DNA of 33,742 bases from a virus: the IMG/VR virus record IMGVR_UViG_3300032820_000056, positions 1 through 33,742 of that record; one strand, written 5' to 3'. A program made the position numbers and the translations under genes. The notes below the pieces were generated by a model that did not search any database, was not told the DNA's origin, and saw only the letters and a list, made by a program, of their open reading frames with translations. This document shows positions 1 to 33,742 of this stretch, one piece after another; the first letter of the stretch is position 1, and the number at the start of each line of letters is the position of its first letter.

Positions 1-858
1 CTTGACTGGGGCGTAAACCATCTGCGGTACGACACGCTCGGGCTGGCCAAGCAGGAATCCGCGCTCCGGGTGGTAGTGGTAATGAACCTGGAAGACTGCC
101 GGCCCGTCATCGGAACTTCGAACCTGGAAGATCGCTACGCCGTCGGATGCGCTAATCAATTTGATTGGCTGCGGAGAACGAGACATCAATTCAAGTTCTA
201 GTTTTCTGTCGTGCTGCTCCGTATGTCCCGACGGGTGGGGCTGTCCGCACATCTTCTCGTCGAAGTCATCAAAAGAGAACTCCAAATCATTCTGCGTCTG
301 GACGTGTGTCTCTTCGTGTTCCATGAGCGCGACATCGGCACCCTTGACCGAAATAGTGCCAGTCAGTTGATTTGCTCCGTGTAGTACTGGAGAACATTCG
401 TATAGTTCGACTTCGCGCAATATGTTTGCCTGGCGTACTGGATCGAATGTCGCATTGATCGTTTTGTATCCGATAGACCATTCCTGGTCGCCCCCAAAGA
501 AGGCCACGCTGGCAAAGGCCTCGCGTCCCTTTTCGGATCCAAGATTGAACTGGACCCGCGCGTAGAGTCCGCCTACGCCCCCGGCCTTCATTTTTTCAGG
601 GAGGCGTGGGTCGCTGGGTCCTACTTCTTGGATGTCTAGAACTTTGCCAATGGGGTCGTTCCAGTTGTGGCCCCAGACGACACGCGGTTTGCGACGCATG
701 AGACTGCTGGCGAAGGCTCCTGGCTGGATGATGTCGCCAACGGAGTCCTTGTTGCCAATGGCGGCCACAAAGCATTCGACAATACCCTGCGCTTCGTCAA
801 CGCTGACTTGGCCGTTAGTGGCCTTAATCTGGATATCTGTTTCCATTCCGACCGGCAT
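1..858 (-). CDS. Prohead serine protease, HK97/S78 family (3' end outside the window)
   Basis: This is the capsid maturation protease, which cleaves scaffold and capsid N-termini inside the prohead. The reading frame is open for 286 codons and runs off the left edge. The sequence VVWGHNW places the predicted catalytic His at residue 64, followed by NDPIGK. The WSIGY block puts the predicted nucleophile at Ser128, and ECSPVLHGAN matches the conserved E-x-SPVxxGAN block of the family. The S78 core ends near residue 165; the remaining 120 residues are acidic and His-rich and could include a fused scaffold-like part. ATG at 858 is chosen because AAGGAG lies 7 bases upstream; an in-frame ATG at 885 lacks a ribosome site. 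It lies downstream of the portal gene on the same strand after a 111-base AT-rich spacer, the usual portal-protease order. The capsid gene should follow to the left. Confidence 0.9.
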   Translation of the reverse strand, partial: MPVGMETDIQIKATNGQVSVDEAQGIVECFVAAIGNKDSVGDIIQPGAFASSLMRRKPRVVWGHNWNDPIGKVLDIQEVGPSDPRLPEKMKAGGVGGLYARVQFNLGSEKGREAFASVAFFGGDQEWSIGYKTINATFDPVRQANILREVELYECSPVLHGANQLTGTISVKGADVALMEHEETHVQTQNDLEFSFDDFDEKMCGQPHPSGHTEQHDRKLELELMSRSPQPIKLISASDGVAIFQVRSSDDGPAVFQVHYHYHPERGFLLGQPERVVPQMVYAPVK

Positions 859-969
859 GAAGACTCCTTGTAGCCCTGTAGTCATGATAGATCACAACAG
901 GGGTACGACACTGTAAAATAATGTGAAAATTACTGTAGTTTCAGTAAAGGGAACAGTTGTTCACTTAAT

Positions 970-2997
970 CTATTTACTCGCCAGGTTCCAGGCTCGTCGT
1001 GCTTCATCTCTGGCAACCTGAGGACGTACTTTGGCGAGAAGGTTGGTGAAATGGCTAACGAGGGAGGATTTGAGTGTTGCCAAACGCTGTTGCTTATCCT
1101 GAAGGGCGAGGACACTAAGGATTTCTCCGGACAACGCATCTTTAGTTTCGGCGTGAATCCTCTTGATCCTCTCCATTTGAGAGTTGACGTGAGTAACAAC
1201 ATCCTCGGGCAACGGGGCGGTGTAATCTGCCGACTTCTCGGAGTACGACTCTGTCGCATCTTTGATGATTGCATTGAGAACCGGACGAATGTCCTCGTCT
1301 GTCTGCTTGTTCCAGGTGCCTTGTGACATTATCGAATCTGCGTCGAGGATTCCATCCGATAGAGCCTTTTGGGCTTTTGTCCCACTGGCCTTTTCCAGGA
1401 TCACACGTTGCTGACGTTCGAACAGACGTTCGAGGCTCCGGTCGAGGATTTCTGACCATCTCTCAAGATCAGAGGTTGTGGCCACCTTGAATTCCATTGT
1501 TCCGGACTGTTCGGACATCTGTCCGCCGGGAGCGGCCATGGCTCCAGTCTGGGGGGCTGCCCCTCCTCCCGGAGGAGCCGCAGTCGCCGCTGCTGCTTGC
1601 TGCTCAGCGGCCATAGCACCCTGCATGGTGTTCGGGTCCAGTAACTCTGCTCCGCCTCCTGGGGGCGCTCCTGGGGGCGCTCCTGGCGCTCCTGGCGCTC
1701 CTGGGGGACCTGCAGCACCCGGTTGTCCGGGAACCATGGCCTGAGGTCCGTCTTCCATTGGCTTTTCGGTATTGGCAATCGGAGTCAGGTTCGGATTTTG
1801 TAGCAGAGAATCGGCAAGATCGGACTCCGTTGTCTTGCGTCCGGTTGCTTCTCGATACTCATTGGCACTGATCAGACCAGTCTGAAACTCCTCTTTCACA
1901 TAGCGCGATCGCTCTTGCCTGTAGATTGTCAGGCTGGGAACTTCGTCTAGGTCGAAGTCGATGTAATGCTTGTCGTCCAATTCATCTAGGGCGCGAGCAA
2001 GGTGTTGAAGATGGGGCGCCATGGTTTCGCTCCAGAACACCCGGATTTCTTCAGAGGCGTTGGCGAAGGTTCTCCCAGAGGCATTACCGATCACCGACTC
2101 GGGCACACCGAACGATGCCAAAATCTCTTCTTTTGTGATCTGCCGCATCTGAATGTAAGCAGAATCACGAGGACTGGCGGACGTGTCGACATAATCAACA
2201 CCATCGTCAGCAGCGATCACAGTCGTTGAGCCGACTCGTCCCAAGTTGCCTCGGAATCTGTTCCTCAGTTCGTTTTTGTCGTCGTCATCTATCTCGCCCT
2301 TGACGACTAGCAGCCCTCCGGGTCGACCGTCATTGAGTAGGTAATTGCGGTTGTATAACTTGGCGAGGTTCTCGATCTCGATGGCCACGCCGGCTGCTTC
2401 CATGGGAGTCATCGAGAGATAGGGATCGAGAGGATGGGGGCGACGAACCCAGACGACGCTTTCCGGGGACATGGTGATCTTTTTGCCATCCGGCATCTGA
2501 ACTTCGTAGCCAGAGACAAACCTCTTGGGGTGAGGGACGGGTGCCGTGGTGTGAGGCGGCAGCAGGTTCAGCCCAATGATTCGTCCGTCTCGTCCTCGAA
2601 TCTTTTCAATAAAGGCACCGCGTGTTCCCATCAGAAGTTGCGCGGAAAGTCGATACCGGAAGATAAACGAGTTCTCACCAATATTCGATTTGCTATTAAG
2701 AAGATTTAGAATAGAGTCGTTTCTTACACGCTTGCTGGTGACGAGTTCACCATCTGGTGAATTATCTTTTCGAAGAACAATTGGCAACCGTGCCTGGTTT
2801 CCTGCGATAGCGTCCACGCAGCGGGCTACCCATGTAACCTTCTGCATGCCCTCCTTGTGGGCACGCTCGATATCCCACTGATCACTATAGGGCTGTCCAG
2901 CGAGACCCGGAGTGTGGGCAATGGGAGCACCGGGACCGACAGTTGCCCTGCCTGCTGCCATCTGATGTGATTTTGTTTCTGGAGAGTTCCAAGCCAT
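970..2997 (-). CDS. Portal protein, HK97 family, with collagen-like C-terminal extension
   Basis: The portal forms the dodecameric ring at the capsid vertex through which DNA is packaged and to which the connector binds. Residues 40-400 have the HK97-type portal pattern: N-terminal WVARCVDAIAG, a central LLPPHTT segment, the PMEAAGVAIEIENLAKLYNRN helix region near 198-219, then NDGRPGGLL, and ILASFGVPESVIG near 292-304. At 675 residues it is longer than usual portals of about 400-500. The excess is a Gly-Pro-Ala-rich stretch (about 421-497, with repeated G-A-P triplets) followed by a charged, probably helical tail (about 503-675). Start ATG 2997 lies 2 bases after the stop of the small membrane gene, so translation is probably coupled; there is no strong ribosome site. 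The tail could be a fused morphogenesis or scaffold domain; its function is unknown. Confidence 0.92.
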   Translation of the reverse strand: MAWNSPETKSHQMAAGRATVGPGAPIAHTPGLAGQPYSDQWDIERAHKEGMQKVTWVARCVDAIAGNQARLPIVLRKDNSPDGELVTSKRVRNDSILNLLNSKSNIGENSFIFRYRLSAQLLMGTRGAFIEKIRGRDGRIIGLNLLPPHTTAPVPHPKRFVSGYEVQMPDGKKITMSPESVVWVRRPHPLDPYLSMTPMEAAGVAIEIENLAKLYNRNYLLNDGRPGGLLVVKGEIDDDDKNELRNRFRGNLGRVGSTTVIAADDGVDYVDTSASPRDSAYIQMRQITKEEILASFGVPESVIGNASGRTFANASEEIRVFWSETMAPHLQHLARALDELDDKHYIDFDLDEVPSLTIYRQERSRYVKEEFQTGLISANEYREATGRKTTESDLADSLLQNPNLTPIANTEKPMEDGPQAMVPGQPGAAGPPGAPGAPGAPPGAPPGGGAELLDPNTMQGAMAAEQQAAAATAAPPGGGAAPQTGAMAAPGGQMSEQSGTMEFKVATTSDLERWSEILDRSLERLFERQQRVILEKASGTKAQKALSDGILDADSIMSQGTWNKQTDEDIRPVLNAIIKDATESYSEKSADYTAPLPEDVVTHVNSQMERIKRIHAETKDALSGEILSVLALQDKQQRLATLKSSLVSHFTNLLAKVRPQVARDEARRAWNLASK

Positions 2998-2999
2998 AT

Positions 3000-3176
3000 T
3001 TACTCAAGACCTAATAGGAAGCCGAGGATCCCACATGACACGCCAGCGACTATTAGCCCCAACGAGGGGCGAATCATCCACGCACCGATGCTTGTGAATA
3101 TAATAAAGGATACCATCAGTACATTTGCGGCGTTTGCCCGATTTAGTGCTGCGCGCAGCCAGTTCACAGGCGTCAC
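3000..3176 (-). CDS. Small two-helix membrane protein upstream of portal
   Basis: A 58-residue frame begins at GTG 3176, with GGAG four bases upstream, and stops at TAA 3002-3000, two bases before the portal ATG. The N-terminus (VTPVNWLRAALNRAN) is amphipathic and basic. Two hydrophobic segments follow, about residues 17-32 and 39-57, separated by the short polar turn MIRPS, so a hairpin membrane protein is likely. It is the first gene of the minus-strand head operon. Its function is not recognised; small membrane proteins in phages can be holin-like, superinfection-exclusion or simply unknown. If it is real, the terminase on the other strand should not start as far upstream as the TTG at 3125, because the two would overlap antisense. 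It was found by reading the frame by hand; the composition fits a membrane protein, but no homologue is known to me. Confidence 0.6.
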   Translation of the reverse strand: MTPVNWLRAALNRANAANVLMVSFIIFTSIGAWMIRPSLGLIVAGVSCGILGFLLGLE

Positions 3177-3193
3177 CCTACTCCATCCGTTGG

Positions 3194-3214
3194 TCTACTC
3201 TAGAATGTAGTAGA
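3194..3214. promoter_or_regulatory. Inverted repeat with -10-like hexamer in the divergent head/terminase control region
   Basis: TCTACT (3194-3199) and AGTAGA (3209-3214) form a perfect 6-base inverted repeat around a 9-base spacer. The spacer contains the plus-strand hexamer TAGAAT (3201-3206), a plausible -10 box. Transcription from it would begin near 3213, leaving the terminase ribosome site GGAG (3219-3222) and GTG start (3230). The region lies between the divergent membrane-protein and terminase starts. No good -35 is visible on either strand, so an operator or promoter is inferred only. Confidence 0.3.
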
Positions 3215-3229
3215 GACTGGAGTGAGATC

Positions 3230-4534
3230 GTGGACGATTGGAAAAACATACTGGAGTTCCTCCAGCCGAAGGAATCTCCGTACTGTCCTGAAGCCGCCTC
3301 GCTGACACAAAAGGTCTTCCTGCGCACCTATTCCCTAGAGGCCCTTTTCGGAGGCGCGGCCGGAGGTGGGAAATCTTCTGCCTTGCTAATGGCAGCGCTG
3401 CAGTATGTGGACGTGCCCGGCTATAGCGCCATTCTGTTTCGGCGCACTTACGCCGACCTCGCATTGCCGGGCGCCATCATGGACCGATTCCAAGCATGGA
3501 TTGCCAACTACGACAACATCAAATGGAACGGTTCGTTGTACGTCGCCACCTTCCCATCGGGTGCAAGAATTTCTTTCGGGTATCTGAACAACTCGCAGGA
3601 CTACCTCCGCTACAAGGGTGCTGAATTTCAATTCATCGGAATGGATGAGGTCACCGAGATCAGAGAGAATGATTATCGTTACCTCTTTTCCCGACTGCGG
3701 CGTCCAGTATCCGGCCCTGTTTCCAAGGTTCCCCTTCGGATGCGAGCAGCGTCCAACCCCGCGCCGAACTGGGTACGACAACGCTTTATCGTAGAAGGCA
3801 AGACGGAAAAGCGTGTATTCGTGCCGTCGCTGCTTACCGACAATCCTGGCATTGACGCCGACTCGTATCGTCAGTCGCTGCAAGCGCTGGACCCAGTAGA
3901 ACGCAAACGACTCGAAGAAGGTGACTGGTGGGCAACCACTCTGGGGTCGATGTTTGACAGAGAGTCTGTCGTCATCATGGAGAATGACGAGGTGCCAGTA
4001 CTAACTCCCAAGGCAAGAGCAGTCCGGTTCTGGGACCTTGCCGCATCCGAACCGTCTCCCTCCTATCCGGACCCCGACTGGACAGTGGGAACTTTGATGC
4101 TCTTTGACGCAGGGGTCGCATACATTCTAGATGTCAAGAAGATCCGCCACAGGGGGGAGAAGGTGGAACAATTCATCGCCCAGACGGCCTATGAGGATGG
4201 AGTATCTGTTCCCATTCGGATGGAACAGGAACCCGGATCGTCAGGGAAGGCATTGATCAACCAGTACGCCCGGTTCGTCGTTCCCGGATACGACATCATA
4301 GGCATCCGGTCTACAGGGGACAAGGTGACAAGGGCCCGCCCCCTTGCTGCTGCTATTGCCAACGGTAACGTGAGGGTCGTCAGGGGAACGTGGTTGACCG
4401 ATTGGCTCGACGAGTTCTCATCCTTCCCGGAAGCCTGCCCTCACGACGACCAAGTCGACTCGGCTACGGGAGCATTCTCGTTTCTTACTGGACTAGGGTT
4501 GCCTCAGCGGAAGCGAGCGGCTATCCTCGCTTAG
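3230..4534 (+). CDS. terL: Terminase large subunit (ATPase-nuclease packaging motor)
   Basis: The large terminase drives ATP-dependent DNA translocation through the portal and cuts concatemers. Counted from GTG 3230 (434 residues), the Walker A loop GGAAGGGKS is at 41-49, followed by the LFRRTYADL segment. Walker B FIGMDE is at 135-140 with catalytic Glu, and the coupling motif AASNP is at 173-177. The C-terminal RNase H-like nuclease shows acidic residues in FWDLAAS (Asp269), MEQEP (Glu334) and PHDDQVDS (Asp406/410). GTG 3230 is chosen because GGAG sits 7 bases upstream and it avoids antisense overlap with the gene at 3000-3176; TTG 3125 would add 35 residues. No small terminase is recognisable nearby. 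The gene runs opposite to the portal, unlike the usual codirectional terminase-portal order. Confidence 0.95.
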   Translation: MDDWKNILEFLQPKESPYCPEAASLTQKVFLRTYSLEALFGGAAGGGKSSALLMAALQYVDVPGYSAILFRRTYADLALPGAIMDRFQAWIANYDNIKWNGSLYVATFPSGARISFGYLNNSQDYLRYKGAEFQFIGMDEVTEIRENDYRYLFSRLRRPVSGPVSKVPLRMRAASNPAPNWVRQRFIVEGKTEKRVFVPSLLTDNPGIDADSYRQSLQALDPVERKRLEEGDWWATTLGSMFDRESVVIMENDEVPVLTPKARAVRFWDLAASEPSPSYPDPDWTVGTLMLFDAGVAYILDVKKIRHRGEKVEQFIAQTAYEDGVSVPIRMEQEPGSSGKALINQYARFVVPGYDIIGIRSTGDKVTRARPLAAAIANGNVRVVRGTWLTDWLDEFSSFPEACPHDDQVDSATGAFSFLTGLGLPQRKRAAILA

Positions 4535-4568
4535 GTACACCTCCCCACTTGTCTACTGGAGGCTTTAG

Positions 4569-5066
4569 ATGACCCCCGACGATGTCCGGGCATTGCGCAT
4601 GGAGATAGCGGCCCTCGATGTCAAGTTGGCCAGGTACACGCAGGATGACCATTCGGTCGAAGAGTCGGCTGAACTGCTGCTCGAACTGAACTTGGCTAAA
4701 CGGGATATGAGTTTTCTTTACGATGGCCTGTCATCCTGGCTCGGCGGAGCGATGGATGGCAACCAAATTCTTGGTCTGCGGGACATGGCTACGGTTGAGC
4801 GCAAGATGTCCGCCAGCCGTTCGGGATGGAAGCACAAGGCTCTTGTCCGTGATGTGATGGATCGCATCGAGCAATCATCAGTGGACATGGACACGGGCGA
4901 AGTCGTCCTGTCCCCCAGTGAAATGGGCATAAAGATATTGGAGTATCTCCAGCCATCGTACTGGCGGGTTGGGGCACTGAACAAGATCGGACTAAATCCC
5001 GATAACTATTGTGAGTCGTCCCAACCCAAAGTAAGCGTCATCGTTAGAAGGGGCAATGCAGAATGA
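4569..5066 (+). CDS. Conserved phage protein of unknown function downstream of terminase
   Basis: I do not recognise a functional domain. The 165-residue product is mostly helical in appearance. Residues 1-60 are acidic and Leu/Glu-rich (repeated E-L-L pattern). The centre has KMSASRSGWKHKALVRDVMDRI (split as KMSASRSGWK then HKALVRDVM), with basic residues that could contact nucleic acid. The C-terminal part, YWRVGALNKIGLNPDNYCE, resembles short domains seen in actinophage hypothetical proteins, from memory only. The start ATG is preceded by GGAGG at a good distance. Its stop overlaps the Rad52-like gene by 4 bases (ATGA), so it is probably cotranslated with the recombination genes. A role in recombination or as a DNA-binding partner is guesswork from position. 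Confidence 0.75.
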   Translation: MTPDDVRALRMEIAALDVKLARYTQDDHSVEESAELLLELNLAKRDMSFLYDGLSSWLGGAMDGNQILGLRDMATVERKMSASRSGWKHKALVRDVMDRIEQSSVDMDTGEVVLSPSEMGIKILEYLQPSYWRVGALNKIGLNPDNYCESSQPKVSVIVRRGNAE

Positions 5067-5692
5067 GCAAGGAAATACTTAAGCAACTGTCTACGCCGTT
5101 CCCGGCCGAACTGGAAGGCACCCTGAACAAGGGGGGAGTGGCATTTAGGTTTGTTTCAGTCAACGAGGTCATTGCACGCCTCAACGACGTTTTGGGATTT
5201 GAGAACTGGAACTTCGAGGTTCTCTCCTGTGAACGCAGTCTCGAGGGAGGCGACAACGTTATTGCCCATGTCCGTCTGACGGCAGTCGTCAACGACAAGA
5301 CACTCAAGAGGGAAGCATACGGTGGCGCAGAGGTCAAGGCGAAGAAGAACGGGGGTCTTCTCGATTTGGGGAACGACCACAAGATCGCGATCTCCGACGC
5401 TTTGAAGAAGGCCGCTTCCATGATGGGGGTGGGCCTCTATCTCTACCGCTCCGAAGAGGCTCTGATACACGAGGCGAAGGAAGAGATCAACCCCGAGGTA
5501 CAACAGTTGTGGGACAACTTCACGAGCCTGATCGCCAAGTTCGACAAGTCTCAGAAGGACGAAATAGCCGTGTTCTGGAAGGAGCATGCCGGAGAGCGCG
5601 CCAAGCCCACACGGGAAACGGCGAACATCGAGGATCTGACGGCGCTGTTGGAAAAGTGCGTAGCGGTTTCTTTCAATGTCGAAACCGAATAG
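5063..5692 (+). CDS. Rad52/Rad22-type single-strand DNA annealing protein
   Basis: Proteins of this family bind single-stranded DNA and anneal complementary strands in phage recombination. The 209-residue protein carries the Rad52-like core at about residues 8-130: FRFVSVNEVIARLNDVLGFENW, split here as FRFVSVNEVIARL and NDVLGFENW, then alternating strands ending in YGGAEVK. The conserved DLGNDHKIAISDALKKA and MGVGLYLY blocks follow at about 101-128. The C-terminal 80 residues are polar and helical, probably for oligomer or partner contact. The start is fixed by the ATGA overlap with the previous gene and by AGAAGGGG upstream. The neighbouring Cas4-like nuclease probably supplies the resected ends this annealer needs, giving a two-component recombination pair. 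Confidence 0.88.
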   Translation: MSKEILKQLSTPFPAELEGTLNKGGVAFRFVSVNEVIARLNDVLGFENWNFEVLSCERSLEGGDNVIAHVRLTAVVNDKTLKREAYGGAEVKAKKNGGLLDLGNDHKIAISDALKKAASMMGVGLYLYRSEEALIHEAKEEINPEVQQLWDNFTSLIAKFDKSQKDEIAVFWKEHAGERAKPTRETANIEDLTALLEKCVAVSFNVETE

Positions 5693-5831
5693 CCCTTGGG
5701 CCAAGGACGGGTACTGGAAGTGTCCGACCTGCGAGCGTCACTTCATGGGCGGTTCTGCCGTAAGGCGCTACGAGGGACTGTGTAATATGTGCGACACTCC
5801 GATCAACCTTAAAGAACACCGGGTCAAGTGA
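5676..5831 (+). CDS. Short zinc-ribbon protein
   Basis: A 51-residue frame from ATG 5676 to TGA 5831 encodes a compact protein with CPTC near residues 16-19 and CNMC near 36-39. This is the two-knuckle CxxC...CxxC spacing of a treble-clef or zinc-ribbon fold. It starts inside the last 17 bases of the Rad52-like gene in another frame, and its stop shares bases with the next start (TGATG). That gapless packing supports it being a gene although no strong ribosome site is visible. Its partner is unknown; small zinc ribbons commonly bind nucleic acid or act as adaptors. Chance cysteines in a short frame remain possible, but the arrangement and tight junctions argue against it. Confidence 0.65.
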   Translation: MSKPNSPWAKDGYWKCPTCERHFMGGSAVRRYEGLCNMCDTPINLKEHRVK

Positions 5832-6364
5832 TGCAAACTCCAGAGCCAACCGCTGAGACTTTCGAAAAGATGGCTGAGCGCTTTGCAGAGCGCGCTGCCG
5901 CAGTTCGAAAAAGCAACATGCCCCCACTGGAGGGCGTGATGCGTCGCGAATGGGTCAAGCAGCGGCAGATGGACTTTCAGGATTTCCTGATGATTTCCGA
6001 CTGTGACATCACATTCGAAGACGGCATCCTTCAAATGACACTCGACCTCCGACCCGCGATCTGTGACGCCACGATGAGGAAGTCCCCTGACGGGATTAGC
6101 GACAAGACGGCAGAGCACGAAACCCAGGTCGCGATGGAGAACATCGCCAATGCCCTCCCGACCGATGGAAACAAGATCACCCCCGGAATGCTTGACTCCA
6201 AAGCGGACCTTCAAGCCCTGATCGACGGAGCCGAGATGTTCAGGGTGGTTGAGACCATCGAACCCATCGATGTGAACGCATGTCCCGGTTTAGATTTGGT
6301 TGACCCCGCCCAACCGTCCATCGGACCTGCAGGTTTCAGTTTGACTCACGGGTATTTGGTATGA
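5831..6364 (+). CDS. Hypothetical protein in the recombination cassette
   Basis: The product is not recognised. It has 177 residues from ATG 5831; a GTG at 5828 would add only one residue. The first 50 residues are charged and helical (AERFAERAAAVRK). A central acidic strand-rich part contains DCDITFEDGILQMTLDLRP, and the C-terminus is Gly/Pro-rich and probably flexible. No membrane segment, signal peptide or cysteine cluster is visible. It starts within the stop codon of the zinc-ribbon gene and ends overlapping the Cas4-like gene by 4 bases (ATGA), so it is cotranslated between an annealing protein and an exonuclease-like protein. An accessory role in recombination is inferred from position only. 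Confidence 0.75.
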   Translation: MQTPEPTAETFEKMAERFAERAAAVRKSNMPPLEGVMRREWVKQRQMDFQDFLMISDCDITFEDGILQMTLDLRPAICDATMRKSPDGISDKTAEHETQVAMENIANALPTDGNKITPGMLDSKADLQALIDGAEMFRVVETIEPIDVNACPGLDLVDPAQPSIGPAGFSLTHGYLV

Positions 6365-7128
6365 CGGCCGTAGCGCCACCACACTTGTCGCCTTCATCAA
6401 TAGGAACCTTCCGCCAGTGTCCTCTCAAGTGGAAGTACAACAAGATTGACAAGATCCCCGACCCCTCCGGTAAGGAGGCGTTGATGGGAAACTTCGTTCA
6501 TGACGTTCTAGAAGGTCTCTACGGCTACGCCCCCGAGGAACGCTCCCAGGCTCAGGCCCAGTCTTTGGCTCGGGAGGTATGGGGCAAAGGCAATTGGGAA
6601 CGGAGGGTCAAACCCCTCGTTCCTGATGCAGAGGAATACAGGATGTTTCGCTGGAAGGCCTGGTGGTGCATCGAGAACTTGTGGAAAATCGAAAACCCTG
6701 AGGAAATAGAGCCAGACGGTCTGGAATTCGAACTCAATGGGAAAGTGTCCGGGGTGCAACTCAAAGGGTTTATCGATCGCTTTACCATGGACGAAGACGG
6801 TGGAATTGTTATTTCTGACTACAAGACTGGCAAGGTTCCGCGAGCGGACTATGTTGATGAGCGATTCATGCAACTTCGCATCTATGGGACGCTAATCGAT
6901 GCTTTAGATATCGGACGCACTTCCAGTTTGGAACTTCTTTATCTCAAAGATGGGGTTAAGTTCGAAGTTCCATTTGGCGATGAAGACATCACCGATACAA
7001 GTGCATATGTAAGAAGTGCTAAAGACGACATAGATAAGGCCTGCTCAACTGGAGATTTCCCTGCACAAAAGTCTGTTTTGTGTGGCTGGTGTAGTTATAA
7101 GGGGATTTGTCCATTATGGGTCAATTGA
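6361..7128 (+). CDS. Cas4/RecB-like PD-(D/E)XK nuclease with predicted Fe-S cluster
   Basis: This is a 255-residue exonuclease-like protein. GNFVHDVLE gives the conserved His47, GFIDRF the Asp139 and ISDYKTGK the Asp153 and Lys155 of motif II-III. QLRIYG gives the QxxxY motif (Gln171, Tyr175). Cys20 in FRQCPLKW plus Cys241, Cys244 and Cys250 in CGWCSYKGIC form the four-cysteine pattern that holds a 4Fe-4S cluster in Cas4 and AddB-type nucleases. All catalytic positions appear intact. With a Rad52-type annealer two genes upstream and no CRISPR array or Cas1/Cas2 in the window, a phage recombination or end-resection role is more likely than spacer acquisition. It overlaps both neighbouring genes. 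Confidence 0.9.
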   Translation: MTAVAPPHLSPSSIGTFRQCPLKWKYNKIDKIPDPSGKEALMGNFVHDVLEGLYGYAPEERSQAQAQSLAREVWGKGNWERRVKPLVPDAEEYRMFRWKAWWCIENLWKIENPEEIEPDGLEFELNGKVSGVQLKGFIDRFTMDEDGGIVISDYKTGKVPRADYVDERFMQLRIYGTLIDALDIGRTSSLELLYLKDGVKFEVPFGDEDITDTSAYVRSAKDDIDKACSTGDFPAQKSVLCGWCSYKGICPLWVN

Positions 7129-7655
7129 CCGGAGAAACTGTGACCAACCAAATTCCCGATCACTTCTTTGCCCGACTCGTTGCCGATGATGTCAAGAACC
7201 GCGTGACAGTACAACAGCGCCAAGAATTGATGCAAGAAGAGAATTGGAGCCGTTGGCAAAGGGCACTAGGTGCGTTATTGGGAAATCTCACAGAACAGAT
7301 CGAAAGCGTCGAAATGGACGCAAGTGCAGATGCCGTTCGTTACGAAGCAATGGGGCGAACAGGAAGACGATTGGCCAATGAAGCCGCACGGGCCTACAGT
7401 CACAAAAAGACGAAGATAGAAAGATTCAAACTTCACGTTGAGCGCCGTCTCGATCAAGTCATGTCGATGATCGCGACCGGGGAACCGATGGACGAGAACC
7501 CGTGGGAGACGGTTGATTTTTACCGTAGGGCTATTGTTACCCACAGGAAAATGCTCCAGGAGTTCGACCTCGAAGACACCGCTGTTGATCGGGCCCTGTG
7601 GGCCACCCTTGACAACCGTTGGGAATTCGACAAGGTTGACTCCTTGACGCTCTAG
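7116..7655 (+). CDS. Hypothetical helical protein
   Basis: The function is not recognised. The 179-residue product is rich in Gln, Arg and Glu and appears almost entirely helical, with heptad-like stretches around residues 20-60 and 75-115. ETVDFYRRAIVTHRKMLQE and LEDTAVDRALWATLDNRWEFD follow near the C-terminus. No catalytic motif or membrane segment is apparent. ATG 7116 is preferred over TTG 7107 because AGGGG at 7100-7104 is at workable distance only from the ATG. It overlaps the Cas4-like gene by 13 bases and so is probably coupled to it. A structural or partner role for the nuclease would be speculation. Confidence 0.75.
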   Translation: MGQLTGETVTNQIPDHFFARLVADDVKNRVTVQQRQELMQEENWSRWQRALGALLGNLTEQIESVEMDASADAVRYEAMGRTGRRLANEAARAYSHKKTKIERFKLHVERRLDQVMSMIATGEPMDENPWETVDFYRRAIVTHRKMLQEFDLEDTAVDRALWATLDNRWEFDKVDSLTL

Positions 7656-7675
7656 GCAGGTAGTAGGCTCCGAAC
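7644..7675 (+). promoter_or_regulatory. Possible promoter with -10 six bases before the HNH start
   Basis: TAGGCT (7664-7669) ends exactly six bases before the HNH ATG, the position of a -10 box in leaderless actinobacterial transcripts. TTGACG (7644-7649) and TTGACT (7636-7641) lie upstream, but at 14 and 22 bases, neither being the standard 17. The same bases could instead be a weak ribosome site (GTAGG, 8 bases before ATG). Confidence 0.22.
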
Positions 7676-7978
7676 ATGCGCAGCCGCAGCAAGAAGAAGC
7701 AGCGTGAATACGTTGAGCGTCGCAAACTGGTTAAGCGGATGCTGGAAGAACGCCCATACTGCGAAGCCTGTCCGGTGTGGGCATCACACGACGGTAAAGG
7801 GTCCTACGTCAGAAGTGGGAGTGTCGACATTCACGAGTTGAAGCGTCGCTCTCAGGGGGGATCCATTACGGACGAGAGTAACTGCATGGCCGTTTGTCGT
7901 CGATGCCATGACCGGATTGGTCGAGAGCCACAACTTGCTGTTGACCTGGGTCTCGCTAAAAAAAGTTGGATGAAGTGA
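7676..7978 (+). CDS. HNH endonuclease
   Basis: A 100-residue HNH nuclease. Cys29 and Cys32 (CEAC) and Cys74 and Cys77 (CRRC) form the structural zinc site around the active ββα-metal core. IHELKRR carries His53, Asn69 sits in ESNC, and His78 is in RRCHDRIG, the expected order for H-N-H. The N-terminus is strongly basic (MRSRSKKKQR), useful for DNA binding. Free-standing HNH proteins near terminase genes are known to assist packaging or cleavage in several phages, for example HK97 gp74. A homing nuclease is the alternative, but the gene sits in frame-overlapped context with the RuvC-like gene (GTGA overlap) rather than interrupting another gene, which favours a resident role. Confidence 0.88.
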   Translation: MRSRSKKKQREYVERRKLVKRMLEERPYCEACPVWASHDGKGSYVRSGSVDIHELKRRSQGGSITDESNCMAVCRRCHDRIGREPQLAVDLGLAKKSWMK

Positions 7979-8526
7979 ACATTCTCGGTCTAGATCCCTC
8001 GCTTACTTCAACGGGAGTGTGTACTGACGACAACAATTGTGTTGCATTCCATTCATATGAAGAAGAGACATCACGACTAACAGATATTCGCAATTATGTC
8101 TTGGGGAGGTGTTTGGAAGAAAATATTAAATGCGTCATTATGGAGGGTTATTCTTATGGTTCACGCACCCGAGCGCATGCCCTAGGAGAACTAGGTGGGG
8201 TGCTGAAGGTGGCGTTTGACGAGGCATGGATTCCTTTTGTGATCGTGCCCCCCACTTCACGCGCCAAGTTCGCTACCGGCCGTGGGAATGCCGGCAAGGC
8301 TGAGGTAATTTCAGCGGTGTCGTTCAAGACCAATAGGTCCTGGTCGGGTAAGGGCATCGAGGATCGCATTGACGCCTGGGTGCTTCGCGAGATGGGCCTT
8401 CAGCGACTCGGCGAGAGTCAGTACACATGGGCCGCAGAGAACCTTAAGGCTCTTGACAATATCGATTGGGAGCCATTGCTGATGATGGCGGGAGTAGAGA
8501 ATGGTGAACCGATCGCAGCCGATTAG
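7975..8526 (+). CDS. RuvC-like Holliday junction resolvase
   Basis: RuvC-type nucleases cut four-way junctions. Starting from GTG 7975 (183 residues, 4-base GTGA overlap with the HNH stop), the protein begins MNILGLDPSLTSTG with Asp7. It then has VIMEGY with Glu57, a TGRGNAGKAEV loop near 101-111 with Lys108, and EDRIDAW with Asp130 and Asp133. These are the four acidic active-site positions of the fold in the right order. A TTG at 7966 would add three residues, but GTG gives the family's typical N-terminus. In a phage with a Rad52-type annealer, the resolvase likely clears branched replication and recombination intermediates before packaging. The C-terminal 40 residues are not conserved in the family as I know it. 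Confidence 0.87.
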   Translation: MNILGLDPSLTSTGVCTDDNNCVAFHSYEEETSRLTDIRNYVLGRCLEENIKCVIMEGYSYGSRTRAHALGELGGVLKVAFDEAWIPFVIVPPTSRAKFATGRGNAGKAEVISAVSFKTNRSWSGKGIEDRIDAWVLREMGLQRLGESQYTWAAENLKALDNIDWEPLLMMAGVENGEPIAAD

Positions 8527-8848
8527 TCAGGTCGACATCGAGCATGAGTTGATGCGTCTGATCGAATCGCTGGAAGACGAGACTGAGGTTTTCGAGGAAC
8601 TCGCTGTGAGCGCCGCGAAGAAGGAGGCTCGATACAAGGCGGCTTGGGCTAAAGAATATTTGTCCGCCAAGGGTTCCATTAAAGAACGCGAGTCGTGGGC
8701 CGACTACAAACTTGCTGATGAACAGTTTGAGTACAAAATATCGGAAGCCCTACTAAAAGCAAAACGGGAGAAGTTGCTCTCCCTGCGGACATCGATTGAC
8801 GCCATGAGGACACTCAATGCTAATGTTCGATTCCAGGTGGGTCCGTAA
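8501..8848 (+). CDS. Conserved helical phage protein of unknown function
   Basis: This 115-residue, highly charged protein appears entirely helical. It has a long Glu/Lys-rich coil (residues 10-60), the segment WADYKLADEQFEYKISEA, and KREKLLSLRTSIDAMRTLN near the end. Similar short proteins occur beside RuvC or Rad52-type genes in actinobacterial phages, from memory and not checked. No enzyme motif is seen. It overlaps the RuvC-like gene by 26 bases, and its TAA shares a base with the next start (TAATG), so it belongs to the same translational run. It could be a recombination accessory or a DNA-mimicking or coiled-coil partner; I cannot decide. Confidence 0.75.
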   Translation: MVNRSQPISQVDIEHELMRLIESLEDETEVFEELAVSAAKKEARYKAAWAKEYLSAKGSIKERESWADYKLADEQFEYKISEALLKAKREKLLSLRTSIDAMRTLNANVRFQVGP

Positions 8849-9633
8849 TGGAACATAACACGAGCGAGGCGCTGCAAGGGCTGTTGATGCCGTTGGATTC
8901 TCTAATCGCGTTATCCCATAACCCGCGAGTCGGCAATGTCGAAGCGATTATGGCTTCTTACAAGGAGTTTGGCCAGGTCAAACCAATCGTGGTTAGACCA
9001 AACACGGACGGTACAGCAACCGTTCTTGCGGGTAACCATCAGGTCGAAGCGGTCAGACGCCTGGGATGGACGCACATCGCCGCTGTGCCAATTGATGCGG
9101 ACGACAAGCGGGCGGTTGCATTCGCCCTCGCAGACAACCGAACGATGGAGTTGGGACATACGGATCCCGTCGGTGCGTCGCACATGATTGTTGAGATCGT
9201 TGATGAGTACAACGATTTGATGGAGAATCTTAAATGGGACGACTACGAGATCGCCTATTACGAAGAGCAGGCTCAGAGGGTGGTAGGGCCCGGCGATGAT
9301 GTTGTGGGTTTCATTACGCCAGTGATCTCGGAAGTGGTCGGGGAAGCGGCTGAGATGTTGGCCGGGATGGTTCGGGAGGGCGAGGACGGGGAGCGACAGA
9401 TCGTTGCTGACGATTCGGTAGACCATGCTGAGATCGCGATTCAGGGGAGTACGGCAGTAGTACCTGGGGCTGCACCTCGTGCGGTAGTTCAATACACCAT
9501 CGTTTTTGATGATCCCGAACAGCAGAAGCGGTGGTACAACTTCATTCGGTGGCTTCGCAATAATCCCGGATACGACGGGAGTACGACCGGGGAAAAGATC
9601 CTCGCTTTCGTTGACGCCCACTCAGAGGTATGA
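8848..9633 (+). CDS. ParB/Srx-domain protein, IbrB-like, with C-terminal extension
   Basis: A ParB N-terminal domain fills about residues 12-100: MPLDSLIALSHNPR, then YKEFGQVKPIVV, the signature AGNHQVEAVRRLG at 61-73, and a final ALADNRT block. This fold binds nucleotides (CTP in ParB, ATP in relatives) and in some members acts as an ATPase, kinase or nuclease. Residues 105-200 are acidic and poorly ordered. The C-terminal 50 residues carry a separate Trp-rich unit, YTIVFDDPEQQKRWYNFIRWL, near 216-236. There is no DNA-binding HTH as in chromosomal ParB. The stop overlaps the start of the PAPS-reductase-like gene (ATGA), the arrangement of IbrB-IbrA pairs, so a joint function is likely though unknown. 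Confidence 0.85.
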   Translation: MEHNTSEALQGLLMPLDSLIALSHNPRVGNVEAIMASYKEFGQVKPIVVRPNTDGTATVLAGNHQVEAVRRLGWTHIAAVPIDADDKRAVAFALADNRTMELGHTDPVGASHMIVEIVDEYNDLMENLKWDDYEIAYYEEQAQRVVGPGDDVVGFITPVISEVVGEAAEMLAGMVREGEDGERQIVADDSVDHAEIAIQGSTAVVPGAAPRAVVQYTIVFDDPEQQKRWYNFIRWLRNNPGYDGSTTGEKILAFVDAHSEV

Positions 9634-10760
9634 GTCGTCAGCGAATGTTCCTCGACATCTCGTGTGTCGAGGCGGCTCGTCAGAGGATCCGACACGTTTA
9701 CGACGTTTTCGATACGGTCTGTGTACAGTTCTCGGGCGGCAAGGACAGCACAGCGGCTCTATACCTGGCTAAAGAGGTACACGAGGAACGTGGGCTAGGG
9801 CCAGTCAAGGTCATCTTTCGTGACGAAGAGATGGTTAGTCCACTCGTTGAGGCATACGTCAACGAGGTCCGTGAGTATGACTGGGTGGACATGGAGTGGT
9901 ATTGCCTGCCGACTGCCGCAGAGATTTGGGTTTTGGGTAGGCGGCAATCGTTAATCATTTGGGACGAAGAGCGAGCAAAAGAGAACAGGCTTGTTCGTCC
10001 TATCCCTGAGTGGGCGATTACGGCATATCATTTTGGGCTGGACCATTCCAACGCGTTGCCCCAACTGATCGACTACTACACGATGCAAGGCAAAGTCGGC
10101 CAAGTCGCCTTTGTGACTGGGGTCAGGGCTGCCGAATCGATGGTTCGTTATCGGTCAGTTGTTCAAAAACTCCATGAGAATTACATCAACAATCCTTACA
10201 AGTTGAGTAAGAGTGTGCCGATGAAATTCGCCAAGGTGATCTACGACTGGAATGTCGACGACGTATTCAAGTTCATCGTGGAAGAACACGGCGCGTCCTA
10301 TTGCGAGTACTACGACCGAGCGGCAATGACCGGATCGAATACTCGGGTTGGGATTCCACTACACGCGGTTGCCATTCGTCGGATTGGCGATCTGGTGGCT
10401 ACCGAGCCGGAGTTCTATGACCGGCTGTGCGAGTGCTTTCCTCAGATTGATGCTCAACGTCGTTGGTGGAAAGATGTCGATGTCGAAAAGTTCATCGCCG
10501 GATACGCCGAAGTCGGATGGGATGGGGCAGCCGACTTCATTGACGCCTACATGATCGGCCCTTCGAACACCCAGCGGGCCAAGGCGCTCGTGGCTGAGTT
10601 CCGCCAGAAGCATGCGCGAGATCCGTACTCGTATCCGTTTGAGAATTTGATTCGTCATTTGCTACTCAAGGAAATTAGTAGCGCCATGTCCATCACCCCG
10701 GTTGGACCTAAAACCCGGGCACACACCCTGCGCATGAAAGAGGCGGAAAATGGAAATTGA
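9630..10760 (+). CDS. PAPS reductase-like PP-loop protein, IbrA/DUF3440 type
   Basis: This 376-residue protein is an ATP-pyrophosphatase-fold enzyme. The PP-loop SGGKDST is at 35-41 in the context VCVQFSGGKDSTAALYL. The later blocks GVRAAESMVR (164-173), AKVIYDWNVDDVF (201-213) and the region from SYCEYYDRAA to RVGIPLHAVAIR (223-250) follow the order seen in IbrA/DUF3440 proteins rather than assimilatory CysH. The C-terminal CxxC-type substrate cysteine of CysH is absent, and the four-cysteine cluster of DndC is not evident, so sulfate assimilation and classical phosphorothioation are unlikely. AMP-activating chemistry on an unknown substrate is expected from the fold. It is flanked by two ParB-domain genes, overlapping both (4 and 11 bases), so the three are almost certainly coexpressed. 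Confidence 0.88.
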   Translation: MSRQRMFLDISCVEAARQRIRHVYDVFDTVCVQFSGGKDSTAALYLAKEVHEERGLGPVKVIFRDEEMVSPLVEAYVNEVREYDWVDMEWYCLPTAAEIWVLGRRQSLIIWDEERAKENRLVRPIPEWAITAYHFGLDHSNALPQLIDYYTMQGKVGQVAFVTGVRAAESMVRYRSVVQKLHENYINNPYKLSKSVPMKFAKVIYDWNVDDVFKFIVEEHGASYCEYYDRAAMTGSNTRVGIPLHAVAIRRIGDLVATEPEFYDRLCECFPQIDAQRRWWKDVDVEKFIAGYAEVGWDGAADFIDAYMIGPSNTQRAKALVAEFRQKHARDPYSYPFENLIRHLLLKEISSAMSITPVGPKTRAHTLRMKEAENGN

Positions 10761-11316
10761 ACAGGTTGAGTGTGAGTCGCTCAACATTCCCGACTGGAAT
10801 ACAACATACATCTTGAGGCCAGACCTGTTGGTTTTGGCTCGGTCCATTGCCGATCATGGAATTTTGGCGCCCCTGGTAGTGCAGCGTGAGGGGTCCAATG
10901 TCATCGACGGCGGACAGCGTCTGCGCCTCGTGCTGGGCAACGCATCCATCAATGAAGCGTGCGAGGGAAAGGTTCCGGTGACGTGGGTTGATTGCGACAA
11001 TACGGAAGCGATGATTCTGCACGTCCAAATCAATCGTGGTCGCGGTGCGGTGGTTGCCCACAAATTGTCAAAACTAATAAAGACTCTCAAGCGGGCGACA
11101 AGGATGACGGATCAGGAATACCGTGATCATTTCAACATGAAGTTTGATGAACTCGAACTCATGCTTGACGGTTCGATTGTTAAACATCGCAAGGTTTCGA
11201 AACACAATTACTCCCGAGCATGGGTTCCCGTAGAGGCCCCTCCGGGAACGACCGACAGTGATTTGGCGATACGTCATAAAGTCACAATCGAACAGCCCCC
11301 CAACTCGGATCGATAA
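10750..11316 (+). CDS. Second ParB-like domain protein
   Basis: A 188-residue protein with a ParB/Srx-like N-terminal domain at about residues 7-95. Its blocks are LARSIADHGILAPLVVQ, then VIDGGQRLRLVLG at 52-64 (the position of the ParB GERRxxA motif and similar to the DGQHR motif of DndB-type proteins), and HVQINRGRGAVVAHK near 91-105. The C-terminal half is basic and helical (KLIKTLKRATRMT, FNMKFDELELML) and may bind nucleic acid. It differs clearly from the ParB-like protein at 8848. It starts within the end of the PAPS-reductase-like gene, with GAGGCGGAA just upstream as ribosome site. This is the last gene before a change from DNA metabolism to structural genes. Confidence 0.8.
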   Translation: MEIEQVECESLNIPDWNTTYILRPDLLVLARSIADHGILAPLVVQREGSNVIDGGQRLRLVLGNASINEACEGKVPVTWVDCDNTEAMILHVQINRGRGAVVAHKLSKLIKTLKRATRMTDQEYRDHFNMKFDELELMLDGSIVKHRKVSKHNYSRAWVPVEAPPGTTDSDLAIRHKVTIEQPPNSDR

Positions 11317-11336
11317 AGATCTTGGAACATGGAGAA

Positions 11337-11345
11337 TGGTAGACT
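11337..11345 (+). promoter_or_regulatory. Extended -10 promoter-like element at the start of the connector module
   Basis: TGG followed by TAGACT matches an extended -10 (TGnTAnnnT). It lies in the 62-base gap between the ParB-like stop (11316) and the AGGAG-ATG of the small basic gene (11379), giving a leader of about 27 bases. The nearest TTGGAA is only 12 bases upstream, too close for a -35. Confidence 0.3.
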
Positions 11346-11378
11346 CTTACTTAGGTTCAAGCCCAGTAGGAGATCTGC

Positions 11379-11537
11379 ATGCCCGCTCAGAGACGTATTA
11401 CTGATCGGTTCACGGCGCGCACTGGACGGCTTCGCCGCGCAGGCCAAAGCCTTCTTCAGCGAGCCCGTGGACGACGAGGCGGTGGGGGCGTCAGAACGGA
11501 AGGCATAAGGGATCTGCTGCGTCGTCGAGGGCGGTAA
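11379..11537 (+). CDS. Small Arg/Gly-rich basic protein
   Basis: A 52-residue frame begins at ATG 11379 after an excellent ribosome site (AGGAG, 7 bases upstream) and ends at TAA 11537, six bases before the connector ATG. About a third of the residues are Arg (for example GRLRR, RARGRR, LLRRRGR), with a GGGG turn near residue 35 and almost no acidic residues. It has no membrane segment. Such a peptide could bind DNA or RNA, or be a packaged or head-completion peptide, but no family is recognised. Arg-rich frames also arise by chance in GC-rich DNA; the ideal ribosome site, the fit between neighbours and the promoter-like hexamer upstream favour a real gene. Confidence 0.55.
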   Translation: MPAQRRITDRFTARTGRLRRAGQSLLQRARGRRGGGGVRTEGIRDLLRRRGR

Positions 11538-11543
11538 GAGCCA

Positions 11544-12194
11544 ATGGCGTTAGTAACTAAAGCCGATGTGAAGACCTACATGGACATCACCCTGTCTCCT
11601 CTTCAGGAGGATTCGGCTGATCTTATTCTGGCGGGTCTTCAGTCCGAAATGGAAACCTATTTGGGGCGTCCGGTCGAGGTCAACACATACACCGATGAGG
11701 TGCATGTGATGGGATCCGACCATGTCGGGGTCCCCATGAGTTCCTTTTTTTACAATCATGATTCCTCGGACTCATCGTCACGCGCTTGGCCTACCATCTC
11801 GACTTTTACTGATCCCCCAGAAACGGTATACCTCAGGAATAGTCCGATTGTTACCGTAACGAGCGTAACGCGTAGAAGTGCGTCGGCTTCCGCTACCACG
11901 GACGCTTTGGTGGAATACACGAATTACCTCGTGCGTCGGTACGGAATCGATGTCTATGGAAGTCTTCCTAACGACAAGATCACGGTTACCTATACAGCGG
12001 GTCTTGCAGGTGGGAGTATTCCAATGCTCAAACTACTCTTGCTCCGGGCAGCAGCACGGGAAATGCAGAACATGCACGATGACGTTGTCGGGATCAAGGA
12101 TCTAGAGCCAAGAGAAACTGCTCTGGCGGAAATCGGTTTTCTTGAGAAAGAACTAATGTCGATTAAAAGGTACCGACGCATAAGGGCCGCATAA
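11544..12194 (+). CDS. Head-tail connector / adaptor protein, HK97 gp6-like
   Basis: Connector proteins stack under the portal ring to seal the filled head and receive the tail. The 216-residue protein starts with the helical pattern typical of the gp6/gp15 group (TKADVKTYMDITLSPLQED, then ADLILAGLQSEMETYLGRPVE). A long strand-rich centre (about 45-150) includes VTYTAGLAGG, and it closes with helices LLLRAAAREMQNMHDD and AEIGFLEKELMSIKRYR. The central insertion makes it longer than the about 110-residue HK97 gp6 and closer to the adaptors of larger actinophages. The stop overlaps the next start (TAATG). Position directly before tail-completion genes agrees with the call. Confidence 0.8.
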   Translation: MALVTKADVKTYMDITLSPLQEDSADLILAGLQSEMETYLGRPVEVNTYTDEVHVMGSDHVGVPMSSFFYNHDSSDSSSRAWPTISTFTDPPETVYLRNSPIVTVTSVTRRSASASATTDALVEYTNYLVRRYGIDVYGSLPNDKITVTYTAGLAGGSIPMLKLLLLRAAAREMQNMHDDVVGIKDLEPRETALAEIGFLEKELMSIKRYRRIRAA

Positions 12195-12679
12195 TGCCGC
12201 GCATAGAGGTAAGCGTAGACTTCGACGACGATTCGTACAAAGACAAATTGGACGGCATGCAGAGGCGTGGAAGAGACTTCGCGCCCGTCATGGAAGACAT
12301 CCGTGACGAAATGCGGTTGGCCTGGACCGCCAACTTTACCGCCAACGGTTTAGCGGTAGGGGGCTGGGCTCCGCTGGATGCGGAATACGGAGCGTGGAAA
12401 GCAGTGCATTTCCCCGGCGCACCTCCATTGGTTCAAACCGGACACCTGTTCCAAGCCATCGCGTCACTCCGCGGGAACATGGTGGAGATAAATCGAGATG
12501 GTGCACGATTTAATCTTCCAGATGTTCGTTATGCCAAGTTTCATCAATACGGTACAAGCAAGATGCCTAAACGTGAAATCATTTTTGAACCGAGGGGACA
12601 GCAGAAACGCTGGACGCGTATGATGCAACAGCATGTTTTGGGAGAACGTGATATCCGAGACCGAGAGATTACACGATAA
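12194..12679 (+). CDS. Tail completion / virion morphogenesis protein, Mu gpG-like
   Basis: This 161-residue protein matches the phage virion morphogenesis family (Mu gpG, P2 gpS), which completes the head-proximal tail end. It has an N-terminal helix with RDFAPVMEDIRDEM, then GGWAPLDAEYGAWKA, PPLVQTGHLFQAI near 81-93, and YAKFHQYGTSKMPKREI near 113-129. These G-x-x-L-x-x-TG-x-L and F-HQ-G-T-x-x-MPxR patterns are the family's strongest marks. Its start and stop overlap the neighbouring genes by one base each, so it is tightly coupled between the connector and terminator-like proteins. Confidence 0.85.
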   Translation: MPRIEVSVDFDDDSYKDKLDGMQRRGRDFAPVMEDIRDEMRLAWTANFTANGLAVGGWAPLDAEYGAWKAVHFPGAPPLVQTGHLFQAIASLRGNMVEINRDGARFNLPDVRYAKFHQYGTSKMPKREIIFEPRGQQKRWTRMMQQHVLGERDIRDREITR

Positions 12680-13365
12680 TGGCTGTTACCACTATCGAGT
12701 TGATGCACGGAGGCCAGTTCGCCAAATCATTCGTCACGGCCTACCTTGAGAGCGACATCCCTAAACGTGTATTTGACTACAGAAATGGTTGGCAGGTAAC
12801 TGATACCGAATTGCCGACTCCAGTGAAATATCTCAGTTATGAACCAGTCGCGCTGGACGCATGGCCCACCTTAATTACCGTGGCCATCTCGACAAACAGG
12901 ATGGAACGGGTTGGTTATATGAGAGGGACTGAGCCCCAATACCGCGTGAACTATGTCATGCGAACGTATGTTTGGGCACGAGGAGGAAACGCCGAAGAGG
13001 CCACATTGTGCCGCGACCGGCTCACGACGGTTGTTCGCTCTGCCCTGTTGGACTATCCCTGCCTCAATGCGGTCACTGCAAATGATTACGGATCATTTCA
13101 GGCCAAGATCGATGAAGGGAGCATGAGGGAGGAATTCTCGGATCTGACCCCGCTCAAAGGGGAGCGGTATATGGCCGGAGCCTATCTCGGTTACGAATTG
13201 GCCATGGACGAAGTCGTGATGCGCAGGGAGCATGGCACAGTGGACGAAGACGGCATTCTCTTCGGAGTCAAGGGGGTCGGCGTTTCGAAGGATACGACAA
13301 CGGGGGCGGTTACTTCTCCGCTCGTATTGCCAACGACCGTTGCGGCTGGAGGTGCTTCAGAATGA
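12679..13365 (+). CDS. Putative tail terminator / head-tail joining protein
   Basis: The 228-residue product has no motif that fixes its family. The core shows the pattern of small tail-terminator folds: strand PTLITVAIS, strand YRVNYVMRTYVWARG, a helix with EEATLCRDRLTTVVRSALLDYP, and a closing strand YLGYELAMDE. The C-terminal 45 residues are Thr/Val/Gly-rich and flexible. Its place after the gpG-like protein and before the sheath is where contractile-tail phages encode the terminator that stops sheath and tube growth. ATG 12679 overlaps the previous stop by one base and the gene ends overlapping the next start by 4 bases (ATGA). Confidence 0.55.
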   Translation: MAVTTIELMHGGQFAKSFVTAYLESDIPKRVFDYRNGWQVTDTELPTPVKYLSYEPVALDAWPTLITVAISTNRMERVGYMRGTEPQYRVNYVMRTYVWARGGNAEEATLCRDRLTTVVRSALLDYPCLNAVTANDYGSFQAKIDEGSMREEFSDLTPLKGERYMAGAYLGYELAMDEVVMRREHGTVDEDGILFGVKGVGVSKDTTTGAVTSPLVLPTTVAAGGASE

Positions 13366-13616
13366 CTTGCATTTGCAAGGAGTTGAGTAGTGTCTTGGAT
13401 CCTGACGCATTTGACTACAACAGGGCTGACGGTGTGGTCATCTACAACAACAGCGGATACATGATCAGCACCTGCAAAGTCGGACACCGATCACATGTCT
13501 TTTCTTTATTTCTCTGTTCCCCGACATGGCCTGAAGTCAGTGATGCAATCAGAAGGCACAAGGTCGTGGTAAGACGTACATACGATTCCCTTGGACACCC
13601 CGTAGACGAGGAATAA
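13362..13616 (+). CDS. Small hypothetical protein in the connector-tail junction
   Basis: The 84-residue protein is not recognised. It has four cysteines (CICK near the N-terminus, STCKVG, and LFLCSP), mixed strand-like segments (GVVIYNNSGYMIS, RSHVFSLFL, KVVVRR) and an acidic end. The cysteine spacing does not fit a standard zinc site. It starts with an ATGA overlap with the terminator-like gene, which supports it being translated. The hydrophobic run HVFSLFLCS is too short for a membrane segment. It could be a small tail accessory. Confidence 0.65.
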   Translation: MTCICKELSSVLDPDAFDYNRADGVVIYNNSGYMISTCKVGHRSHVFSLFLCSPTWPEVSDAIRRHKVVVRRTYDSLGHPVDEE

Positions 13617-13618
13617 GG

Positions 13619-13630
13619 TACAATCATCCC
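13619..13630 (+). promoter_or_regulatory. -10-like hexamer six bases before ATG (candidate leaderless promoter)
   Basis: TACAAT (13619-13624) lies exactly six bases upstream of ATG 13631, which would place the transcription start at or beside the A of the start codon. No ribosome site is present at normal distance (AAGG is 12 bases away). The preceding bases TAAGG and the following C are shared with the element before 26086. TTGGAC lies 22 bases upstream, too far for a standard -35. Confidence 0.4.
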
Positions 13631-13996
13631 ATGACCAATTTTACCTATACGGTGTCCGACCACGCCAGTCATGCCTCTCATTCTGGTAATTTGACGTGGC
13701 TTCGGAACGTAACTAACAACAATCTCATCGTAACGAATGCCGGCCATGCTCTGCCGCGTAAAGCCTGCGCTGGAATGTCTGAAATAGACGCGACGGCAAA
13801 GGCTCTTGTCGATGTGGGAACGTTGACCATTTGTTCTGCCCCTGCCGCCACTCCGCCCCCTGCCATCCCGAAAGGAAAACCTCGTTCCTTAAAGAAGGAG
13901 GCTCCGATATCCGAGGCTGAAAGCACATCCGCAGACAGCAACGGAGAAGCCCCTGCGGAAGAAGAATCAAAAAGCGAAGAGCCTTCAGAGGGATGA
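13631..13996 (+). CDS. Hypothetical protein with acidic, Pro-rich tail
   Basis: The 121-residue protein has two parts. Residues 1-75 look like a small beta-rich domain (NFTYTVSD, LTWLRNVTNNNLIVTNAG, KALVDVGTLTICSA). Residues 76-121 are low complexity, first Pro/Lys (APAATPPPAIPKGKPR) and then Glu/Ser/Ala-rich, and are probably disordered. The function is not recognised. It is probably a minor structural protein, since it sits directly before the sheath. It lacks a ribosome site and may be translated from a leaderless message (see the hexamer at 13619). Confidence 0.65.
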   Translation: MTNFTYTVSDHASHASHSGNLTWLRNVTNNNLIVTNAGHALPRKACAGMSEIDATAKALVDVGTLTICSAPAATPPPAIPKGKPRSLKKEAPISEAESTSADSNGEAPAEEESKSEEPSEG

Positions 13997-14036
13997 CCCT
14001 GCTGGGGCTCTGATGTAGTAATCTTATGGGTAGTAG

Positions 14037-14069
14037 TTGCACGGAGATCCCATAGGATCGTCGTACAAT
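14037..14069 (+). promoter_or_regulatory. Promoter-like element and small hairpin upstream of tail sheath
   Basis: The 101-base gap before the sheath gene contains TACAAT (14064-14069) and, 21 bases upstream, TTGCAC (14037-14042). Between them GATCC (14046-14050) and GGATC (14055-14059) form a perfect 5-base palindrome around CATA. A start near 14076 would leave a leader of about 22 bases with GGGACGG as a weak ribosome site. The sheath is expected to be made in large amounts, so its own promoter is reasonable, but the 21-base spacing is not standard. Confidence 0.35.
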
Positions 14070-14097
14070 AAGAAAGAGACTCAACGGGACGGTTCAT

Positions 14098-15555
14098 ATG
14101 CCTGGTGTTACGATTACAACTGCGGTTCGAAGTGGTCCCATTGGGAGCACTATTCGCGCATCATCACAAGCCTTTTTCGTGGGCCTCACAGACAGGGGTC
14201 CGACCAATAAGGCCATTCTGGTTACCAGCCTTGCCGAGTTCGAGTCTTACTACGGCGGCTACCAGTCCTATTCCTACATGCATCCCACTGTTGAAACCTT
14301 CTTTGAAGAGGGTGGCACCCAGTGTTGGATCAGCCGCGTTGTAGGCCCCTCGGCCACAACGGGGTTTGTAACCCTGAACGACGGCTCTGCCGACACGGTT
14401 ACCTTCACGGCTAATGGCCCTGGCGCTTGGAGCGACGACCTCACGGTTGGAACTGCTGCGGGCGTGGCAGCCAACACGAGGACTGTAACCCTCTATGTTG
14501 CCGGCACGGCCGTTTTCGTCGCCACGGACACTGCGTCCAGCGAAGAGATTCTCAGCAAGTTCGCCAGCAGCACTGTCGCCTCGTACTACGTCACCGTGAC
14601 TGACGAGGGTGGCGCATTGGTTGACATTTTCGCTCCACAGTCAGTCACAGCCGGTGATGATGACCGGTCCAACGTGACCTCGGCACTCTACGTCGCTGGT
14701 CTGACCAACTTCCTCGACTCCTACGGATCTGGCGCTGTTGCCTGTCCGGAATCACACGTCCAAGAGGTTTATCAGGGCCTGACTGCTCACGCCAACAACA
14801 ACAACCGAGTTGCCCTTCTCCACACGGCCGCGGCACAAACGGCCGCCCAGGCCCAGACAACGGGTATGACGATTCGCACCAATGAGCCCAACGGGGAACA
14901 TGCCGGCCTGTACTGGCCGTGGATTCTCACTCCAACGTTGCTCTCAGGTGTCAACCGGCTAATCCCACCAGATGGGTATGTTGCTGGCTGTCGAGCCCGT
15001 TCCCACAACAACAAGGGATCACATCAGCCCGCAGCAGGCGTGGCTTCTGTGGCCCGGTGGGTTAACGCCATCGAGTTGGAAGTGGATTCCTCCACAGGCA
15101 ATACACTGGATGGCGACAATGTGAACGTGATTCGCCTCATCGAGGGCACGTTCCGCATCTATGGCGCTCGTTCCATGTCGAACGACCCGACGAACTTCCG
15201 TTACCTCATGGCACAGGACACGGTCAACACCATCATCCATGCTGCTAACGCCACTCTAGAGGCTCTTGTCTTCAGCGTGATCGACGGACGCGGCAACATT
15301 TTCGCCTCAGTCCAGGCACGTCTGATTGCCATTCTCGAGCCACTTCGAGAGAGCGGAGCCCTCTACGAGGCCTTCGACGCGAACGGCAAACAACTCGATT
15401 ATGGCTATACCGTCAAGTGCGACAAGGCTCTGAACCCTGCCTCCCAGTTGGCGGATGGGGAAGTCAAAGCAAAGGTCGGCGTCAGAGTGTCAAGTATCGG
15501 CGACAAGATCACCGTCGACATCACCAAGAGCAATCTCACCACCTCGGTGGTATAA
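14098..15555 (+). CDS. Tail sheath protein
   Basis: The contractile sheath surrounds the tube and drives it into the host. The 485-residue protein has the sheath N-terminal region: PIGSTIRASSQAFFVGLTDRGP (as PIGSTIRASS, then FFVGLTDRGP), then LVTSLAEFESYYGG and PTVETFFEEGGTQCWISRVVG near 61-82. A Thr/Val-rich inserted domain follows at about 85-200. The C-terminal core has LIPPDGYVAGCRAR, then NVIRLIEGTFRIYGARSMS and YRYLMAQDTVNTI-like blocks (here FRYLMAQDTVNTI) near 345-380. It ends in the strand region KVGVRVSSIGDKITVDITKS. This core order is characteristic and the length is normal for the family. Its presence makes the phage a myovirus. Confidence 0.95.
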   Translation: MPGVTITTAVRSGPIGSTIRASSQAFFVGLTDRGPTNKAILVTSLAEFESYYGGYQSYSYMHPTVETFFEEGGTQCWISRVVGPSATTGFVTLNDGSADTVTFTANGPGAWSDDLTVGTAAGVAANTRTVTLYVAGTAVFVATDTASSEEILSKFASSTVASYYVTVTDEGGALVDIFAPQSVTAGDDDRSNVTSALYVAGLTNFLDSYGSGAVACPESHVQEVYQGLTAHANNNNRVALLHTAAAQTAAQAQTTGMTIRTNEPNGEHAGLYWPWILTPTLLSGVNRLIPPDGYVAGCRARSHNNKGSHQPAAGVASVARWVNAIELEVDSSTGNTLDGDNVNVIRLIEGTFRIYGARSMSNDPTNFRYLMAQDTVNTIIHAANATLEALVFSVIDGRGNIFASVQARLIAILEPLRESGALYEAFDANGKQLDYGYTVKCDKALNPASQLADGEVKAKVGVRVSSIGDKITVDITKSNLTTSVV

Positions 15556-15570
15556 CGGAGGACATGAATA

Positions 15571-16071
15571 ATGGCCCACGACGGACATAGCCAAAAACTT
15601 TCACAGCGCCAACTCATTGCGGAAATCGTGCCCGCAAGTACCACAAGCCCAGACTGGAATGGCTTCAAGTTTGCCCAGGTCTCCGGTGGCGAAATCACTG
15701 CGGCCGTAGAGAAGGTCTACGCCGGTGGTGATCAGAGCCCATCAGTCCTGTGTGCTCCTTTCGAAATCGGTGACATCACTATTACCGCGCACATGGATGA
15801 CTCCATACTCGAAGACCTCCAAAATGATGGAGGACAGGGCGTTGCCGTGAAACTAGCAGGGATGAGAAAAGGGGTTGGGCGCATGTATTACAACCTCTCC
15901 GTCTACATGCTGGATTGTGACATCCAAGCCATTGGCACCGATCGGATATACAACGGTGCTCTGTTGGTTGGGATCACAGAACCAGAGGGCGACGCTTCTT
16001 CAGGAGCACCTGCTACCTTCTCGCTCACTTTCGCCATCCAGAACGTTACCTCTGGCCTCTTGACCAGTTAA
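15571..16071 (+). CDS. Tail tube protein of a contractile tail
   Basis: The tube is a hollow stack of rings inside the sheath. The 166-residue product directly follows the sheath gene, as is normal, and has the strand-rich composition of tube proteins. Recognisable parts are WNGFKFAQVSGGEITAAVEKVYAGG, split as WNGFKFAQVSGGE and VEKVYAGGD, then FEIGDITITAHMDD, YYNLSVYMLDCDI and ATFSLTFAIQNV at the end. The GGD loop followed by two strands and a helix is typical of the fold. ATG 15571 has GGAGG 9 bases upstream (15557-15561); an ATG at 15564 is out of frame. A short hairpin lies between this gene and the chaperone. Confidence 0.87.
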   Translation: MAHDGHSQKLSQRQLIAEIVPASTTSPDWNGFKFAQVSGGEITAAVEKVYAGGDQSPSVLCAPFEIGDITITAHMDDSILEDLQNDGGQGVAVKLAGMRKGVGRMYYNLSVYMLDCDIQAIGTDRIYNGALLVGITEPEGDASSGAPATFSLTFAIQNVTSGLLTS

Positions 16072-16088
16072 TAAGGAACTTCTGAGAG

Positions 16089-16128
16089 TTGCCGCCATTA
16101 GACATGCGGCTGTGCTAGTTTTCACATC
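16089..16128 (+). promoter_or_regulatory. Hairpin and -10-like hexamer before the tail assembly chaperone
   Basis: GCCGC (16091-16095) and GCGGC (16106-16110) form a 5-base stem with a 10-base loop after the tube stop. TAGTTT (16116-16121), preceded by TG at 16113-ish as an extended -10 (TGCTAGTTT), ends 7 bases before ATG 16129. No ribosome site is visible, so this too fits a leaderless start. TTGCCG is 21 bases upstream of the hexamer. The hairpin could also act as a partial terminator, lowering chaperone expression relative to the tube, but it lacks an immediate U-run. Confidence 0.33.
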
Positions 16129-16677
16129 ATGAGCACAGAACTGTATACCGACGGGTCAGAAGAAAAGTCTACTCCCAAGAAGGAGAAGGCACCCCCTCCA
16201 GCGGCAAACCAGTCTGCCGACGAGCCGTCCACGCTTCAACGTCTGGAGGAAACCATTTCGAAGGAAGTGGAACGTCCCGTCGTGCTGCTTGAAGTTCCCG
16301 ATCGCAAGGGAGTCATGTTGCGCATCAGTCCCAACATCTCCCAAACCAAGATGCGCAATTGGCGCAAGCAGGCTGGCGAGGAAACCAAGAACGGATTGGA
16401 TCCGACCAAGTTCGCTTGTTTTGTTGTTGGGCATACGACGGTCGGCGTTCAGATGGACGGGGAGGAAGTCTACGACGACGATGGCTACCAGATGAACTTT
16501 GCTTCTTCGGCGATTCTCAAGATGACCAAGGCTGGTCGTCCCGTGCCTGACGCTGTTCGTAACTTCTTCGGAACTGATCCCCATGTCGAGGCAGCGGCTC
16601 TCGCTGTCTTGGAGGCTGCAGGGTATTCTGACACCGTTGACACGGTGGACCCTACGACCGAATCTTCGAGTTACTAG
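16129..16677 (+). CDS. Tail assembly chaperone, upstream (G-like) part
   Basis: Tail assembly chaperones coat the tape measure during tail building and are commonly made in two forms by ribosomal frameshifting. The 182-residue upstream part begins with a disordered Lys/Glu/Pro region (1-45). A folded domain follows (VLLEVPDRKGVMLRISPNIS, GLDPTKFACFVVGHTTVGVQ, NFASSAILKMTKAGRP), ending in VEAAALAVLEAAGYSD and an acidic Thr-rich tail where the predicted shift occurs. It lies between tube and tape measure, the invariant place for this gene. Another frame is open across its stop and continues for 47 codons after ATG 16710; see the entry at 16641. The start has no ribosome site. Confidence 0.82.
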   Translation: MSTELYTDGSEEKSTPKKEKAPPPAANQSADEPSTLQRLEETISKEVERPVVLLEVPDRKGVMLRISPNISQTKMRNWRKQAGEETKNGLDPTKFACFVVGHTTVGVQMDGEEVYDDDGYQMNFASSAILKMTKAGRPVPDAVRNFFGTDPHVEAAALAVLEAAGYSDTVDTVDPTTESSSY

Positions 16678-16853
16678 GCGAAGATTCGTATATAAGATCA
16701 GCAGCCCGAATGGGCGAACTGTGGCACACTAACCCTTTGGAACTCCTGAAAACGAACGAGTTTGAATGGGCCGTTCTATTGGCCTGTGCTAAAGTTATAC
16801 AGGATGACCGGGAAGAACAAGAGCGGGTTAGAGAGCGTACTGCCCGCCGCTAA
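16641..16853 (+). CDS. Tail assembly chaperone, -1 frame extension (T-like part)
   Basis: The -1 frame relative to the chaperone gene is open from 16641 to TAA 16851-16853, overlapping the last 37 bases of the upstream gene. Its product reads from YDRIFELLGEDSYIRS through ARMGELWHTNPLELL to FEWAVLLACAKVI and a charged REEQERVRERTARR end. The best slip position found is the Pro codon CCT at 16651-16653, where a P-site shift back by one gives CCC and keeps pairing. That gives a fusion of about 241 residues. A separate start at ATG 16710 is possible but lacks a ribosome site. The helical, charged T-like end just before the tape measure matches the general design of the lambda G-GT pair. No classical X-XXY-YYZ heptamer was found. 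Confidence 0.7.
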   Translation, partial: HGGPYDRIFELLGEDSYIRSAARMGELWHTNPLELLKTNEFEWAVLLACAKVIQDDREEQERVRERTARR

Positions 16854-16883
16854 TAACCGGCTCCAAGTCCCGCTGGAGCACAC

Positions 16884-19800
16884 ATGGCTGACGCAGTTCT
16901 AACCCTAGATGCCCGGTATACGGGCCGGCGACAAGTCAGACAAGCCGAACGGGACATTCTCAAGGTCAAACTTGCCTCTGCTGGCGCCCATTCTGAATTC
17001 AACAAGGTGGCTAAATCTGGCGACCGGATGATTAACGCCATGGGGAAGTCGGGGCAGAAATTCAAGAGAATGATGACCGACTGGGACAAGTTGGTCAGAG
17101 GCTTCGGAACGGTCATTTCCAAAGTATTCGCCGTAGCCACCAAGATGTTTGTTGCCGAATTCGCCCTGATGGCAGCCTCAATGGTCGCCGTGCATGCGCT
17201 GTTCAAAATCGGCAGATGGTTAATGAAGGGGTATCACGGCGCCATCAAGATGATCGCTGGTGCTGCGGCGGGCGCTACGGCTGCCCTGGCGATTCTCTCA
17301 GCAGCCATTCGTGAGCAGCAAGCGGCCATGTTCTCCTACAAGGGGTTGAAGGGCAACTACGCGGATCTCACATCGGGTGTTTCTGCTGTTCGAGCACAGA
17401 TGCGCGGTATGGCGACAGACGTTCGACTGGCCACTCTGGGAGTTGAGAACCTCAACACCATTTTCTCAGGAGCATCGCAAAGGGGAACTTACTCGCAGGG
17501 GTTGGCCAAAGGGCTGCTCGATGTTGCACATGCTGGCCGATCGGGAGCAGACGCGGCCAAATGGATCGGCGAAGTAGTCGGCCTTCTCACCGACCCCAAG
17601 GTGCAATGGGGTGAAATCGAAAAAGCCTTTAGGGGAATGGGCAAAGAGGGCGAACGGACGATGGAAAAAATCCGCGAGGCGGAGATCAAGACCGTTTCCG
17701 CATTGAAGAATGCCATTAAGTCTGGCGAATTGTCAGTGATAGCGGGCATGGAGGGACAGTTCGACGCTGTTGCCGGCACCCTGATGAGCAAACTCAAGGG
17801 TGCGTTTACTATCATCAGAACTGATTTTGCTGATCTCGGTGATGCGTTTATGGGGGATACGAAAGAAGCGGTTGATGACATAGTACATATCTTCAGACGA
17901 ATGTTTGTGCGAATACACGGCAGCATTCTCAGATTCGGCTCAGGCGGCTTTCTTAGTTCTCTCGTATCGGGAGCAGAGTACATCGAAAGAAATATGGTCA
18001 AACTTGTCAGCAAGTGGCTGCCCATGGCAGAGGGCATGTTCGGTCGCATCAGCGATTGGTGGGACAACTTCAAACTCGGCTGGGAGCAGGTAACTAACAG
18101 TCTGGAGCCATTGATCCAAAGTGCTGAAATCATTGAGGACATGTTCAGGCGCATCTTGGTGCCGATGGGCGAGTACCTCAAGGACGCCTTTGGCGACTTC
18201 GGCGTAGAACTTGCCAGGAACTCGGAAGGGTTCGAGCAGTTCGGCGACTCGGTAGGAAACATGATTACTCAGTTCTTCGGCTTGACTACGGAGATAAAGA
18301 AGTTGTGGCTGGAGTCAATGCCGTTTATTTCCAAGGTGATTGACGGACTTTCACAGATGTTCGAAGTGGTTGCTGGTCTGGTCAGGGTTATCGGTGGGGT
18401 TTTCGGTGGGATCGGCGCTGGCATGAAAGGTTTTGCCCCAATGGCTGCCCTGATGTTTATGAGGATGGGCGGGAAGCAACTTCGAAACAATCGAGGAACC
18501 GTCGTGCCTCCGACAAGCACAACGGGAACGATGAACGTGACGGCTGGTTCGGTCAATGTCAATGGTCGTCCTACCGGCGTGACCAAAGGGGGAAATATCG
18601 GGGGACCTCCTGTTGGTGGGCCCGGGTACGTTCCACCCGGTGGCGGTGGCGGTCAGATGCCTGGCCAGCAGAGGCTGTTCGACGACAGGGGAGCAAAAGG
18701 GCTGACATCAAGAGCGGGTGGAGCCGGAAGGGGAGTGGTTAGCGGAAGGACAGTTGCGGGAGGTGTGGCAACTGGCGGCGCAGCGGCACCTGGGGGACCG
18801 ATGATAATGGGTGGTGCGAGAGGAAGGTTAAGCCAGTGGGCGGGGAACGTGAACAAGCAGGCCACCGGGCCCAATTCCCCGTTGAGCAGGTACCAGAGAT
18901 TCCGCACAAACAAAATAGCGCCCATGCTCACCGGTCGGGGAGCGGCGGGGATAAGCAGAGTGTCTGGTTCTATGGGCGGGAAAATGGGCGCCATGATGGG
19001 CATGGGGATCCTTGGCGGCTTTATGCCCGAGGAGGCTCAGGGGGCTATGGCAATGGGTTCAATGTTGTCGATGATTGATCCCCGTTTAGGTTTGGCGGTC
19101 GGTTTGGGTGGCGCTGCCCTGAATTCAAGAACACAGATGGGGGGCATGGTGACTGGCGCTGGTGCTGGTGCTGCCCTCGGCGCGTATGCGGGTCCGTATG
19201 GCATGGCGGCCGGAGCCATTATCGGTGGTATTGCTGGATCGATCGCGGGCGCTCTGGGTGAGAAACGTCATTTGACAAAAGAAGTAAAAGCGGCTGCCAA
19301 GGATCAGGCCCAGGAGATTTGGGACAGCATGGTAGAGGGCATCCGCGAGGTGAGTGAGCGGTACGGAATGGTCGGGGTGACCGGACAGCGCGCAAAGCAA
19401 GCACTTGGTTTGGAAGGCACCAGGGACATGATGGATCTTGCGACCCAGGGGCTGAATTTCGCGGATAATCCCATAGGGGATGGATCGGTAGAGCGTAGTT
19501 GGATGGACTGGGCGACAGTCATTGCGGCCGACATTGCTGTTGGTGCGCTCACTACGGCCGCCATCGTCGGGTCGGGGGGCACGCTGACAGCGCCAGCCCT
19601 TGCCTTTGGAATCGCTGCTTCGGGAGCCGTGCACCATGGCATGATGGGTGTGGGTGCTTTTGGGGAGACGACGGGTGGACCAAGCCTGCAGGCTGGCTAT
19701 GAGGGTTTAACGGGCCATGAGGCTCGCCAGCGAATGATAGAGCAAGTTTTCGCGAGGCAGGACGAGTTCGGCATCACGATGACCGAGCAGCAAAAGCAAC

Positions 19801-21455
19801 AAGCCTTGGTAGATCCGAAGGCGTGGATGCAGGAAATGGGCGCGGAAGTCCTGCCTGAGTTGGTTGCCGGCGAGATGGCCATAGCGAAATACACCCAAAG
19901 GATGAATTTACTCACAGACTTGACGGATCAGAGCGCAGAGGGGATTCACGAACTGGCCGAGGCGGTGGGTCTCAACCTGTTTGACGCAACCATGGAGACC
20001 TCGGAAATGATCAGGCAATTGGCCAACTCGATGGTTGGTACCGCAGAGCAGATCAATCAACTCTTCGCAGAAGTCAAAGCCAGCATATTTGATTTGTTCC
20101 GGATTGAAGTTAGCAGGGATGAAGCCGAATTCGCCTTGGATGAGGCTGCGACCAGTCTCCGTGACCTGTACTCATCGGGGGACTTGGACGAGGAGGCCGC
20201 TACAAAATTCCTCGCGGACTCCTTGAATATGTACACGGCGATATTCGGCGGCGATGAAGCAGCAGGGCTGAAGGCTTTTGTCGCGGATCTCGGTGTGGGT
20301 GGGGCGTTGTACCAGCAGGAGAACGGCATGATCCAGGGCATGGAGGGTGCCGTTCTGCAGGGCACCGCCGCCGACATCATGGACCTAGCCACCGTTCGTG
20401 TGGCTACGGCTCAGCAGAGGGTCGACCAGGAGTTGGTGCAGAGTATTGCGATGAAGTTGGGCCAGGAGGGGATAGGCATTGGGTCTATCAGCGAAAGGGA
20501 GCGTTTGGCTATAGGCGAAGCAGAAGAACGCTTGTTGGCGGTTGGGGACATGCCTGGGGCTTTGCCGGGTGCCACACAGACTCAGATAGATGAGTACGAC
20601 GCGGCCGTGCTGGGTGCCCAGACCACGTTAGCGAGCATCCTGAATCCCAAGAATGACAGTGGTGTCGCTGGTGGGTTTTCTTTCCAGAAGTTGGAAGGAG
20701 TCATCGGACGGCACGGCGCAGAGGCACTAAACGAAACCGAAGTGGCTCAGTTGTTCCACGACAGCACCCTACAGTTCGGCACCTCCGTTGAGCAGTTCGC
20801 CATAGCGATGAACAGCGTAATCGGCATGTTTGGCGCGGCTCCGGCCAACGCGTTCGATCTAGGAATGGAAAATAAAGATTTCGAAATGAACGCCGAGGCG
20901 ACCGGCGCGTTCTTGAGTGCATGGCAGGCGGCTACCGATAAGCCCACGGTGGGCGAGATGCGGAATTTGAAAGACCTTTACAACGCAAGCGAAATCAGCA
21001 ACGATGTCCCATGGGAGGATTCAGCGTTTTACCGGGGAGATACGTCTTCCGCATTTGCTGGGACCATGGCGGCACACAACCGCATCAGCAGCGGAATAGC
21101 CGGCAAACGACTGATCACCTCCGGGCAGAGGAACTTCGCACTGGGGTCGTCTACTTCCGATCACCTCACGGGAAGGGCTTTGGACCTTACTGGCAACAAC
21201 CTTGGAGCCTATGGGGACCGTGTACGCGCCGGAGGCGGCTTTGCCGAAATGCATGGTGTTTCCGGCAGCAGGCATCTACACGCAGTGCCCGCCGGTGACA
21301 CAGCGTCATCCAGAGGAATGTCTGGCGGAACAAGCGGCACCTATAATTACACTATCAATGTGACTGGTGGGCCTGACGCGGGCGCAGAAGAGGTTGCAAT
21401 GTTGGTAATGACTGAAATCCAGAATATTGAAAAATCGAATAGGGAGAGGGCCTGA
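16884..21455 (+). CDS. Tape measure protein with C-terminal M15-like motif
   Basis: The tape measure sets tail length and fills the tube. At 1523 residues, and about 0.15 nm per residue, a tail of roughly 230 nm is inferred. Residues 50-140 are hydrophobic (FVAEFALMAASMVAVHALF, GAAAGATAALAILSA), as in tape measures that insert into host membrane. The centre (about 540-760) is Gly-rich, followed by a Gly/Ala membrane-like part (MAAGAIIGGIAGSIAGALG) and helical stretches to 1350. Near the end SDHLTGRALDL (His1427, Asp1434) and GSRHLHAV (His1464, His1466) resemble the HxxGxAxD and HxH zinc motifs of M15 peptidases, following ITSGQRN. The acidic residue usually three before the last His is not evident, so activity is uncertain. 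The start has GGAG upstream; the TGA overlaps the next ATG. Confidence 0.92.
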   Translation: MADAVLTLDARYTGRRQVRQAERDILKVKLASAGAHSEFNKVAKSGDRMINAMGKSGQKFKRMMTDWDKLVRGFGTVISKVFAVATKMFVAEFALMAASMVAVHALFKIGRWLMKGYHGAIKMIAGAAAGATAALAILSAAIREQQAAMFSYKGLKGNYADLTSGVSAVRAQMRGMATDVRLATLGVENLNTIFSGASQRGTYSQGLAKGLLDVAHAGRSGADAAKWIGEVVGLLTDPKVQWGEIEKAFRGMGKEGERTMEKIREAEIKTVSALKNAIKSGELSVIAGMEGQFDAVAGTLMSKLKGAFTIIRTDFADLGDAFMGDTKEAVDDIVHIFRRMFVRIHGSILRFGSGGFLSSLVSGAEYIERNMVKLVSKWLPMAEGMFGRISDWWDNFKLGWEQVTNSLEPLIQSAEIIEDMFRRILVPMGEYLKDAFGDFGVELARNSEGFEQFGDSVGNMITQFFGLTTEIKKLWLESMPFISKVIDGLSQMFEVVAGLVRVIGGVFGGIGAGMKGFAPMAALMFMRMGGKQLRNNRGTVVPPTSTTGTMNVTAGSVNVNGRPTGVTKGGNIGGPPVGGPGYVPPGGGGGQMPGQQRLFDDRGAKGLTSRAGGAGRGVVSGRTVAGGVATGGAAAPGGPMIMGGARGRLSQWAGNVNKQATGPNSPLSRYQRFRTNKIAPMLTGRGAAGISRVSGSMGGKMGAMMGMGILGGFMPEEAQGAMAMGSMLSMIDPRLGLAVGLGGAALNSRTQMGGMVTGAGAGAALGAYAGPYGMAAGAIIGGIAGSIAGALGEKRHLTKEVKAAAKDQAQEIWDSMVEGIREVSERYGMVGVTGQRAKQALGLEGTRDMMDLATQGLNFADNPIGDGSVERSWMDWATVIAADIAVGALTTAAIVGSGGTLTAPALAFGIAASGAVHHGMMGVGAFGETTGGPSLQAGYEGLTGHEARQRMIEQVFARQDEFGITMTEQQKQQALVDPKAWMQEMGAEVLPELVAGEMAIAKYTQRMNLLTDLTDQSAEGIHELAEAVGLNLFDATMETSEMIRQLANSMVGTAEQINQLFAEVKASIFDLFRIEVSRDEAEFALDEAATSLRDLYSSGDLDEEAATKFLADSLNMYTAIFGGDEAAGLKAFVADLGVGGALYQQENGMIQGMEGAVLQGTAADIMDLATVRVATAQQRVDQELVQSIAMKLGQEGIGIGSISERERLAIGEAEERLLAVGDMPGALPGATQTQIDEYDAAVLGAQTTLASILNPKNDSGVAGGFSFQKLEGVIGRHGAEALNETEVAQLFHDSTLQFGTSVEQFAIAMNSVIGMFGAAPANAFDLGMENKDFEMNAEATGAFLSAWQAATDKPTVGEMRNLKDLYNASEISNDVPWEDSAFYRGDTSSAFAGTMAAHNRISSGIAGKRLITSGQRNFALGSSTSDHLTGRALDLTGNNLGAYGDRVRAGGGFAEMHGVSGSRHLHAVPAGDTASSRGMSGGTSGTYNYTINVTGGPDAGAEEVAMLVMTEIQNIEKSNRERA

Positions 21456-23539
21456 TGGGCAGCGGGCAGATCGAGGCCGATTTCGTAATAGAGGATTGGC
21501 CTACCTCCGGAGGGTCCTCCTTAATCAGTGGGGAATTGAAATGGCCCGTCGAGCACTACAGGTACGATTTTGGTAACATCCCGTGGGCTCATCCAAATAC
21601 AGAAATTTTGGCTGCCAGCGTATCTAATCGCTATTTGGATATCAATAATAAGTTATACGAAAAAACCGATTATGTCGGATTGCGGGGTGTTTTTAAGAAT
21701 ATCTCCATCAACCAGCAGAGGGAGAAGTGGGAGGACGTTAGGTCGCTTAGGCGTTATGTGCTCTGGCGGTGGAATGGATATGCCCCCGGAATAGCCGAAA
21801 CTCAAGCAGATGTTGATGAACTCGCAGAATTAGATAGGGAGTTTAGGAACACGGCGGCGGGAGAGGCCGCAGAGAAGAAGTTAACGGACAGACGATGGAT
21901 GTACTTCTACGATGGCCTATCTCAGGATGCTCAGGGGAATCCCGTGATGACGGCGTACTACATCGACGGACAGGGGCTGTCGTCCAGCAACGAAGGAAAA
22001 GTGGATACTGATTTTTACCAAATGATACACATGGGGTCAGGTTTATCAGGGCCTGATGCACAGGGGACCGATTCGTTTAGCGGAGGTGGCGCGAGTAACG
22101 CCGCAGATGAGATCTTGCTCTCGTGGGCCGATAGAACGAATACCTATGAATATGCTGCCGGAGGCATAGCCGCGACCGAAACTGCCTATCAAGCCGTCTA
22201 CGCCGATGTCCTGGCATGGAACCGACTTGTAGCGGATTCAAATATTACGAACGAAGCCCATGTCGAGCCACTGTTGTCGTATTACAAGACGATACGAGAG
22301 AACATGATGAACACGGCGGGCAGTGTTCTTACGTCTTCTCTGGGTGTTCTCGGTGGACAATTCATGAATCCAGATATGTCACAATCCTTGATTCGTCAGA
22401 ATATTGAATCCCGCCTAAGGGAAACTTACAGCGATGCTTGGGTTGACTTCTTCATGACCAAAGAGAATGTCGGCACCATCACTCCGGAAGGATTTCAAGA
22501 TTTCGGATGGGACCAAGATGCGCGACCGATTCCTGCTGGCACGCCTGCTGGGCAAATCCAAGGACGGAACACCCCCCACGGATGGACGGGGGCGCAAGCA
22601 ATGAACTCATTGAATTCAAGTGCCTACTATGGGCTAGGCGGCGGATCAACGGTTACTCTTGAGAATATGACCGTAGTCGGGTCAGATTTCGCTCTCAACA
22701 ACGCCGGCCATGCGGGCATTTCGGGATATGGGGCATCGGATCCCAATCACGCGCAACTAGTTCAGAGATACCCCAGAGACTTTGATCTTCCCGGCTATTC
22801 GTTACGGACTTTGGGTAGCGCTTTGGAACTGAGTGACATATTCGTATTTCCGTACACTCCTAACGACATACAGTATCAAGCACTGGGAGCAAAGTGGGTG
22901 GAAGTTCCCAGGACCGGGGATCTTCCACTGCTGGAGTTCTCTCAGTGGACCTTAATGAAAGTCTCCATGGAATTCGTCGTTGCTAATATGGTGGTCGAGA
23001 ACAACACGCCGTACCCGGATGGTCTCAGGACAAGTATCTATGACCAACTGGAACAACTCAGGACAATGGCCCAGAGGCCGTTCCCGGTTGAGGTTTTTGG
23101 GCTGGATCAAATGTTGCGCGTTTCGATGAAGCGCGCCGAAATAACCGGAAAGCCGTTGGAGTTCGTTATCGGCGACATGAGCGTCTCGTCGATTCAGCGC
23201 ACTATTCAGGAGGGGAACAAAGAGATCACCAGCGCCCGGGTGAAAATGACCCTGCAGGAAATACCCATCGAGGAATCACTTATTCATCATTTCAGACTAC
23301 CCATCGTTGTTCCTAATATTACTCCCCCAGATGAAGATCAGGGGAGCAGTGGCCGTGTGTTGGTGGTCAGGACGCCGGGTGGCGTGCTAGCGAACGCGGA
23401 GGGTCGGCTGGACGACGAGACCACTGCCAGTCGGGTTAACCCAGGGGTTTTTGACCTCAATGCCTCAACGGAAGCGCAGCCAAGAACGACCGACACCTAT
23501 CCGCAATACGAAGAATGGGGAATCTATGGCAGCGACTAA
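21455..23539 (+). CDS. Baseplate / tail-tip protein with tube-initiator-like C-terminal domain
   Basis: The 694-residue protein follows the tape measure, where contractile-tail phages encode the LysM-type tube initiator or hub-adjacent protein. Residues 1-420 are not recognised; they are acidic, with Tyr/Trp-rich and helical stretches (VRSLRRYVLWRWNG, DELAELDREFRNTAAGEAAEKK). The part from about 455 on has the character of initiator proteins: LSDIFVFPYTPNDIQYQALG, WVEVPRTGDLPLLEF, IYDQLEQLRTMAQRPFPVEV, then EFVIGDMSVSS and ARVKMTLQEIPI. These recall the PBSX XkdP/phage gp53-like region without a visible LysM. The last 80 residues are flexible. The start overlaps the tape measure stop (TGATG). 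The large N-terminal half may be a phage-specific decoration. Confidence 0.65.
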   Translation: MGSGQIEADFVIEDWPTSGGSSLISGELKWPVEHYRYDFGNIPWAHPNTEILAASVSNRYLDINNKLYEKTDYVGLRGVFKNISINQQREKWEDVRSLRRYVLWRWNGYAPGIAETQADVDELAELDREFRNTAAGEAAEKKLTDRRWMYFYDGLSQDAQGNPVMTAYYIDGQGLSSSNEGKVDTDFYQMIHMGSGLSGPDAQGTDSFSGGGASNAADEILLSWADRTNTYEYAAGGIAATETAYQAVYADVLAWNRLVADSNITNEAHVEPLLSYYKTIRENMMNTAGSVLTSSLGVLGGQFMNPDMSQSLIRQNIESRLRETYSDAWVDFFMTKENVGTITPEGFQDFGWDQDARPIPAGTPAGQIQGRNTPHGWTGAQAMNSLNSSAYYGLGGGSTVTLENMTVVGSDFALNNAGHAGISGYGASDPNHAQLVQRYPRDFDLPGYSLRTLGSALELSDIFVFPYTPNDIQYQALGAKWVEVPRTGDLPLLEFSQWTLMKVSMEFVVANMVVENNTPYPDGLRTSIYDQLEQLRTMAQRPFPVEVFGLDQMLRVSMKRAEITGKPLEFVIGDMSVSSIQRTIQEGNKEITSARVKMTLQEIPIEESLIHHFRLPIVVPNITPPDEDQGSSGRVLVVRTPGGVLANAEGRLDDETTASRVNPGVFDLNASTEAQPRTTDTYPQYEEWGIYGSD

Positions 23540-23560
23540 ACTAAACACAGGCTCAGGGTA

Positions 23561-24754
23561 ATGCCGACCACTGCTAGGGATACGGGGTTGATTTGGTCAG
23601 AACCCGACCAGATGGCGCATAACCAATGGATGCCAGATGAACACAGGAATGAATCGAGTATCGACGGTTCGATTCTATCTGTCAACGTCAGTTATAGCAT
23701 GGACCTGTGCGCTCAGGTTACAGCAGTAATCCATGATCCAGGTTTTGCGTATGCTAAGGCTAACTATTTCTGGATTACTCGCGACGTATGGTACCGGTCT
23801 CATTCTATTACGAGTATGGGTACTGCCTCGAATTCTTGGGAATCGAAGTATCTGACACAGATGATGGAAATAGGAAGTGCGAAACTCGGCCCCAGTGCTG
23901 GAACTGGCGCACAATGGACATGCCAGATGCGGACAAAGGCGATACAGCAAATGAAACGGGGAAAGGGGGACGAGAATGATACCTATGGGATTGCTGGTCA
24001 GATCGTGGGCGCAGGACACACCTGGGTTCAGAACGCTGCGGAAATGTTCGGTCTGAAAACGATTCTCGAAGAGACAGATAAATCTCACGAAGTAAAGCCA
24101 TTCCAGTCGGGAGACGAGGCCTCAGAAAGCAGTTCCGTATGGGATGTGATCAAGGGTATTGCCAGTGCAGCCAACTTCGTGGTCTTCGAAGCAGATGGAG
24201 TGCTCTTCTTCTGCTCACACCAGTTCCTTTTGGGGGCATGGGGAATCGAGACCGGCGAAAAGAATGTTCTCAACCCAGAAACAAATCAAAGAGAGTCGCG
24301 GGTAGTGAGGTATGTTCCGATACGGTGGCCTAGGGATCCGAGCGCCGTCATCCAAGTAATGGGCATGCCAACGGTAAGTAAGTCCGACAATGATCCCTTC
24401 GAGGTGCAAGGGTCCATGCTCGTTGACCGAACAAACGGCACGTCCTTGCGACCGGGCATGACCATACTGCTACAGGGTATTCCCATGTTTGGCCCGCTAC
24501 TCGATGGAAGTAGTCCGTCCGGAGATTCTGGTTTATACCTGATTACTTCAGTAGACTACGATCATCTTGGCACTAAGCCGGTGAGTGTATCGTTCAGATC
24601 GCCAACCAAAAAGAAGGACCAGTTACGGAACTATACGGTGGGGAATACAAGGATAGAGCCGATGCAGTCCTCAGCGCAAAGCGGCAGGAGCGAAATGCCT
24701 GGAACATTTCGCACTGGGAATATTTCGCAGGCAGCATGGCGTGGTCCCCGTTGA
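23561..24754 (+). CDS. Baseplate hub protein, gp27/XkdQ-like
   Basis: The hub joins the tube end to the spike. This 397-residue protein is called mainly from order (after the initiator, before the spike) and from the hub-like pattern. It has an N-terminal strand region with SILSVNVSYSMDLCAQVTAVIHDP, split as SILSVNVSYSMDL and AQVTAVIHDP. A central helix, WDVIKGIASAANFVVFEADG, is the typical position where gpD/XkdQ proteins have a short domain after it with LFFCSHQFLLG. The C-terminal strand region has PSGDSGLYLITSVDYDHL and PVSVSFRSPTKKK. The stop is 30 bases before the spike gene. The start follows the previous gene by 21 bases with a weak ribosome site. Confidence 0.72.
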   Translation: MPTTARDTGLIWSEPDQMAHNQWMPDEHRNESSIDGSILSVNVSYSMDLCAQVTAVIHDPGFAYAKANYFWITRDVWYRSHSITSMGTASNSWESKYLTQMMEIGSAKLGPSAGTGAQWTCQMRTKAIQQMKRGKGDENDTYGIAGQIVGAGHTWVQNAAEMFGLKTILEETDKSHEVKPFQSGDEASESSSVWDVIKGIASAANFVVFEADGVLFFCSHQFLLGAWGIETGEKNVLNPETNQRESRVVRYVPIRWPRDPSAVIQVMGMPTVSKSDNDPFEVQGSMLVDRTNGTSLRPGMTILLQGIPMFGPLLDGSSPSGDSGLYLITSVDYDHLGTKPVSVSFRSPTKKKDQLRNYTVGNTRIEPMQSSAQSGRSEMPGTFRTGNISQAAWRGPR

Positions 24755-24784
24755 TGTTTGACTGGTTTGAGATAGCAGGCGAAA

Positions 24785-26068
24785 ATGACTGACGGATACG
24801 ACAATAGGGCTGCAAGATACAAGAGTATTGCCGGAGGCGCCGCTAACCCAATCACGACTGGCGCGATTTACAGGGGGACAATCACTTCCGTCAGAGCCGA
24901 CGGGAAAGTGCGAGTCCGTATCCCGAGATTGGGCAACAGGGTGTACGGCTACACCTACGCGGTGCGTGGTCCGGAGACCAATCCGTACCGGGTAGACGAC
25001 AAGATACTTTGCGTTTTTCTAAATAACGAACTGAGTGAACTGTTCGTTCTCGGCCGGTTTAATTATCAGCCCAAGTTTCGTAACGTCGGGATCAATGTTC
25101 ACGATCCGCAGTACCCGGTTCATATCGCTGGACAGACGGGCGCTTACGAAGTTTCGTTGCAGGTTGATCGGACTTCTGCGGTGGGGTCTTCGCGCGCCTC
25201 GCTGCAGTTGCATGAGACAATTGTTGGGGCGGGAGCAACTACCGCAGACAACTCCGGTGAGTTTGACTCCGAAGAGGTAGCAGTCGAAGGCTACCAGGGT
25301 GATTGGTATGTGTATGACAATCACGCTCAAAAGTATTTATTACAGCATACGGGTGGGCAGAATACGGCCGGTGGTTTAACCGGAAACTCCCTAAACACCT
25401 ATTTTGCAATCAAAGCCACCGGCATGCACGGCACCCCAAGCGGAACTCACGATAGGACGATTTACATATATCCGTCTTATGACGCCAAAACGGGGGGATC
25501 TGACGGAACGGGAAGCGAGGTTAATCACTGGGTTTGGAGTGGCGCAGGGCTAGGCGGGTACAACTGGTTGACTTTGGGCTATACCTATTGGGGAAGCACT
25601 TTTAATCCAACCCAAGACAATAGTTATGATCTGGGTCGGACTGGTTACCGTTGGAAGGATATTTACGCCACCAACAATGTCATCAACACGTCTGATGAGA
25701 ATTTCAAAACAAACATCGTTGATTCCGATTTAGGACTAGACTTCATAAACGCACTACGTCCCGTATCATTCAAGTGGTTAGACCGTGGCGAAGGGGAAGC
25801 AGGAGTAAGAACACACTATGGTTTAATAGGCCAAGAGGTTGAAGTGGTGCTTGGCGATGCCGCTTCCGACACGGCACTCTGGACTAACACGCTGATAGAA
25901 GCCGACCCGGGTGTGGAATTCACGGACCCGGAAACTGGGGCTGTGACGAGCACCAAGGCAGCGGTCGAAGAACACTCCCGACAGGGAATAAGATACAGCG
26001 AACTAATCTCCCCACTTATCAAAGCAGTACAGGAACTCACTGCTCGGGTCGAAGCACTAGAGGGGTAG
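24785..26068 (+). CDS. Baseplate spike with OB-fold and C-terminal S74 self-cleaving chaperone
   Basis: The 427-residue protein appears to be a spike fused to a tail-fibre-type folding domain. Residues 25-95 fit the gp5/gpV OB-fold that caps the hub: GTITSVRADGKVRVRIPRLG and DDKILCVFLNNELSELFVLGRF, both with the alternating-strand pattern. Residues 100-290 are a beta-rich, Gly/Tyr/Trp-rich shaft with NSYDLGRTGYRWKDIYATNN. The C-terminus carries the S74 intramolecular chaperone: NTSDENFKTNI with the predicted Ser303-Lys308 dyad, LDFINALRPVSFKW, YGLIGQEVE, and the terminal helix YSELISPLIKAVQELTARVEAL. The chaperone cuts itself off after trimerisation in endosialidases and fibres. The ribosome site is AGGCGAAA. 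Confidence 0.85.
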   Translation: MTDGYDNRAARYKSIAGGAANPITTGAIYRGTITSVRADGKVRVRIPRLGNRVYGYTYAVRGPETNPYRVDDKILCVFLNNELSELFVLGRFNYQPKFRNVGINVHDPQYPVHIAGQTGAYEVSLQVDRTSAVGSSRASLQLHETIVGAGATTADNSGEFDSEEVAVEGYQGDWYVYDNHAQKYLLQHTGGQNTAGGLTGNSLNTYFAIKATGMHGTPSGTHDRTIYIYPSYDAKTGGSDGTGSEVNHWVWSGAGLGGYNWLTLGYTYWGSTFNPTQDNSYDLGRTGYRWKDIYATNNVINTSDENFKTNIVDSDLGLDFINALRPVSFKWLDRGEGEAGVRTHYGLIGQEVEVVLGDAASDTALWTNTLIEADPGVEFTDPETGAVTSTKAAVEEHSRQGIRYSELISPLIKAVQELTARVEALEG

Positions 26069-26073
26069 TAAGG

Positions 26074-26085
26074 TAAAATCTGGTA
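26074..26085 (+). promoter_or_regulatory. -10-like hexamer six bases before ATG (candidate leaderless promoter)
   Basis: TAAAAT (26074-26079) ends six bases before ATG 26086, as at 13619. TAAGG precedes and C follows the hexamer in both cases. No ribosome site lies at normal distance and no -35 was found. It lies in the 17-base gap after the spike gene, so a function as an internal promoter for the wedge genes is possible. Confidence 0.38.
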
Positions 26086-26379
26086 ATGGACACAATCAAG
26101 TTCCCCATCAAATTCGATTCAACCGGCCTGGCCAAGCACAGGGAAGGATCTGCTGATTATTACAAGCATCTCCTATCTTTGTCTATTCTAAGCGAACCCA
26201 GACGCCACCCCTTTACGCCGAATTTCGGCATTAACGACCCGGCATTCACGCACCTCGATAAGGGCGGTTTCGTAACCCAAGCCGCCAGATACGTTCCCGA
26301 GGTTATTATTACTGGCGTAGCAACAGAAGTAAGTCCAGAGGAAGATATATCAGTCGTTTTCGGATTTAGGATACGATAA
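26086..26379 (+). CDS. Baseplate wedge protein, gp25/GpW family
   Basis: The 97-residue protein fits the lysozyme-like gp25 family, which forms part of the baseplate wedge and nucleates the sheath. It has an N-terminal strand (IKFPIKFDSTGL), a helix with YYKHLLSLSILSEP, the family's RRHPFTPNFGIND block near 39-51, and a helix-strand end with ARYVPEVIITGVATEVSPEE and ISVVFGFRIR. The E-x-R/RxxP-x-FG motif is the recognisable core. The stop lies two bases before the J-like start, the standard gp25-gp6/gpJ order. The usual catalytic Glu of the lysozyme ancestor is not expected in this family. Confidence 0.88.
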   Translation: MDTIKFPIKFDSTGLAKHREGSADYYKHLLSLSILSEPRRHPFTPNFGINDPAFTHLDKGGFVTQAARYVPEVIITGVATEVSPEEDISVVFGFRIR

Positions 26380-26381
26380 CT

Positions 26382-27968
26382 ATGCCCGCTGATTTTCGCC
26401 AATATGTAGATCTAACCCCATACGACGCCGACCCCACCGACATTTATCTGGGAGCGATTCGGCTGGCTCGGTTGACATTGCCCGAGTTCCAGTTGCGTCA
26501 AGGCACTGTCGAAGATGCGCTATTCCAGGCATTCTCGTACATGCAGATGTTGGGCGTTTCGGCAATCAACCGCCTTCCCAACCGCTTGATGGAGGGTATT
26601 TCCAGAATTTTGGGGGTAACCAGAAACGAAGGCACCCGAGCCACAGTCGACATTGTCGTCACCCTCAACGACATTCCAGACGTAGATAATCCCTTTACGT
26701 TCGCAAAGTCAAGCGCGTTTACTTACGGGATTGTTTACAGTAGCGGCACGGTTCACTACCCGTTCATGACAACAAGATTGGAGTCATTCGCTGCCGCCAC
26801 GGTTCGCGCGGCGTCAACTGCCAATGTTGCTATCGCTAGCGAGTTGGAAAACGGCGACACGGTCGATGGGGTGACATTGGCTACCAACGACCGCGTTCTT
26901 CTCAAGAATCAAACCGCTGGTGCTGAGAACGGGATTTATGTTGTCGTTGCCTCGGGGGTTGCCAGCAGGGCGCTCAACGCCGATGACGTTTCCGAACTGC
27001 CACTATTCGTTTCCGTGACTGAGGGTACGGTCGGAGAAAATACCGGTTGGAATATGACCAATACTGGTACGATTACTCTGGGAACAACGGCACTCACTTA
27101 TGTGACCGGAACGTATCCCCAAAAAACAATCACACTTTCCTCACAGGGGGTAGGAGTTCACCCCACTCCCACCGTAGGTCAAGTTGTGAACCTGGCTTCG
27201 GTTGCACCAGATGTTGAGACTGCCGTTATTGCCAACCCTACAAACTTTGTGGGAGGTGCTAACCCCGAGACCGACAGCGCCTATCTGGATCGCTGTGTAA
27301 CCCATCTACAGGGACTTTCATCGACGGCAATTACTGCAAGCCAAATGAGATCTTACATACTTTTGAGCCATGCTAACGTATCGCGATGTAAGGTTTACAA
27401 TTTGGTAAAAGCAGCGGACAGGGATTTGGATCCATTCGCTTCTCCTCCCGGCATTACTGAATACCCTGGATATCTTCTTGTTGTCGTTTATGGCCAAACC
27501 GGGCTTCTAACCTCTACGGAAAGATCCGATATCGCCATAGCCGCCGCCAATAGGACAAGCGCGGGTTTGACTGTCGCCATTGAGGATCCTCATCTGATTG
27601 ATTTGACAGTCACCGCTGACGTGCTTGTAGAGAAGCGGCGTACAGCATCCGACATGGAAACCGACATCACTCTTGCCGTAAGGCGATCTCTTAGCCCAAC
27701 CATATGGACGGGCAGGGCAGAAGGAATTTTGAACTCTGAGGTTACCGAAACCATCCGAAAGGTTGACGGTGTTGTGTACGTTTCGAAGGTGGCCATCGCC
27801 CCAACCGGCTCGTCTTCGATTGCGGCTACCGAGTGGTATGGCAGTGGCACCACAGATGGTAATGCCCTGGCTGCCGCCGGAGATCCCAACGTGTACTTCC
27901 TAAAGGCAGGATCGCTTCCTGACATAACTTCAGCAAACACTACGCTTACTATTACAGTTGCTTCTTAG
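26382..27968 (+). CDS. Baseplate J-like wedge protein with inserted tail-fibre module
   Basis: The J-like (gp6/GpJ) protein builds the wedge ring of the baseplate. The 528-residue product has the family N-terminus (EDALFQAFSYMQMLGVSAINR, near 44-64), RILGVTRNEGTRAT and VTLNDIP near 75-99, then FVGGANPETDSAYLDRCVTHLQG near 288-310. The C-terminal part has DLTVTADVLVEKRR and IRKVDGVVYVSKVAI. Residues 141-241 do not belong to the family: they are the DGVTLATNDRVLLKNQ-x-x-GAENGIYVV module otherwise found in tail fibres, and the same module occurs at 32842-33158 in this window. The module sits between the variable beta-region and the core, so it could project from the wedge. Spacing to neighbours is 2 bases on each side. 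Confidence 0.9.
   Translation: MPADFRQYVDLTPYDADPTDIYLGAIRLARLTLPEFQLRQGTVEDALFQAFSYMQMLGVSAINRLPNRLMEGISRILGVTRNEGTRATVDIVVTLNDIPDVDNPFTFAKSSAFTYGIVYSSGTVHYPFMTTRLESFAAATVRAASTANVAIASELENGDTVDGVTLATNDRVLLKNQTAGAENGIYVVVASGVASRALNADDVSELPLFVSVTEGTVGENTGWNMTNTGTITLGTTALTYVTGTYPQKTITLSSQGVGVHPTPTVGQVVNLASVAPDVETAVIANPTNFVGGANPETDSAYLDRCVTHLQGLSSTAITASQMRSYILLSHANVSRCKVYNLVKAADRDLDPFASPPGITEYPGYLLVVVYGQTGLLTSTERSDIAIAAANRTSAGLTVAIEDPHLIDLTVTADVLVEKRRTASDMETDITLAVRRSLSPTIWTGRAEGILNSEVTETIRKVDGVVYVSKVAIAPTGSSSIAATEWYGSGTTDGNALAAAGDPNVYFLKAGSLPDITSANTTLTITVAS
26802..27104 (+). repeat. First copy of the ENGIY tail-fibre module (within the J-like gene)
   Basis: About 101 residues of the J-like protein align with residues 152-256 of the tail fibre starting at 32389, the second copy being at about 32842-33158. 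By hand count 42 of the first 61 aligned residues are identical, including DGVTLAT, DRVL-KNQ and GAENGIY, with TGW/SGW-MTN and T-GTTAL later. The codons differ at many synonymous positions, so the duplication or transfer is not recent. Confidence 0.85.
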
Positions 27969-27970
27969 CC

Positions 27971-30900
27971 ATGGCCACAACTGCCAATTATCTTTCGTTT
28001 GCGGATCGACTTAGCGCCTTTGGTACAGATGGAGGTCGTGTAGACGTTGGTACATTGACCACCCACTGGCGGGTGGTCAACGCTACTGCCAGGCCTACGG
28101 ACATCCAGGCCGGCATGGTAGATATCGCATTTTATGGACTAGAGATTCTTCCAACAAACGCCGATCCGTTAACAGTATTTATCGATGGCATTCTCCTGTC
28201 TGATACCGAGACTCTCAGGGAGATGTTGTTCCACGCCCAGGTCAAATGTTCTCAGGATCTTTCAATAGTTACGGCCTTGCACGAGAGCGGTCAGCCTCTT
28301 GGAGAATTGGAGCCCATAGGCAGTGCAATCCCAAGGGAACAATTCAGCCCTGTTCGCAGCAACATTCTCAGGGTACCAGCAAATTCTGGAGAAAAGTTTG
28401 CCAGCGTAGAGTTGACTATTGCTAATCATGGAGCAAATTCGATATATCTAACTCTTCCTGCCCTAATTAATCATCTTGACTTTTATAGAAATGCTTATGT
28501 TCGTTCAGCCCGCAACTATATTCCAGATGTTTACTGGAACCTTGATTTCGAACAGTCGGACCCACAGTACCCGATGTACAAATTGTTGGATACGCTCACA
28601 CACGCATCCGATGATGTTATGCAATTGTTCAGCGACTGGTTCGACCATGAACTTGACGAACTTTCTGCTGGCTACACCGGATCTGAAGACTGGACGCAAA
28701 GTACGCTTACGGGAGGCAGTACAGCAACCGAGACGAATTTCGACTGGCTCAGTCAATTCACGGGCGGTGAGTTGCAGGGGAACATTGTTGGTACCGACGA
28801 GCCGGCCGGAACCGTGCGAGATTTCTATACCACTTCGGATGAAATCACCGCTTTCTTGCGATGGCAGTTGGAAAACTCGTATTACGGGAGAGCAGCCGGA
28901 ACCCGCGAGGCGATGATTGCTGCAGCCCAGCAGGTACTAAGTGCGACCAAGGGCGTGGCGATTATTCCACATTATGGCGCTGACCCATGGAAGATTCAGG
29001 TACAAACACTTCGATCTGAAACACAGGATTTCGATGCGGGCACTTTCGTTTCTGCGGATATTTTAGATGCGGTCGCTGCAGCCGCTCCGATGGGATATGA
29101 GATATTCCATATGGCAGTACTGTTCTTCGCGTTTACGCTCGGCAATGTCGGTCTTGGTCGACTGGGGTTGGGTGTGCTGGGTGGACCGGGCGGGTATGTA
29201 CCACCAGATGCGCCAACCGGTCTGACCATTACTGTTGGCGGAACTCCGTCAACCGAACTGACTCTCACTTGGGTCGCCCCCCTTTACAACGGCGGAAATG
29301 CGGTTTCGGGCTACCTGATCCGACGAGACGGCTCAATCATTGTTGCCAACACGGGCAACACAAACGTGACCCACACGGACACTGGTCGGACACCGGGCAC
29401 CGCGTACTCCTACACGGTGGCAGCAATCAATGGCGCCGGTGCTGGCAGCCAAAGTACCAGCGCTTCAGGAACCACCGATGCGATTGTTCCAGATGCCCCA
29501 ACCGGCTTGACGCTGGCCGCGGGTTCTACGCCTTCAAGCATGATCGACCTCACTTGGGTTGCACCCGCATACACCGGTGGAGCAACGATCATTGGCTACC
29601 GAATCACCGAAAACAACGTGGTGGTTATCAACAACACGGGCAGTTCGACAGTCACACTTACGAGAACCGGGCTGAGTCGTGGAACGTCATACACCTACAA
29701 GATCGCAGCGTTGAACTCCGCTGGCACTGGAGCCGACAGCAGCGCTGTTTCGTTGACTACCGCTGCCGAACTCCCAGATGCTCCAACCGGTCTGACTCTG
29801 ACTGCCGGCAGCCCGGCGAACACGGTCATCTCCTTGGCTTGGACTGCTCCAGTCGACAACGGTGGAGCAGCCATTTCCGGCTACCGAATCAAGAGGAATG
29901 GTTCGACAATCGTGGCCGATACCGGCGGTACGGCGACGACCTACTCGGCTACCGGCCTAACGCACAACACCGCCTACACCTTCAACGTGGCAGCGATCAA
30001 CTCTGCTGGCACGGGTGGCGACAGCACGACCGCAAGTAGGGATACTCTCCCGAACGGTATCGGTGCCACTGGTGGAACAATCACCACCTACGGGAACTAC
30101 AGGGTTCACACCTTCCTCACGGACGGTACGTTCGAAATCACTTCTAACCTCAACAGCAGCACCTTTGAAGTGTTGATGGTCGGTGGTGGTGGTGGTGGTG
30201 GTGGCACCAACACAAACTCCGCGAGTCTAAATAGTCAAGGTGCTGGTGGTGGCGGAGGTGGTGGGGGTGTTCGAGTCGAAACCAGCCAAACCGGAACCGT
30301 TCAGACCTACGCGGCGGTCGTTGGCGAGGGCGGTGCAGTCCAGACGCATGGTGAAGGCACAGAGTTTGGAAGTCTTAAAACTGACGCCACAAACGGTCAG
30401 GGTGGAGTGGGGGGCGACTCGGCTTCCGGTGGGAACAATAACGGCTCCAACGCTGCCGGCGGCGGTGGTAGTGGTGCTGGTGCCGTCATCTACCAAGGTG
30501 CTCTCCAGAACGGCCTCGGCGGCTCGGGCGGTCAGGATTTCAACTACGGCGGTGACGGCGGCGCCTCATGGGCCTACGGCACCGGCGGGACCTACACGGG
30601 TGGTGGCGGTGGCGGTGGTTTCTACGGGAACGACGGCGGACAGGGAGCCAATAGCGGTGCAAACAGCAAGGGTGGCGATGGCGGCGATGGCCTCGCAAAC
30701 GCTTTCCAAACCGGCAGCAACCAGTACTACGGCGGTGGTGGCGGTGGCGGATTCTGCGTCACGGGAAACCACGGACTCAACAATCCTGGCCTCCAGGCGG
30801 CGGGCGGCAGCGGCGGCGGCGGGGGCGGTGAGGTCGCATACGAAAACACCAGTGGAAGTAAAGTTATCAAGTTCAACCACGTTGCTGGCACCGACGGCAC

Positions 30901-31003
30901 GGGCGGCGGGGGTGGTGGTGGCGCCAACTTCTTCCCGAATGGAAACTCTTCTGGCGGTGCTGGAGGCGACGGAATCGTCGTCGTCAGGTACTCAACGCAG
31001 TAA
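27971..31003 (+). CDS. I-like baseplate protein fused to three FN3 domains and a glycine-rich adhesin
   Basis: This 1010-residue protein seems to combine a baseplate anchor, spacer and receptor-binding tip. The N-terminal 400 residues resemble GpI-type tail proteins in the region NYIPDVYWNLDFEQSD through YKLLDTLTHASDDVMQLFSDW, and FLRWQLENSYYGRAAGTREAM with an adjacent IPHYGADPW. Residues about 412-695 hold three FN3 domains, each starting PDAPTGLT and ending in the Tyr/Ser-rich Y-x-V-AA-N-x-AG block. From about 700 the protein turns to a Gly-rich region with poly-Gly runs and short Asn/Ala blocks (about 730-1005), as in glycine-rich phage adhesins, ending GGDGIVVVRYSTQ. Position after J is where GpI is expected. 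The host receptor cannot be read from sequence. Confidence 0.78.
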   Translation: MATTANYLSFADRLSAFGTDGGRVDVGTLTTHWRVVNATARPTDIQAGMVDIAFYGLEILPTNADPLTVFIDGILLSDTETLREMLFHAQVKCSQDLSIVTALHESGQPLGELEPIGSAIPREQFSPVRSNILRVPANSGEKFASVELTIANHGANSIYLTLPALINHLDFYRNAYVRSARNYIPDVYWNLDFEQSDPQYPMYKLLDTLTHASDDVMQLFSDWFDHELDELSAGYTGSEDWTQSTLTGGSTATETNFDWLSQFTGGELQGNIVGTDEPAGTVRDFYTTSDEITAFLRWQLENSYYGRAAGTREAMIAAAQQVLSATKGVAIIPHYGADPWKIQVQTLRSETQDFDAGTFVSADILDAVAAAAPMGYEIFHMAVLFFAFTLGNVGLGRLGLGVLGGPGGYVPPDAPTGLTITVGGTPSTELTLTWVAPLYNGGNAVSGYLIRRDGSIIVANTGNTNVTHTDTGRTPGTAYSYTVAAINGAGAGSQSTSASGTTDAIVPDAPTGLTLAAGSTPSSMIDLTWVAPAYTGGATIIGYRITENNVVVINNTGSSTVTLTRTGLSRGTSYTYKIAALNSAGTGADSSAVSLTTAAELPDAPTGLTLTAGSPANTVISLAWTAPVDNGGAAISGYRIKRNGSTIVADTGGTATTYSATGLTHNTAYTFNVAAINSAGTGGDSTTASRDTLPNGIGATGGTITTYGNYRVHTFLTDGTFEITSNLNSSTFEVLMVGGGGGGGGTNTNSASLNSQGAGGGGGGGGVRVETSQTGTVQTYAAVVGEGGAVQTHGEGTEFGSLKTDATNGQGGVGGDSASGGNNNGSNAAGGGGSGAGAVIYQGALQNGLGGSGGQDFNYGGDGGASWAYGTGGTYTGGGGGGGFYGNDGGQGANSGANSKGGDGGDGLANAFQTGSNQYYGGGGGGGFCVTGNHGLNNPGLQAAGGSGGGGGGEVAYENTSGSKVIKFNHVAGTDGTGGGGGGGANFFPNGNSSGGAGGDGIVVVRYSTQ
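29204..30055 (+). repeat. Three FN3 domains with exact 285-base period
   Basis: The motif CCAGATGCxCCAACCGG begins the units at 29204, 29489 and 29774, a spacing of 285 bases (95 residues) each time, and the last ends near 30055. The equal length and good codon-level similarity at unit starts indicate internal duplication. The units differ over most of their length, so they are diverged. Confidence 0.8.
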
Positions 31004-31036
31004 GTGTTACTCTGTTAGTTAATAGGAGGCCCGAAT

Positions 31037-31327
31037 ATGCCGAATAGAGGAATCAAAAACTGGGCAACTGGAGACATTCTTCAGGCCGCGGATGTCAACG
31101 AATACCTGATGGAACAGGTAGTTATGGTATTCGACGACTCTTCAGACCGAGATTCTGACATTGCTGCAGGCCCTGGTGCCACTGAGGGTATGACCGCATA
31201 CCTGAAAGATGTCAATCAGGTCACCTATTACGACGGTTCTGCATGGGTTCGAATGGGAACTTATGCCGAAGTTCAGGCTGTTGAGAGCCGTGTTCCGCGT
31301 ATGTTGATCTACATGGAAGTCTACTGA
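31037..31327 (+). CDS. Small tail-associated protein
   Basis: A 96-residue protein with a strong ribosome site (AGGAGG, 8 bases upstream). Blocks GIKNWATGDILQAADVNEYLM and MTAYLKDVNQVTYYDGSAWVRMG are of a type found in minor tail or fibre-associated proteins of actinophages and other tailed phages. The YYDGSAW part resembles the short N-terminal head of some tail fibres (the fibre at 32389 has a similar KFYTGSAWRK). It ends in a helix and VPRMLIYMEVY. It lies between the adhesin gene and the holin. A fibre connector or decoration role is inferred. Confidence 0.6.
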   Translation: MPNRGIKNWATGDILQAADVNEYLMEQVVMVFDDSSDRDSDIAAGPGATEGMTAYLKDVNQVTYYDGSAWVRMGTYAEVQAVESRVPRMLIYMEVY

Positions 31328-31339
31328 TTTCTCCGTAGG

Positions 31340-31407
31340 TGGTAAAATGGAGAGCGAGTACGCAGTATAGTACTCACTGTCATATCCACCTTCGAAAGGC
31401 TACCTCC
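31340..31407 (+). promoter_or_regulatory. Extended -10 element and leader hairpin before the holin
   Basis: TGG-TAAAAT (31340-31348) matches an extended -10 just after the previous gene. The leader then holds GCGAGTAC (31354-31361) and GTACTCACT (31370-31378), which pair over about 8-9 bases with one mismatch around an 8-base loop. The holin ribosome site GAAAGG follows at about 31394-31399. A hairpin between promoter and holin could tune lysis timing, which is inference. Confidence 0.35.
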
Positions 31408-31617
31408 ATGAACTTTTGGAAAGATGCATTCGAACGGGCTGCTCGTACATTTATCCAGGCTTACCTGGGTGTTTGGATGGCAACCGGGGCGGACTTTGAT
31501 GGGTTCAGTGACGTTAACAACCTGAAAGCAGGTGCTGTTGCCGTCGCCCTTTCCGTTGCTATGGCAATGGGACTCAAGGGTGTTGGACCCAACAAGGATT
31601 CGGCTTCGACCGTTTAA
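31408..31617 (+). CDS. Small holin, r1t-type
   Basis: Holins make the membrane hole that triggers lysis. From ATG 31408 the product has 69 residues with two hydrophobic segments (about 12-26, FIQAYLGVWMATG, and 41-56, AGAVAVALSVAMAMGL). They are separated by an acidic turn (ADFDGFSDVNNLK), after a charged start (MNFWKDAFERAAR). This is the size and pattern of the r1t-like holins common in actinobacterial phages. ATG 31408 is chosen because GAAAGG is eight bases upstream; the frame can be extended to GTG 31339 but that lies over the promoter-like hexamer and adds no hydrophobic segment. No separate endolysin is recognisable in the window. Confidence 0.78.
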   Translation: MNFWKDAFERAARTFIQAYLGVWMATGADFDGFSDVNNLKAGAVAVALSVAMAMGLKGVGPNKDSASTV

Positions 31618-31636
31618 CCAACAAACTAAGCCATTG

Positions 31637-31687
31637 GGGCCGCTTTCCTCATCTACAATGAAGGTAGATGACCTAGGAGAGCGGCCC
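31637..31687 (+). promoter_or_regulatory. Long hairpin covering the ribosome site of the 31690 gene
   Basis: GGGCCGC (31637-31643) pairs with GCGGCCC (31681-31687). The pairing continues as TTTCCT with AGGAGA (one G-U) and, after a 4-base bulge (31671-31674), CATCTAC (31650-31656) with GTAGATG (31664-31670). That is about 20 pairs with a 7-base loop. The right arm contains the ribosome site AGGAG and ends two bases before the ATG. TACAAT (31654-31659), a -10-like hexamer, lies at the loop side. No U-run follows, so an intrinsic terminator is unlikely. Confidence 0.6.
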
Positions 31688-31689
31688 TA

Positions 31690-32076
31690 ATGCTTGCTGG
31701 AACCTACAACATGTTAACCGAACAGGGATCCACCCTTTACAGAGTGCTGAGTCTCGAATATCCTGATTTGGTAGGTGACCCTTCAGGTGAAACTTACTTA
31801 CCTTGGGATCTGGACGGCTATACCGCACGCATGCAGGTTCGCAGGCTCATAGAAGATGTGAACTACATGATCGAAATCACTACTGAAAACGGTGGAATTG
31901 ACATCGAGCCCCTAGGCGAAGCAGGCAGAATCAATCTCCTCATGACGGCCGCGCAAACTGCGGCACTTGATTCAGACGGGGTTTACGATCTGGAAATCAT
32001 CGACACTGGTTCTACGGGGACCGTTTCAAAAGTAATTAAAGGAACATTCACTCTAGTGCCCGAGGTCACTCGATGA
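31690..32076 (+). CDS. Tail-fibre-region beta-sandwich-like protein
   Basis: A 128-residue protein of a type that recurs beside tail fibre and baseplate genes: LTEQGSTLYRVLSLEYPD, then LDGYTARMQVRR, ITTENGGIDIEPLGEAGRI, TAAQTAALDSDGVYDLEII, and ending KGTFTLVPEVTR. The strand-rich, Ig-like arrangement and the L-x-GYTARMQ-R signature are familiar from phage proteins of unknown role. It overlaps the next gene by four bases (ATGA), so the two form a pair. Its ribosome site lies in a strong predicted hairpin (31637-31687), suggesting control of its translation. Possible function: fibre adaptor or upper baseplate component. Confidence 0.7.
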   Translation: MLAGTYNMLTEQGSTLYRVLSLEYPDLVGDPSGETYLPWDLDGYTARMQVRRLIEDVNYMIEITTENGGIDIEPLGEAGRINLLMTAAQTAALDSDGVYDLEIIDTGSTGTVSKVIKGTFTLVPEVTR

Positions 32077-32378
32077 CCAACAATGTCATCATCGACGAGA
32101 GTACCGCTAACCAGGTCATTGTCGACGCAGAGACTCCCAATCTAGTTGCGGTGCGCACGGGTGCTGTTCCGTCAATAGCAGTTGTTCGTCGATACACACA
32201 TACACAGGCCTCCGCTAACACCACATGGGCAATTGTTCATGATTTAGGGGGGAAACCATCAGTTACTATCGTTGACACTTCGGATACCCATGTGGTCGGT
32301 GATGTAACATATAACAGCGAGACCAGTATCACTGTGTCGTTTACGGCAGCGTTCTCCGGGTACGCGTATTTGACATAA
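32073..32378 (+). CDS. Tail-fibre accessory protein with carbohydrate-binding-like head motif
   Basis: A 101-residue protein. Residues 1-35 are an extended, strand-like, Val/Ile-rich region (NNVIIDESTANQVIVDAETP). Residues 38-101 contain the RRYTHTQASANTTWAIVHDLGGKPSVTIVD block, split as YTHTQASANTTWAIVHDLG and KPSVTIVD. It then has VVGDVTYNSETSITVSF and FSGYAYLT, a domain frequently fused to phage fibre proteins. It is directly upstream of a fibre gene, with the ribosome site AAGGCAGGG of that gene just after its stop. It is probably a small fibre subunit or trimerisation piece. It is coupled to the preceding gene by an ATGA overlap. Confidence 0.7.
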   Translation: MTNNVIIDESTANQVIVDAETPNLVAVRTGAVPSIAVVRRYTHTQASANTTWAIVHDLGGKPSVTIVDTSDTHVVGDVTYNSETSITVSFTAAFSGYAYLT

Positions 32379-32388
32379 GGCAGGGCAA

Positions 32389-33742
32389 ATGGCCACAAAG
32401 TTCGTTACAAATATTGATCTCAATCAGAATCAGATTCTGAATGGTCGACTTCAGGCGTTAGCGTCCGACCCTGGGAGCGGTAACTTCGAAGGTCGGTTGA
32501 TTTACAACACGACCGAAGATCTTATTAAGTTTTACACCGGTTCCGCATGGCGGAAAACAATCCACACCCTTGCCAGCGGTACGACCGCTCTTACCGTCTC
32601 CGAAGCCAACGGTACAGCCACCTACTCAATCGCGGCTGTCGTTGCGGGTGGCGCTTCCGGCCTCATAACTGGCGCCGACAAGACAAAACTTGACAACGCC
32701 ACAAGCACCAACACCAACTCCACAGTCGCCCTTCGTGATGGCAGTGGTCGACTCCAGGTGTCTACCCCCGCTGCCGACCTAGACGCTGCCAACAAGGCTT
32801 ACGTTGACGCCGCCCGCACCGGGCTCGATGTCAAGGCATCCGTCAGGGTCGCGACTACGGCTGCTCTCACTCTGGCGAGTGATCTTGAGAACGCCGACAC
32901 CCTCGATGGTGTAACTCTCGCTACCGGCGACAGGGTTCTGGTCAAGAACCAGGGTACTGGTGCTGAGAACGGCATCTACATCGTTGCCGCTTCTGGCGCA
33001 CCGAGCAGGGCCACTGACGCTGACTCCAATACGGAGATGACGCCGGGGATGTTCACCTTCGTCGAAGAAGGCACAACGAACGCTGACTCCGGCTGGGTGA
33101 TGACCAACGACGGTGCGATCACCGTCGGCACAACCGCCCTCGTCTTCGCCCTCTTCTCGGTTGCTGGCACAATCTTCGCCGGTGACGGCCTCAGCAAGAC
33201 CGGCGACACGTTGGCCGTCAACGTCAAGTCCGATGGTGCAATCATCATCACCAGTGACGAACTGGAAGTCGAAATCGATTCAGGGGTCAGTGGTCTGGTC
33301 ACAAGCGCCAGCGGTCTTGCCCTCAAAAGCAACATGGCCGGAGACGGCATTACCTTCACAACCGGCGTTATCTCCCTCGCTACCACTGCGGGCGGTGCGG
33401 GCCTGACCTACACAAGCGGCGTTCTCGCGGTTGGGGCCGGGGATGGCATCTCCGTCGCCGCTGATGCTGTCGCCCTGGCAAGCAGCACAGGCGGCGCGGG
33501 TCTTACCTTCTCAAGCGGCGTTCTCGCAGTTGGGGCCGGGGACGGCATTACCATCAACGCTGACGATGTTGCCCTGGCAAGCACCTCTGGTGGTGCGGGC
33601 CTCACCTTCTCAAGCGGCGTCCTCGCGGTTGGGGCCGGGGATGGCATCTCCGTTGCCGCTGATGCTGTCGCACTAGCCAGTACCACCGGCGGCGCGGGTC
33701 TTACCTTCACTAGCGGTGTTCTTGCGGTTGGAGCCGGGGACG
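32389..33742 (+). CDS. Tail fibre protein with ENGIY module and tandem repeats (3' end outside the window)
   Basis: The frame is open for 451 codons to the right edge. It starts ATG 32389 after AAGGCAGGG. Residues 1-70 are a fibre N-terminal region (NIDLNQNQILNGRLQ, LIYNTTEDLIKFYTGSAWRK). A short strand segment follows, then AADLDAANKAYVDAA, a heptad-like connector common in phage fibres. Residues 152-256 are the ENGIY module. After AGTIFAGDGLSKTGDTLAV the protein becomes repetitive, with 33-residue units of the form GGAGLTFSSGVLAVGAGDG then I-x-x-x-AD-x-VALAS. Receptor binding would be at the missing C-terminus. The same ENGIY module occurs in the J-like protein. Confidence 0.85.
   Translation, partial: MATKFVTNIDLNQNQILNGRLQALASDPGSGNFEGRLIYNTTEDLIKFYTGSAWRKTIHTLASGTTALTVSEANGTATYSIAAVVAGGASGLITGADKTKLDNATSTNTNSTVALRDGSGRLQVSTPAADLDAANKAYVDAARTGLDVKASVRVATTAALTLASDLENADTLDGVTLATGDRVLVKNQGTGAENGIYIVAASGAPSRATDADSNTEMTPGMFTFVEEGTTNADSGWVMTNDGAITVGTTALVFALFSVAGTIFAGDGLSKTGDTLAVNVKSDGAIIITSDELEVEIDSGVSGLVTSASGLALKSNMAGDGITFTTGVISLATTAGGAGLTYTSGVLAVGAGDGISVAADAVALASSTGGAGLTFSSGVLAVGAGDGITINADDVALASTSGGAGLTFSSGVLAVGAGDGISVAADAVALASTTGGAGLTFTSGVLAVGAGD
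32842..33158 (+). repeat. Second copy of the ENGIY tail-fibre module (within the tail fibre gene)
   Basis: This is the tail-fibre copy of the module also present in the J-like protein at 26802-27104. Shared blocks are DGVTLAT, DRVL-KNQ, GAENGIY and GTTAL. The fibre copy has TFVEEGTTNADSGWVMTN where the J-like copy has FVSVTEGTVGENTGWNMTN. The fibre is the usual home of this module, so the J-like copy is probably the derived one. Confidence 0.85.
33391..33742 (+). repeat. 99-base tandem repeats in the tail fibre
   Basis: Unit starts are at 33391, 33490, 33589 and 33688, exactly 99 bases apart, giving three whole units and a 55-base part cut by the edge. Each encodes 33 residues. Neighbouring units are highly similar at DNA level (for example GTTGGGGCCGGGGA recurs), and units 1 and 3 share GATGGCATCTCCGT. 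An imperfect unit precedes them (AGDGITFTTGVISLATT). More units are likely beyond the edge. Confidence 0.9.

Follow-up and report, generated by a model that had tools for sequence, protein, structure and literature searches.

Rosebush DNA contains dPreQ0 at approximately 28% of G (PMC6884629). For cluster B2 mycobacteriophages, a ParB-like protein has been suggested to be DpdB (PMC6392294), and DpdB has been described as a ParB-like ATPase (PMC12839542). CmoY, an asparagine-synthetase-like AMP-forming ligase, also acts on phage DNA and has ParBc neighbours (PMC12783734). A survey of the ParB-CTPase fold mentions neither IbrB nor PAPS reductase (PMC12704722). In phages, PAPS-reductase-like genes are routinely assigned to auxiliary sulfur metabolism, and the ParB genes beside them are taken to encode partition proteins. 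Here we analyze a phage cassette in which a PAPS-reductase-like gene (the PP-loop gene) lies between two ParB-like genes (ParB1 and ParB2). Judging from its sequence and gene context, the cassette is probably an undescribed ATP-dependent phage DNA-modification system. A preliminary description of this DNA considered the unit to be undescribed. Our literature search found no published description of ParB-PAPS-ParB as a unit or as a DNA modification, but the neighbourhood is already present in annotated records of mycobacteriophages and of Arthrobacter, Bacillus and Rhizobium phages, where the names PAPS reductase, IbrA and ParB are misleading.

Three overlapping genes form a conserved unit

The window is the whole stretch analyzed, 33,742 nucleotides of IMG/VR virus record IMGVR_UViG_3300032820_000056. 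ORF calling at 8848-11316 gave three ORFs on the plus strand, which overlap by 4 and 11 bases (Table 1). Thus, the coordinates of the three-gene set with overlapping ends, as first described, were borne out, and so was its conserved order. The set is a conserved unit, and its order is kept far beyond chance. In the window lineage, ParB2 followed the PP-loop gene in 80/80 loci, and ParB1 with its C-terminal tail preceded it in 62 of the 63 loci with at least 1.2 kb of upstream DNA. When distant relatives from diverse phages were scanned, the corresponding values were 80/80 loci and 67/67 loci with enough upstream DNA. Prophages from several bacterial phyla showed a concordant gene order. The preliminary description had suggested such a neighbourhood search and had taken a lack of conservation of ParB2 beside the pair as evidence against its reading; ParB2 was kept in every locus of both sets.

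Table 1. Positions of the cassette genes, their motifs and the neighbouring genes in the window
Feature	Position	Strand	Basis or remark
Conserved phage protein PHROG_1389	8501..8848	+	context; directly 5' of ParB1 in window lineage
ParB1, ParB/Srx-fold protein, 261 aa	8848..9633	+	PHROG_723; Pfam ParB_N; PDB profile; AF2 model
ParB1 C-terminal tail, aa 207-259, FDD..QQ..WY.F..WLR...T	9466..9624	+	in ParB1s accompanying PP-loop and ParB2
PP-loop (PAPS-reductase-fold) protein, 376 aa	9630..10760	+	PHROG_2302; Pfam PAPS_reduct; AF2 model; fold search
PP-loop motif SGGKDS, aa 35-40	9732..9749	+	alignment; invariant
GxRxxESxxR motif, aa 164-173	10119..10148	+	G164, R166, E169 and R173 invariant; S170 in 60/61
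YCxxYD motif, aa 224-229	10299..10316	+	also in human FAD synthase
ParB2, second ParB-fold protein, 188 aa	10750..11316	+	PHROG_2159; start 11 bases inside PP-loop gene
DGGQR motif of ParB2 (P-motif), residues 53-57	10906..10920	+	alignment
Head-tail adaptor	11544..12194	+	context; 3' of cassette

ParB1 adjacency was not universal. Some window-lineage loci have extra genes between ParB1 and the PP-loop gene, the distance between the two is sometimes large, and 21 loci have no PP-loop gene within 6 kb of ParB1. Therefore, the cassette is less likely to be a strictly contiguous operon. Furthermore, some large fragments contain ParB1 with its tail and no PP-loop gene, and three fragments (L238, L240 and L276) contain ParB2 without the PP-loop gene or ParB1. 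These cases of distance or separate occurrence count against the DNA-modification reading.

ParB1 matched Pfam ParB_N (1.7e-7) and, by PDB profile, Noc (2.3e-15); the pLDDT of its AF2 model was 85. The arginine of its P-motif is R in 23/62 proteins and otherwise mostly Q or T. Because this arginine is absent in most members, ParB1 may not be an NTPase, which is a further point against DNA modification. The tail goes with the cassette: in ten ParB1 homologues that have other genes beside them instead of the PP-loop gene, the core scored 140-174 bits and the tail at most 1.3 bits. The core was found in 334 phage records and the tail in 65 (52 Mycobacterium, 12 Arthrobacter and 1 Bacillus). ParB2 is carried by the same groups (52 Mycobacterium, 12 Arthrobacter and 6 Bacillus) plus 4 Rhizobium.

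ParB2 matched PHROG_2159 (2.4e-22) and, weakly, Pfam ParB_N (0.02), and its family profile matched solved ParB/Noc chains (1.4e-8). The DGGQR motif, which had been noticed in the second ParB-like protein, was located as given in Table 1. D53, G54 and R57 do not vary across the alignment, and every ParB2 scanned has the DGxxR pattern. The model of canonical ParB partition proteins, TIGR00180, gave 35 bits for ParB1 against a cut-off of 58 and no match for ParB2.

The PP-loop protein matched Pfam PAPS_reduct (2.2e-9) and PHROG_2302 (2.6e-77). Its AF2 model had a pLDDT of 87.7 and a pTM of 0.84, and the nearest folds were FAD synthase and CysH; TilS and TtuA were also among the structural neighbours. 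No cysteine is invariant in the alignment of 61 diverse members: C225 is present in 55 of these proteins and is replaced by A or S in six. The earlier observation that neither the DndC cysteine cluster nor the CysH CxxC is evident was upheld by this alignment, and no grouping with assimilatory CysH was seen. The DUF3440 model did not match the window protein at E<=0.1. In the PP-loop tree, the cassette proteins (97 rows) were split from IbrA-type proteins (8 rows) with a support of 100, although the IbrA sampling is small and the branches are long. Therefore, IbrA/DUF3440 is only a distant relationship, and we dropped the initial assignment of the protein to this type while keeping IbrA as a relative.

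A genomic position shared with DNA-modification enzymes

In a small survey, we examined the position between ParB1 and terminase (the slot) in eight phages of related actinophage groups whose ParB1 has no tail. Seven of the eight occupants are recognized DNA-modification enzymes. LizLemon and Typha have DpdA/Que genes, for which the dPreQ0 product is verified in Rosebush; ChrisnMich, LittleMunchkin and Tonitrus have Tet_JBP with ADDT (amino-acid:DNA transferase) and/or a P-loop nucleotide kinase; Evaa and prophiT48-1 have DNA methyltransferases; and NHagos has GNAT and formyltransferase. In Phonegingi, the gene of another ParB1 homologue overlaps that of Mom (PF25680, 5.3e-46). Within the window lineage, three inspected loci without the PP-loop gene after ParB1 carry N6_N4_Mtase genes there. 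Because the conserved gene set occupies a position held by known DNA-modifying enzymes in related phages, a mark on phage DNA is probable. The preliminary description had left DNA or RNA modification, sensing or countering of host defence and host regulation side by side; of these options, gene context backs DNA modification and not the others.

In most lineages outside that of the window, a GNAT acetyltransferase or methyltransferase gene adjoins the cassette. The gene 3' of ParB2 was GNAT in 28 loci, methyltransferase in 31, both in none and neither in 10. This exclusion had a Fisher p of 2.8e-11 with kinship of the loci ignored, and at least 11 exchanges between the two were counted on the PP-loop tree. 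In the window lineage, 0/76 loci had either gene, which counts against the DNA-modification reading. The position 3' of ParB2 is probably a tailoring slot. The annotation of Phlyer at 20-69 kb, which is most of its genome and where many genes have no function assigned, names no hydroxymethylase, Tet or glycosyltransferase. Thus, no separate handle-installing enzyme was recognized.

We propose the following mechanism. The PP-loop protein would use ATP to transfer an adenylyl group to a carbonyl, carboxyl or phosphate of phage DNA, or of a nucleotide precursor, and AMP would then be displaced by a nucleophile, as in the reactions of QueC, TilS and CmoY on their own substrates. ParB2, which has an intact DGxxR P-motif, and ParB1 would bind DNA, nucleotide or both and offer the substrate to the enzyme, in line with what has been proposed for the ParB-fold ATPase DpdB. 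The ParB1 tail may dock the pair of PP-loop protein and ParB2. The product would be acetylated or methylated where the phage has a tailoring gene, and the modification would probably serve to conceal the genome from nucleases of the host. We give about even chances to a wider reading: a PP-loop enzyme without a conserved cysteine and two ParB-fold proteins would define an unrecognized pathway, in which ATP activates ordinary phage DNA, a new group is installed and GNAT or methyltransferase caps it. In that case, many phage genes now labelled PAPS reductase, IbrA or ParB would be part of the pathway.

If the cassette does modify DNA, an uncharacterized modification is carried by many phages; one scan of IMG/VR gave at least 599 matching stretches. 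It would also suggest a reason for the retention of orphan ParB-like proteins in phages: a single ParB1 family accompanies several unrelated DNA-modification chemistries, namely 7-deazaguanine, Tet/JBP, Mom and methylation, plus that of the cassette. Because the cassette occurs in phages cultivated on laboratory hosts, the claim is directly testable.

Alternative readings

It is unlikely that the cassette is an IbrAB-like regulator, whose PP-loop protein would sense or produce a nucleotide and, together with the ParB-fold proteins, switch on promoters of the phage or the host. In favour of this reading, the closest pair that has a name, IbrAB, carries the annotation of co-activator of prophage gene expression, the database names are IbrA and IbrB, the distant homology to IbrA amounts to 24-28% identity, and plasmids of E. 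coli and Salmonella show the matching overlapped order. However, the cassette proteins form their own clade and a third component is present, no established IbrAB mechanism was found in the literature, and neither the alternation of GNAT and methyltransferase nor a slot in common with DNA-modification enzymes is expected for a regulator. The same downstream genes could finish a nucleoside if the PP-loop protein acted on RNA like TilS, MnmA or TtcA. The structural neighbours TilS and TtuA and a weak match of the methyltransferase to a phage tRNA methyltransferase family are consistent with this idea, which we consider quite unlikely given the ParB-fold partners, the packaging-proximal position common to DNA-modification pathways and the occurrence of ParB1 homologues fused to or beside DNA methyltransferases, Tet/JBP, DpdA and Mom. 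In many phages, terminase, HNH and RuvC genes are closely linked to the cassette, as they would be if it were an accessory of packaging or genome maintenance with ParB-like DNA binding or nicking and a PP-loop nucleotide sensor. This is improbable: related phages that package normally have base-modifying enzymes in that slot, and neither a ParA gene nor canonical ParB architecture was seen in the loci examined.

Sulfur chemistry was rejected, in agreement with the preliminary description, on the lack of an invariant cysteine and on scores far below the cut-offs. Because the clade is also apart from IbrA and the fold is nearest to FAD synthase and CysH, the protein fits neither sulfate reduction nor phosphorothioation of the Dnd type. 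A DndC-like sulfurtransferase is very improbable; the similarity is weak (PADLOC, 4.5e-8; NCBIfam, 26.2 bits against a cut-off of 290.4), the position of C225 tolerates A or S, and no DndD/DndE-like genes were noticed among recurrent neighbours. A CysH-type auxiliary metabolic gene, suggested by the Pfam name PAPS_reduct and by CysH folds among the structural neighbours, is extremely improbable, since the conserved cysteine is absent, NCBIfam CysH is unmatched and the ParB partners are near-constant.

Comparison with known systems

FAD synthase, whose PAPS-reductase-like domain is an FMN adenylyltransferase, was the best PDB match of the PP-loop protein in sequence and fold; it has the YCxxYD motif and performs adenylyl chemistry. 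However, the TM-scores were only 0.34 (query) to 0.62 (target), and the phage protein differs by a long helical extension at its C terminus and by its ParB partners. Dnd also combines a PAPS-reductase-fold PP-loop protein (DndC) with a ParB-fold protein that has a similar P-motif (DndB), whereas the cassette has no such cysteine set, lies far below the family cut-offs and was not noticed with DndA, DndD or DndE.

In IbrA-IbrB, which pairs a DUF3440 PAPS-reductase-like protein with a ParB-like protein, a PP-loop gene is followed by an overlapping ParB-fold gene, and SGGKDS, GxRxxESxxR, DW..D, YD and R are common to both systems. In contrast to the cassette, the pair has no ParB1, has N rather than C at position 225 in most proteins and forms its own fully supported clade. 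Because a SNF2/helicase gene lies 5' of IbrAB-like pairs of Firmicutes and Bacteroidota, IbrAB may be a related chemistry. The CmoA-CmoX-CmoY system of carboxymethylcytosine hypermodification has an AMP-forming enzyme that acts on phage DNA and ParBc-domain genes nearby (PMC12783734); it differs in its PP-loop subfamily, and no carboxymethyltransferase was seen with the three genes.

The 7-deazaguanine (Dpd) system of cluster B2 mycobacteriophages comprises DpdA, DpdB, QueC-D-E and FolE. The cassette has no DpdA or preQ0 pathway (Pfam and PHROGs found no TGT-like DpdA among the window ORFs around it), and Dpd loci have neither the ParB1 tail nor ParB2. However, Dpd also combines a PP-loop enzyme (QueC) with a ParB-like protein, and it occupies the equivalent locus behind a homologous ParB1.

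A conserved three-gene unit

The preliminary description had placed three overlapping genes in the window; their position was confirmed, and the overlaps are 4 and 11 bases. ParB1 (261 aa) matches ParB_N (1.7e-7), the middle PP-loop protein matches PAPS_reduct (2.2e-9) and PHROG_2302 (2.6e-77), and ParB2 (188 aa) matches PHROG_2159 (2.4e-22). Family profiles of ParB1 and ParB2 also matched solved Noc/ParB chains (2.3e-15 and 1.4e-8, respectively). Canonical partition ParB identity was rejected for both proteins. The window, taken from an IMG/VR virus record, belongs to a contractile-tailed phage (portal, terminase and tail sheath genes are present), in which the relative orientation of portal and terminase genes is unusual.

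By tblastn, relatives of the PP-loop protein were found in 213 phage records, 75 of these at ≥80% coverage, and relatives of ParB2 in 77. The genes stand in the order ParB1, PP-loop, ParB2, in some cases with others interposed, in mycobacteriophage Phlyer (annotated IbrA and IbrB), prophi79-1, Arthrobacter phage Kovu, Bacillus phage 031MP002, Rhizobium phage L338C and an Amycolatopsis phage-plasmid. In the window lineage from IMG/VR, ParB2 lies downstream in 80/80 loci, and ParB1 with a C-terminal extension (the tail) is present in 62 of the 63 loci having at least 1.2 kb upstream. A second scan, of distant members, gave ParB2 in 80/80 loci (in locus L116 inside an over-extended ORF) and tailed ParB1 in each of the 67 whose upstream DNA was long enough; because many loci are mutually related, the counts cannot be treated as independent. 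The arrangement recurs in eleven genome loci, from Nocardia, Rhodoplanes, Desulfobacteraceae, Aminicenantes and Kribbella; on the ParB1s of the two Aminicenantes loci no tail could be recognised, and the Kribbella contig stops within the PP-loop gene.

There are exceptions. In 21 window-lineage loci, the 6 kb around ParB1 contain no PP-loop gene. Of 16 records tested, two of them without ParB1 by sample design, 4 have the PP-loop and ParB2 genes side by side at another place in the record; the remaining records are undecidable fragments. Moreover, in three fragments (L238, L240, L276) ParB2, flanked by the PHROG_1389 gene and the head-tail adaptor, stands without ParB1 or a PP-loop gene. Thus, ParB1 is genetically separable, and the PP-loop and ParB2 genes mostly stay together.

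Features of the window and of compared phage loci (slot, position between ParB1 gene and terminase)
Genome	Position	Strand	Feature
Window	970-2997	-	Portal gene
Window	3125-4534	+	Terminase gene
Window	8848-9633	+	ParB1
Window	9630-10760	+	PP-loop protein
Window	10750-11316	+	ParB2
Phlyer			Slot: PP-loop, ParB2
LizLemon			Slot: DpdA-like, QueC, QueD, QueE, FolE
Typha			Slot: DpdA-like, QueD, QueE, FolE
ChrisnMich			Slot: Tet_JBP, Ploopntkinase3
LittleMunchkin			Slot: Tet_JBP, ADDT, kinase
Tonitrus			Slot: Tet_JBP, ADDT, kinase; terminase beyond the stretch examined
Evaa			Slot: ParB-methyltransferase, methyltransferase
prophiT48-1			Slot: ParB fused to DNA methylase
NHagos (Gordonia phage, L192)	1-2470		Slot: ABC/GNAT-like protein, formyltransferase; after ParB1 homologue, before terminase
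Phonegingi (Microbacterium phage, L197)	3462-4614		ParB1 homologue overlapping Mom gene
Kovu (L004)	230-1429		Tandem double-ParB protein
L238	6299-6895		Lone ParB2
L276	2815-3372		Lone ParB2
L280	271-2373		PP-loop gene with insert
L270	6340-7158		Different PP-loop-like protein
Lactobacillus, Streptococcus, Flavobacterium phages	L009:2333-3499, L011:2264-3499, L010:1740-2948		IbrA-IbrB-type pairs
Hendrix (Microbacterium phage, L007)	1619-5167		Glucosyltransferase, methyltransferase, N-acyltransferase, IbrA-type PAPS-reductase-like gene, consecutively

Exchange of genes around the unit

In cluster B mycobacteriophages and their relatives, the ParB1 gene is first on the genome map and the terminase gene follows. 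As shown in the table, the content of the slot varies: recognised DNA-modification systems occupy 7 of the 8 PP-less slot loci (all eight examined ones counted). The NHagos slot genes are possibly another undescribed DNA-modification pathway. Rosebush DNA contains dPreQ0 at ~28% of G (PMC6884629), and LizLemon is in the same genus; the equivalent ParB of phage CRB2 has been suggested to be DpdB (PMC6392294). Away from the terminase, the ParB1 homologue of FlyingTortilla is a ParB-DUF4417 fusion and that of Phonegingi overlaps a gene of the Mom DNA-modification family (PF25680, 5.3e-46). Among window-lineage loci without a PP-loop gene after ParB1, L253, L258 and L272 have N6_N4_Mtase genes there, and no obvious modification gene was seen in L200, L204, L228 and L244.

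In the diverse set, the gene downstream of ParB2 usually encodes a GNAT acetyltransferase of ~130 aa or a class I methyltransferase of ~190 aa (GNAT 28, methyltransferase 31, both 0, neither 10; Fisher p 2.8e-11, relatedness ignored). On the PP-loop tree, these states require at least 11 changes. Kovu has the GNAT gene and its close relatives L100, L101 and L105 have the methyltransferase gene, which indicates a recent exchange. Neither gene was found there in the window lineage (0/76 loci). Two group-transfer enzymes repeatedly swapped at one place are as expected of a pathway with a capped product. If the unit were a regulator or a sulfate reductase, this repeated exchange would not be predicted.

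Other enzymes are encoded nearby. Eight window-lineage loci (L050, L054, L064, L066, L072, L077, L085, L086) have a glycosyltransferase-like gene near the cassette (PHROG_7162 in L072), and some have ThyX or dCMP deaminase near the ParB1 and PP-loop genes.

ParB1 tail, PP-loop protein and proposed mechanism

The tail is the final ~50 residues of ParB1. F220 and Q225 are invariant, and D221, Q226, W229, L236 and T246 nearly so. ParB1 homologues lack it in phages where no PP-loop gene is adjacent. With the Phlyer tail as query, tblastn gave 65 records (52 Mycobacterium, 12 Arthrobacter, 1 Bacillus), a distribution that agrees with that of ParB2; the ParB1 core was found in 334 records. Ten ParB1 homologues from PP-less loci, some of which trained the core model and none the tail model, scored 140-174 bits with the former and ≤1.3 with the latter; the tail-model scores of Phlyer and Kovu ParB1 were 79-83. 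In an AF2 model, the tail is predicted to be a helical pair following a disordered linker, and it may dock the PP-loop protein or ParB2. Besides ParB1, Kovu encodes an extra, tailless double-ParB protein (399 aa) at its genome start.

In 61 trio members, R19, SGGKDS, D65, E67, W111, R123, G164, R166, E169, R173, D206, W207, D211, Y228, D229, R239, P260 and other residues of the PP-loop protein (376 aa) are invariant. No cysteine is invariant among them; C225 is replaced by A or S in six. CysH and DndC identities were rejected on this ground. The AF2 model (pLDDT 87.7, pTM 0.84) shows a PAPS-reductase fold with a long helical C-terminus. The best solved fold matches, with modest TM-scores, are human FAD synthase, CysH, fungal FMN adenylyltransferase and TilS, and the best sequence match is also FAD synthase (2.7e-5). 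The chemistry is therefore likely to be adenylation without a cysteine-based sulfur step. In L280, an intein-like in-frame insert splits the conserved WYCLP motif exactly before its cysteine (window C92). The L270 protein (LGAGVQSTALL; no Pfam hit) lies between the PHROG_1389 gene and ParB1.

We propose a working scheme that extrapolates from the conserved unit, fold, motifs and context. The PP-loop protein would activate a group on DNA with ATP, ParB2 and ParB1 would present the substrate under nucleotide-driven control, and capping of the product would be optional. QueC and TilS likewise activate their own substrates by adenylation. Two systems are precedents for parts of the scheme: CmoY is an AMP-forming ligase acting on carboxymethylcytosine of phage DNA, with ParBc genes nearby (PMC12783734), and DpdB, which takes part in preQ0 insertion, has been described as an ATPase resembling ParB (PMC12839542).

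Comparison with known systems

The preliminary description had filed the PP-loop protein with IbrA. In a quick tree with long branches on the IbrA side, a fully supported split separated 97 trio rows from 8 IbrA-type rows. Thus, the trio is a sister of IbrAB, not a member. In the IbrA-IbrB-type pairs of Lactobacillus, Streptococcus and Flavobacterium phages, an SNF2/helicase-like gene precedes the pair, which suggests that the proteins annotated there as prophage co-activators may likewise act on DNA. The four-gene run of Hendrix is a candidate for a further modification cluster.

No description of the trio unit or of a DNA-modification function was found in a literature search largely outside subscription journals. 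The reinterpretation as DNA modification is well supported by context, its chemistry is hypothetical, and cultured phages would allow a direct test. Should the reading from context be correct, the trio operates as other phage DNA-modification systems with a ParB companion do.
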